Source: Hyaloraphidium curvatum (taxonomy: Eukaryota; Monoblepharomycota; Hyaloraphidiomycetes; Hyaloraphidiales; Hyaloraphidiaceae). Taken from it: a DNA stretch of 64,000 nt. Positions 1 to 64,000 of the stretch are shown in pieces; position 1 is the first letter of the stretch; every line of letters begins with the position of its first letter. The position numbers were made by a program, and so were the translations under genes. The stretch covers positions 434,001 through 498,000 of the forward strand of contig JAIVFI010000022.1 in assembly GCA_025558095.1 (NCBI GenBank), in the 5' to 3' direction. Under the pieces are notes generated by a model, which searched no databases, was not told the origin of the DNA, and saw nothing but the letters and a program-made list of their open reading frames with translations.

Positions 1-2396
1 AGAACCGAGCTGTACGTGAAACTGCCTTTTGCCGCACCGCGACGCTGACGTAGCAGGCGCCAGGTGGTGCAACAGCAGCTGAACAATGTGCTTGAAGGCC
101 TCGTCGTAAGCCCGGAGCTCATAAGGTGCCTGCCTGCGTCGTGGTTTCGTGCATACTTAGAAGTTGACGCCGTACCACGCATCGGCAGGAGAATCGCGGA
201 CGGCGAGGTTGGGGAAGTCTACGTGCAGGCCGTGGCCGAGCTGGACAAGAAGATCGCGTACGTCAAGTCGCAGCAGGGGAAGCCTTTGAGGGCCTTTAGG
301 GACGTTGGCCCGGAACTGGAGCGTTTAAGATTGAAAGCGAGTGGTCTGGACTCTGCGCTTGACTGGAGCTGGAAAGTCTGACGAAATGTACAGGCAGCGG
401 ACAAGATACGGACCTTCTTTGCCGAGCGTATGAAGGCGCTGCGGAGCCACAATGCCAACCTGTCAATAGTCCAGCAGAGCTCGTTGCTCAAGTTCAAAGA
501 GCTGTTCTGGTTCCTCGTCGACCGGCACCAGGATGCGGCGTCAGATTTGCGGCAAAGCTACATGAACACGGTTGAGGCATATTACTATTCGCACTTCGAG
601 AAGTACATAAAGACGCTCGCAAAGCTACAGGTAGAGCCGCATCGTCGGAGCCCCCGCCACGTACCCTGACCCTCGTTCGCAGATCCCCCCGGGCAAATCT
701 GAGTTTCTGGGTCAGGATGAGGCGAAGAAGGGTGCGTTCTCATGCCCTTCGGCGAACGATTGATTCTTATGGCGATGGCGCCACAGGCCTGTTTGCCGCC
801 TCGAAGCCAGCTGTCCGCGACCGAGGGAACGTCTACTCTCTGGGAGACCGCATACAGGTCCTTTCCAACCCGGACCCCGGAATCATTGTCACGCACGTTG
901 CAGAGGCGAGCAACCAGGTTGGGCGCCTGCAAGTTCCTGTCGCGACCCTTGCTGATCCAGCGCAGCACTTTCCGTACGAGGTCATCTTCAAGAGCTTCAA
1001 TCGGTTGCTCCTTGACAATGCTGCATCCGAGTACGTGTTCATATCGGAGTTCTTCCAGTCTCCACGCCTCCGGCATTCTTTGTCCAAATCTGCCAATGGA
1101 GCCATCCTCGCTGCCGTGACGTTCGTCAGCGTGTTTGGCTCCACGTTGGAGCTCCTGCTGGTGAGCAAGGTCGCCGTCAGATGGACTGCCATTCGCTGAC
1201 CAATCTCCACAACCACCCAGGCGTCCATCAAGAGCTTTGTGGAGGCTACAACAGATGCGATCGCGGTTCTGCTCGCCATACGAATGAACCAACAGCATCA
1301 GTTCATAATGCAGCGCCGCCAGGTTCCTTGTTTGGAGAGCTACTTCAACGCGATCAACATGCTTCTTTGGCCGCGTTTCCAGATGATCATGGACATGCAC
1401 GTGGAAAGCGTTCGCCGGAGTGGCACGGCGCACTTGGTGGGAAACAACAAGGAAGTTCATCCGCACTACGTGAGTGCAAATGCGCTCTGCCTTGGCGCGG
1501 CTGACAGGCGGGGGCCAAAGATTACAAGGCGGTATGCCGAGTTTGCCTCGTCAATCCTCTCGCTGAATCAGGGCTACGAAGATCCTCTCGTTCTGGCTAG
1601 GTTGTGGCTTTTTGGCATCGCGTCCTACTCGAGAGTAACATTTGTCTCGTAGTCTTGCGCGCTTGCGCGGTGAAGTGGATGCACTCCTGTTAAAGATGTC
1701 AGGCGAGATCGCGGACAAGAAAAGCCGTCTCATTTTCATGATCAACAACTACGATTTGGTTCTGCTCATCTTGAATGTAAGTTCCGGACGTCTTCGCCGA
1801 CGCAGTAACCACAAGACCGGTTCAGGAACATTCCGAATCGGCGTTCGACGGCGAAAAGTCGACCTTTCAGGACGCATTGGGGAGCAAGACAGCCGAATAC
1901 GTCGAGGAAGAGCTACGTCCGCACTTTTCTTCCCTCATCGCCTTTGTCACCAAGTTTGAGAGCGTTCTGACCTCGCCCGATACGGCGAAGGAGGAAGAAC
2001 TGGCCCGTAGCAACGCCAGTGAGTGCTTCCTCCTCATTCCGCCCAGGGCGTCCCCTTGACTTCGGAGCCCCAGGATCGCTTGAGGAAATTGCCGCAGCCT
2101 TCAACCGCACGTGGAAGAACGTTCTGGCCGGCGTCAACACCACCGTCATCCACGCCTTCCCAAACTTCCAGAACGGGTCCCGCGTGCTGCAATCAATCTT
2201 CACCCGACTCGTGGTCTACTATCAAAACTTTCTCGATCTCTGGCAGCGCCGGTTTGGTTCCCAGAAACCCTCCGTCGCTCCCGTCAACCTGCAAACTGTC
2301 CTTTTGGAACTCAAGGTAGCTGCCAGCGAAGAACCTCCGGTGATCCCGTCTAATCCCGCGTTGCAACCCTACAAGCGATACCGCTCCGTCTTTTGA
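1..2396 (+). CDS. VPS52: Vps52/Sac2, GARP/EARP tethering complex subunit (5' end outside window)
   Basis: Vps52 is a subunit of the GARP/EARP complexes that tether endosome-derived vesicles at the trans-Golgi. The window opens inside an intron (acceptor at about 61-63). Exons then carry the family's conserved stretches in order: ELDKKIAYV and AFRDVGPELERLRLK (to 336), a block with SLLKFKELFWFLVDRHQ (394 to about 630), GNVYSLGDRIQVLSNPDPG (about 830), LESYFNAINMLLWPRFQ (about 1330), RLIFMINNYDLVLLIL (about 1720), and the C-terminal LQSIFTRLVVYYQNFLDLW. At least six short introns interrupt it. The first complete intron seems to use a GC...AG pair (337-393), which joins LRLK directly to AADKIRTFF in frame. 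The N-terminal coiled-coil part lies upstream of the window. The stop at 2394-2396 faces the 3' end of cofilin. The identity is firm; the exact exon edges are partly unresolved. Confidence 0.88.
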
Positions 2397-2429
2397 TACC
2401 ATGTAGAGTCCCTGCCGCCTCCGAATGAA

Positions 2430-2992
2430 TTACTTCTTCCCGACCTTTTCCAGCACCGCCTCGTAATCCAGCTCGTCCAAATCCGTCGCCTGGATTTCCG
2501 CGGAGACGCCCTCGAACCGTTTCCGCAGCTCCGACTTGCTTCCGGCGTACACCATCTTCTGCTTCACCTTCGCAGTGTCGGGGACCCTGCCAGGAGGCCG
2601 GGGTCAGACCGGAGGGTCGGGGAAGCGCAAGGACCTCACCAAGAGATAAAGAGGATCTTGTTCCTCTCACCGTCGCCGGTCGACGACGAAAAGAAAAAGT
2701 CGTACACGGCGTACAAGCAATCGTCCTTGGGGAGCGACGCGACGAAGGCCTTGTACTCGGCCTCCGCGCCGCTCTTGTCGGCATTGGCCGGGGCGGTCTT
2801 CTCCACCACGATTTGCTTAAGGTCGTCGCTGAGCTTGAAGACGAGGTACTGGTACTTCTTTCCCAGCTTAAGGGCGTTGTAGGCCTCGAGGCACTGGTCG
2901 TCGACGCTGATGCCCGTGGTCTGCGGGTCCCAGTCAGCATGGCACAGGACGCGCAGGCGTCTTCCGCCGCGATTTGATGCGCCGCATACCAT
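2430..2992 (-). CDS. COF1: Cofilin / ADF actin-severing protein
   Basis: Cofilin binds and severs ADP-actin filaments in the cytoplasm. The exons read as complement(join(2430..2586, 2640..2920, 2990..2992)). The first exon is just the ATG, followed at once by a GTATGC...GCAG intron, so the protein begins M-TTGISVDDQCLEAYNALK. An intron very close to the start is also known for the yeast cofilin gene. The single ADF-H domain shows the usual features: a Ser/Thr-rich N-terminus, LKLGKKYQYLVFKL, DCLYAVYDFFF, and a C-terminal half with YAGSKSELRKRFEG ending in EKVGKK. The predicted length of about 146 residues is normal for the family. It is head to head with MetAP2; the two start codons are about 125 bp apart. 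Confidence 0.93.
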
Positions 2993-3115
2993 GGTAGCGG
3001 GTTCGGAGCGGGACTAGGCGATTTGCTGACTCCGACGAGCACGAGCGGACCCCTGTGCGCGCGAGCATGCAAGCCAAGGGGTTTCGCACCCAAACTTATC
3101 TGGGCAGTCAAGGAG

Positions 3116-4807
<1,692 letters not shown>

Positions 4808-4864
4808 TGTTGTTGCGATGTCTTGTTCATGAGATGTATCACAATCAAGGAATGAAAAAGATTA

Positions 4865-7646
4865 CTACATCTTTATGTTTTTCCGGGCCGTCGCCGTGCC
4901 GATCGTGCAAGAGTTTACCTGGCCTCTGTGTCAGCATTGCAAGCTGGCATAGGGCAAGCATACTCACCTTGGTCGCGAATCGCAGTGAATTCAACGTTTC
5001 GCTGAAGTGGACAGGGAGGGGGCTGACATTGACGAACATCAACGTCTTGGAATTGCCACCTTTCAGGGTGGGAATCAGTCGACAATCGCGAAGATGCAGA
5101 GACATCCACGCACCCAAGGAGTTTTGTAGCAAATAGGTGAGCTTCGAGTTCCGGTACGGTATGTGTTGCTCCTTGTTGGCAAGGGCAGCAATAACGTCCC
5201 CCAAGCAGCTCAGGCTCTTGTTGATCGCCTGGGTCTCCTTGAGGCGGTCTCCAGTGGCCCCGGATTGGGCCAGCCGCTCCGATCCCGCGAGGTCGATGAG
5301 GTTCAAAATGCCCTCGGAGCTCTCGGTCGTGATGGAGTTGGTGCCGTTCAAGCGCAGCGTGAAGACGCTGGGAGAGGCTGAGTCACAGGGCAGAAGCCGA
5401 AAGGACCGAACTTGCCTGTGACTCCGCGACGATCGTTCGTTCAGGTTGGTCGATCCGGTGGCCCTCGTTTGGCTTGCTCGCTTCAACAGGTTGGTGACCT
5501 CGTTCTGCGAGGAAACCGGGACCACGCAAATGTCCGAGACGCGGGTCTTGTTGGTCTTGGGATCGTGCCTGATCTCGTATTTGTGGTCCCCGCTCTCCTT
5601 GCCCAGCAAGTCCCGGATGTTCTCGTTGTAGATCTCGAGGTACTGCGCTTCCATCGTGTAGCTCCACCCCTTCTCTTCCAAGCCCTTCGCGGTGTCAAAG
5701 ATCTGGCGCACTGCGCGCGGAATCATTCCCATCAGCTCCGCACTGTCAATGTTGTCTGCTGGACCCTCCATGCTGCCAAGCAATCCTTAGCTTGGTAGCA
5801 AGATGTTGTGCGGACGAAGGGACGTACGTGAAGGTTTTCCCGCTACCGGTTTGTCCGTAGGCAAAGATGCAGACGTTGTACCCGTCCAAAGCAGATTGCA
5901 CAAGCTGGGAGATGTCTTCAAACACTTCAGCCTGCTTTGACGCTGGTTGGTAGACCTGCAATGGGGTTCGAGTTGAGTCCCGCGGCGCGGGCGTAGGAAT
6001 CCGAGTACCTTGTCGTACTGGAAAGGATATGCCTTGGTGACGGACTTCATCCCATCCGCGGAATCCTACAGGAGAATGAGCACAACTCTCCTTTCGCGCA
6101 GGCCGCTTTCGAGCACGCACCGCGGATTGGACGAGCTCGATCTCTTGGTCACCTTCCGGATACCGGATTTGTGCCGATACCGGCCCATCGTTCTCGGCCG
6201 ATTCTGTAGCTGCAAGGAAATCAGGCAAGAAGCAAACAAGGCAGCATGTTCGGGCCTACGGAGAATCGGCCGGACACGGCAGAACACGCGAATGTTCCCC
6301 TTCAACTCCTGCAAAAGAACCTGTTAGATTCGTGCGCGCCAAAGACCAGGAGGCATGGACGAACCAAGATGGTGTTGTGCAGCTTCCGCCGCATGGTCTC
6401 CGCTTCCCGCAGCTTCTGCTCGGCGTCCCGCACTCTGCTCTCCGCGGTTGCGAGCCCACTCTGCAGCTGCGCGATGCTTTGGTCCCGCTCTTGGAGCGTC
6501 TCTTGCAGGTTCTGATTGCGAAGACACGTCAGTGCCATGTCCGTCCCGGAAGCAAGAAACCCACCTCTAATCGGGCTTTCTGCGAGCGGCACTCCGATTC
6601 CAAAGACAGCCCATGCGCTTTCTCCGTCGACAGCGCGGCCTTGGGTAGCCGTCAGAACCAAGCTCAAGACGAGCGACTGCACTGGCTCACTTTGAGCTTC
6701 GCCGTTTCTTGGAGGTAACCTTCCACCTCCGCCTCCAGCTTGTAGTTCTCTCCCTTCAGCCGTTTGATCTCCTCCATCCTCCCTTCGATCTCCGCGGCAT
6801 GCGAAGCCTTCAGGCTCTTGGTCTCCTCGTCATGTGTCCGACCCAGCACCTGGCAGGCACCAGACGGGACATCTCAGGTCCGGGTCCGCCGATTCGATGC
6901 CGGCATCCCGACCTGGAGCTTTTCCCTGAGCTCGTTCAGCTCTTGCATGACAACCGAGTTCTCCCGCTCCTTCGTCTCCACCTTCTCCTGCAGACTTGCC
7001 CGGAACGCGACGAGCTCTCGTACTGGGCATCCGGGGATTCGGCATCAGGACCTCGTCCAGAGGCAGACCGCGGGCCACCGCACTTGTCCGCTGGCTATCC
7101 TCCAGTTGCGACTGGTTGGAGCCCATCTGCTGCTCCATGAGCTTCGTCTTTTCCATGAAGAAGCGCGTGAGCTGCTCCGTGTCCTCCAGCCGGCCCTGGG
7201 ACGCCCGCATGAGAGATGGCTGCGGCGCGCGGCGGGCGGCCCACCTTTGTGTCCCATGCTGCCCTCTTCTTCAACTTCGGCGTAATCAGCTTGTGCTCCC
7301 CGGGAGCAGCGGCAGCCGGTGCCGGCTCGGGCTCGGGCGGGGGTGCGGGATCGGAGCGGGGGACGGTCGTGCGGGGCGCCGGAGCCGGCTTCCTGAGGCC
7401 CACGGACGACGCGAACGCCTTCTGCGGCGGCGCCTGCTTGGCGGGTGCCTTCTTCGGCGGGGGCGCCGCGACGTTCGCGGCGTCGAGGCGCTGCCGCGTG
7501 TTGCGCGCCGGCGGCGGTGAGTCGCGCAGCCGCTTGGCGGGCGGCGCCGCGCCACGCACGTTCTCGTTCGCCGCCGCCTTGGGCGCGGGCGACGCGTGCG
7601 CCGTCGGCTGCGGGAGCCGCGACGGCTGCCGGAGGCCGCCCTGCAT
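4865..7646 (-). CDS. Kinesin-14 (C-terminal motor, Kar3/HSET type)
   Basis: This is a minus-end-directed microtubule motor of the kinesin-14 type, which acts in spindle assembly. Order from the N-terminus: a basic Pro/Ala-rich disordered tail (about 7646-7210), a long coiled coil (about 7200-6310), then the neck [14 protein letters not shown], which marks a C-terminal motor. The motor has the P-loop [10 protein letters not shown], switch I NERSSRSH, switch [11 protein letters not shown], and [11 protein letters not shown]. The last exon, after an intron with donor just past RFATKV, encodes NSCTIGTA...NIKM and the stop at 4865-4867, as expected for this class. Several short introns break the coiled coil and motor. 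An in-frame extension above 7646 starts only with TTG, so the ATG at 7646 was taken. The gene shares a 185-bp promoter region with VMP1. Confidence 0.9.
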
Positions 7647-7830
7647 TCCAGGCGCGTTGCGAATTCGCAGAATCAAGAGTAGAGGTCACAATCAAACACG
7701 CGACTTGACTTGGACTGATCAAACCGGGATCCGATGCGCTAGACGTCGCTAGACAACCACCATTGAGCGACCGATACCCCCTTTGGAGCGCCGCCGCCGC
7801 CCCTCCGCGCCCGCGGCCGGCACGCCCGCC

Positions 7831-9492
7831 ATGCCGGCGGCCCGCCGCGCCAGCTTCGCCCGGCTGGCGGCCGCGCTGCCCAAGGACGACATCGGTGCGC
7901 CGCCCGCCGCCCCGCCCGGCCGCGCTGACACCCCGCAGACCGCATCGATGAGGCGCGGAAGGCGTTCGCCCTGGTGGGTGCGCCGCGAATGCCGTGCGGG
8001 CAAGCCGCCAACCCCCCGGCAGGAACGGAGCCGCGTGCGCCTCTTCTCCCACCCCCTCGTCGTGGCAAAGTACTTTTCGTACTACATCGCCTCGCACTTC
8101 CAGTTCCTTGCCCGCTTCATGCGCGGCAACCTCGGATCGCTGGCGCTGGTGGCGTTTTCGGGCTACGCCGGCTACGTCTCGTACCACGCCGAGGGCCCGC
8201 ACCAGAAGGTGTGCCCCGCCCAGCCATCGTCGCCGCTGCGGGCCGCGCCTGACGCGAAGCGCCCGCCCCGCAGGCTGTGCAGCGCCTGGAGTCGCTGATC
8301 TTGTGGTACGGGTGGTGGACGCTGCTGGGGGTCATGTCCTCGATCGGGCTCGGGACCGGGCTGCACACCTTCGTGCTCTTCCTCGGACCGCACCTGGCGC
8401 AGGTGACGACGGTGGCGTACGACTGTGGGCATTTGAATTTCGCCATGCGGGGCCCCGAAAGGTGGGCTGGGCGCCAACCAGGTGCCTCAACCGGATCGGC
8501 AACCCGCTCCTCCTGCCGCACAGCTTCGAATGCCGACCGCACCCCGAGGCATCCCTGACCATTTGGCGAATCGCGCAAAAGGTTAAGTGGGAGGCCTTCT
8601 TCTGGGGATTTGGAACTGCGCTGGGCGAGCTGCCGCCATACTTTGTGGCCCGGGCAGGTGGGTCTCGCCAGGCGAGTTGGCCCGGTTCGCGGCTGACGAG
8701 CGTTCTGGTCGTGCCGGCATGGATGTTTCCTGGAACTAGCTGCTATCGCTGGGAAGGAGGACGACGAGGACGGGCCCGAGGACGCGTTTGCCGAGATTGA
8801 GGATCTGGAGCGGAGGCCGGTCAAGGAGCTGGGGCTCTACGACCGGGCCAAGCTGGTCATCATGAAGCTGCTCAAGGGTTACGGCTTTGTTGGCATCCTG
8901 ATCTGCGCATCTGTGGGCTCTTTGGCGGGGTTCGCGCTGGGTCTGGGGCTCACGGCTGCTTTCCCTGCACCAGATACCAAACCCCCTCTTCGACCTCGCC
9001 GGCATCTTGTGCGGGCAGTTCCTCATACCCTTCTATACCTTTTTCGGCGCCACTGTGATTGGCAAGGCGATCATCAAGACGTCCCTCCAGTCGCTATTTA
9101 TCATCGCGCTCTTCTCCAAGGGCACGACGGACTTTGTGCTCGCCTTCCTGCACGAGCACGCGCCGAGCCTCCACTCCTTTGCCGAGCGGCTTTTCCACGA
9201 GCAGTCGCAGAAGTTCCGGCACCTCAACGCCCCGGACGTGGACGTGGGTGGCTTTCCGGCGGGCTTTCGCCCCCGCCTGACCCTCGCTCGGCGACAGGAT
9301 CCCGCGCACATCGTCAGCGTCATTTGGCGCGTCGTGGTTACGTGCATGCTGGGCTACTTCCTCGTGTCGATCGTCGAGTCGCTGGCGATAGCCGAGATGC
9401 GGTCGGAGCACCGCACGAAAGTGAGGGAGCTGTCGGACGAGCTCCTCGATAGACGGGCGGCGGCGGCGAAGAAGGCGATAGACGACTCATAG
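7831..9492 (+). CDS. VMP1: Vacuole membrane protein 1 homologue (VMP1)
   Basis: VMP1 is a multi-pass ER membrane protein with a DedA/VTT-type domain. In animals and Dictyostelium it is a lipid scramblase needed for autophagosome formation. Conserved family blocks are present: [55 protein letters not shown] and [13 protein letters not shown]. An acidic loop ([18 protein letters not shown]) lies between the second and third, as in other VMP1 proteins. Five short introns are visible, among them 8209-8273, about 8456-8521, 8660-8739, about 8920-8970 and about 9246-9298. The start is the first in-frame ATG; an upstream extension begins only with TTG. VMP1 is missing from Dikarya model yeasts as far as I recall, so its presence fits an early-diverging lineage. 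Confidence 0.9.
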
Positions 9493-9814
9493 ACCGTCAA
9501 CGTGGCTCGTGCCGGGGCCATCGGTCCTTCCGCGTGCCTCGGGGGCATCTCGGATCCGCAATACGCGGGGCAGAGGATACCGCTCAATCCTCCCCGCACC
9601 TTGGCGGAGCCTGGTCCTGCCCGCCGACTCCTGTCGATCCCTAGGTGGCCCCGAGACATAGGAACGCGTGTTCCACACGGTTCTGTACAGTGATTCACCG
9701 GCCCTGTGCACCCCTCCCAGAGTTCCCCTCCCGCACGGGGGCGCCGCACGCGCGCCGCAGTCCAATGACGACAGATGGTATCTCGCACCGTGTTCGAGCC
9801 GCGGCGACGCCGCA
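9493..9814. other. Intergenic, convergent 3' ends
   Basis: This 322-bp gap lies between the stop codons of VMP1 and the endosulfine gene, which face each other. I see no gene, repeat or RNA in it. It presumably holds both 3' untranslated regions. Confidence 0.5.
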
Positions 9815-10249
9815 TCATTGCTTGTCCTCCTCCGCCGCGACGTCCGCGTGCCGCTGGCCGGCCTTCTCGGCGATGGCGGCGGCCTCCGGCGTCAGCGACT
9901 CGCGGTTGGGGCTGCGCGCCGGGATCGTGTGCGGGATGCGCTCGGGCGACGGGTGCTGCGAGCCGACGTCCTTGTCTGACGTCTTGCCGGCCTTGGACAG
10001 CGCGTAGTCGCCCGAGTCGAAGTACTTGCGGTCGCTCTAAAATGGCGTCACCGGCCGTCCCTCGCCGTGCGGAATCCGCATCGCACCTTCAGGTGGCGGT
10101 TGACGAGGTCCTTGCGCGCCGGCGGCAGCCGGCCGTAGCGCTCGAAGAATGCGCGGTCCTCGGGCGACAGCGCCTGCGCGGGTCAGCGGCGCCGGAAGGC
10201 CGCGCGGCGCACCCACCGCCACGTCGACGGGCGGCTTTGCCGCGGACAT
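9815..10249 (-). CDS. Endosulfine / ARPP-19 / Igo family PP2A-B55 inhibitor
   Basis: Small phosphoprotein which, after phosphorylation by Greatwall/Rim15-type kinases, inhibits PP2A-B55 and so controls mitotic entry or quiescence. The signature KYFDSGDYALSKAG is complete, and its Ser is the known phosphosite. It is preceded by the conserved helix ERYGRLPPARKDLVNRHLK and followed by a disordered tail with SPERIPHTIPARSP. Exons read as complement(join(9815..10036, 10087..10173, 10217..10249)); all junctions are GT...AG and keep the frame, giving about 113 residues. It is head to head with TMEM14, with about 125 bp between start codons. No Greatwall/Rim15 kinase is visible in the window. Confidence 0.92.
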
Positions 10250-10373
10250 TGCGACGCGTCGCTCTGCGGCACGGTCACGGGGGGAGGGGACGAGGTGGTC
10301 GTGCACCGCCCGGTCCGCTCACTACTCCCTTCGCACGGCACTTCTCACCGATCACAACACTCGCCGATTGACA

Positions 10374-10907
10374 ATGGGAACGCGTGTCACCGGCGCTGCC
10401 CACCCGGCAACGGCTCTCGCCGCCGTGACCGCCGTCGGCGGCGTGGTCGGCTACGTCAGAGGAAAGAGCGTCCCATCGCTGGCCGCCGGCCTCACGTTCG
10501 GGGCGCTGTACGGAATCAGCGCACGGCTCATCAACGAAAACGCGGATTACGGCATGGAGCTCGCTGCGGCCACGTCTGGCGTGCTGGCCGGTGCCAGTGG
10601 GTTCCTGCCGGCGGCGTCTTCGCGCTCTTCTCACGCGTCTTCGCGCTCTTCTCACCCGTCTTGCCTTCGTCATCATCTCTTTCCTGCGCGGTCCCGACAC
10701 CACGATGTCTCCGGCTCATTTCTATCGCTCTATTTTCTTCTTGCTCTTGCGTTCCCGCGGCGCATCGATTCTTGTTCAATCTCCCGATCTCTCGGCGCAG
10801 TGCTCCCCCGCGGCATCAAGACGAAGAAGCCCGTACCGCTGGCCCTCGGTGTCGCTGGGCTGATCGGACTCGTCTACTACGGCAACAAAGTTTATCAGCA
10901 GATGTGA
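10374..10907 (+). CDS. TMEM14 family membrane protein
   Basis: Small protein with about three or four membrane segments. The animal homologue TMEM14C is linked to mitochondrial porphyrin transport. Exons 10374..10596 and 10801..10907 join to a 109-residue protein. The family features are visible: Ala/Gly-rich TM1, GYVRGKSVPSLAAGL, the NENADYGMELAAATSG loop, then AMLPRGIKTKKPVPLALG and a last TM ending YYGNKVYQQM. The single intron (10597-10800) is 204 bp, long for this genome, and contains a tandem 21-bp repeat. The neighbouring Atm1 gene also acts in mitochondria, but no operon-like link is implied. Confidence 0.9.
   Translation: MGTRVTGAAHPATALAAVTAVGGVVGYVRGKSVPSLAAGLTFGALYGISARLINENADYGMELAAATSGVLAGASGFLPAASSRSSHASSRSSHPSCLRHHLFPARSRHHDVSGSFLSLYFLLALAFPRRIDSCSISRSLGAVLPRGIKTKKPVPLALGVAGLIGLVYYGNKVYQQM
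10614..10655. repeat. Tandem 21-bp repeat, two copies, inside an intron
   Basis: Two back-to-back copies (10614-10634 and 10635-10655) of a pyrimidine-rich 21-bp unit beginning GCGTCTTCGCGC. A third, partial copy follows. It lies wholly within the TMEM14 intron and probably accounts for part of its unusual length. Confidence 0.85.
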
Positions 10908-10944
10908 CGAGTTGATTTGGGGATCTGTACAGCCGCAAGAAACC

Positions 10945-13767
10945 TCAGTCGCTCCCGCTCCCGCTCGCGCTGCCCGACTTCCCGTCGTCCGAGTCGGACG
11001 ACGACGACGAATCGTCCTTGATGAACTCCGCGGAAAGGTTGCTGTCCTTGCCCTTGGCTGGTGCCGACTTGCTCGACGAAGCCTTGGGCTTGGAAGCTCC
11101 CTTGGAGGACTTCTTGGGCGCCTCGCTTTCGGAGCCCGAAGACGGAGGGACGTAACTCTTCATCTCCTCCTTGTACCGCTCCTTGTCCTTGGCGGCCATC
11201 TCCTCGTATTTCTGCCCCGATCGGCGCCTCAGCACGCGTCGACAGCAGCGGGCGATCGCAACAAGCCCACCTTCTTGTCCTCGGCGGAAATCTCCTTCCA
11301 CATCTCGCCGAGCTTCTTGCCGACCTCGTTGAAGGCGATCCCGGGGTTCTCGTCCTTGACCTGCTGCCGCTTGTCGTTCGAGAACATGAGGAACGCCGTC
11401 ATCGGCTTCTTGGGCGCCTTGGGGTCCTTCTTCTTCTTCTTCCGCTTGCCGCCCTCCTTGTCCGCGGCTTTCTTTGCCGGTTTCTCCTTTGCCGGCTTCT
11501 TCTCCTTGGCGGGCTTCTTTTCCTTCTTTTTCTCCTTCCGCGGGGCCTCCTCCTCGCTCCCCGATCCTGATCCCGAACTGTCGCTGTCCGAATCGGAATC
11601 CGAGTCGCTGCCGCTGCTGCCGCTTCCCGACTGAGAGGCCCATCAGCATGAAACACCGCCGTGGCGCGGAGACAACCCACGCCGCTGCTGCTGTCGTCGC
11701 CGCTCTCGGATCCGGACCCGGCCTTGGCCTTCTTGGCCTCCGGGTCGAAATCCTCGTCCTCTGCATACGCCGGGGACAACGTCAGACGGCGCCGAATGGC
11801 CGACTTGCGCGGCCTCCCACCTTCCGAGTCCTCGTCGTCGCCCATGTCCATGTTCTGCACCACCGTCCGCTTACGCTTCCTCGACCCGCCCTCCTCGTCG
11901 CTCCCCCCGCTCGCTTCCTCGTCGTCCTCGTCCTGGAACAGGACCCTCGTCTCCTCCGTCATCTCGGAGCGCACCTTGATCCCGTGCTTCTTGGCAAAGT
12001 CCTCGAGCGCGGGGTAGTCGTCCCGGCTGACGTTGCCGAACGTGACGTCCGGCCCGCCGCGCTGCGAGACGATGATCTCGAAGGTGCGCAGCGCCGCAGT
12101 GCCAGTGCCGGACGCGACGCGCTTGAAGGTGAGGGAGGAGATGTCGCGGAAGGGGAGGGCCATGGGCTGCTTGAAGAGCGAGAGGAAGCACTTGCCCGCC
12201 GGGCCCAGGGGGTAGATGTAGGCCTCGTTGGCCTTGTAGGTGCACTTGATGCCGGGCTTGCGGCGGCCGCCCGTGGAGACGAACGAGGACACGTCGGCGG
12301 GGTACTTTGGCCAGAGGAGCTCGGCCGTCTCCTTGTCGGTGATGACCTTCTGGTTCGTGACGACGGAAAAGACGTGCGAGATGACCTTGAAGATCTCGGC
12401 GTCGTAGTGCTGCTTGGACGGGTCGGGGAGGTCCGTCATGAGCCGCTTGAACTGCTCCTGGTGCTCCCTGGAAGGCAGCGTCCGATCAGCAGGCACAAGA
12501 CGTGAATTGCACCGCTGCAAACATACTCGTCGATCGCGTCCATGTTGGGGGCGTGTCCCTCGACCTCGTCGGCCCCGTTGAACTGGAACACGAGGTAGGG
12601 GTACCGGGTCTGGCCCTGCCGGATCGGCGGCTCCAGGTTGAGCACGAAAAAGTACTGCTGCTGCTCCTCGGGCTTGGGCAGCAGGAAGAGCCGCCGCACG
12701 GCCGAGTAGTTAATGCGGTAGTCCTGCGTCCGCCCGCGCAGCCGGAAGAAGGAGGAGTAAAAGGCCACCTCGAAGCGACCACTGGCAACAGCAAAAATGT
12801 CAGCAAAGCGAAACGGGAGTAGCAAACAAGCGACCCACCGAGGGGTGAGGCACAGCAGCTCCTCGAAGGTCATGATGGGCTCGCCCGTGAGCGCCGAGAT
12901 GTCCGCCTTGTCCTTGATGGTCTCGGCAAACATGTGGGCCGCCGAGACGGCCTGTCCGTCGTCGTCCAGAAAGACCTGCTCCTCCTCGTCGGCCTCCTCC
13001 GACTCGTCGTCGCCCTCCTTCCTGGGTTTCTTCTCGCCGTCCTCGGTCGCGGGCCCCACGAACTCGCCGTCGCGCTTTTTGGCGTTCCCAGGCACGTAGA
13101 AGCGGATCTCCATGAGCTCGTCCTCCCGCGACGGCTTGGCTGCGCCGTCCTGCGGGTGCGAGAACTCGAGCGAGACCTCGTTCTTGCCCGCCACCGACGC
13201 GTTCTGGACCTGGCCGAGGGGCACCTCGAAGGCCGGCTTGTTGCCGACGATGAAGTGCAGGTTGGAGCCCTGGAACTCGTACTGGCCCCAGTTCCAGCCC
13301 TTGATGGAGAATTCCTTTGTCTCCATCTGGAGCTTGTAGAACTGGCGCACGGTCGCCGAGAGCTCGTCGAAGGACTGGCGGGGTCGGCCGGCGCGGGCGA
13401 GATCCGGAACGGCGGCACCACGGGCATGTTGGATCTGAATTTAGAAGCGAGCCGGGAGCGCCTGCGGGCGGAGAACCCACGTCCTTTGGCAGGGCCTCAA
13501 AATCCATGATGTCGCCCTTTGCGTTGGCGATGCGCACGGTGGGGCCCCGCACGCCCTTGAACCACGCGACCTTCTTGACCTCCGCGGCGGGCACCGTCAG
13601 GGCCGCGTTGGTGTCGCGGTTCTTGAAGCCGATGCCCTGGGTGGGGGTGAGCGGGGCGCGGGGAGCGGTGCCGGGCGGCCCACCTGGTCGATCATGCGCA
13701 GCTTGCCGACGCCCGCCTGCGGGAACTTGCCCGACAGTACGACACCGTCGTAATCGATGCCGGGCAT
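10945..13767 (-). CDS. SSRP1: SSRP1 / Pob3, FACT histone chaperone subunit with its own HMG box
   Basis: Subunit of FACT, which with Spt16 loosens and restores nucleosomes during transcription and replication. Domains in order: an N-terminal PH-like/POB3_N region beginning MPGIDYDGVVLSGKF, the SSrecog PH domain with FSIKGWNWGQYEFQG and FEVPLGQVQNASV, the Rtt106-like middle domain with PIRQGQTRYPYLVFQF, a long acidic stretch, then a basic linker and an HMG box starting PKKPMTAFLMFSNDKRQ and continuing past a short intron near 11225-11275. The tail is Ser/Asp-rich, ending SGSGSD. Fungal Pob3 of the Dikarya lacks the HMG box (Nhp6 supplies it), so this architecture is of the animal/plant type. 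About six introns. It is head to head with ATM1, 102 bp between starts. Confidence 0.92.
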
Positions 13768-13869
13768 GATTCGTGCGCCGTCGGGGGAAACGAGGAAGGG
13801 GTATAGTGGTTGGGACGGCGAGCCCACGAAGGGAACGCGCGAAAGAGCGACCCCCTGACGGTTCACGCG

Positions 13870-15996
13870 ATGCGGCGGGCCGCGCTGTGTGCCGCTCCGT
13901 GGCGGTTCTCGCCCTCCGCATCGTTTCGACCGCATGCGCTGGGGCCCTTGGGCCCGCGATGGCCGGCGGTGTGCCCAACCGCGTGCCGGCTGCCTCCCAC
14001 CCCGGGGACGAGAACAGCCGCCTCGGCCACAGATCAGAAGGCAAAGACGCCGAAATCCGGTGCCACAAAGGGCCCTGCATCGGGCCCCGCCGGCTTGGCC
14101 GACCTCTTGCCCGCCAGCGGCGCCAAGAAGGGATCGGCGATCTCGATCGTGACGGAGATGCTCAAGTTCGTGTGGCCAAAGGCGGAGTGGGGCACGCGCG
14201 GCCGCGTCATGTTTGCCATGGGCCTGCTGGTCACGGGAAAGGTGCTGAACGTGACGGTGCCGTGGTTCTTCAAGCAGACCGTCGACATCCTCGGGGCGGC
14301 CCCCGTCGAGGGCAGCTACGCCCTGACCGGCGCCGGCGCCATGCTGCTAGGTTACGGCGCCGCCCGCCTCGGCTCGAACCTCGCGCAGGAGCTGCGCAAC
14401 GCGACCTTTGCCTCGGTCAGCCAGCGCGCCGTGCGTCGGGCCGCCCGCGGCGTATTCGACCACCTGCTGCACCTGGACCTGCGCTTCCACCTCTCGCGCC
14501 AGACCGGCGCGCTGACGCGGGCCATCGACCGCGGCACCAAGGCCATCAACCAGCTCCTGACCATGCTGGTCTTCAACGTCGTGCCCACCGTGCTCGAGAT
14601 CGGCCTCGTGTGCGGCGTCCTGTCCTACAATTACGGGGTTCAGTACGCCGTGGCCACCGTCGCCACCCTGGGCGCCTACACGGCCTGGACCTTCAGCACC
14701 ACGGCGTGGCGGGTCAAGATCCGTCGCAGGATGAACGCCGCGGACAACGAGGGCGCCAACCGCGCCACGGACTCGCTAATCAACTTCGAGGCGGTCAAGT
14801 ACTTTGGCAACGAGAAGTTTGAGGCGCGCCAGTACGACGAGTCGCTGGAAAAGTACGAGCAGGCCGCGCTCAAGACGGCCTACTCGCTCGCGTTGTTGAA
14901 CGCGGGCCAGAACGCCATCTTCAGCGTCGCCCTGACGGGGATGATGTATATGGCGGCCGGCGACGTGGCCTCGGGCCTGCTCACGGTCGGCGACCTGGTC
15001 ATGATCAACGGCCTCGTGTTCCAGCTCTCGATGCCGCTCAACTTCCTCGGCACCGTGTACCGCGAGACGGCGCAGGCGCTGACGGACATGGAGACCATGT
15101 TTGCCCTGCGAGGGGTGGACAGCAAGACGACCGACGCCCCCGGCACCCGGCCCCTGGTGCTTTCGTCGGCGCCCGCGATCCGCTTTGACAACGTCGTGTT
15201 CGGCTACCGCGACGACCGCCCGCCCGTGCTCAACGGCCTGACCCTCGAGATCCCCGCCGGCGCGCGCGCGGCCATCGTCGGCCCCAGTGGTTGCGGCAAG
15301 TCGACCGTGCTCAAGCTCCTCTTCCGCTTCTTCGAGCCCCGCAGCGGCTCCGTCATGATCGCCGGCGAGGACGTGCGCAACTTCGACCTGCGCTCGCTGC
15401 GGGACAGCATCGGCGTGGTCCCGCAGGACACGCCGCTCTTCAACCGCACGATCCTGTACAACATCCGGTACGGCCGCACCGACGCTTCGGACGAGGAGGT
15501 CTACGACGCCGCGCGGCGCGCGCGCATCCACGAAACCATCCTCGAGCGGTTCCCCGACGGGTACGCGAGCCAGGTCGGCGAGCGCGGGCTGATGATCTCG
15601 GGGGGCGAGAAGCAGCGCGTGGCGCTGGCCCGCGCGCTGCTCAAGGACCCGCCGATCATGCTCTTCGACGAGGCCACGTCGAGCCTGGACTCGGCGACCG
15701 AGGGCGAGATCATGGACAACATCCGCGCGGTGCTGGCGTCGCCCGTAAAACGGCCCGGCGGGCCCGCAGGCGCGGAGAGGGGCGGGCGGACGGCGGTGTT
15801 TGTCGCGCACAGGCTGAGCACCGTGGCCGACTGCGACGTCATCTTTGTGCTGCAGGCCGGGCGGCTGGTGGAGCAGGGGTCGCACGAGGAGCTGGTGCGC
15901 AGGCCCGAAGGGCTGTACGCGTCCATGTGGCGGGCGCAGCTGCAGGACACGGACACGGAACCCGCCGGCGCGGCGGCGGAGGAGTCGATGAAATAA
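13870..15996 (+). CDS. ATM1: Mitochondrial ABC exporter Atm1/ABCB7
   Basis: Half-size ABC transporter of the inner mitochondrial membrane. It exports a glutathione-linked sulfur compound needed for cytosolic Fe-S protein assembly. The 708-residue protein starts with an Arg/Ala/Pro-rich presequence (MRRAALCAAPWRF...), then six TM segments, then a nucleotide-binding domain with Walker A GPSGCGKST, signature ISGGEKQRVALARALL, Walker B IMLFDEATSSLDS and the switch His in VAHRLSTVADCD. The conserved LINFEAVKYFGNEKFE of the Atm1 subfamily separates it from other half transporters. The gene is intronless, unlike most neighbours. The reading frame runs 60 bp further upstream, but only from a TTG codon, so the ATG at 13870 was taken. 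Confidence 0.94.
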   Translation: MRRAALCAAPWRFSPSASFRPHALGPLGPRWPAVCPTACRLPPTPGTRTAASATDQKAKTPKSGATKGPASGPAGLADLLPASGAKKGSAISIVTEMLKFVWPKAEWGTRGRVMFAMGLLVTGKVLNVTVPWFFKQTVDILGAAPVEGSYALTGAGAMLLGYGAARLGSNLAQELRNATFASVSQRAVRRAARGVFDHLLHLDLRFHLSRQTGALTRAIDRGTKAINQLLTMLVFNVVPTVLEIGLVCGVLSYNYGVQYAVATVATLGAYTAWTFSTTAWRVKIRRRMNAADNEGANRATDSLINFEAVKYFGNEKFEARQYDESLEKYEQAALKTAYSLALLNAGQNAIFSVALTGMMYMAAGDVASGLLTVGDLVMINGLVFQLSMPLNFLGTVYRETAQALTDMETMFALRGVDSKTTDAPGTRPLVLSSAPAIRFDNVVFGYRDDRPPVLNGLTLEIPAGARAAIVGPSGCGKSTVLKLLFRFFEPRSGSVMIAGEDVRNFDLRSLRDSIGVVPQDTPLFNRTILYNIRYGRTDASDEEVYDAARRARIHETILERFPDGYASQVGERGLMISGGEKQRVALARALLKDPPIMLFDEATSSLDSATEGEIMDNIRAVLASPVKRPGGPAGAERGGRTAVFVAHRLSTVADCDVIFVLQAGRLVEQGSHEELVRRPEGLYASMWRAQLQDTDTEPAGAAAEESMK

Positions 15997-16131
15997 GTGT
16001 ATCACACGGCAACGCCGGCCGCACCGCGTACATGGATGCGCCGCCCAGAGCCCAAACGCGACATGCCCAGCAAACCCTCTATCCCGCCCCCCCGTCCCCG
16101 TGCTCCCTGCGACGCGCCGGACGCAATCCAA

Positions 16132-17110
16132 TCACAAGATGGAGCACTTGGAGCTCTTCTTCTTGGGCGGCCGGACGGTGAGCGCCGCCCGGGTCGCGTT
16201 CTCGAAAACCTCCCGCACACCCTCGCCGGTCTTGGCCGAGCACTCGAGGTAGGTGTAGGCGCCGATTTTTTGCGCGACGGCACGGCCCTGAATCGCGGAG
16301 CCCGTGGTCAGTATAGCTCGAAGCTCGCAGGAATAGTGAAGACGGAAAGGGGATCCCGCACTGCTGGAAAGCCCCCTCGAAGCGAAAAGAAAACCCGCTT
16401 CGGAGCCCTCGGCGCCAACGCAAGATGTGCCGCATTCACCACGGCATACGGCCTCGGCGGCGAGCCAAATTCCGCGGCCAAATGAATTTTCGGCGGGAAG
16501 GAAACCGCCGTCCAGCCTCCGGCAGTCCGAAGCCCCGCGGAAGGATACCCCAGATGAAACGCCCCGCGAAATACCCACCTCCTCGTACGGCACCGGCTTC
16601 TGGTGCGTCTTTGCAAGCTCCTGCACCACCCTCGGGTCGCTCCGCAGGTCCCTCTTGAGGCCGACGAGGATGATGGGCAGGCCCGCGCAGAAGTGGAGCA
16701 CCTCCGAGATCCACTTTTCCTGCACGTTGTCGAGCGAGTCGGGCGAGTCGACGGCGTAGCAGATGAGGATCACGTGCGAGTCGGGGTAGGAGAGGGGGCG
16801 GAGCCGGTCGTAGTCTTCCTGGCCTGGGGACGGGGGCGGGTCGGCACGGGAAGCATTCCGGGCTCCGGGGCAACCCACCAGCGGTATCCCACAGGGCAAG
16901 CTCGACGTGCTTGCCGTCGACGTCGACATCGGCGACGTAGTTCTCGAACACGGTGGGCACGTAGACCTTCTGGGGGTGAGCTGCGAGCGGACAGGAGACG
17001 GTCCCACGCACCTCGGGGAACTTTCCTTGCGAGAAGCGGATCAGCAGGCACGTCTTGCCGCACGCGCCGTCGCCGACGATGACGAGCTTGCGGCGAATGG
17101 GCGCGGCCAT
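16132..17110 (-). CDS. RHO1: Rho-family small GTPase (Rho1-like)
   Basis: Rho GTPase controlling actin and, in fungi, cell-wall synthesis. It has the P-loop GDGACGKT, effector loop [12 protein letters not shown], switch [19 protein letters not shown], base-recognition segment VGLKRDL (in place of the more common KxD variant), a Rho-type insert region, [10 protein letters not shown], a polybasic PPKKKSSK and the CAAX box CSIL, which predicts geranylgeranylation. Four exons are read: the first ends at FSQGKFPE, the second at the DTAG codon, and the third at KPVPYEE. The third intron (about 16297-16575) is near 280 bp, far longer than the 50-75 bp usual here. The protein is about 195 residues and looks intact. 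A few subfamilies (Rho1, Rho2, Rho4) remain possible. Confidence 0.9.
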
Positions 17111-17615
17111 GTTGGCTGCTGAGGGCGCGGTGAGCTGTTTGCCCTCTAAAATCACCGGCGGGGCGGCAGCGCGGTGCGACGGGGGCGGCGCGTGCAATGC
17201 CGCGGCGGCGGAGGAGGCCTGCTGTCGCGGGTGCGGGCAGCCAGCCGGCGGTGCCGCGGGTCTGTTGTCGTCCGCGCCGCCCGCCGCCCGCCCGCGTGCA
17301 GCGCGCCGCCGCCGCCGAAGGACTGCGTACCTTTAGCGCGGCGCTAATCGGATCCGACTGCTCGCTCGCGAGGCGCCGGAGACAAGACCGGAGCCACGGG
17401 ATGTGCTTGGTGGGACAAGCAGGCAACGCACGCGGCACCGCACCCTGCGATCGGCCCTTCACATGGCAATCTCGGTGCCACTGCATTCACAGCATCGCCG
17501 CGCTCGATCCGGGGAGATTTCAACAGAAATACCACTTCTACTCTACTTTACGGCCGGCGCCTCTCGCTCTCTCTAGATCTGCAGGTATCGGCGCCCCCAA
17601 CCCCACCCCAAAACC
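17111..17615. other. Upstream region of the Rho gene
   Basis: This 505-bp stretch lies between the Rho start codon and the stop of the next gene on the same strand. It is GC-rich with CCGCC runs. I see no convincing coding exon, although a 5' untranslated exon of the Rho gene could be here. Confidence 0.4.
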
Positions 17616-18887
17616 TCACAGGCGCGAGTACCCGTAGTCCCCTTTGAGGTCCCTCCACAGCGTCGGCGACGGAAACACAACCCGCGAGGGCGGCAGCGGC
17701 GGCGCGTTGCCGAGGTGGTTCGACACGCGGCGCTCCGTCACGCGGAAGATGCGGTCGCGCGGGTCCGGGGGAGGGAGCAGGATCGCCTGCATCTCGGGGG
17801 AGAGAGTCTGCGGCTGCACGTCGGGGACAGGCTGGTTAAGGAAGGGGATGGGCGGGGGGCGGGGTCGCGCGGCCGCGGCGGCGCGTCCGAAGGTCGGCAG
17901 GGCGGGCAGCGGTTGCATGCGGAGGGGGGCGGGGGCGGGCACGGATTCGGCATCCAGTGCACCGCTAGCAGGGAAAGCAGGGCCGGAAAGCGGATTCCGT
18001 CCCTCTTCGGCGGCCTGCAACGTCCGATCGGGTGCCGGGACGGCCGAGAAAGCCGATTGCACGGCTTGCGGCAATCCAGGTGCAAACAACGGCCCCTGTA
18101 CCATGCGCGGGCCGTCTCTCCACATCATGGGCCGGTCGATCGGGGCCTGGTATAGCGGAGGCGGCGGGACCGGGCGATCCGGCGCCGTCCACGGCATCCC
18201 CTGGCCCGCCGCCTGCTGGGTTTCGCCGATCCGTTCAGCCTCGCGGGTCTCCGCCTGCCGATCATCCTGCTGCCTCGGATCGGAGGCCGCCACCAGCGAG
18301 CCCCGCCGCACGGGCGACAGGGGCGGCGACCAGTCGTCCGCATCGCCGTTGGTCGGCGCGGGGACGTCCTGGTCGGCCCACTGCAGGCGGTAGTACAGCT
18401 TCGACAGCTCGCGGTCGCCTCTGGCCGCGGGATGGTCGGAAGCCGCGGTGCCGGAGGCCGCCGCCGACGCTTCCGCCGCGGAGCCGGCGGCCGACGGATC
18501 CTGCCCGCCGTCCGCGGGCTCCGCGGCCGTTTCCGCGGCCTCTGCGGGTTCAGAGTGCTCATTTTGGTCGTCCGATGCGGCGCGGATCGCCTCCCCCGCG
18601 GTGTCGGGCGAGCCTCCGTCTTTGGCCTCGGCCGTCTCCCCCGCCGATTCGGGATCGCCGCCGGCGACCTCAAATGCGTCCTGCACCGCTCGGCTCAGCC
18701 GACCCGCCTTTGCCAATCGCAGCGCTGCGCGTACCTCCGGATTCGAGCGCCCTTCGTGGCCGCGGCGTTTAGCCGCCGGCTCGCCGATCCCGGCAATGTC
18801 GACGCCCGAGTCGCGGCGGTCCCGCGCCGCGGCGTCGTCCGCGACCGCCGCCACCCGGCTGCTCGCGGCCTGCGCCGTCGCGAGCAT
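17616..18887 (-). CDS. Hypothetical low-complexity protein
   Basis: I do not recognise this protein. An uninterrupted frame of 423 codons runs from the ATG at 18887 to the stop at 17616-17618. It is rich in Ala, Pro, Glu and Asp. An acidic/Ala-rich first half is followed by a short ordered-looking segment (ELSKLYYRLQWADQDVP) and a Pro-rich second half, ending LWRDLKGDYGYSRL. The frame stays open 159 bp further upstream, where it would encode a hydrophobic stretch (VVFAWLIWLAGCVRV) resembling a signal anchor, but no ATG precedes it in that frame, so a spliced upstream exon would be needed. Open frames arise easily at this GC content. The lack of stops and the coherent residue bias make a real gene likely but not certain. 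Confidence 0.55.
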   Translation of the reverse strand: MLATAQAASSRVAAVADDAAARDRRDSGVDIAGIGEPAAKRRGHEGRSNPEVRAALRLAKAGRLSRAVQDAFEVAGGDPESAGETAEAKDGGSPDTAGEAIRAASDDQNEHSEPAEAAETAAEPADGGQDPSAAGSAAEASAAASGTAASDHPAARGDRELSKLYYRLQWADQDVPAPTNGDADDWSPPLSPVRRGSLVAASDPRQQDDRQAETREAERIGETQQAAGQGMPWTAPDRPVPPPPLYQAPIDRPMMWRDGPRMVQGPLFAPGLPQAVQSAFSAVPAPDRTLQAAEEGRNPLSGPAFPASGALDAESVPAPAPLRMQPLPALPTFGRAAAAARPRPPPIPFLNQPVPDVQPQTLSPEMQAILLPPPDPRDRIFRVTERRVSNHLGNAPPLPPSRVVFPSPTLWRDLKGDYGYSRL

Positions 18888-19130
18888 TGCCCCGCGCGGC
18901 GCACCGATCTCTGTCGCGCGGTGGTTCGCGCCGCAGAAAACCGCGGGATCGGCGCGCAACACCCGCACGCAGCCCGCCAGCCAGATCAACCAAGCAAACA
19001 CCACTCGCGTGGCAAACACGAGCGGGCGCCGCACGGGGTTTTCCACGGAGCCGACCTTGCTGCCAGAGGCGCATCACTAGCTTGGACCCAACGGAGGCGC
19101 CTCCCCGAATCCCGCTGGGCTCGTTCCCCA

Positions 19131-19415
19131 ATGCCGAAGCACAAACTCGTTCAGGTCCCCAGCGGCGAGGACGACCCGCGGCAGTTCCCCACCCTGCGCA
19201 ACTTCTGCGCGGCATTCCACGCCGCTTCCCACGCGTGCATCGAGCGGACCTACGCCGGCCTCGACAAGGCCGCCTGCGACCCGTTCTACGACGCGTTCAA
19301 GGAGTGCAAGAAGCGCTACAACGCGATCAGGATGCGGTACGAGCAGGAGCTGGTGAAGCTGGAGGACGTGCCGAGGAAGGACTCGGAGCAGCCGCCGTCC
19401 CTGGAAAACTTGTGA
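19131..19415 (+). CDS. Twin CX9C mitochondrial intermembrane-space protein (CHCHD7/Cox23-like)
   Basis: A 94-residue CHCH protein. The two cysteine pairs are exactly CX9C: one in FCAAFHAASHACIERTY, one in CDPFYDAFKECKKRYN. That is the hallmark of substrates of the Mia40/Erv1 oxidative import pathway. The segment after the second pair (CKKRYNAIRMRYEQEL) resembles CHCHD7/Cox23, a factor for cytochrome oxidase assembly, but other small CX9C proteins cannot be excluded. It is a single exon. The ATG follows a CCCCA context and gives the expected short N-terminal tail. The divergent neighbour is the low-complexity hypothetical gene. Confidence 0.8.
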   Translation: MPKHKLVQVPSGEDDPRQFPTLRNFCAAFHAASHACIERTYAGLDKAACDPFYDAFKECKKRYNAIRMRYEQELVKLEDVPRKDSEQPPSLENL

Positions 19416-19586
19416 GGTGGTGGGACCTCGGTCGGCACGGATTGCGGATCGGACCCGTGGCTCGGTACACGGAAGGACATTGCTTGATACTAGGACGTGG
19501 ATTTATGACCTTGCGGCGAGGCGATGGAAGCGACGGCAGTGGAATGGATGGCAAGGCGCCGGATGGCATCACATTCCCGCTTCGGC

Positions 19587-20575
19587 TCAATCCCACACGT
19601 CCCCGAAATCGTCCGCCGGCGGCTTCGGCTTCCTCTGCACCGCGGCTCCAGGCGGCGGCACGTACCGCATCCCGATCCCCGCCGCCCGCTGCTCCGCCTT
19701 GTGCTGTTTCAGCCGCGCATCCTGCTCCTCCGCCAGGGCAGCCTTGGCCGCCTTGAGCTTCTCCGCTTTTGCGCGGTTCTTGCGCTGCGTTTTCGTGAGC
19801 TCCTCCGTCGGCTGGCCGGGGACGGATTGGGGAGGCGGAGGGGCCGGCTTGCTCGCCGCGGGCTTGGGCGCCGGTGCGCCTGGCGGATGGGGTTCGTCAG
19901 CCGACGCACGGTCGCAATCCGACGCCGCAGCCAACCTTTGCCCTTGACGGTCGTCCATCCGTCCGCCTCAGGCAACCGCGGCTTCTCCTCCGCCTTCGGC
20001 TCCACAATCCGCATCACCCTGTGCTCCACAAACTCCTCCGCCTCGTCCGTTTCCAGCCACTTTGCCCCGGCATCCGGCGCGGGTTCCACCAGCACCGTCC
20101 GCCGCGCCTCGGCCGGGGGCTTGGCGTCCCCGGACGCGATCGACGCGTAGCTCGCCGCCGGCGGCGCCTCCGCGTCCCCGGGCGCCTTCTTGCCCTTCTT
20201 GGCCTTTTTCCCGGCCGGCGGCGGTTCGGGCGCACGGGAGGGCTCGGGATCGGGCGGGGCCGCGCGCGCGGGAGGCGCGGCGCTTTGTCCGGCGGGCTGC
20301 GGGGCGGGTGCGGCCCGGGGCGCGTCGGCCGCGGGTTTCGCGCCCGTTGCGGCGTGCGCATCGTCCAGACGCGCGGGAGGCGCCACGCGCTGCGCATCGC
20401 CCTCGTTCTCCGCGGCTTTGCCCTTCTTCTTCTTGGCCTTCTTGGCCGCGGGCTCGTCGAAGGCGCCGGGGAGCGCGTCGTGGCCCGCCCGTGGCGGCGA
20501 CTTCGTGGCCAACAGATAGACGATGAAGGGCAGTGCGCCTAGGAGCACGAATCCGGCGGCTTCCGTGATATGCAT
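19587..20575 (-). CDS. N-terminally membrane-anchored Lys/Ala-rich protein, function unknown
   Basis: The protein begins MHITEAAGFVLLGALPFIV, a single hydrophobic segment that predicts an ER-type signal anchor with the rest cytosolic. The body is disordered: KKAKKKKGKAAENEGDAQR, Ala/Pro-rich stretches and a second Lys cluster (AGKKAKKGKKA). A conserved-looking DGWTTVKGK follows, then a helical Lys/Ala-rich region (TKTQRKNRAKAEKLKAAKA) and the acidic end DDFGDVWD. One intron of about 60 bp (about 19886-19943) falls within the GK codons and keeps the frame. Similar anchored proteins with a Trp-Thr-Thr-Val motif and basic coiled tail occur in many fungi in my memory, without an assigned role. 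It is head to head with EF3, with 165 bp between start codons. Confidence 0.7.
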
Positions 20576-20740
20576 CGTTGCGAACTCGGGAGAGCTAATA
20601 GCGAACTCCCTTGGCATGGCTGTGAAAGCGCGCGGGCACGAGGAGGCGAGGAGCGTTTCTCTTGTCAACCTTCGACCCCCGGAAGACCTGCTTTCTGGCC
20701 TCGTGAAGCTCGAAGGAAGACCGCTCGAGCCGTTTTCGCG

Positions 20741-23700
20741 ATGGACTACACCTATCGGCCGAAGAAGCCGGCCAACGGGCTCCCCAAATCGCCCCTCTCG
20801 AATGGCTCCTCGAAACCCGCCGGCGAGCCCGCAAAGGCGGCCCCGAAACCCCCCTCCTCGACCGATACCCTGAACCAGAAGCTCTCGGGCATGACGCTCA
20901 CCGTCACCCCCGATCCCGCGGAATGGGACGGCGACGTCCGCGGCGCCCTCGCTTCGGGCGTGCTGGGCGGGATCCAGGCCGTGCTGCGGGACAAAAAGGC
21001 GGCTGCTGCCGCCAAGGAATCGGCGCTGAGCTCGCTGATTTCCATGATGCCCGGCGGCAAATCCGATTCCAAGGCCCTCCTGCCCTTCCTCCTCCCCCTG
21101 CTCCCGACGCTCCTGGACCTGTACGCCGAAAAGGCAAAGTCGACAGTGGAGCTGGCCAATAGGGCCACCAACGCTTTGCTTAAGCTGCCGAGCGCCTGGG
21201 CCTACTTCCCTGCCGTCTTTCCCGTGCTCTTGGATGTGGCAAAGAGCTCGGGGCCGAAGAAGGAGAGCCGGGTGGCCGCCCTGAAGCACCTGGGGGCGCT
21301 GGTCAAGCGGGGCGCCGGCAGACAGGTCGCGGAGCACCTGCCCGAGATCATCGAGGGGATCGAGCAGTGCCTGCACGACATTTCGGACGACGTCAGCAAG
21401 AACGCCATCAAGGTGCGTTGATCCGTGGAGGTTCCTTGGCCGGCCGCCAATCTGATCACATCCCACACTCAACAGGCGCTCACCGAGCTCTGTGCCGTCA
21501 TCACCAACGCCGATATTGTCCAGCACACCGAAATCCTCGTCTCCTGCATGGCTCGCCCAAACGAGGTCACCTCCTGCATCGACAAGATCGCGCGCACGAC
21601 GTTTGTCGCCACCGTCGACGGCCCCAGTCTTGCTGTGATGGTTCCCCTGCTCCTTCGCGCGCTCCAGGAGCGGTCGGCCGCGGTGATGAGGCAGACCGCC
21701 ATCATCATCGAGAACCTCTCCAAGCTGGTTGTGGACCCCGCCGAGGGCCGCAAGTTCCTCCCTCTCCTCCTGCCCGGCGTGGAAAAGATGGCCGAGACGG
21801 CGGCTTTCCCCGAGATCCGCACCCTCGCGCTCGGGGCCAAGAACTCGATAAAGAACGTCCTGGAGAAGGGCGCCGCGCCCGGGGCCGTGGTTGACTCGCG
21901 CATTTCCAACCTCGTGTTTCCGTTTGCGAAGCTGGACCTCGTGGCGAAGAAAGTCGCCTCGGTCGTCGAGGACCGCCTCATTTCGGCTGCCAAGTCGTCC
22001 TCGGAAGAGGGCGAGGGACCCGGGGAGAACGGCCTCAACGGCGTGGCCAACGGCAACGGACATGCGCACGGCCTGGGCGCGGACCTCCGTCAGAGCATTG
22101 ACTCGGTGGTGGCGCCCTCGCTGCTGGAGCTCATCAACTTCCAGGAGTACGACCAGGCGGAATGGAACGCCTCCATCATCCCCTACCTCAAGCCCCTGCT
22201 CCCCGTCGCCGAATCCGCCGCCGCCGTCGCCGAGTCGATCGCGGACGACATCTACAACCACTACGACCTCGAGTACCAGAAGGTTGCCGGGCCGCGCGCC
22301 GTCTCCCCCGTGGACCCCAACGAGGTGCCGCTCTGTGACATCACCTTCTCCCTCGCCTACGGTACCAAGCTCCTCCTCCACAACGCGCACATGCGGCTCG
22401 TCCGCGGGCGGCGCTACGGCCTCATCGGCCGCAACGGCGCCGGCAAGAGTACGCTGATGCGGTCCATCGCGGACGGCAAGGTGGAGAACTTCCCGGGCAA
22501 GGAGGAAGGGGTGCGGAGCATCTTTGTCGAGCACACGATCCAGGGCGAGGACAGCGAGCGGAATATCGTCGATTTCGTCATGGCATCCTTCAAGGAGGAC
22601 GATGCGCCGCCGGGCAAGCCGGATGCATTTTCGCGGGAGAACGTGGAGCGGTCGCTGCGGTCCGTCAGCTTCGACGACATGTTTCTGGGGATGCACGTCG
22701 GGGCGCTCAGCGGCGGTTGGAAAATGAAGCTGGCCCTGGCGCGCGCCGTGCTCTCCGAGGCCGATCTTTGGCTCCTCGACGAACCCACGAACCACCTTGG
22801 TAGGTTTTCATGCTGTGCGATCGTAGGCAGGGATTGCGGCTAACAATCGGACCGTTTTTCAGACCAAGCGACTGTCAAGTGGCTCATGAACTACCTCCTT
22901 GCGCTCAAGGACGTTACCATCCTCACCGTCTCGCACGACACCAACTTCCTCGACACCGTCCTCACCGACGTCCTCCACTACGAAAAGAACAAGAAGCTCA
23001 AGCACTACCGCGGCAACCTCGAGGACTTTGTCCGCCAGCGCCCCGAGGCCAAGACCTACTACACCCTTTCCGCCTCGGAGCTCAAGCTCGCCTTTCCCCG
23101 CGCCGGCATCCTCACCGGCATCCGCTCCCAGACCAAGGCCATCCTCTCCATGAACGACGTGACGTACACATACCCCGGCCGCGACACGCCCTCGCTGCAG
23201 AACGTCTCGTGCAAGATCTCGCTGTCGTCCAAGGTCGCCGTGCTGGGTCCCAACGGCGCCGGCAAGAGCACGCTGATCAAGGTGCTCACGGGCGAGGTGG
23301 TGCCGCAGCAGGGGAGCGTGAGCAAGCACCCCAACCTGCGCGTGGGCTACATTGCCCAACACGCGTTCCACCACCTGGATCACCACCTGGAGCTGAGTGG
23401 GTTGTGGAAACGAACGTGCGCTTGGCAGTGCTGACCTTGTTGTTTTGGCAGCGCCAAACAAGTACGTCCAGTGGCGGTACGCGACGGGCGAGGACCGCGA
23501 GGTCACCGAGAAGGAATCCCGCAAGATGTCCGAGGCGGAGCGCGAGCAGATGGAGGTCAAGATCGAGGTCCGCCCCGGCGAGTTCCGGCGGATCGAGTGC
23601 CTCGTCGGGCGGCAGAAGCTCGCCAAGTCGTACCAGTACGAGATCAAGTGGCGCGGCATGGAGCACCGCGACAACACCTGGGTCCCGCGGGAGCGGCTGG

Positions 23701-24446
23701 TGGACCGCGGCTTCGGCAAGCTCGTGCAGGCATTCGACGACCGCGAGGCCTCGCGCGAGGGGCTCGTTACCCGGGAGCTGAACCCGACGCTGATCAGGAA
23801 GCATTTCGAGGACATGGGGCTCGAGGGCGACATCGCCGACCACACACGGATCGGCATGTTGTCGGGTGGGCAGAAGGTCAAGGTCGTGCTGGCCGGTGCG
23901 CTGTGGAACCAGCCGCACGTGCTGGTGCTGGACGAGCCGACCAACTTCTTGGATCGGGAGACGCTGGGTGCGCTGGCCACGGCGATCCGGGACTGGAACG
24001 GTGCGTGGTGGTTGGGCCTGCCTGTCCGACTGTTTGCTGACTTTACTTGTGCAATCACAGGCGCCGTGCTCATGATTTCGCACGCGGCCGAGTTTGTTTC
24101 GGCCCTTGCGACCGAGACCTGGCACGTCGAGGGCGGACGGCTCACGCAGACGGGCCGGCAGTCTGTCCGGGACGATTTGTTCGAGGACGCGGCGTCATCG
24201 GGTACCGGAGGCGGGCGCGACTCGGATGCCGGCAGCTCCGTCGCCGGCGACAACAGCAGCCATTCGGTGGTCGACGCCAACCTCGAGGAGAAGGTCGAGC
24301 GGCTCAAGGCCAAGCGCAAGAAGCTGACCAACAAGCAGCTCAAGGAGCGCGCCACGCGGCGGCGGCTGCGGCATCTGGAGTGGCTGGCCAGCGGCAAGGG
24401 GCTCGAGGATAAGCCCGTGGACACGGATTCCGAGTCGGAGAAGTGA
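20741..24446 (+). CDS. TEF3: Translation elongation factor 3
   Basis: EF3 is a cytosolic tandem-ABC ATPase that helps release deacylated tRNA from the ribosomal E site; it is essential in fungi and nearly confined to them. Exons: join(20741..21412, 21476..22799, 22863..23396, 23452..24000, 24061..24446), giving 1154 residues; every junction is GT...AG. The order is HEAT-repeat domain, ABC1 (GRNGAGKST, LSGGWKMKLALARA, LLDEPTNHLD), ABC2 (GPNGAGKST, LSGGQKVKVVLAGALW, VLDEPTNFLD) with the diagnostic inserted chromodomain-like segment (YQYEIKWRGMEHRDNTWVP), and a basic C-terminal tail of KAKRKKLTNKQ type. About 100 residues longer than the yeast protein, through a longer N-terminus and a spacer after the HEAT repeats. 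This gene is the best single clue to a fungal host. Confidence 0.97.
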
Positions 24447-24718
24447 TCGGAGTCGCGGAACGGATGTCGGACATGCTATTGCATCGAGTTGAGCGCATCA
24501 CGTAGACGTAGATTAGAGCAGGCCTAGAGGATGAGCTGTAGACATGCAACACCGATGGATCTGACTGCGCGAGCGGGCTGTCCGGGGTCGGAGTTAGCCG
24601 GTGGCGGCGGCCGATTGATGGGGGGAGGTTGTGGTTCTACCGGCAAGTCCAAACAGAGCTCTTCAAAGACCCGGCACCAAACAGTCCGGCCGATGCCCTG
24701 CGGCCCTTTCCCGGCCGC

Positions 24719-27700
24719 ATGAGCACGCCGCAGCCCAGCGCAGAACAGCCGCCCGCGGCGCCGCCGGCCGCCGCTTCAGCCGACGCGCCGCTGTTTGTGT
24801 CGCCGGCCGCCGGGCCCGCCGCGCCCGCCTCGCCGCGCGCGGGCGCGAAGCACCGCCTGCCGCCGCAGCCGTCGCCGCAGAAGCTCGGCCGCCGCGGAGG
24901 CGTCGCCAAGCGCAACAAGCGCGGCCACGCGGACGCGCCGCCGATCGACGTCGCCGCCGGCCCGAGCGGGGACGGACAACCGGACGCACAAAACAACTCG
25001 GCCGCCTCGCCGTGCTCGCCGCCGCTGCCGATCACGCCGCTCGGCGCGCTCGACATCGCGGACATGCTGCCCGCAACCGCCACGCTGGTGTTCCCGGCCC
25101 CCGCGGACCTGCCGCCCGCCGCCCTCCCAGCTCGCTCGGCCTCGCTTGCCGCCGCACCGCAAAATTCAGCAAACGCCGGCATCGGCTTCCAGCAGGCTTT
25201 GGACGAAGACCTGGTGACCGGGCCCCAGAATTCGCTGGCCCAGGCGCCGTCCCTGCCCAGTTCGCCCTCGCGCAAGGCTTCGGCGGCGTCGCTGCTCTCG
25301 CGCTCGGCCTCGGCGTCCCCGAAGAGGTCGCTGCCCGTCTCGGCCGCACAGTCGCCAAGCAATTCGCGCCCAGGAACGCCGACAAACAACGGAAACTCCG
25401 GCAGCGGCTTTTTCCAATCCCTCCTCGACGCTGCCTCGCGCATGGTCGGCGCCAAGCCTGCCCAAGCCGACCGCCGCGACTTGCCTCCACTGCCATCTGC
25501 TTTCCACGAGGACTTGGTCCCAGCCCAGGCGCCGCCGCAGGTCCCTCCGACCAAGCTCATCATCTCGTCCGGCAAGAACTCGGTCGCCCCGCTGGCAACC
25601 CCCACGAGCCCCAAGAAGCTGGAGCTCGTCATGCCGGTTCCCGCCCCTGCACTGCCGCCGCAGCTCACCATCGTCTCGGACGCCGTCCTTGACGGCGGCG
25701 CGCACATGGACACGGCCGTCGATGCTCATGCCATCCTCCCCACCGGCGACAGCCATCCGATGACCCACTCCCCGACCTCCGAGGCGTTTTCGCCCGGTGA
25801 CGACGACAAACTGTCCCCCGCTCGTGCGTCGGAACGCCAGCGCCGTCGCCGCCGCACGCCTGGGCCCCGCACGCCGATCAGCCCTCCACCGCCCGACACG
25901 GAGCTGGACACTCCCACCCGGGTGCGCACTTCGATGGAAGAGCTCGAGTCCAAGCTCGACGGCGAGGCCGAGGGCGTGCAGGAGCCTGGCGTGGAGGTCG
26001 CCGTCAGCCCGCAGGACGGCGTCGTGCTCCGCTGGCAGTCTGGCGACGACCTCTTCCTCCTTTCTAGCGAAGAGCAGGACGAATCGGCCCTCCCTCCGCT
26101 CCCCTCCCCCCTCCCTCCCCTCACCACCCCGATCGTCTGGACCGTTCGGCAGCAGCAGGGCTACCGCAAGCCCCCCGGCCACCCGCTCAACGTGCCCACG
26201 GTGGCGCGCCAGCCCCTGCACCAGAAGTGCGAGGACGTGCATCACCCCCCGCTGCCGTACGAGGCCACGCATTCCGACGCCGCGACGGGCGTGCACCCGA
26301 TCAACCACAACGCGTACCACCTCTTCGTGCTCGCCGACGGACACGGCGGGCACGGTGCGGCCGAGTGGTTCGTCCCGCGCATCCGCGACCGGGTCGAGGA
26401 GCTGTTGCGGCGGGAAGACTGGGAGTTTTCGGTCGAGGGACACCGGTGCAAGTTCGGAGAGGCCATCACGGCCATCTTTGCCGAGCTCGACAGGGAGTAC
26501 TGCGACATCAAGGTACCTGGCCGGCGATGCGAGCCCATTGAGGGCCAAGCTGATACGTTTTCCTGCAGATTGCAGAGTTTGAGGCCTGGAAGCGGGACTG
26601 TTCGGGGCTGATGAGCACCGTCGGCATCGGATCGGGAACGCTGAGCGCGACGGACCTGGCAAAGAGGCCCGCGGTGGGTGAAATTGCTTGCTGCGGTCTT
26701 CGCAATCAGCTGATATGCAATGTGAAGGACGATGGATGCACGCTCGTGGTCAACCTCATCTACCGCTTCCACCTGCTCAACTGCAACGTCGGCGACTCGC
26801 GCACCGTGCTCGCCCGCAGATGGGTGCCGCCTATCCAGGAACTGCACGAGCAGGGCAGCCAAGACTCGCTCGGATCCGCCTCCGAGTCGGAGGACGAGGC
26901 AATCGATGAGGTTGCCGGCGATGCAGCTCCCTCGGATCCGATCGCCCCTCCGGTGCGCACGGCGTCGCAGGTTCCGCAAGCAGCACGCACGTCCGGCTTC
27001 AACTGGACCATACACTTTGCGTCCAAGGACCACTCGCCCGACCACCCGCACCGCGCCCACCACATCCACCGCGCCGGCGGGCTATTCATCAACGACGACG
27101 GCACGAGGCGCGCCGTGCGCATCCAGCCCCCTCACGAGCGCGGCGACATGATCTACACTGAGCTCACCGGTTCGCGCATCTACCGCCCGCCCAACGACGC
27201 CGTCAAGGCCCTCGGCATCTCGCACCTCAAGACGCTCAACCTGGCCGGGACCATGGGCGACCTGCTCTTCAAAATCACCCCCGCCGTGATCTCGAGCAGG
27301 CCCGACATCACCTTCGTCCGCATCCGAGACGCGCTCGAGGAGGGCAAGCCCGAGAACGGCGGCTGGGAGCACCTGATCGTCTACACCACGGACGGCGTGT
27401 GGGACCACCTGCGCCAGCAGAACGGCCCTTCGCTGCAGAACAAGGCCGTCATCGGGTTCATCTCGGGATGGGTCGACAGGATCCTGGCGTACGGACCCGG
27501 CGTCGTGGGTGCCGGGGAGCGAGGGGGCCCCATGCGGTGCACGCGCGGCGATCGTTCGGCCTCGGCAGATGCTCCGCCCGAGGAGCTCGGCCGCGCGATG
27601 GGTCTGGTCGCCGGCATGATGTGCGAGCGCGAGGCCGAATACGAGCCAGCCATGACGGACTGCGACGGCAACTTCCAGAACACCCCCGGGAGCATGGGGC

Positions 27701-27879
27701 CCCACGGCCGCAACCCTGGGCTGTACTACCCGTTCGTGGGGAGGTTCGACGACATCACTGTCGGCATGTGCTACGTGCCCGTTGGCGGGATGACGGCGGC
27801 GAGCCAGGGCGGCAGCTGGCGCGGCAAGGAGGAGAAGGTCCGCAACATGGCGTCGCAGATGGACATGAGGATCGATTGA
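24719..27879 (+). CDS. PP2C-type (PPM) protein phosphatase with long disordered N-terminus
   Basis: Mg/Mn-dependent Ser/Thr phosphatase. The first half (about 500 residues from 24719) is disordered and rich in Ala, Pro and Ser, with many SP sites. The catalytic domain then shows FVLADGHGGHG (motif with metal-binding Asp), CNVGDSRTVLARRW and VYTTDGVWDHLR, followed by a last block with FDDITVGMCYVPV, where metal-binding Asp is retained. Exons: 24719..26512, 26569..26673, 26728..27879; the second intron ends in GAAG rather than CAG. An acidic Ser/Glu insert (SESEDEAIDEV) interrupts the domain. It resembles large fungal PP2C-like proteins more than the compact Ptc1-3 type. The upstream frame starts with TTG, so the ATG at 24719 was taken. 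Confidence 0.82.
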
Positions 27880-28465
27880 TGGGGAGGATGGATGCGGTTG
27901 GAGGTTGGGGAGGGTGGAGGACGTTGCCTGGAGGCGGCGAGGGGATGGATAGACGGGCTCGGGCACGAAAAAGCTAGATCTCACTTTCGTCTGTAAATGA
28001 CTTCCTCTATCTTTGTTTATCTTACGGCGATACCCAATCAGATGAAAAGCAGTTCGATCGTTCGGCGAACAAGCGGGGCAGCCGCCGAGGAAAGGTGAGG
28101 TCGATCGACGAGCATCAAAACTTGGTAAGAGAGGCGGCAAAACTGCTGTGATCAGTTCCAGGCCCTTGCTCGTTGCAGCTTGCAAATGTCCATTGAATCC
28201 GGATGGATCTATTGTTGCCATGAAGGACGTTATAGACATGGATATGACGTCGTGTTCAGGTGGCGAGGATATGACGTCGTGTTCCAGAGAATCAGAGTCT
28301 AGAAACCGGAACTACAAAGATACAAAACCCCCTACCCTCCCATAACTGGGTTCAGGTGGCGTCTCCCAGGGATTTCTGCCTCCCTCATTGTCACAACATC
28401 GAAGCGGATAGTGCCCGCATTTCTCAACAGCGAACGGGCGTGCACGATCCCTGGGACACATTGAG
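27880..28465. other. Intergenic region
   Basis: The 586 bp between the PP2C stop and the membrane protein start are less GC-rich than the genes around them. I see no coding exon. It contains the direct repeat described at 28240-28284. Confidence 0.5.
28240..28284. repeat. Direct repeat of 18 bp containing TGACGTC
   Basis: Two perfect copies (28240-28257 and 28267-28284) of an 18-bp unit, GGATATGACGTCGTGTTC, with a 27-bp period. Each holds TGACGTC, seven bases of the TGACGTCA element bound by CREB/ATF-type bZIP factors. It lies about 185 bp upstream of the start codon at 28466, so a regulatory role is possible but unproven. Confidence 0.6.
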
Positions 28466-29977
28466 ATGGAGTCGGCGGGCGAGGGCGCTCCGGAGCCTGC
28501 CCCGGCGAACTTCAGTGCGCGCGAGTGGGCTGCCCTCTTTCCGGCCGGTACGCCGATAACAAAAAAGGAGCTACTAGCCGCTCTGCCGGTGTGGGTGCGA
28601 GTCGGGACGCTCCTCGAGCTCGTGCCCGACCAGCCGGGGTACGTCGCGGCGACCCATCTTGGACACTCGGTTCTTTACGGATTGGCGTTGCTGGTCGGCA
28701 TCTGGGTCGTCGCCGCCCCTTCTGGCCGTTACGCCAGCTCGCAGCTTGCTGTGACGACCATGTTTGTGACTAGCGCAGTCTTGTTCGAGCTGGCACGGGG
28801 CGTCCTTGGCTTCTATGCCCAGTCGTTCAAAAGGCAAACAGACTTCTCCACAAAGTCCTCGGCTGGCGTGGCGCGTTGGACAGAGCTCGCTTATAAAGGC
28901 AAGGCCGAGGACGGATGCCCCGCGTCGCCGCTCTTGCGGCACGTCGAAGGCGACAGCCTGTGCCCGTGCCCCTCTGCAACGTGCGCCGGCGGCCTGGCGG
29001 GCGGCAGCGGCGGGACTCGGTTGCTATTGCTGCTTGCCGGCCCACCCCTGTGGCAACTTTTCGTCTACGACATTCTCGTACCGTGGTTTCTTTTGTTTCG
29101 GGAGCTACACGTGGTCGCAGCGTTGGCTTGCCACCATCTTTTCGCTTCAGATTCTATTCGGCCTGCTCAGCAATTACGTTGGAGCTTGGAAGTGCTTTGA
29201 CGGAGGGGTGGGCCAGATATTCTTGCGACCGTACGTTCGGCGCCTGCGGCGGCGCGCTATTAAAGACGCTCTCGACGGGATGCTGGATCGGCATTCGCGC
29301 GCACTGGAAGAGGAACGCGCGGGCAAGTCAAGATCGCCGGGGGACTTCGCGGTCGCCGAAGCCTACGAGGTCCTTCAGTCGCACCTTTCTCCGCTATGGG
29401 AAGCATCGGCAAACAGTCGCGACTTCACCTCATTCATCTTCTTTCACACATTTTTGGGCGTGGTCTTCGGGCTACTGTACCTCGTAGGTTCTTCGGGCTA
29501 CTGTACCTCGTAGGTTCCTTGTTGGGTCTAGAGGCGGCGCAACGCTGAACATGACATTGGTTTCGTCCCCAACAGGCGACCGGTCGGTGCATCCCGGGCG
29601 CTGTACTCGGCCCATTCTTGTTTCATGTGGCCACCTTCATATTTGCCGTGGGCTCAGCCTCCAGTGCCAACGCCTCGGTCAGTGACGCCCGCCACCTCTA
29701 CCTCGCCGCACAGTATCGCCTGCGGACCCTCCTGGCGCGCCACGGTCCCTTCCCTTCCGCCGCCGCGGACTCGCTCCGCGCGCACGACGCCTTGGTCGGG
29801 GCCTGCATCGCGCAGGCGGATGCCTCGGGGATGAAGCTGTTTGGCGTAACGGTCGGACCGTCGGCCGTGCGCGTAACCGTCGTCACACTCTTCACCATTC
29901 TGTTGGGCCTTTGGAACATCATTAGGGGACTGGGCGGCTTCCTGACGATCGAAACCATGTGCCCTTCTGTCGGGTGA
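28466..29977 (+). CDS. Multi-pass membrane protein, family not recognised
   Basis: The ATG at 28466 opens a soluble start (EWAALFPAGTPITKKELLAA), followed by at least five hydrophobic segments: HSVLYGLALLVGIWVVAA, VTTMFVTSAVLFELA, LQILFGLLSNYVG, FHTFLGVVFGLLYLVG and, after 29577, FLFHVATFIFAVGSASS. A last segment (VVTLFTILLGLWNIIRG) precedes the stop at 29975-29977. Between segments 3 and 4 is a charged loop with RRLRRRAIKDALDGMLD. At least three introns are needed: about 28905-29130, one starting at 29487-29513 and ending near 29574, and possibly one more. I cannot assign a function; the shape would suit a channel, transporter or ER protein. A perfect tandem duplication covers one exon-intron border. 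Confidence 0.65.
29466..29517. repeat. Perfect 26-bp tandem duplication over a 5' splice site
   Basis: Two head-to-tail copies (29466-29491 and 29492-29517) of a 26-bp unit that includes ...CTACTGTACCTCGTAG followed by GTTC. Each copy therefore carries the end of an exon and a possible GT donor. Use of either donor would add or drop 26 bp, which is not a multiple of three. Confidence 0.85.
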
Positions 29978-30020
29978 CCTGTTTGCACTCGTCGCAATGC
30001 GTCACCAATACATTGCTCCC

Positions 30021-30947
30021 TTATTTCGACAAGCGCCTAGGCAGCCCCGGCACCGCACCGTCCGGCACATCATCCAGCTCGCCCGACACATCCTTCCCGG
30101 CCTGCCTCAGCGCCAACAGCCTCGCCAGTTCAGCCCTGCTGGCAATGTCGCTCCGCCTGATCATTTCGGGCACCTTTGTCTCGCCGCAATGGACGGCGAG
30201 GTCGACGCACTCGTCCAGGTCCATACCGTGTCCCACGGACACAAAGACCGGTGTTCGTGATGTTGATGACACCAAAACGGCGGCACCATAGACGAAGCTC
30301 CCGCTATCTGCGCCCGGCGGTTCGCTCGGAACTGTCGGAGGCCGTCCTCTGAGCAGCACCCTGTCTCCTTTGGTCTTCAGCCTCTCCCTAACCGCATTAC
30401 CCTTGACGTGTTCCATCGTGAGCTCCTCTCCCGCCTCCGGGATGCAGAACAGGTTCTTTGCCACGCCGACCGAGCGCACGCCCGCGGCCACGCCGACGTG
30501 GCATGCCGAACCGAACCCGCGGGGGTGCAGCGCGCCGTTGCCGTCCACCGCGAACGCAGTGGCAGCAAACGTTTCCGGCTGGCGCGAGCGGTATCGGTCC
30601 AGTAGGAAAAGGTACAGGGGGAGCTCCCGGAACGCGAGGAAGCCGGCGGCATACGGTACCCTGAGCTCTGAACGCGCCAGGTCCTGGTAAAACTGCGCAG
30701 GAGGCGAGACGGAAAGGTCCAGCACCGTAAGGCAGGCAACGCAGAGAGTGCTGTGCCCATCTGCATGTCCGGTTGGCGCGTCCTCCGTGGGCAGATCCGT
30801 GACGTCGTCCGCGAAGTCGAAGGTGATGTCCAGCCCGCCCACGAAGCGAATCGGCTGCCACGAATCCGGAGGCACGAAGCTCCGCTGCAGACGGAGGAGA
30901 CGGAGCTGTTCGGCTTCCCACAGCGCGAGCAGCTCGGCAGGCGGCAT
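30021..30947 (-). CDS. Endonuclease V
   Basis: Endonuclease V cuts one base past deoxyinosine in bacteria and acts mainly on inosine-containing RNA in eukaryotes. The single-exon gene gives 308 residues. Family motifs: FVGGLDITFDF (first catalytic Asp), VPYAAGFLAFRELPLYLFLL, VDGNGALHPRGFGSACHVG (second catalytic Asp and the wedge region), GVAKNLFC, and a C-terminal PVFVSVGHGMDL. A loop of about 25 residues between the first two motifs (DVTDLPTEDAPTGHADGHS) is longer than usual. The frame extends upstream to 30980 but from TTG; the ATG at 30947 starts the conserved helix MPPAELLALWEAEQ. It is head to head with the TPMT-like gene. Confidence 0.93.
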   Translation of the reverse strand: MPPAELLALWEAEQLRLLRLQRSFVPPDSWQPIRFVGGLDITFDFADDVTDLPTEDAPTGHADGHSTLCVACLTVLDLSVSPPAQFYQDLARSELRVPYAAGFLAFRELPLYLFLLDRYRSRQPETFAATAFAVDGNGALHPRGFGSACHVGVAAGVRSVGVAKNLFCIPEAGEELTMEHVKGNAVRERLKTKGDRVLLRGRPPTVPSEPPGADSGSFVYGAAVLVSSTSRTPVFVSVGHGMDLDECVDLAVHCGETKVPEMIRRSDIASRAELARLLALRQAGKDVSGELDDVPDGAVPGLPRRLSK

Positions 30948-31162
30948 CCGAGGCACGGCCGCGAGCACCCAAGGGGCCAAATGCGCTGATTGGATCGGAG
31001 CGACCCGGAGAAGACGATTTACTGAGGTCCCAGCTCAGGATCCGCTGTGCCACTCCGTGTTTGTCCGATCGCGTTCCTCGCCTCGATCCGCGCGCGGACA
31101 GTCCCAGAGCACTGCTACCAAGTCTCGGCCCTCGCGGCCGCGGCAGGATCTGGACCCCAGCG

Positions 31163-31922
31163 ATGTCCTCTTCGGCACCTTCGGGCGACCGGGACCCCGC
31201 GCGGCTCAAGGACTGGGACGCGCGGTGGCGCGACGGCCGCATCGGCTTCCACAAGTCGGACGTGAACAACAACCTCGTCCGCTGGATCGGCGAACTGCGG
31301 GCCCCCGGGAACGCGAAACCGAGGGTGTTCGTCCCGCTGTGCGGCAAGTCGCTGGATCTGCCGTACCTTGCGCGGGAGGGATTCGACGTGACGGGCCTGG
31401 AATGGAGCCGGAAGGCGTGCCTCGACTTTTTCGCGGAGCAGGGCATCGCGTTTGCCTCTTCGCCCGTGGCTTCGCGGACCGTGCCGACGCCCGAGTACAA
31501 GCCGGAGCTGTATGCGGCGAAGGACTTGCCCCTCCGGATCATCCAGGACGATCTCTTCGCTGCCGAGCTCCCCCCTTCCGACTGCATCTACGACAGGGCC
31601 AGCATGATCGCGGTGCTTCCATCCCTCCGCGAAAAGTACGCCGACACCATTCTCTCGTGCCTCGAGCCGGGCGGGAGGATATTGGCTGTCACGCTAGAGC
31701 GCCCGGTGCCGCCGGACGTCGGACCGCCGTACGTTGCTCTGGGCGGTCGCGTGGAGCGGCGTGCTGACGGCCCTTTTCAGGTTCACGCTGCTGGAGGAGG
31801 ACTTCCGGCGGATATACGAAGCGCGAGGGTGCGAGGTGAAGCGTCTGGCCGTGAACGAAGTGGAGAGCGGGACTACGGGCCCGGGGACGAGGGAGCGCGT
31901 GTTCCTGGTGGTCAAGCCGTAA
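31163..31922 (+). CDS. TPMT-like S-adenosylmethionine-dependent methyltransferase
   Basis: Thiopurine S-methyltransferase superfamily; relatives methylate thiols, selenium, tellurium or halides. Exons 31163..31728 and 31781..31922 give 235 residues. Diagnostic blocks: WDARWRDGRIGFHKSDVN, the motif VFVPLCGKSLDLPYLA, FDVTGLEWSRKA (acidic loop for SAM ribose), CIYDRASMIAVLPSLREKYA, and GPPF regained across the intron, followed by TLLEEDFRRIY. The length fits the family. The natural substrate cannot be told; with cysteine dioxygenase nearby (40065-41289) a role in sulfur handling is only a guess. Confidence 0.88.
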
Positions 31923-32007
31923 CGCTTGCGGTTGCGGGTATCTTGAAAATTAGAATAGAGGTACATAGTTGACAGAGTGCCAGTTTTCGGCGTCCACATG
32001 CAGCAGA

Positions 32008-33105
32008 TCATTCACTCGGCCCCTTCCAAGCGGGCTTCTCCAGCATCTTGCTCACCGCCTTCCGCATGCGAAGCAGCAAACGGTCTTTGATGCCCTCCGC
32101 ATTCGCCTCGTACATCCTGTCGGCATAATCGATCATCTTGCTGCCTGTCCTGAACTTGCGGGCGAACGCGGCGCCGCTGGCTTGCGCCTTGTCCACGAGA
32201 TTCTTCTTGTCCAGCCAGCGCGGGTGCGATTCGTTGAACACGGGGATGTAGAAGCGCAGGCTGTCGCCGGCCACGAATTTCGACAGCCGGCGGCCGGCCG
32301 CCGTCCAGCCCAAAAAATTCTGGAAAAGGGCCTCGTCCGGGACCTTGGTCGAAGCCAGCGTCACGAGCAGCCTTCGCATCTCGCCGCCACGCGCGACCGC
32401 TTCGCAAAACTCCCGCGATAGGATCACCCAGGCCGGCCCGACCTCGTACGGGTACGGCGGCGGGATGGTGTTCCAGTGTTTCGAGTAGAAGATGAGGCCA
32501 TTGTCCGAACCGGCGAGGCCCGAGTCGAATCCGGGCGTTTTCCAATGATGGGAGTTGTTGGAATTCGGCCAGACCTCCACGAAGCTCACGGCGATCGGCC
32601 GGCCCTCGTCGTCGAGGGACGCCGCGTCCAGCGCGTCGCCCAAAGCCTCCTGCGAGACGAGGGGGTAGTCCGAGCCGCTGAGGTTGATGAAATGCGTCCA
32701 AGTGGGCGACCTGTCCAGCAGCAGCTCGATTGCCTCAATGGTGTTGAGGACGATCGTGATTCCCATGTAGGAGATGGCCGTGGGCGGCATGAGCACCACG
32801 TTGTCCGCGTAGGGCGGGCCCGAAACCAGTTCCCGAACGGCGTCGACCCCGGGTGCCCTCGCGGCCTTGGCGTCGACGTGGACGGCGTATGAGCCGTCCG
32901 GCCGGTGAATCGCGCGCAGCAGCCGCGGCACGTTGGCTGCCGTCTCTTCAGACGCCTGGATCAGGTACGCGAACGGTCCCGCCCGCGTGACCGGCCCCGT
33001 CCGCCCGCGCGGGCGCTTGCGAAGCGGGTCTCGCGTCAACAGCAATCCCAGGGCGGCGCACGCGACAAGCGCCCAGGTCAGCACCCGCCGCCGTCGCCAC
33101 ATCAT
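32008..33105 (-). CDS. GT14 family glycosyltransferase (core-2/I-branching or xylosyltransferase type)
   Basis: Type II membrane protein, probably Golgi. A short basic N-terminus (MMWRRRR) precedes one TM segment (VLTWALVACAALGLLL). The lumenal domain shows GT14 hallmarks: FAYLIQASEETAANVPRLL, YAVHVDAK, THFINLSGSDYPL (the SGSDYPL block is highly characteristic), VGPAWVILSREFCEA, and VPDEALFQNFL with the probable catalytic acidic residue. Length 365 residues, a normal single catalytic domain. The gene has no intron. In fungi such enzymes are of unknown acceptor specificity; beta-N-acetylglucosaminyl or xylosyl transfer are the family's known activities. Confidence 0.88.
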   Translation of the reverse strand: MMWRRRRVLTWALVACAALGLLLTRDPLRKRPRGRTGPVTRAGPFAYLIQASEETAANVPRLLRAIHRPDGSYAVHVDAKAARAPGVDAVRELVSGPPYADNVVLMPPTAISYMGITIVLNTIEAIELLLDRSPTWTHFINLSGSDYPLVSQEALGDALDAASLDDEGRPIAVSFVEVWPNSNNSHHWKTPGFDSGLAGSDNGLIFYSKHWNTIPPPYPYEVGPAWVILSREFCEAVARGGEMRRLLVTLASTKVPDEALFQNFLGWTAAGRRLSKFVAGDSLRFYIPVFNESHPRWLDKKNLVDKAQASGAAFARKFRTGSKMIDYADRMYEANAEGIKDRLLLRMRKAVSKMLEKPAWKGPSE

Positions 33106-33284
33106 CGTGCGGCAGTTTGCACGGTGGCGGCGGCGGTGGGGCGGCCGTTTCGGTCACAACGAGTAGAGGTTGCAATCAGGGACGATGACCCTCGGACGCT
33201 CCACGAGGAACCCCGCCCGCCCAATCAATACGATTGCGAAAGAGGCAGGTCTATTCCAACAACGATGCTTCGAGCAAAGTCCAA

Positions 33285-34576
33285 CTACTGCCGAAGGTCG
33301 CGGGTGCCCACTTTCGTATCGTTCCCCCGTCTGGGCAAAGTCTGGTTGCCATCCTTTCTCAACTTGTCCTTCCGTGCCTGCTCGTACGGATCGCGGAACG
33401 TTCCGATGATCTTGTCCCAGAAGCCAAACATGATGCCTGGAACATGAGGCAGGGGTGGAAGGAGACGCCGAAGGTGAGCGGCCTGCGCTCCCGACGTGCC
33501 CATGCCGCTTGCAATCCTTACCGTAGTTGTGATTCGGGAAGCGATGGTGCATGGTGTGGGTGATGCCGTCCTGTGGCGAGGATGCCGATGAGAACGTGCA
33601 CGGGCGCGACCCAGTACTCGACACGGGGGACCCCGAACTCGACCCACATTGAAGAAGGCGTTCAGGTACGGCAGTTCGACCTCGCAGTGCGCCACATAGA
33701 CATGCACCATCAGCACGTTCATGACTGCGCAGAAATTGAGGTACCCGAGCTGGATGTACTGGCTGTAGACGGTGATGAAGGCTCTGCACACTAGGAGGTC
33801 AATCCCGGCCGTTTCCGAACTCCGAAGCAAGGAATCGGCACGCACATGTAGAAAATGATCTCGAACGGCTCCGCGTGCAGCCCGAAGAGGGGGTGGTCCA
33901 GGTAGCTCTTTATCTGGTGATGGGTCGCGTGGATCCACTGCCACCGCTTGGGCACCTTGTGGAAGGCCCAGTGGATCCCGGTGTTCCAAGCGTCCATCAC
34001 GATGAGGAAGTGCAGCACCTTGCGCACGGGGTCGGGGAATCAGGCTTCGGGTCCGGGCGCGGCGCCAACGTGGCCCGCACCTTCACCACGCTGAACTCCC
34101 GCACCAGCTCGGCCACCGTCACCCCGTCCGGGTACGCGTAGTAGCCGTAGATGCCTCCCGCCAGGGTCCCCATGGTCGTGGTGGACACGACGTACAAATC
34201 GCCGAGCCAGTCCTTCAGGTCGTGCGCGGTCAACGCCAGGTTTAGGCGGCCGCGCCGGAGCTCCCCCACCTTCGTGTACTGCACGGAGTTGGCAAACAGG
34301 GACCTGTTCCGCACGTCGCCGGAGCGCCCGCGCTGCCACTGCTGGAGCAAGATGACCAAGTACCTGGGCGGCGGCGGCCCGTTAGGCTTCTGGAGCGGCG
34401 GCGGCGGCTGCGAGACGCCCGCACCCCAGGCTGAAGAAGATGTTGAAGAACGTCAGGCCCGTCGCCAGGCCCATCGCGAGGGAGGAGAAGCGGACCGAGG
34501 CCCAATCGGGTTCGGGCCCGTTCATGACGAGCGCCCCCGTGGCCGCGCTCCATGCCCGGGAGAGCGGACCGTCCAT
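33285..34576 (-). CDS. Fatty acid hydroxylase superfamily protein (sterol desaturase/hydroxylase type)
   Basis: Di-iron membrane oxygenase of the ER. The eight-His pattern is present in pieces: HWAFHK (HX3H), HATHHQIKSYLDHP (HX2HH), AHCEVELPYLN, and HTMHHRFPNHNYG (HX2HH). The N-terminal exons give LAMGLATGLTFFNIFFSLG and STTTMGTLAGGIYGYYAYP as membrane segments. The C-terminus is FGFWDKIIGTFRDPYEQ, typical of the superfamily. Four to six introns lie between 33430 and 34460, so the exon list is approximate. Substrate could be a sterol (C-4, C-5 or C-25 oxidation) or a sphingoid/fatty chain; the sequence does not decide. Confidence 0.8.
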
Positions 34577-34995
34577 GGTCGCGGTGTCTGCGGAAGGCGG
34601 CAGGGCACGGAGAAGCGCGGCCGGGCGTGCTCTGTTTAGGCTCCAACGAGCGTGCGGGAGAATTTACTGTGCTGGCGCAGCAAGGGAGGGTCCTTCAACA
34701 GGAGATCGGGGAAGGCAAATCAGCCGTCCCTCCGGCGCCGTTGCATCGGTAGGAATAAGCAGGAGCATCAGCAGGCTGCAATCGGCGGGCGAAGCTCCGA
34801 TGAACCCGATTGGCCCAACGGCTTTGACCTTGGGAGGGTCCAATGGGCCTCGACCTCCAGCCCACGCCCGCCGTCATCGTCTGCCGCCATCCTAGCTGTG
34901 CACAACAGCGGTGCACGGAACGAGGATCGGCATCCAAATCGACGTAAAGCTTTGCAATTCCATTGATTCGGGCCGCCCCCGGGCGATACGCAGCC
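34577..34995. other. Intergenic region
   Basis: A 419-bp gap between two minus-strand genes. It presumably holds the promoter of the hydroxylase gene and the 3' untranslated region of the following one. No gene or repeat is visible. Confidence 0.4.
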
Positions 34996-36466
34996 TCAAG
35001 GCGCCTTCCCGGGCTCCCCCGCCTTGCCCTCCCGAGGCTTCTCCCCCCCGCCCGCCGGCGGCCCGACGGCCGCCCCCACCCCGTCCTCCCTCCTGCACGA
35101 GCAGCACTCCTCCTCGTTCGGATCCGGCTCCAGCACCACCCCGTCCTCCCGCGCCTCCTCCCTCGGCCCGAGGACCTTGATCCTGCACCCGGCCTCGAAG
35201 AAGACGGCGGGGTTGCGCTGCGCCCAGTCCAGGTTGGGCACCCCGCCTTCCGTTCCCACGGCGCCGATTTCAGAGGCGGGCATGCCGGCGCGCCATCCCG
35301 AGCGCGGTTCCGAGGCGAACACCGAGTCCTCGGGGTTGCCGGCGTGCGAGGCGAGGACCTCACCCCTGGCGGCGAGGAACTTGGCCGCGAGCCGCGGGAA
35401 GCGCGAGGTGGCGACGGTGTGGAGGTTGCAGAAGCTGCGCTGGGGTGGGTAGGTGCCGTCCCCGCGGGGGGGAAGGGGGACGGTGGAGGGGAGGTGGTAG
35501 GCGATGTGGTCGAGGAGCAGGAGGGCCTCTTCCTGGCAACGGGGAATCACGTGAGTGGTCAGAGGGCAACGGGACGTGGAAGCGACCCACGTTGGGCATC
35601 CAACGCGGGTACACGCGCAGGTTCCGCCCCTCGAACCGGCCAGACCACGAGCGCGGGTCGTACGCGCCGTGCAGGGTCACGCCGACGCGGCCGCGGCGCC
35701 CCTTTTCCGCCCGTACCCGGACGATCTCGGCGATGAGGTGCGCGTAGAAGACGGCAAAGTCGCGCGAGCGCTGCGGCGAGTCGAGGAAGAGGTAGTCCGG
35801 CACCGACTTGTTTGCGGCCAGCACGCCCGCGTACGAAGAAAAGGCCGACCCCTCGTGCAGGTGCCACGCCGCCTCTGGCCCGCGCAGCTCGGCGGGCACG
35901 GCCGACAGCGACGCGTTGTGCGCGTCGAACGAGTGCAGCGCGGCGCCGTTGCCGTTTGCGCGCAGCGCGTGCAGGATCCACACGGCCGAGTAGCCGAGGC
36001 CGGGGGCGATCTGCCAGACCACCTTGGGCTTCATGGTCCGCAGCCGCAGGTACGTGAGCTCGAGCTCGACGTCCTGCAGCGGGCAGCGGCCGGCGCCCAG
36101 CGAGCAGAAGAGCCGCGCCTGCCGCCGCACGTAGCGCAGCTCCTCTGCGTGCTGCGCGTACAGCCCGGCGTACAAATCCACGGCGACGTCCATGAAGGGG
36201 CCGTTGACGCCGCCGCCCGCGCGGGTGCCCGGCACGCCCTCGCGCCGCCACGCCGCCCGCTCGTCGGCCTCATACGGCGGCCTGCTGCCGTCCCGCGGCA
36301 CCGCCTCGTCCAGCAGATCGATGCCGGGCGTCGCCTCGCGCGTCGGTGTCCACGGCGCGGCGGCCAGCGGCGTCCACGGCGGGCCCCACGCGGCAAGCAG
36401 GAGGTTGGCCGCCACCGACGCCAGCAGCAGCCGCCGCAGCACCGCCGGCGACGACAGCAGCGACAT
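34996..36466 (-). CDS. Type II membrane protein with Rossmann/methyltransferase-like domain
   Basis: The protein starts MSLLSSPAVLRRLLLASVAA, a signal anchor, so the body is probably lumenal. The core has strand-loop features of a class I methyltransferase: KVVWQIAPGLGYSAVWILH (glycine-rich loop), LHSFDAHNAS (acidic end of strand 2), PDYLFLDSPQRSRDFAVFYA (strand 4), and VGVTLHGAYDPRSW. Two Cys-bearing stretches precede it (LFCSLGAGRCPLQ). One intron of about 47 bp near 35533-35580 joins NVGRFH to EEALLLLDH. The C-terminus has a CCSC cluster and low complexity. I cannot name a family or substrate. The predicted size is about 475 residues. Confidence 0.68.
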
Positions 36467-37610
36467 TGTCGCGGGCTGATCGCCGGCGGCCCCAATAAGA
36501 GGGGCACACTAGAGAGGAGGGAGGCGAGGGAAGTGGGCGCGGCTTCTTTCTGGCACTGGAGCCGCGAACGCCGCGGGCCTGGCGTCCCCGCTGCCCGAAA
36601 TCTCTCGTCGATAGTCGGGGTGATCGAAACCATGACGATCAGGAAGGAGGCATCGATGGAGCTGGGATGACTGCGATCGCCCCGTGAAGTGAAGGCGCGG
36701 TTCCTCGTTTTCGCCGCGCCGCGTGCCTTGAGCAGTCACCTCCTCCACCGCGCGAGCGTTTCAGCCGCCCCGGCGTCGGTCTTGAGCCTCCTTTCACGGC
36801 AGTTCGCACAGCTGAGATTGCCGGTCCGTGCACGATCGAGCGTCGCGGTGAGTCTCGGCTCGCCCGCACGTCACCGACGCCGCCCCGCGTCCCTCCCCGC
36901 GCGCCTCCCTCCCGTGCCTTGCGTCCTCCCGAGTCCGTCCCGCGAAGCTTGTCTACCGCTGCGCTCAGCGTGCGCCCGCGCACGACCCCGCCAGCACCGC
37001 TCCGCTACGGCGAAAGGGATGCGGGTATCCTACAATGGCTCCGGGACTGGAATGGAGCTTTCACGGTCCTTTGGGCGAGGCAGCGGGTTGTCAACGGACC
37101 TTGCATCGCCTTCAGACTCCGACCAGCCGTCTCGGACTCCCCATCAGCTCCTCGCGCCGCGTCAACGCATCCGGGCTGCGTCGTTCGCACGGCCGACCCA
37201 ACATACAGCAGGACCGTTGGCCTTCGACCCTTGGATTGACCGATCTCTCTTCCGTCCTTTCTCCAACGGCGATCGACATCGGATCGGTGTCGGTGGCAAC
37301 GCCCAACAGTCGGCCGAAGATGGCCGGTCGTGGACAACGGCGCCCGTGCGCACGGCAGCGCGGCCATGCCTGCGAAGGCCAATCCGCCCTTCATCCAACG
37401 TTCTTCTGCATCAGTGCATCTGGAGGCACGACTTTGCGCTGAAAGGGACCTTTGGGGAGCTGCGCCTGTGCGGCAGCGGGCCGCTCCGCACTTCCGCAAG
37501 TGGTCCCTTGTTGCGGTCCCTTCGTCGGCCGGTCCCTATACGTCCTCACGAACCCCAGGTCCCTCATTCGCCCCACTCGACTCCGCACCTGCGCCGCCCT
37601 CGCCTCCGCC
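36467..37610. other. Large intergenic region between divergent genes
   Basis: At 1144 bp this is the longest gap in the window, between two divergent genes that both encode products with N-terminal signal sequences. Open frames cross it (for example on the plus strand from 36689), but they start with GTG, have no recognisable domain, and run into the next gene out of frame. I see no RNA gene or clear repeat. It may hold long promoters or an unrecognised short gene. Confidence 0.4.
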
Positions 37611-38989
37611 ATGAAGGCCGCCCTGCTCGCGCTCGCCGCCCTCGCCCTCGCGGCCCCCGCGCACTCGGCGCCCGCCGCCGGCCGCGGTCCGCCGCTCTTC
37701 GCGCCGTCCGGCGGCCCGCCCGCCGGCTCGGGCACGGTGCACCCGTTCGCCGCCCGCGGCCGCTACGTCGTGCTCGCACCTGGCCTGCTCGACAACGCCC
37801 CCGAGCGCGTGCGGCTCAACCTCTTCGACGACGTCGACCTCGAGGCCGTAAAGGACTACGCCAAGGACCCCGAGGACGACGACGACGTCGCCGCCCTGTT
37901 CGGCCGCGTGGACGGGGAGGTCCTCTCGAGCGTCGTGCTGACGACCAGGACGGGCAACGCCGCCGGCACCGTGCGTACGCACGACAAGGTGTATGAGATC
38001 GAGCCTGTGCACGGCGCCGTGCACGTGGTCTGGGAGATCGACCCCGCCAAGTTCCCCGCCGAGGGCCAGCCCCGGCTGTCGCCGTTCCAGCGGCCGCAGG
38101 GCCCGCCCAGCACCCCGCCCGGGCACATGGCCAAGCGCCAGAGCCCCGTGATCGACGTGATGGTGGTCTACACCCCGCAGGCCCGCATCGATGCCGGCGG
38201 TCTCGCGGCCATCCAGGCGGCCATCAGCCTGGCCGTCACCGAATCCAACGACGCCTACGCCTCCTCGGGCGTCGCGCAGCGTCTCCGCCTCGTCTACACC
38301 ATGGAGGCGGCCAACTACGTCTCTGGCGGCTCGGACGCCGACCTGCGCCGCGTGACGGACCCCTCTGACGGCTTCCTCGACGACGTGCCGCTTCTCCGCA
38401 ACGCATACGGCGCCGACGTCGTGAGCTTCTGGAACACGGACTCGGCCATGTGCGGCCTCGGATGGCTCAACACCGACCTGGCCATCTCATCGGCCTACGG
38501 CTACTCGGTCGTCTCCCGGACGTGCGCCACGGGCTACTTTTCCTTCTCCCACGAGGTGCGTCGACTAGCGTGAATCCATGCAGCTTCCCACGGTAAAGCT
38601 GACCATCCACCCCACGGCTGCAGATCGGCCACAACCAGGGCCTTTCGCACGACCGCGCCAACTCGGTCGGCGCCACCCCCGTCGCCCCCTACGCCTACGG
38701 GTACCAGGAGCCCTCTGGCCTCTTCCGCACGGTGATGGCCTACATGTGCCCCTCGGGCGCCTGCCCGCGCATCAAGATGTTCTCCAACCCCCTGGCTAGC
38801 TACAACGGGGCACCCGCCGGGGTCCCGTCGACGCTGTCGACGGCGGCGGACAATGCGCAGGCGATGAACCAGGGGGCGGCAATGGTGGCGGGGTGGCGGC
38901 AGGCCGTGGTGACGCAGGCGCGGACGACGACGCGCAAGCCGGTGGCGACGACCAAGGCCAAGGCCGCGGCGACGACCAGGAGGAAGTAA
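37611..38989 (+). CDS. Secreted zinc metalloprotease with HEIGHNQGLSHDR site (M72/reprolysin-like)
   Basis: Secreted zinc endopeptidase of the metzincin type. The signal peptide is MKAALLALAALALAAPAHSA; a propeptide of about 150 residues ends near GHMAKRQSP, where a Lys-Arg could be the processing site. The catalytic domain begins VIDVMVVYTPQARIDAGG. The zinc site HEIGHNQGLSHDR (HExxHxxGxxHD) is formed across the one intron (38556-38623), so only the spliced form is active. Downstream, FRTVMAYMCPSGAC has the Met-turn, and RIKMFSNP follows, a pattern of peptidyl-Asp (M72-like) enzymes best known from bacteria. The C-terminus is Thr/Lys/Ala-rich. Exons 37611..38555 and 38624..38989 give 436 residues. 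Confidence 0.87.
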
Positions 38990-39069
38990 CATGGGTGCCA
39001 AAGAATCATTAGACCAAGATTGTGGATGCCATGAACCAGCGCCCCGTCCGAACCCGCCGCCTCCCGCCC

Positions 39070-39989
39070 TCAGAGCGACTCGTCCGCGAACGTCCGCTGC
39101 TTGGGCCTCCATTTCCGCGGCAGCAGGTCCCCCCACGTCTCCAGATCCTCCGTCAGCTCGTACGTCCCGTCGTCGCGCCTCGCCAGCACCACGGGCCCGC
39201 AGTGCGGCACGTTGGCCAGGTGCTCGAACTCCTCGAAGCGCATGTGGAAAAAGCGCATGAGGAAGATGCGGAGCATGAGCCCGTGGGTGACGATCACGGC
39301 CACGTCGGGGCGCACGTTGGGCCGTTCGAAGGCGCGGAACATGGTTTCGAAGAATGAAGAGATGCGATCATAGCAGTCTGCGCCGCTTTCGCCGCCGGGC
39401 ACCCTGCGAACGACGTCTGTCAGCATTTAACACCGCAGAGGACCCCAGCCCAGAATTCACCGGTAGAAGAAGTGTCCGAACGCGGCGCGTTCTTCCTGGA
39501 ACGAGGCACGGCGGGTCAGCACGGGATCCCAGGCGGTCGAGGACGCCCCTGATCCACCTTGATCCCGCGGATTTGTTTTGCGTCCTGCAGGTTTCCCCAG
39601 TCCATCTCCCGCAACCTCGGCTCCTCGAACCTGAGCACCTTGTGGTGCCCTCCCTCCCCAAGCGCCTCGAGCACCGCGTCGGCCGTCTGCCTCGTCCTCT
39701 CGTACGGCGAGCACCACAAACAAATCCGCTCCCCGGGCCGCACCCTCGCGCCGACCTCCTCGCCCGCAGCACGCGCCTGGGCGCGGCCGGCGGCCGTCAG
39801 CGGCATCCTGTAGTCCGGAACCTTCTCCATGGCTTCGGGGCTGATATTTCCCTCGCTTTCGCCGTGCCGGAGCAGGATTATTTCCCTCGGGCGGTGGGCA
39901 CGGAGCGTTGCGGAGGACATGACGCGGGATGCGGAGGCGGGAGGGCGCAGGACGCGGGAGAGTTGGGGGACGCCGGGCCTGGGGGGCAT
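39070..39989 (-). CDS. Histidine phosphatase / phosphoglycerate mutase-like protein
   Basis: Histidine acid phosphatase superfamily, dPGM-like branch, substrate unknown. The catalytic RHG motif is IILLRHGESEGN; WCSPYERTRQTADAVLEALG, MDWGNLQD and VIVTHGLMLRIFLMRFF carry the remaining catalytic residues. Three exons: 39989 to about 39569 (ending QIRGIK), a short one coding EERAAFGHFFYR, and about 39408 to 39070 (beginning VPGGESGADCYDRI). The joins restore the block FGHFFYRVPGGESGADCYD seen across fungal and plant relatives. A second ATG lies at 39920, just before SSATLRAHRPREI; the longer start adds an Arg/Pro-rich leader that could target mitochondria. Confidence 0.87.
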
Positions 39990-40064
39990 TGACTTCTCGT
40001 GGGTGCGGCGTGGGTGCGGCTGCGTCTGCCCTTCAACTCCTCCCAGGCAGCTGAACCGTCTCTT

Positions 40065-41289
40065 TCATGCGATCCGTTTCGGTAATGACGATAAAGCAGT
40101 ACATTGAACTAGAAGACCACGATTGTACGTATGCGATGGTGGATCAGCAATAGTTGAGGGTGACAGTTCCCAAACACTAGAGACGACAGACAGGAGTCGT
40201 GAAAGAGCTGGAGGATGAGCGAGGGTGTTGATGGATAGCGAGTGGCGTGCACTACGCGTGCAATCAGTGGGCCAGGAGCTTGCCTGAGGGCGGGGCGAGT
40301 CGCTGTCAGAGCACGTCGGACAAGCGGATGCCAACCAAAGCCCACCGCCGTACGACCAGAACCCGGCCAGACGCTGGATGATGACGGCGTTCTCGGGTTC
40401 GATGACGGTCGACACCCGGATAGGCGGCGAGTAGACGTGAAGGGTGACACAGTCCTGCTCCGCGGGCACCGGTCAGCAACAACAAGCAGGGACAGCAGTG
40501 GGCGACGCACTCCCGCGTCCGCGCTCATGGCGTGCAGCCCCAAGGAGTCGTCGATGTAAGCCGTGTCGCCCGCCCGCAGGTCGGCCCGGCCAATCTCGAC
40601 AATGTCCTCGGACGCGCAGTCGACCACCTTGAGGTTCGCCGGGTCGTTGTTCTCGAGCTCCGACCGGTCCAAGAAGTTGCGGTACAGCGTCTCCGTGAGC
40701 GGGCCCTCGAAGCACGCCACGAAGCACCGGCCGCCGGCGTGGTTGTGGATCCGGGACTTCTGGCGGTCCTTCCAGCAGCTTCGCGGGCCGCGTCAGCGCG
40801 ACCGCCAGGCAAGAAGCAGCACACGGCGGGCAACCAACATGACGATCATCTCAAAGTCCTCGGTGGCGCCGACGAGGTTCCGCGTGTAGTGCTCTTCGCA
40901 CCAGTGCCGGTAGAGCTCGTAGTCGGCCGGCTTTATCGACCCCGCGGCGCGGGCCAGGGCCGCGGTGATCAGCGCCTTCTGCTGGTCGCGGGGCGCCTCG
41001 CGGAAAATGGAGTCGAGCTCGCGGTACAGCGCCGAGAGCACCGCAGGTGGCTTCTGGATGCTGTTTGGCGCGCGCGCCGGGGTCAGCTTGAAAGTCGGGT
41101 GCAGGCATAGGGCCCGGCAAGGCTGCCTGCCGACCTGAACTCCTCGCCGTTGACGACGCACGGCTGGCAGCTTGCCAGCTGGTCGACGATAGCCGGCGAC
41201 CCTTGGTATCTGAAACTCTTCTGCGCGCGGAGCGGCGGCAGCGCGGGGCTGGCCGGCAGCGGCGCGTTGGCTTCGTCGAGGAGCGACAT
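40065..41289 (-). CDS. CDO1: Cysteine dioxygenase (thiol dioxygenase)
   Basis: Non-haem iron enzyme of the cupin fold that oxidises cysteine to cysteine sulfinate. The iron ligands are seen as RIHNHAGGRCF (two His plus the Cys that forms the thioether) and DSLGLHAM (third His); LHVYSPP supplies the crosslinking Tyr. Upstream, EEHYTRNLVGATEDFEMIVML matches the family's first conserved block. Introns separate these: one near 41085-41140, one (about 40772-40837) joining IVML to CWKDRQKS, and one near 40450-40505. The protein has an N-terminal extension of about 60 residues from the ATG at 41289. The C-terminus is uncertain: the frame stays open to 40065, about 120 residues past the expected end, and a further intron may remove part of it. 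Confidence 0.85.
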
Positions 41290-41611
41290 GGCGGCGGCGG
41301 GGCGGATCCGTGTGGGGCCGGCCGGCAGAGATTCGTGGTGCACAGGCCACGGGACCCAGCGCCGCAGCAAACAGTCCGCCCGATCACTTCCGCACGGCGG
41401 CCTTCGATCAGGCGGCAACACGGCCCCGCCAAACTCCGCGTCTCCCACTCGTTTTACGCCAATCGCTTTCCTCTGAAGGCAATCTCGGTCGACGTGCGGA
41501 CACCCAGCCACCTGCGCAGCTTAGGAGGCGGTTTTTCCTTCGAACGCCGATTTCAACGGCCCGTGTCTGCGGAGCCGACGACTCCCGACTCGGTGGCAAA
41601 GCTCGGCAGAC
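41290..41611. promoter_or_regulatory. Shared upstream region of two divergent genes
   Basis: These 322 bp separate the start codons of cysteine dioxygenase (minus) and the acyl-CoA-synthetase-like gene (plus). It must contain both promoters. I see no clear motif by eye. Confidence 0.4.
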
Positions 41612-44020
41612 ATGGCGGACCCGGCGACGCGCCCGAGCATCGCTGAGATTGAGCGCGCGCTTATGCTCGACGTGCCTCCTACCGCACCATTCGCGCTCGA
41701 GGACAGGGAGGTCCCGACCTGGGACGGCAAGAAGACGACTGTCAAGGCCTTCAGGCAATACAACAAGACCTGGCGCGACGCCTACATCAAGCTCGTCGCC
41801 ACCTTCGGCAAGAGCCATGACCGGGACGCCTTTGTGTCGGTGTCCAGCGAGCGTCTCGCCACCCTTTCCGACCTCTGATCCTTTCCGTCTCCTTCTTCCG
41901 TTCCACACCTTCCGACCTCTTCGTGCCTGCCCTTGTGTGATGAAGCTACTCGGATATGGAGCAGAAGCAAGAGGAACGCCTCACCTGGCCGCAGTTCTTT
42001 GGCTGGGTCGGCGCCGTGAGCCGCGCCCTTGTCGAGAAGTACAACGTCAAGGTCGGGGACAAGATCGGTGTCGCCAGCCGCAACTGCACGGAGTGGTTCA
42101 TGGTGTGGTGGGCGTGCCATGTCGTCGGAGGTCGGTTGCCCCTTTTTCAGCCCGTCCCAATCCTACAATCCCGCTGATCCCGCCCCCAGCCTGCTGCGTG
42201 CAGCTCAACGCCTTCCTCAACGGGCCTGAACTCGAGTGGTGCACCCGCTTCACCGAGTGCCGGATCGTCTTTGCCGACGACGACCGCCTCGAGGCGCTCA
42301 GGCCCTACGATGCCGCGCTCAGGGCCGAGGGCGTCCAGCACCTCATCCTGTACCGCCGCGACCCCAGGCGGGCCATTACCGAGAAGAACCCCGAGGGCTA
42401 CGGGCACTGGAAGGGCGTGGACCTTTGGCAGGACTTCCTCAAGGGTCAGGACGTGACGGACCCGACGATCCCGGACAGCACCGTGACGGAGAACGACCTG
42501 GCGCTGTTCCTCTTCAGTTCCGGGACTACGGGCCGCCCGAAGGCCATCCCCAGCACCCACTTCAACGTCGGTCACGCCTCCTTGCCGTCTGCGAATCCCA
42601 TGCTGACGATTTCTTCCAGTGGGGTCAGCAGATGGCCCTTTTCGACGTCCTCGGCGCCCGGAGCGCCCTCCGCAACGGCCTCCCGCTGCCGCCCAACTAC
42701 CCGAACCACGACAAGTTCCTGGCCCCGCCGGTCGTCGTTCTCCAGGCCACCCCGCTGTTCCACCTGGGCGGGATCGGCGCCTGTCTCGGGGCGATCATGA
42801 ACGGCGGCAAAGTCGGTGGGTGGTCCGGCGCCCAACCCCGCCGGTATGGTTGCTGACCGGCTTCACTTCCAGTCATGATGTACCGCTGGAACCCCGCCGA
42901 GGCGCTCTACCTGATCGAGAAGGAACGGTGCACAAACACTCTTTTAATCCCCACGATGGCGCAGCAGGCGCTCATTCACCCGGACCGCAAGAAGCGCGAC
43001 CTCTCGTCGCTCGTCGGCATCGCCATGGTATGTTCTACCGCCGCGTCGATATGTCCTCCAACGTTCCCCTAACGCCCGCCCCTCCACAAGGGCGGCATGG
43101 TCGTGAACCCCGATCTCGTCTCCAAGACGCGCGAGGACCTCGCCCCCAACTCGCTCGCGGCCAACTCGTACGGCGCCTCCGAGTGCCTGGGCATCACTTC
43201 CAACGGCCCGCCGGACTTCCAGGAGCGGCCCGACAGCGTCGGGCCTCCGTTTCTGCCGGTGCAGATCAGAATCTGGGATTCCGAGACTGGCGAGGACATC
43301 ACGGACCTGCATGGCCAAAGGACCGGTGATATCATGGTCCGGGGCCCGCAAGTTGCGGCGGGATACTGGAAGAATCCCGAGGCTAACCAGAAGACCTGGA
43401 TAAATGGGTGAGCTAGACGTGCAATTGGCGTCAAAGGAGGTCCGAACTAAGCCTGGGACCGCTGGTCAGGTGGTACAACACGGGGGACGTCGGCTACATC
43501 ACCAAAGATGGTTTCCTGTATCTTTCCGATCGCAGCAAGGATATGGTACGTCGAGTCACAGCCCGAGAGGCTAGAAACGGAACTGATGCCACCTTTGTCC
43601 ACCTTTGCAGGTCATTCGAGGCGGGGAGAAGTACGTGCTGCAAAGCTGCAGCCACTTACCCGAGCTGACGTTCTTCTTTTCAGCATCGCCCCGGCGGCCG
43701 TTGAGAGCGCCATCAATTCCCATCCTGCTGTGATGCAGTGCGCCGTGTTCGGGGTCCCTGACACGGTCTTCGGCGAAGAGCTAGCTGCCATCGTGACGAT
43801 CAAGCCCGAGTTTTCGGCCAAGGACGTCACTCCTCAGGCGATCCGCGCCCACCTGAGGCCCTTGCTTGCGCGCTTCCAGATCCCGGCCATGATCGAGATC
43901 ACCACGACGCCGTTGCCGGTCGGCACGACTTTCAAGACGGCGAAGCGGCAGCTTAGGGACGAGTTCATTGCGAGGCTCAAGGCGGCCGGCGACCAGGATG
44001 TGATCCGCGCGAAGCTCTAG
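41612..44020 (+). CDS. AMP-forming acyl-CoA synthetase / ligase
   Basis: ANL superfamily enzyme that activates a carboxylic acid to the acyl-AMP and then usually the CoA thioester. Motifs in order: FLFSSGTTGRPKAIPSTH (P-loop), TPLFHLGGIG, SYGASECLG, a linker region with GDIMVRGPQVAAGYWKNPEA, TGDVGYITKDGFLYLSDRSKDM (hinge Asp), and the C-terminal Lys region GTTFKTAKRQLRDEF. At least seven short introns; the C-terminal domain is complete to the stop at 44018-44020. The N-terminal block KAFRQYNKTWRDAYIKLV is unusual and not part of the core fold. The acyl substrate cannot be deduced. The gene's 3' end faces that of the alpha/beta hydrolase, so the two could work on related substrates only by proximity. 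Confidence 0.86.
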
Positions 44021-44063
44021 GGACGAAGCTCTGCAGGCTGTAGACGATCAGAGAGACATTGTT

Positions 44064-45015
44064 CTATTGCTTCGCAAGGATGTGGTCCGCAAACTGCCCC
44101 ACGATCGCGTTGAACTCCGCCGGTGTCTCCAACTGGGGACAGTGGCCCGCGCTGGCGATGGTCTTGAGTTCCTTGCCAAACAGCGTCGGAAACTCCGTCG
44201 AGGCGATGAGGGCCTTTATGAACTCGCCGGAAACCACGACATCCCTGTCTCCGTGGAGGAGGAGAACGGGCTTGTCCGTGGTCTTCATGATGTCGATCTC
44301 CGAAACTTTCGAAGCTCCGAAAGAGGCGGAAAAGACTCGCGAAAAGTCGGGGTCACGCCTCAGGCAATCATCGAACATAAACTGTCGGCGAAGGAGGATC
44401 AGAACGTGAATGGGGGTGCTCATCCTGGACACGTACCTGATGACCTTCAAAGCCTGGTGCCAGTTGCCCCTCTACCCGCAGTTTGGCATCCTCCATAGTG
44501 TACTTTTCCGGCTTGAACAGCACGGTCATCGACTCGTGCGGGTGGAAGCGGCCAGTGAAATCCAGGGGGTTGCCAAACGGGGGCGAGCCGTGGGCTCCAA
44601 ACCCTCCCAGCTTCGGCAAGAGCGGGATGCAGCGGAGGGCAAGGTGGCCACCGAGAGACCAGCCTATCATAATCGACCGTCCGTCGTGCAAACCGGCGGC
44701 CTCGACAGTTGCCGCCAGGAACGCCGGCCACTTGTCGATCGCGTACACCTCTTCAGAAAGATCTCCCGCATCCGCCGAATCCCCGTGCCCGGGGAGGTCG
44801 ATCGCCACCACGTTGTAGCGGGCGTTGAGCCCTTGGTCAGTAAACTGCGCATCGTAGGTCTTGGAGCTCATCGAGTTGCCGTGAACGAATATCAACGTCG
44901 GCTTCGCGGCATCGTTCGTAAGAGCAGAGTGGACTGCGATGTCCAGCGTCTTGCCCGTCGAGCCGACCGGGACGGGCACGACCTTGGTCGTCACGTGTTT
45001 CCGGAAGTCCGCCAT
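44064..45015 (-). CDS. Alpha/beta hydrolase
   Basis: Alpha/beta-fold hydrolase of the small esterase/lipase type. Oxyanion region IFVHGNSMSSKTYDAQF, nucleophile elbow IMIGWSLGGHLALR (catalytic Ser), a core Asp in VLLLHGDRDVVV, and the catalytic His in SAGHCPQLETP. A short lid segment (RRDPDFSRVFSASFG) lies between. One or two introns near 44395-44475 join EDAKL to the lid. The frame stays open to 45117 but there starts with GTG; the ATG at 45015 gives MADFRKHVTTK. It is head to head with the Ctr gene, 183 bp apart. Confidence 0.82.
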
Positions 45016-45198
45016 GTCGTAGCAGCGTTCCCGAAACGTCTCGCAACTGTGTCTGCCACCCCGAAGCACGCCCAATGCAAGATAGCAAGGGGAGCGGCGC
45101 GGCGTGCTGCGCGGCACGTGTGATCGACGACGCGATCGCTCGAGAGCTCATTCGGCCTGTTTCGCTGTTCGGGAGGCCAGACAGAACTCTACTCCGCA

Positions 45199-45745
45199 AT
45201 GGACCATTCGCATCATGCACACCATGCTGGACACGGGGACCCCGCGGGGGCGTCTCCGCCGGGCGGCCACGGGGGCCACGCCATGGCGATGGCGTTCAAG
45301 TTCTCGTACGAAGAAACCATCCTTTTCGGCTTCTGGAAGACCTCGACGCCGCTGTCGTTCCTTCTTTCTTGTGGAATCGTGTTTCTGCTCGGCGTCTTTT
45401 GGGAGTACCTGGGGGAGACGCGTCGGCAGCTAGACCGCGACCTGTCGCGTTCCGCCAAGGGCGCTAAGGAGCCTCGGAGCGGCACGATCGTTTTGCAGGA
45501 CGACCAGCAGTGGAAACGAAGTATTCTGTATGCCGCTTCCATGCTCGTTTCCTATCTCCTGAGTAGGTGCTTGGATCCGGCGAGGAGAACTACACTGACG
45601 AGGCCCAACAACAGTGCTCATAGCGATGACCTACAACGTGCTCCTTTTCGCCGCCGTAATTGGAGGCGTCGGCGTCGGCCACTTTCTCTACGCGCGCAGG
45701 CTGTCTCCGAGCGACGAATCGGAAGCGGATGGGGGCTGCCATTGA
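45199..45745 (+). CDS. Ctr family copper transporter
   Basis: Trimeric Cu(I) importer of the plasma or vacuolar membrane. Exons 45199..45562 and 45615..45745 give 164 residues. The N-terminus is His/Met-rich (MDHSHHAHHAGHGDP, then GGHGGHAMAMAFKF), which collects copper. TM1 is PLSFLLSCGIVFLLGVFWEY. TM2 contains the selectivity MxxxM as MLIAM, formed across the intron, and TM3 has the packing GxxxG as GGVGVG. The tail ends in ADGGCH, a metal-binding Cys/His. All these are family hallmarks; the gene appears intact. Confidence 0.93.
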
Positions 45746-45872
45746 GTCGTGGCGACACGGTTCTACTGTGCGTTACGGGGTATACGGAGCCCACTCTTGG
45801 ACTATTTGGATGATGGAGGAGAACTCTTTCCCGTCCCTTGTCTCCTCCACCAGGAGATACTGCGGGTCCGGA

Positions 45873-48606
<2,734 letters not shown>

Positions 48607-48903
48607 TGCGGCGGCCGGCTCCGGGCGCCGTCACCGCACGGACACTGCCTCCGAGGTTTGAGGGACTCTGCCCGCCGCCGGCGTTGCGTGCCGGCGCGGG
48701 GTGGCCGATGCGAGCGGCCCCGGTCGCCTCCCCCGCAGCAAGCCGCAGAGTTCGGCAATGCGCCGCGGGCCTCCGCTTCGGCTTGCAGCCGGCGATGCGG
48801 CGTGGAGTGCGGGCTGGATTCGGCGATCGGAGAGGGTCGCCAGCGCAACCAAACAAGCGGCGGACGACGAACCCCCGCGCCGCGCGCACCGATTCGGGCC
48901 GCG
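48607..48903. promoter_or_regulatory. Shared upstream region of divergent kinase and lipase genes
   Basis: These 297 bp between two divergent ATGs must hold both promoters. The lipase frame stays open through it, but as antisense of the kinase gene, and I regard that as chance. Confidence 0.4.
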
Positions 48904-50604
48904 ATGGCCGCCGCGGACGATCTCGCGATAGTGTTCCTCCAACATGGAATGGACGGCTCGAGCTTCGACTTTGAGCACTTTGCCCTGACGCTGGAGCGGC
49001 AGTTCCGGCTCGTCGCGGGGCCCGGCCGCCGCATCCTCGTCTGGAACTCCAACGCGAACAAAGGCCGGACGCCCGACGGCGTCGCCGAGATGGCCAATCG
49101 GTCCGCCGCCGAGTTTGCCGACCTCTGGCGGCGCGACCTGGGCCCGGAAGGCGCCAGGCCGAAGCGCGTGTTCCTGGGGCTCGTCGGGCACAGCATTGGC
49201 GGCCTCATCTGCCGCTACCTCGCCCGGATCCTGCTTTTGGAAGGCGAGGGCGGCGCTCCGTCGCTTCTGGACGGCCTGACCGGCGGTTGGACGGCCAAGC
49301 CCGACGTCGTCCCGCTGTCCTTCATGACCGTCGCGTCGCCCCACCTCGGCGTCCGGAGACCGACCACGGTGCCTTCCGAAAACGCCTCGACGGCGCCGGC
49401 GTCCCTGTACTCCCGCATCCTCGGTACCGCGGCCAAGCAGGTCGCGCAGCTCAAGATGGGGCTTTCGGGCAAGGAGCTCCTCGTCTCGGACGACCGCGAG
49501 AACCCGATGGTGCTCCGCCTCTGCCGCCCGCCCTTCTCGGACGCCCTGCGCAGGTTCAGGAACAGGACCGTCGCCGGGTCCACCGTCAACGACGTGGTGC
49601 CGTACTGCTCGGCCCTGATCCGTTCCCGGAACCCATTCGTCAAGGAGAGCGAGTTCCGGATACGGTTCGAGCAGCAGGGCCTCGAGGTGAACGAGTGGAG
49701 CGGGTTCGATCCGCGCACCGCGGAGCTGTACGCGGACCACATGCGCCGGGTCCTCGCGTGCGGGGACCCCGCGAGGGCCAGGGAGATGGAGGACGGGATG
49801 CCAAAGGGCGACATCCACAGGAACGCGCAGCACGTGTTCGAGCTTCCGCCAATTTGCTTGGATCCGGTCGGGACGAAGCATTACCTTTCCGAGCCCTTTC
49901 CGATGCCGATCGTCAAGCGGCACGGCCACACAGTCTCCCAGGGGGCGGCCGTGGCCTCGGTGAAGGCGGCCGAGGGATCTCCGGCGCACAAGCGGAGCAT
50001 TTCGGCCGCAACGATCGGCTCATTCGTTCGGTCGTTCGCGCTGGGCAGTTCCCCCCTCACGGGAGATCGGACGTCGGATGCGGCGTCGATAGCAGCCTCG
50101 GAATCCGCCACTTTGGTCGCTTCGGAAACGACGTCGGGAAGCACGGGGCTGCTCGAACCCGCCGGAACCGGGCCCGCCCGGCCCGTGAGCGCGCCTCCCA
50201 GCACGAAATCCGACGCCACCGTCGAGGCCGCGGACTCGCTCGTCGGGCGGCAAACAACGACCGACTCGCCGCCTTCCGTCGAGTTCCCCCCGCAGCTCAT
50301 GATCGAAGCCCAGGCCTGCTTCGCGGGCGTCGCGCCCGGGACCGACGCGGACGCGGTCGCGGCGGCAGCGGACGACAGCGGGACGTTCCGCCGCGTCTCC
50401 CTGACAATCTGCATGAAGACGCATCCGGCGCTCTTCTTCATGCAGACCCATCCGATGCTCATCGGCAAGACCGTCGCCGGCGTCGCCAGGGACGTCGTGG
50501 AGGTCGGGTGGAGGAGCAGCGAGCTGCTCGCGAGGATCATTTGCGTGGACTACCTCGTGGCGGTCGGAGCAGCGCGGGCGGCGGAGGAGGATCCATCGGA
50601 CTGA
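48904..50604 (+). CDS. DUF676 lipase/serine esterase (ROG1-like)
   Basis: Alpha/beta hydrolase of the DUF676 family; yeast relatives (Rog1, Lpl1) are monoacylglycerol or phospholipid lipases on lipid droplets. It starts AADDLAIVFLQHGMDGSS (oxyanion His-Gly), then the nucleophile elbow LGLVGHSIGGLICRYLAR (Ser), MTVASPHLGVRR and TVNDVVPYCSALI, which would hold the acidic residue. A disordered Ser/Thr/Ala-rich insert (about residues 350-450) interrupts the usual end, then a final ordered block with RVSLTICMKTHPALFFMQTHP. The expected catalytic His could lie in the sequence NDVVPYCSA... or the late block. 566 residues, no intron. Confidence 0.82.
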   Translation: MAAADDLAIVFLQHGMDGSSFDFEHFALTLERQFRLVAGPGRRILVWNSNANKGRTPDGVAEMANRSAAEFADLWRRDLGPEGARPKRVFLGLVGHSIGGLICRYLARILLLEGEGGAPSLLDGLTGGWTAKPDVVPLSFMTVASPHLGVRRPTTVPSENASTAPASLYSRILGTAAKQVAQLKMGLSGKELLVSDDRENPMVLRLCRPPFSDALRRFRNRTVAGSTVNDVVPYCSALIRSRNPFVKESEFRIRFEQQGLEVNEWSGFDPRTAELYADHMRRVLACGDPARAREMEDGMPKGDIHRNAQHVFELPPICLDPVGTKHYLSEPFPMPIVKRHGHTVSQGAAVASVKAAEGSPAHKRSISAATIGSFVRSFALGSSPLTGDRTSDAASIAASESATLVASETTSGSTGLLEPAGTGPARPVSAPPSTKSDATVEAADSLVGRQTTTDSPPSVEFPPQLMIEAQACFAGVAPGTDADAVAAAADDSGTFRRVSLTICMKTHPALFFMQTHPMLIGKTVAGVARDVVEVGWRSSELLARIICVDYLVAVGAARAAEEDPSD

Positions 50605-50651
50605 CGTTCACGGCACAAGTAGATGCATTCAGGCTCTGCGCCGCCGCTCCG

Positions 50652-51344
50652 TCACGATTCGAAACGCCGGAGATTGCACCGCAGCTTCAAAGTGGCAACC
50701 TCCTCGCCCGCTCCGCTCTTGTCCGCGAGCCGCGCGGCCACCGAAACCCATCCCTCGGCGTCGACCGCCTTCATGACGTCGGCGTGGTCCACAACCGCCT
50801 CGACGCCGATGTTCCCGCGCGCCTTCTTGTGGTAGTCGATCGTCCCCGAGACGGGGAGCACGCCGATCCTCCCGGCTCCCGCGGTCCGCGTGAGGTGCTG
50901 TCCCGCCAGCGTGGCGGCCATCGCAGCCGCCAGTTCCCCGGCGGTAAAGAGGGCGCCGGCGTGCACGGAACCGAGGTGGTTCCTGTTGCGGCGGATGTCG
51001 GGCAGGACGAGGGAAACGCGGGTCTCGGCGTCCGTGGAGGTGACCGCGCGGAAGCGCGGCTTGACGACGAACGAAAAGGGCACGACGAACGAACACTGGC
51101 GGGAGATTCGAGACCGGTGGGCGACGCAGGAGCAGCGATTACCCACGATGAAGCCAAAGAGCCAGGGGCCCAGCCAGGATCCGACGAGCGGCATCGACAC
51201 GAGGGAGGTCCAGATTCGCGCGGCGGTCAGGCTCTCCCACCAGGCGGGAGCGCGGCGGGCGACCGCCTTGGAGGAAGAGCCGGAAGGGACGACGTCCATT
51301 GAAGATGAGGAAGCTGCTGCTGGTTCAACCGGCGAAGATTCCAT
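50652..51344 (-). CDS. Hot-dog-fold thioesterase-like protein (DUF4442 type)
   Basis: Small hot-dog protein of the DUF4442/acyl-thioesterase group. The conserved core is PDIRRNRNHLGSVHAGALF followed by TAGELAAAMAA, where the Asn/His and the helix match the fold's active-site region. The N-terminus (MESSPVEPAAASS) is followed by a possible membrane-associated stretch (SMPLVGSWLGPWLFGFIVG). One intron at about 51095-51142 is likely; without it a Cys-rich insert would be kept. The frame is open to 51494, but from a TTG that overlaps the next gene, so the ATG at 51344 was taken. Substrate unknown. Confidence 0.72.
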   Translation of the reverse strand: MESSPVEPAAASSSSMDVVPSGSSSKAVARRAPAWWESLTAARIWTSLVSMPLVGSWLGPWLFGFIVGNRCSCVAHRSRISRQCSFVVPFSFVVKPRFRAVTSTDAETRVSLVLPDIRRNRNHLGSVHAGALFTAGELAAAMAATLAGQHLTRTAGAGRIGVLPVSGTIDYHKKARGNIGVEAVVDHADVMKAVDAEGWVSVAARLADKSGAGEEVATLKLRCNLRRFES

Positions 51345-51477
51345 CTCCTTCACGTGCTTTGGCAGAAGGCCTCGATCAATAACTGCATGGAGCGCGCGGT
51401 CGCCGATCAGTCTCTCTCGCTTCCGAGGTCGAGAATCGCCGCTTCGCTGCCAGTTCCGCGGAATCAGAGCCTCAATT

Positions 51478-52523
51478 ATGGCACTCCAGCTCAAAAGTCA
51501 GCGTCTCGCGCGACAGTGCCCTGGTAGCGGCTCCTGACCCGTTCCTCGCCGCGTGTCTCCCACCAACCCAGGCACGCCGATCCTCGACGGTCTCGCGTTC
51601 GGCGAAGGCCCGCGGTGGCGCAACGGGTCGCTCTACTTCTCGGATATCCACGCCCACCGCGTGGTCCGCTACGATCCGGGCACCAAGAAGCTGGAGACCC
51701 TGCTCGAGATGCCCGGGCAGCCTCCGAGCCAGCCTTCCGGCCTCGGCTGGCTTCCGGACGGCAGCATGTTGATCGTGAGCACGCGCGACAAGCGCATCCT
51801 GAAACTGGACACGAACGGGAAGCTGTCGGTGCACGCCGACCTCGCGAGCATGACGGAGACCGCGATCAACGACATGGTCGTCTCGGAGTCGGGCCACGCG
51901 TACGTCGGCTCCATGGGCATGGACCTCGATTCGACGGCGAAGGCGAAGGGCTGGAAGTGGATCTACGAGCACGCCGGAGACCCGGAGAACTGCGGCACGA
52001 TCTTCCACGTCGACCCTTCGGGAAGGGCGGAAGTGGGCATGGAAGGGCTCATGTTCCCCAACGGGCCCGTCATCCTGCCCGGCGGCCGGCTGTATCTCGT
52101 CGGAGAGACGTTCGGGCACCGGATTTCCGCGTGCGACGTCGCACGGGACGGCAAGCTGTCGAACAGGAGGACCTGGGCGCCGGTCGCGGCCGACATCTTC
52201 CCGGACGGGGTCGCGTGGGATCCCAAGGCCAACGCTCTCTGGGTCGGCAACGGCGGCGGAAAGAACGTGCGTGCTTGCGATCGGCGGCCGGAACCGTGAA
52301 CTCATTGCGCTCGCCGCCGCAGATCACCCTCGTGGCCGAAGGCGGCGCCGTGCTCGCAACCGTCAGCACGACGTTGCTCGGCATCGCGTGCGCGCTGGAC
52401 CCCGTGAACAGGAACCTCTACATCTGCACGGCCCCCGACTCGAATGGCGAGAGGCGGAGGAAGGCGCGGGAGGCCAAGCTGGAAGTCGTGAACGTCGCGG
52501 CAGTTTCGGGCGGGAAGCTGTAG
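51478..52523 (+). CDS. SMP-30/gluconolactonase-like lactonase
   Basis: Six-bladed beta-propeller of the SMP-30/gluconolactonase/LRE family, a metal-dependent lactone hydrolase. Exons 51478..51523, 51572..52266 and 52323..52523 give 313 residues. Metal ligands fit the family: Glu in LAFGEGPRW, Asn in TAINDMVVS and Asp in FPDGVAWDP. The propeller repeats RVVRYDPGTKKLETLL and KRILKLDTNGKLSVHADL are seen. The first coding exon (MALQLKSQRLARQCP) is inferred: without it the frame would have to start at GTG. The substrate (sugar lactone or another) is unknown. It lies between a thioesterase and an alpha/beta hydrolase. Confidence 0.82.
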
Positions 52524-52551
52524 TCCATTTCTTGTCCCTCCTTTCTTTGGA

Positions 52552-53487
52552 ATGAATGTTGCAGTTGTCCCTTCCTTCTTTTTCCTTCAGACAGCCGGTC
52601 GCTTTGCCACCCGCCACGACACGACAGCCGCCGGGGCAGCAAACACGATGCCTCGCGCCCGCAACGGCGATGTCGAGCTCGAATACGAGGTCTTTGGCAC
52701 CTCTGGCGAGGTCGTCCTGCTCATCAACGGCCTCGGGGCCCAGCTGCTCCGCTGGCCGGCCGATTTCTGCCAGAAGCTTGTCTCCCGGGGTTACGTCGTC
52801 GTCCGGATGGACAATCGCGACGTCGGCCTCTCGTCGTGGCTGCCCGGCCGCAGCTACGTCCTGAGCGACATGGCGAGGGACTGCATCGCCGTCGTGGACG
52901 CCGTGGGCGCCGAGAAGTTTCACGCGGTCGGAGTGAGCATGGGAGCCATGATAGCGCAGCTGCTGGCCATCGAGCACCCGCACCGCGTGCTCTCGCTCGT
53001 CTCGATCATGTCGACGACCGGGGCGCCCGATGCGTTCCGCGCCACGCCCGAGGCGATGGCGGTGCTCGGCGCCGCGTTGCCCGACCCCAAGGCGGACTAC
53101 GCGGCCTTCCTGGAGCGCGCCATGGCCAACAACCGCGTGATCGAGAGCCCCGGATACCGCTGGACGGAGGAGGAGCTGCGGGAGAGGGCCGAGGCCGAGT
53201 ACAAGAGGGCGTACAACCCGCCGGGCGTCGCGAGGCAGCGCGCGGCCATCGCCGCCGACGGGGACCGCACGGAAAGGCTGGGCAAGGTGAAGCTGCCGAC
53301 CGTGGTTCTGCACGGCAAGGACGACCCGTTGGTCATGCCGATCGGGGGCGAGGCAACCGCCAAAGCGGTCCCGGGGGCGGAGCTGAGGCTGATTGACGGA
53401 ATGGGCCACAATCTGCCTCCGGGGCTGCACGACGTGTTTCTGGATGCCATTACGGCGGCAGCTGAGCGGGCTAGGACGAAACTGTAG
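52552..53487 (+). CDS. Alpha/beta hydrolase (RsbQ/aclacinomycin-esterase type)
   Basis: Single-exon alpha/beta hydrolase. The oxyanion region is LLINGLGAQLLRWPADF; the nucleophile elbow GVSMGAMIAQLLA has a Ser; VVLHGKDDPLV carries the Asp and DGMGHNLPP the His. Between elbow and Asp is a lid with two helices (RERAEAEYKRAYNPPGV). Two ATGs are possible: 52552, which adds 32 residues with a hydrophobic patch, and 52648 (MPRARNGDVELEYE), which fits better with the family's start. The gene is 28 bp downstream of the SMP-30 stop and on the same strand. Confidence 0.85.
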   Translation: MNVAVVPSFFFLQTAGRFATRHDTTAAGAANTMPRARNGDVELEYEVFGTSGEVVLLINGLGAQLLRWPADFCQKLVSRGYVVVRMDNRDVGLSSWLPGRSYVLSDMARDCIAVVDAVGAEKFHAVGVSMGAMIAQLLAIEHPHRVLSLVSIMSTTGAPDAFRATPEAMAVLGAALPDPKADYAAFLERAMANNRVIESPGYRWTEEELRERAEAEYKRAYNPPGVARQRAAIAADGDRTERLGKVKLPTVVLHGKDDPLVMPIGGEATAKAVPGAELRLIDGMGHNLPPGLHDVFLDAITAAAERARTKL

Positions 53488-53788
53488 TGTGAAGGTCGAT
53501 GTCGTCTATTGGGAAGCCAGACGGCCCTGCTCGCGAATTTTGGTCCGCAAGCACTTGAAATGGATGCCAGTATGTACGACATCGAGAGAAGCTCTATCTG
53601 TCAGGGGCAGTGCGCTCTTTCGGTGCCTCGGATCCGGTGCGGACCCTCGTCGGGGCTCGTGTCGGTCAAGTCCGCCACAGCGCGGCTTCCAAACAAGGGC
53701 GACCCAGCGCTTATCGAAGCCCGGGACAACCGCCAGCCCACTTCCCCCCTCCATCGCCCCTCTCTTTCCGCCTCCGGGCCCCGCCGCC
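53488..53788. other. Intergenic region
   Basis: A 301-bp gap between two plus-strand genes. No gene or repeat is visible. It should hold the promoter of the gene that follows. Confidence 0.4.
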
Positions 53789-54678
53789 ATGTTCGAGAAG
53801 CTCAAGCGGTCGCGGTCGCGGCACAACCACCAGAGCGAGGTCAACGGGCTCCGCAAGAAGCTCGCCGCCGCGCTCCCCTCGGCCGACCTCGAGGCCGACG
53901 TCGACATCACGTCCAACTCGGCGCTGCAGCATTTCGTGGACTCGCTGCCGGACAGGGCGGCGGTGGGCGCGCCCGCGGTCGTCTCCCTCCTCCCCGCTGA
54001 AGCCCCCCCGTCCCTGTCGGCCGTTTCCCGTGCAGGCCGAAAAGATCACCCCGCTGGTCAAGGAGATGCAGGCGCTCAACCTCGATCGGAAGAAGCTGTG
54101 CGCGAGGCTCATCGACGAGTTCCAGACCCGGGACCTGCCCAGCCAGAACTCGCGGAAGCACCTGGAGGCGTACCTCGCGCAAAGCGAGGCGGCGATGAAG
54201 GACGAGGAGGTGCGTGGGTGCTTTCAGTAGGGAGAAGGCCGCTGACGGTTTTCATTCGCCGCCCCCGGGTTATCTGTGGACCTGCGTCTTGCCGGACCGC
54301 TGGTCCTCGCCGTACGCCGCCCCCAAAACCTCTGTTTCGCCCTTCTCGCCGCTCCAGGAATACTTCGGGCAGGCCGGCTCGGGCGGCTTCGAGCAGATCA
54401 ACCTCCTCGAGCAGCGCATCGAGCTCGTCAAGGACATGATCGCCCTGCTCCCCGAGAACTACGAATTTCGCGGGACGAAATACGTCAAGGCCGCATCTTC
54501 CGCCGGCACCGCGAGCCCGACGTCTGCGGTGCCCACCCCGAGCTCCGCCCCGGCGCCGGCGCCGGTGCAGACCGCCCCCGTACCCCCGAGCCCCGTGTCG
54601 GCCGGCACGGGACCGGCGCTGGTTGCGGTCGCGTCGCCGATCGCGCCGTCGCCCATCGTCACCAGCTACGTGAACTAG
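53789..54678 (+). CDS. Coiled-coil protein with Ala/Pro-rich tail, family not recognised
   Basis: Exons 53789..53962, 54036..54209 and 54358..54678 give 222 residues; both introns are GT...AG and lie between codons. The N-terminus is basic (MFEKLKRSRSRHNHQSEV), then helical segments follow: SEVNGLRKKLAAALPSAD, AEKITPLVKEMQALNLDRKK and FEQINLLEQRIELVKDMIA, with a Leu-rich heptad pattern. The C-terminal 55 residues are Ala, Pro, Ser and Val only. It could be a small adaptor or complex subunit. I do not recognise it. Confidence 0.65.
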
Positions 54679-55232
54679 GCGGGACGGACGCTGCGGACGG
54701 CTCCCGGCGGGACCGTGGGCGGGCCGCGATCCACCTTAGGGGCCAGATTGGCTTTGTCTACGGGTTTCTATTGTTGGCTGTGTATCTGTGATGCAAAAAC
54801 AAGGCCTGATGCTGTTGCCACCGCCGTATTTGTCCTGCGCTTATCTCGGTTTGCCTCCTTTTGCTTCCCGATGCGCGTTCAGGGGTCTGCCGCTTGTTCG
54901 GGCCGAAATGGATACCTGTTGGCGGAAAGGACAGGACTGACGCATCGCCCGTGCATGCACATCCACGGGTTCGCGCGGAAAATGGACAGACCCTAGCAGC
55001 CGAAGCTTGCTGCGGTATGCGCAATGCCGCCGGCCGCAGGGTGTGCGGGGACCTATTGGCTGCGGCGCCACCCCGTTTGGTCCCGCGGGGATCCCCGTTG
55101 CGGCGAGCCAAGCCGCAGCGGCAAGTTCGCTGACCACCGAACCCCCGCATTTCGGATTCCGCGTGCGGGAGGCCGTTTGGGAGCGCCGTAGCGGCACAGA
55201 AACCCGGAGCCGCCGCGGAGACGGAACAGGCG
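54679..55232. other. Intergenic region
   Basis: 554 bp between the coiled-coil gene and the chitinase gene. Short open frames exist on both strands but none has a domain or codon bias I trust. Promoter of the chitinase gene expected here. Confidence 0.4.
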
Positions 55233-57193
55233 ATGGCGCGCGCACTTCTGTTCGCCGCGCTGGCCGCGCTCGCACTCCCCGTTTCCGGCGCGCCACGGTT
55301 CGACACGCGGCCGCCCGGCGCTCTGAGTCCGAACAGCGCCGGCAGTGCGCCGCAGGGGCCCCCGGCGTACGGCTTCCGGCCGCCCAAGGGCGCCCGGCCG
55401 CGCGGCCCGCTGTACTCGGCCGGCATCAGGCCGACGCCGGTCGATCCGGGAAGCACCGCGCCACCCGATGCCGGCGGCGGGGTGACGCCGAATGCACCGA
55501 GGGCGATGCGGTCGGTGGCCTACTTTCCGAGCTGGAGCTACGGTGGGTGATCGGCACCTGCCTCGTCGCCGACCACGCCCCCTGACCCGTTTTGGATTCG
55601 CCCAATTTAGCCGACGTGCCGCTCGTTCCCGATGTGGCCGGCCGCCTGTGAGTTGCCTAGCCGCAGCAGAGGCCTCCTGTTTCATTTCCGGGGCTGACTT
55701 GCTCCGTCCATCGCGCCTGTCACGTGAACTCGGCCACCACTCCCTGCCTCCCACTCTGGCCTTCCCATCTGCCAGCACCCACGTCATCTACGCGTTCGCA
55801 ACCACGAGCTTCCACAACGGCCAGTGGTACCTCGATTTCATGAACCCCGACCCCGAGACGCGGATCTGCCCCGTCGGCGGCGGATGCAGCGACGACTTTT
55901 GCATCACCTTCCCCGAGAACCAGTCATGCGACGGCGGCGCGACCGTCGCCATCACCCGTTTCGCCGGTCACCGCAACATCAGCGGCTGCCCGACGGCGAA
56001 CACGTGCTGGAACAAGATGGTGCCCTCACGGAACCCGCAGTGCACCGTCTCGGTGCCGAACCGCATCTGCGGGCAGCTGGGGTACCTCCTCAAGCGGGCC
56101 CGGAGCGAGCCGCAGAACCAGGGGGTCAGGTTCATGCTGGGGATCGGCGGCGGGATGGACAGCAACTACTTTGGCCATGCGACCATGGTCAACATGATCC
56201 CGTCGTTCGTCAGCAACATCGTCAACACGGTGATCAACTATGGGTTCGACGGCGTCGACATCGATTGGTAGGTGCAGGCCGAGGGCGGCAGCGCACACGA
56301 GCCGCGGCTGACCGTGCGTGCAGGGAGTACCCCACTTTTGAGCGCGGAGGGCAGCCGACCCCGAACGCCCCGTCCCGCGGGGAGTTCAACCAGGGCATCG
56401 ACTGCCTCTACCAGCCCTGCCAGCTGGGGGCGCGGGTCAACGACGGGCGCAAGTACGTCGATCTGATGCGGAGGCTGCGCGCGGCGTTCAACAGGCGCGG
56501 GCGCAACCGGTACGGCGAGCCCTACCTCGTGAGCACGGCGATCCCGGCCGTGCCGTACTACGTGGACCGGTTCAATGTGTCGGCAATCTGCGCGGTCAGC
56601 GACTTTATCAACGTCATGAGCTGTGGGTGTCTCGTCTTCTGCAACAGCAGCTCGCCTTTGCTGACGCTAGGCTGCACCCAGACGACTACTACGGCCCCTG
56701 GTCCTCCACGGCGGGGCCCAATGCCCCCCTCTTCAACACGCGCGACGCCGCCCTCTCCGTCTACGGCAGCTTCGACATGCTCGCCAACCGCGGCTGCCCC
56801 CGCTCCAAGATGAACCTCGGCATCCCCTTCTACGGCTACCGCTACTACGGCGTCTCCCCCGGCCCCACCGGCTTCGGCCTGTACATGCCCTACACGCGCG
56901 TGGGGTGGGACACTTCGGTCCGCTACTCGGACGTGCGCAACGCGGTGGCCTCGGAGCCGGGCTGGCGCGTGTTCTACGACAACAGGACGGCGACGACGTC
57001 GCAGAGCGCCGTGGCCTACAACCGCGCGAGGAGGGAGATGATCGCGTTCGAGGATCCGCAGACGATCGCGTGGAAGAGGGCGTGGGCGGCGAGGACGGGG
57101 GTGGGGGGGCTGATGTACTGGAGCCTGGGGCTGGACGACGAGGCGGGGTCGCTGCTGAGGGCCGCAGTGCCGACGATCAGAAGGCGGCCGTGA
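55233..57193 (+). CDS. Secreted GH18 chitinase-like glycoside hydrolase
   Basis: Family 18 glycoside hydrolase (TIM barrel). A signal peptide (MARALLFAALAALALPVSG) precedes a Pro/Gly-rich spacer of about 70 residues. The barrel begins SVAYFPSWSY, with strand 3 in FMLGIGGGMDSNYF and the catalytic strand-4 motif FDGVDIDWEYP (DxxDxDxE complete, with the catalytic Glu supplied by the next exon). Later blocks are ADFINVMS-like, then a stretch with DDYYGPW, LGIPFYGYRYYG and VGGLMYWSLGLDD. Introns: 55547-55775 (229 bp, unusually long), 56268-56323, and one near 56625-56670. The stop is at 57191-57193. Chitin-wall remodelling or feeding on chitin are both possible roles. Confidence 0.9.
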
Positions 57194-58062
57194 AGAGCAG
57201 TGGTCAAGAGGAGGAAGGGAGGCGAAGGGAGGAAGCATCAAGATACCGGGGACCAATATCCTACGTCACCCTTTGTCATCTCTCTATCGTGGAACAGTGG
57301 AATGGTGGAACAATGGAATGATGGTACAATGGACTGGTGGAAGAGAGATACATGCATGAGCTAAAACGGCGGTGGCCCGTTGGGCGTGGTCGACTTCATC
57401 GCCCGCTGGTACGTCTCCATCCCGTCCATCTCCACGAGCCACCGTGTGGCAAGTCGCGGGCGGAAAACGGGCAGGGATCGCGGCGAAACCACCGCCGATT
57501 CTTCCGATGCCTGCGGTATGCGGGGAGTCTTGGTGGCGCTTACGGCGTCGAAAAGAGCTCCGATACGCGGTCAACTCAATGAATACATAGAAACTGGAAA
57601 CCTAAGCAAGGAAGTGCTACTAGACAACTTGCAGCAAACAACTATTTGAACGGCGACGACTTTGCTGGTGACCGCGCGGATGCATCAATAGCCCAAGATG
57701 CTACGCCCTTGAGAGCACCAGTGACCCGGTGCTCCGTATCCCGTGATGCCCCAGAACTGGCGGTGTCGCTCGCCACACTATCCGAAAGGAGTTAGCACTT
57801 GCTCGGGCCTACTTTGCGACGCAACGCACCTCGAAGTAGGGAGATGTACCGTCCCCGGTGTTGGCAATCTGAGCGCAGCAGTCCGCGTTCCGCCAAATGC
57901 AGTCTAATTGCCGTGTATACTGTTCAGCGAGGCGAAGATCGGACGGCTGCCGTCAGCTTACCCATGCTGTTCCTCGACATGCACGCAATTTCCCCTGACG
58001 CCGTCTTCTTCACCGGAGTCATGTTCGGTCCGCCTGAGAAACAATCAGCGCACGACAATGCC
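57194..58062. other. Intergenic region with a short degenerate repeat
   Basis: 869 bp between the convergent chitinase and lipid-transfer-like genes. Below the average GC of the window. It contains the repeat listed at 57291-57343 and otherwise only short open frames without recognisable content. A downstream exon of the minus-strand gene could extend into its right-hand part. Confidence 0.4.
57291..57343. repeat. Degenerate GGAACAATGGAAT-type tandem repeat
   Basis: About four imperfect copies of a 13-14-bp unit resembling GTGGAACAATGGAAT run from 57291 to 57343, in the 3' flank of the chitinase gene. Simple-sequence origin is likely. Confidence 0.6.
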
Positions 58063-61000
58063 TCATCGCGCGAGTATCTCACCAGCAGGATCGGCCATGC
58101 AGTACCACAAGCTTCCACCATAATCGGGGCCTCCTGAGAAACACGTACGTAAGAGGGGTCCTTTCTCGCGTACAGTTGACCGCGTACCCGTTGGTGCATT
58201 GCACGCGGAGCTTGCCGAAGAGCCGGGCGACGAGGGTGGGGGAGGCGGAGGCGGAGGTGGAGGCGACGGCGGTGCGGATCGGACCGCGAAAGGGTTGGCT
58301 TGGCAATCGTACGACAAGGTCCTGACACTGGCACCATCACCGGTAGCTCTTCCCAAGTTGTGGCGACCCAGGTCAACCTAGTGAGAGACACGGCTTCAGC
58401 TCAGATTCAGAGGAAGCACGTTGAACCTACTGCGCCCCAGAAGGCTCGAACCCAGCCGTCAATGCGCACTTCCCACGGGTCGTGTCCCTCGCGGAGCTCT
58501 CGACAGATACCGGATACATCCGCCGCTCCACGAGCTTCGTAGTAAGTTCTGAAGCGTGCCGACAGGTCTATACCCCCCTCGGCGGCGCCCCAGAGCACGG
58601 ATCCGGCGGCAGCAACACCGAAAACAATGGTGCCGGCAGGGCGAGCCGTGACATCGGCACCAGCGCGAGCTTGGTCAAAGCAAACGGTGTTTCGCGCGTC
58701 GAGCTCGGCTCTCCCGTCCATGTAGATGGTTACGGCTGGCAAGTGACCGTCAACAAGCCGCGAAGATCCGAATGCATCGCACTCACCAATGTCCGCAATG
58801 CGAAGAATAGGCACGTTCACTCCGAGTTGCGCGATTCTCCGATCTCCAGTGTCGCCGAGCTCAGAGTCGACGGTGGTGCAGTCGGTCGACAATCCCTGGT
58901 TGATGTACGTGTAATCTCCTAGAACAAGCAAGGCTTGGGCGCTGTAGTATCCATCCCACTGCAGGCAAGTTGAGCAGCAAATTCCTAAGGGACATTTTCC
59001 ACAAGCCTACAGTGGAGAAGCCCAAACGTCCTTCAAAGAATGTGCTGCTTCGTCCGAACGCTCTGCCCTGGATTTTGGCGCCTCCAAAGGCTGATGAAGT
59101 CGAGTAATTAGTTTGACAGGCGACATCCTGCTTAGATTTGCGTACCTTTAAATCTCATCGTGCCGCCCTGCTCGCCAGCGCCTCCAAAGAGAGCCGCGAC
59201 GGCTCGGACATTAACCTGGTCGTTGCCCAAGTTGTAGGGGTAGACGTACCAGAAATGCTGAGCGAAACTCGCGTCAGGATCAGAAACAGATAACCTGACA
59301 TGTCCTTACGGCCGGGTAGCGCTGAAGGTCGCTGTACCTGTCGCTCGTGCTCTGCATGTCATCGAGGAGAGGAACCGAGTCGCTCCACGCCCGCTTCAAC
59401 AAATGGTGGAAGCCGCGCTTTGCCAAGTACTCCATTGCTTGGGGCTCAGCGAGCGTGGCAAGCTCCATGTCGAGCGCGTCAGGTCCCTCGGCATGCGGCT
59501 CACTGAGGGATCTGTGCGCCGCATCAATCACAGCAGCCCGTATCGTCTCATCGTGCCGAGCTCTGGCCAGTAGAGATGCGAGTTCCGCTCGTACATCCGG
59601 GCGATGCGCGTGTCGACGGAGAGAGAAAACAGCCGCTTCGGCCACTTGGCTATCGGATGGTGAAGCGGGAGTTTGCAGGAACGTTTTGAGAGAGTTGACT
59701 GGACAGTTCTTGCCAGCATTGCCGGCCGAGAGGATGGCTGTCGCGCATGCCGATACTGAAGCAGCTTCCCGAGCGGTGCCGTTCGAGCAGGCCTTCGACA
59801 CGAGGCGTAGAAGGATGGAGGACGCCGTCTCTTGGTCCGCGTGCTCGAGTACTTTGCCTAAAGCGAGGGATGCACGGCTGGAGAGCGCTGGCTCGATGGA
59901 AGAGCTCAAGGAGAACAGCTTGTCAACGACGGCGGGGTGCGAAGATGTGGCATGGAACACGCTGCCGATTGCAGCTTCTCGAATCGCCAGCTTTTGCGAC
60001 CCAAGACCATCGACAATGACCTGAAATGCGGCTTCGGTGTCGGCTGCGGCCAAAGTCTCGTAGACGCGCCTCGCAAACTCTCTAGACCGAGGCCCGGCGC
60101 TTTCAACAGCGGCATTTGCCGCGAATCCGGCGGCAAAGGCGTCCGCATTCGTTCCCGAGGAGAGCTCCAAGGAAAGCGAACGAAACAACTGCGAGTCCGC
60201 GGGGTCTTCCTCGAGTCTCCGGAGAAGGCCATGAATAGCCGAACCGCGGCGAACGAGGCGGCTCCGAGCGGGCGCAGTCCGTTGCTCACCAGCACCGGCA
60301 GCGGGCTTCGCCGTGTGCTTCAGGCTCTCGGTCGAAACCTGTCCGTTCCCTGCACGGCTCGCGAGGGCTGTGGATGCTATGCGCGGAAGAGCCGAGGCCA
60401 GCGAGAGACGCGTGAACGCGACCATGGGCAAGCCTTGCAACTGAGTCGCATTTTCGGGCGCTCGTGGATACCCGATGACCATCTCGGAGACTTCTTGAAC
60501 CTCCATGACCGTGCCGTCCAGACGTATCCACGCAATCGAGGTTTCGTTGAACGTTGCCGACGAATTGCTTTCGAACAGCGCGGTGTCGTCGTAGAAGGCC
60601 TGCACCGCAATACCGGGAGCCTGCTCATTGGTGACGGCGATGTAGGTGGAGTTCCGTGCCCCGTTGGCACCGACCTCGGCTGCAAGACCTCAAGTAAGCC
60701 CAACAGACAAGGAGCCGAAAGCAAAAGAGCCCACTGATGACCGCAGAGGAGCTATGGAAGACAAGATTGACTTGGAACGACTGGAAAAGCTCGATAAGTG
60801 CGTGATTCGAAGCGACCGATACGATTCCCACCTCAGCGATGCCCTTCTTGATATTAGCAACCTGAGAATCCTCGCCAGGGTGGACCTGCACGCCGACCAC
60901 GGTGCCATTGTTGGCGCGCAGGAATCGAAAAGGCTTGGAAAAGTTCGCCGAGACTTGATCGGAATAGTCCGGAGCGTTGCCGCGCAACGCGTCCAGCAGG

Positions 61001-61671
61001 GCGGATCCTGTTTCTGCCAGCCAGCTGGATCGTGCGCCGGCCTCGGAGATTCGAACGTTGGAAACCTGCAAGCTGCTATCAGAGTCCGAGTGGAAGGAAC
61101 TGATCAATCGGCCACCGACCGCAAGATCAAACATGTGGGACCGATCTGTGCCGTTCTCGCCGGCCGAAACCTCTCCAAGACAAGTCAGATAGGCGTGGGC
61201 TATGATCGTAAAGCCGGCACAAGCTTTCGGCCCCTGCGTAGCGGCCAGTTTCCCGATGCCGAAGCAAGTTGTGTAGTTGAACCTGTAGAGCAGCGTGGTG
61301 TTCGTCTTCACCAATCGTCAAGTCAATGGTGGAACTCGCACTCTGAGAAGCCAACACACCTGACATCCGGGAACGATGTGGCCATAGAATGACTCAAGAC
61401 CGTCGGGGAGTTCCGGCTTGGCTCCTGCAGCCGCAGCGGCGCCTGCGCCCTCCGGAACGAGACGCAGAGCGTCCCATTCGGGCGATGAGATCCCAGTCGA
61501 GCGGGATTTGAGGAGCAGCGCGACTGTGATGGCGCTGAGGGTCGCCAAGAGCAGCGCAACGGCGCCGGCGATGAGCAAGAGGCGGCAGCGCCTGGCGCCC
61601 TTCGAAATCTTGACCGAGCCACCGTCGGCGATGAGATTGGCGTCGCCGCTTTTCTCCATGCCGTCGGCCAT
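58063..61671 (-). CDS. Large lipid transfer protein (vitellogenin/MTP-like) with N-terminal membrane anchor
   Basis: The protein starts with a basic cytosolic tail and one TM segment (LLLIAGAVALLLATLSAIT), so the rest is lumenal or outside. After an intron (about 61300-61352) comes a beta-barrel-like part, TNTTLLYRFNYTTCFGIG and CAGFTIIAHAYLTCLG, then the LLTP signature region FSKPFRFLRANNGTVVGV and QVANIKKGIAEVGIVS. A helical HEAT-like region follows (about 60300-59290) with SAGNAGKNCPVNSLKTFLQ and VFSLRRHAHRPDVRAELA, as in the lipovitellin helical domain. Beta-rich segments (HFWYVYPYNLGNDQVNVRAV; DGYYSAQALLVLGDY) come next. The C-terminus has a Pro run and Cys-rich CFSGGPDYGGSLWYC. At least five introns; the last exons (58063-59150) are less sure. 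Several N-glycosylation sites. Animal relatives load or carry lipids; the role here is unknown. Confidence 0.7.
58231..58278. repeat. GGA/GGC-rich simple repeat coding a Pro run on the minus strand
   Basis: A GGGGGAGGCGGAGGCGGAGG-like run. On the minus strand it encodes the Pro run near the end of the lipid-transfer-like protein. Length is likely to vary between strains. Confidence 0.6.
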
Positions 61672-61935
61672 GGCAGAGCCGGCCTGAGTTGTTCGATGAA
61701 GCTGTGCACGTCGACTGTGATGAACGGGTTGAGATTCCAGGGTTCCCCCTCAGTTCGACACCAGCCACAAGCGGAGCGGAAATCCCGCATCGCAAAGCCA
61801 AATCTCAAGCGGACTGGCGGAGAAGGAATGGGGCGAGAGATCACGTCCAATAGATAATGGCGCTACAATATCGGCCTGCCGTGCCAGTAATCAGTTGAAC
61901 AATATCGTCTGAGGCTCACCGAGCATCTTCTTCAT
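61672..61935. other. Intergenic region
   Basis: 264 bp between the start of the lipid-transfer-like gene and the pseudogene's 3' end. It is expected to hold the promoter of the former. Nothing else is visible. Confidence 0.4.
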
Positions 61936-63450
61936 TCATCCTTCGTTCCCGCTCCCAGACGACCTGCTGCCAGGGTCCGACGGCGGCCGCGACCTCTCCA
62001 GCCTGTTCTTAACGATGGCAGGAGGTTCGTCCTCGCCAAGCCGGAGCGAAAAGGCGTTCTGCTGCTTCTGGAGAAGCAGCTCCTGGCCAATCGCCATCAG
62101 AGTCTCTTGCATCGACTGGATCCGGATGGGTTTCGTCAGCGTCCCGCGCATGCCGCTGTCGATCGAGCGCGTCTGCGAGATCTGCAGCAAATGGACGCGC
62201 CAGACGACAAGTAGGAGACTCAGTGCCCAATCCGACCTCAGAGATGTCGGCAGTGACGGCGATGATTACGGGGTGAGGCCGTCAATGACGGGCATGTTGA
62301 CTGTGCGAATTTCGTAAGATGAAGGCCCAAAAAGCAACGGTGAGAGCAACCCACCATCCATCAAGATTAGCTCGAACGGCAGGCCCGCACGGATGGCCTC
62401 CTCCACTGTCCACCATCTCGATCGCCACTTTGCCGTCGTTCGCGCATTGGACGCCCTCGAAACCCATCTTCTCCAGGAACCGCGTCGCCAGAAGAAGGTT
62501 GACCGAGTTGTCGTACACCGCGGGGATCCGCATCGGCAGCCGCTTGCCCAGGGTGTGGTCGATTTCGCTCGCGGGGTCTTCTGTCTCCCTGCGGCGTTTG
62601 GGCGCGCCACCGGCCGCGCCGTCGGGAGCTGCCTCCGACGCGGATCCGTTCGGAAGTGGGGCCGAAGCAGGGGCCCCGGTGGCCACGGCGTTGGCGAGCT
62701 TGGCCGAATCCAGAGCCTGCACCACGACCTCGGCCATGGAGCTCGAGCGGTAGGGGATGTAGATGTGCGCGTCACGTTGTTGGGGTAGAACGTCCTGCCG
62801 GCGCGGTCGGGTTACTCCTCCAACACGGCCGAACGGAAGCCAACGAACCATTGGTCAAACACGCTCTCCCCGTGGTTGAAGAGCTTGTCGTCGATGCACC
62901 ACAGCCGCAGCTTGGTCGCCTCGCTCAAGTCGCTCGTGTAGTCCGTCGCCAGGAAGTGCTCCAGGTCGTTCTTCCGCCACAGTGCGACCGCTGCGGAGTT
63001 TCCTCAGAACATGGCATGATTATCCAGGTCGTAGATCCACACCGGCGAGGTGAAGTTGCCCAGGAGCGTCGCGTGCTCGGGCGTCCAGTGCGGCCTGGCC
63101 ATGAATGCCCGGAAAACCGGCCGCGGCACCCAAGCGAGGCCCGCAAGCACACAAGAACATCAAATCACGGCGGAATCGGTCAGCCGCACCCGCGATGGCC
63201 TCCGTCGGGGCGGTGACCCACCAGTGGTCGAACACCCTCTCGTGCCGCCGGTGCGCCGCCGGCAAGATAGGCGCGCCGCCGCGCCACGGAGGCCGCGCCG
63301 TCCGCGGCATAGTGTCCCGCGCCTCCTTGGCCGGGCTCGAGAATGCGGTCATCTTCGCGTATGTACGGCAGTCCGATAGAGGCATCCCGGCCCGATTCGG
63401 CGTCCGCGGGCGCGGTCCGTCCGGCGGCGGTGTCCAATTGCCGGTTCAGG
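61936..63450 (-). pseudogene. Decayed PAS-PAS-response regulator (REC) gene
   Basis: Remnants of a two-component-type protein, read on the minus strand. First PAS copy (about 63450-63210): HYAADGAASVARRRAYL, then a frame change before ERVFDHW. Second PAS copy (63102-62760): GNFTSPVWIYDLDNHAMF, then a TGA (63004-63006) where relatives have Trp, then GNSAAVALWRKNDLEHFL and ESVFDQW joined by an intron to TFYPNNV. A one-base loss near 62787 changes frame before IYIPYRSSSMAEVVVQALD. The REC domain follows: AVYDNSVNLLLATRFLEKMG (the acidic pair is YD, not DD), LILMDVNMPVIDGL formed across an intron (phosphoacceptor Asp kept), then a deletion that brings PVIIAVTADISE right after it in another frame, and GMRGTLTKPIRIQSMQE. 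The lesions argue for a pseudogene; a mix of sequencing errors is the alternative. Confidence 0.7.
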
Positions 63451-63803
63451 GCCGACCGAGAGTGGTCGCCGGCGCGGGGGCCGGAAGGAAAGGTGGAAGG
63501 CGTGTTGCTCTTCAGAGACGCGGGCATACGGCCGGGCTCGGACTCCAAACAGACGACGCGTCCGCCCGCCGACGCCCCACGTGTGCACAAGCCGTCAACC
63601 CTGTTGGCTCAACGCGTGAGACAAAAAAAATATTCATTGTTCTTTATCTGGTTTCCGAGCAAAGTGCCTACTAGGTTTCCGGTTCTCTGAATCAGTACTC
63701 GCGACCCAGACGATTTCAACCGACCGCAGCCTTCGGCGAGCCCATCCGGCCACTAAAGTATCCTCCCCATCGTAGCATTCGAATCCCACACTTCCCCGCA
63801 GAC
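63451..63803. other. Intergenic region, possible remnants
   Basis: About 350 bp. The minus strand could hold more of the decayed gene's N-terminus, but no domain is recognisable. A short A-rich run (8 A) occurs near 63624, at lower GC than the surroundings. Confidence 0.35.
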
Positions 63804-64000
63804 CTAGGCGGAGAACACCGGGATGGTGCGCCTGACCTTGCCACCGGCCGCCATGGACTGCAGCCGCTTCGGGCCAGCGGGATCCATCTTTTTGAGGTCG
63901 ATCTCGAAAATGCCGTTGTCGGTGAAAGTGCGGAAGTGGTAGACGAGGTTCTTGGTGTCTGCCACGCAGGTCCAGAGGTTGTACTCGGCGCTCTCCGCCT
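63804..64000 (-). CDS. C-terminal fragment of a linear amide C-N hydrolase (choloylglycine hydrolase/acylase family), cut by window edge
   Basis: The minus strand is open from the window edge to a TAG at 63804-63806. The fragment AESAEYNLWTCVADTKNLV followed by YHFRTFTDNGIFEIDLKKMD has the shape of the last two beta strands of the Ntn-hydrolase fold in the choloylglycine hydrolase/penicillin V acylase family (W-x-x-V-x-D-x-x-N ... R-T ... I-D-L). It ends GKVRRTIPVFSA. Only about 65 residues are visible, so the call rests on this one block. The nucleophilic Cys would lie far upstream, outside the window. Confidence 0.55.
   Translation of the reverse strand, partial: AESAEYNLWTCVADTKNLVYHFRTFTDNGIFEIDLKKMDPAGPKRLQSMAAGGKVRRTIPVFSA

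Follow-up and report, generated by a model that had tools for sequence, protein, structure and literature searches.

A spliced gene of Hyaloraphidium curvatum, a single-celled water fungus placed in the Fungi (Monoblepharomycota), codes for a protein whose N-terminal beta domain and helical domain give strong sequence evidence of homology to the module of the animal large lipid transfer proteins (LLTPs). It is somewhat probable that the product, found once in the genome, is an MTP-like protein that is glycosylated, tethered to a membrane and active in lipid transfer within the secretory pathway, a function that we infer from the features described below. MTP, vitellogenin and apolipoprotein B are commonly regarded as a superfamily of animals linked to lipoproteins. 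The fungal protein looks like a membrane-anchored relative of this family, whose members supply fat to the egg yolk and blood lipoproteins of animals. The idea of an LLTP in a fungus-like genome, put forward in the sequence-only reading, is thus supported both by a significant match to the family profile PF01347 and by the position of the species within the Fungi.

The gene lies on the minus strand of the window, that is, the whole stretch of 64,000 nucleotides analysed (positions 434001-498000 of one contig in a 31.9-Mb genome of 55 contigs), and runs from an ATG at 61671 to the end of a stop codon at 58063, in agreement with the limits (58063..61671) proposed earlier. In the model retained here (model C) it has nine exons (61671-61360, 61305-61120, 61065-60832, 60780-60735, 60679-59310, 59257-59146, 59090-59011, 58958-58431 and 58377-58063), separated by eight GT-AG introns of 51-55 nt, and codes for 1060 aa; two models with fewer introns, A and B, were superseded by it. 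The deposited product, DFJ74DRAFT_247424 (P0001), has 725 aa and is named "hypothetical protein". Its residues 1-716 are letter-for-letter identical to the translation of model C exons 1-5, so the first four of the eight introns are present in the deposited model as well. Intron 61119-61066 is less sure, since a variant of the N-terminal and helical domains in which it is coding scored slightly higher against PF01347 than P0001 did (63.6 against 61.9 bits). The peptides quoted in the sequence-only reading were recovered from the sequence, except that the last two letters of VANIKKGIAEVG are intronic according to the deposited model.

Past residue 716 the deposited protein continues for nine residues (VRTCQVICF) into 59309-59258 and then stops. 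We think that this 52-nt stretch, on the minus strand and with GT-AG borders, is an intron retained in the public gene model, and that the deposited protein therefore appears truncated, lacking the last four model C exons. The judgement follows from a length and borders like those of the other introns, from the codon score of the read-through frame (-0.86) and from that of the next exon, 59257-59146, the highest among the nine exons. These scores were trained on seven open reading frames of the window picked by eye and are weak, with much noise where the stretch is short: the putative intron scored 0.57 in another of its frames, and even the long helical exon reached no more than -0.06. We propose that the public gene model, which seems cut short, be corrected.

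The search of the spliced translation against PF01347 (Vitellogenin_N), suggested beforehand as a check, gave 60.3 bits for model C (E 1.8e-16; cut-off 24), and a precomputed PF01347 label is already present on the deposited protein. The N-terminal beta domain (residues 95-360; 60378..61389, minus strand, in the pieces 61389-61360, 61305-61120, 61065-60832, 60780-60735 and 60679-60378) reached 31.1 bits on its own once spliced (E 1.2e-7, cut-off 24), its exact reverse gave no PF01347 match, and its hhalign score to mammal MTPs was reached by none of 150 local shuffles. With two introns retained, one of them the less certain 61119-61066, the domain scored only 18.1 bits, so that their removal favours homology and splicing alike. 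The open frame 60689-59280, which holds the helical exon, scored 33.4 bits (E 2.6e-8, profile positions 362-551). The beta domain and the helical, HEAT-like domain (residues 361-716, with SAGNAGKNCPVNSL; 59310..60377, minus strand) are therefore each above the cut-off, representing two independent passes.

Structure prediction was less informative. The mean pLDDT of the AlphaFold models was 39.9 for P0001 alone and 41.6 with an alignment that included 13 mammal MTPs (A1), both too low to judge the LLTP fold. The low-confidence A1 model, which is not independent evidence because of the mammal MTPs inside its alignment, displays N-domain strands, a helix spanning residues 233-245, with NIKKGIAE inside it, and a series of helical hairpins that starts at residue 397; hairpins of the helical domain are present in both models. 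Fold searches of these models with Foldseek and VIA-align returned mostly helical-repeat proteins (HEAT, ARM, TOG and designed repeats) among the best 50 listed for each, and neither MTP nor lipovitellin stood among those 50, a result which excludes nothing. Against solved structures, a profile built from P0001 and the 13 mammal MTPs recovered at E<=10 the two chains of MTP and, beyond these, two weak matches to unrelated proteins. A phmmer search with the earlier splice model B gave nine chains at E<=10, none of them an LLTP; in all nine the match lies in the C-terminal part, near the Pro run.

Among the three animal proteins compared (MTP, lipovitellin and VTG2), MTP is the nearest to the fungal protein, and vitellogenin is not the closest LLTP. 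With the MTP large subunit (PDB 8eoj, 6i7s) the fungal protein shares co-linear N-terminal beta and helical domains, a GH shortly after the N domain begins and, by alignment, the LLTP N-domain motif N-I-K/V-R/K-G: the NIKKG within VANIKKGIAE (60832..60861, minus strand) aligns with NIKRG of MTP and with NIVRG of lipovitellin and VTG2. The likeness to vitellogenin/lipovitellin (PDB 1lsh) consists of the PF01347 module, this motif and, in lamprey, a GNAG motif. Another superfamily member, apolipoprotein B, a chain of 4563 residues that was retrieved with the VTG2 query, is a secreted lipoprotein scaffold.

The differences from MTP are as marked. MTP has 894 aa against 1060 in model C, and at two N-domain positions where MTP, lipovitellin and VTG2 all carry Cys, the aligned fungal segments GARNSTY and YDDTAL have none; these positions are C174 and C194 of human MTP, a disulfide pair. 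Residues 55-360 of the fungal protein contain nine N-x-S/T sequons where 2.43 are expected, a number reached in none of 5000 shuffles, whereas residues 19-297 of human MTP contain none. The signal peptide of human MTP is cleaved off and the protein is soluble in the ER lumen, in contrast with the fungal protein, whose first strong and most hydrophobic stretch, residues 32-54 (61510..61578, minus strand), is a putative membrane anchor on the grounds of hydropathy and flanking charges. This segment is preceded by 31 residues with a basic cluster, which favours an anchor over a cleaved signal peptide, as had been supposed. The 15 residues before it hold five K+R and no D+E and the 15 after it two of each, so that the putative anchor is probably of type II, with a cytosolic N-terminus. 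Furthermore, the lipid-binding domain of MTP, PF19444, carried by the best 120 of the 661 proteins matching human MTP, gave no match in model C at E<=1 or in the C region at E<=10; a genome-wide search likewise gave none, but the controls gave none either, so that this search is without a positive control. The predicted fungal protein is not simply an MTP.

Downstream of the helical domain, a putative C-terminal beta-sheet region (residues 717-956; 58431..59257, minus strand) is a candidate of the gene model, made up of exons 59257-59146, 59090-59011 and 58958-58431, which together with their flanks are bounded by introns of 52, 55, 52 and 53 nt. Codon scores are mixed here, 59090-59011 and 58958-58431 being less clear than 59257-59146, and the region has no Pfam match at E<=10. 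Its best local alignment to MTP falls at the co-linear place and pairs FWYV...STFFEG with FQYI...VTFFNG, but it is no better than shuffles, of which 323 out of 500 reach its score, and is therefore a lead at most. In the model the four exons downstream of the helical domain could supply the sheets of a lipid cavity. Of the LLTP layout described in the sequence-only reading, the beta and helical domains were recovered and the C-terminal cavity sheets were not established (neither PF19444 nor significant MTP similarity); the "beta-rich segments" said to follow the helical domain do not occur in the deposited model and have no Pfam match. The last exon (58063..58377, minus strand), with its Pro run and Cys-rich tail, does not look coding: both alternative frames of the strand have a better codon score than the assumed one. 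If the last intron (58430-58378) is retained, translation runs to AVGSTCFL and the frame closes at 58407, which makes the tail doubtful, and the Pro-run and Cys-rich ending given to the protein earlier is not established.

The main rival to an MTP-like lipid-transfer protein is a membrane-anchored glycoprotein of the cell surface or the vacuole, in which the LLTP module would have been reused to bind different ligands or other proteins, and bulk transfer of lipid would play no part. The dense N-domain sequons and the putative anchor fit such a protein, as do the two conserved Cys positions that are not Cys here and the lack of a recognisable lipid-binding C domain; the retention of NIKKG, and of beta and helical domains in co-linear order, speaks against it, and it is considered possible but on the unlikely side. 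A further alternative takes the deposited 725-aa form as the real product, without cavity sheets, the downstream exons belonging to a separate gene or being non-coding. This would be consistent with a deposited model that stops inside 59309-59258 and with C exons that have mixed codon scores and no Pfam match, but 59309-59258 shares its length class and GT-AG borders with the other introns, and its low read-through score stands beside the top score of the next exon, with the noise already noted; this alternative is judged rather doubtful.

Two other explanations carry far less weight. A generic HEAT-repeat protein unrelated to LLTPs could be suspected from an additional HEAT_2 match, itself below the cut-off of that family, and from the predominance of helical-repeat proteins among the best 50 listed in each fold search, which concerns the helical part; it was ruled out, and is very improbable, on the evidence that the N-terminal beta domain alone passes PF01347 while its exact reverse fails. 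Animal contamination of the assembly might be thought of because LLTPs are spoken of in animals, as in an excerpt of PMC1783640, yet the window lies inside one contig that holds an EF-3-like gene, read by eye, all eight introns of the model measure 51-55 nt, and the two protein searches made with this gene found only the Hyaloraphidium protein; contamination is hence extremely unlikely.

If the product is indeed an MTP-like lipid-transfer protein, the signal anchor would insert it in the ER membrane with type II topology, and its N domain would be glycosylated in the lumen. The beta domain, the helical horseshoe and the downstream exons may then enclose a hydrophobic, lipid-binding cavity, by which lipid would be shuttled on the lumenal side of the ER or of membranes further along the secretory pathway. 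The anchor, rather than soluble retention with PDI, would hold the protein at the membrane. A PDI-like gene was seen in exon pieces on contig C29; the pieces are below the family cut-off, and such sub-cut-off matches also occur in 12 of 14 control prokaryotes.

PF01347 was found at one place in the genome and in none of the 14 control prokaryotes, and a search for paralogues with the protein gave none that was clear, the only additional places being two weak ones (E 0.105 and 0.172). Among proteins, residues 60-1010 of model B matched one entry at E<=0.01 out of 7988 scored candidates and residues 196-350 of P0001 one at E<=10 out of 181, in both cases the fungal protein itself. Human MTP matched 661 proteins at E<=0.001 among 7996 scored candidates; in the best 120 of these all organism names shown are mammals, some rows being unnamed, and since only these 120 were listed, non-animal members are possible among the remaining 541. 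The searches are word-based and miss distant relatives, so no claim is made of absence from other fungi. In a collection of genome contigs, 42 stretches matched a peptide pattern and none was confirmed, a weak test of bacterial origin because it relied on just two patterns, each taken from alignment columns that are determined largely by mammal MTPs. In a literature search of partial coverage, titles and abstract openings described no LLTP in a fungus, and none that was fungal, anchored, sequon-rich and without the two Cys. The LLTP module itself is already known, as is the PF01347 label of the deposited protein.

It is conceivable, and offered as a tentative proposal, that LLTPs are older than the animal-fungus split or have moved across it, and that Hyaloraphidium keeps a tethered, glycosylated, lipid-transferring form in the secretory pathway. 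The lipoprotein-loading machinery of animals would then not be an animal invention. An anchored fungal member would also make it possible to test if LLTPs began as membrane-bound shuttles of lipid within the secretory pathway and were put to use for yolk and blood lipoproteins only later.

Several other genes were recorded. A single match to the LDL-receptor class A family (C23:157593-157673) reached 21.2 bits, below the cut-off of 24.1, and would be curious in a fungus if real. In the window, the nearest plus-strand gene is a GH18 chitinase (PF00704) in two open frames (55486-57193). An EF-3-like ABC ATPase with a chromodomain-like insert, which fits a fungal contig, was read by eye at 21422-24446 on the plus strand. 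An ABC transporter resembling Atm1 was read by eye from the list of open reading frames at 13807-15996, also on the plus strand, and an SSRP1/Pob3-like gene, likewise read by eye, lies at 11399-13440 on the opposite strand to it (minus).
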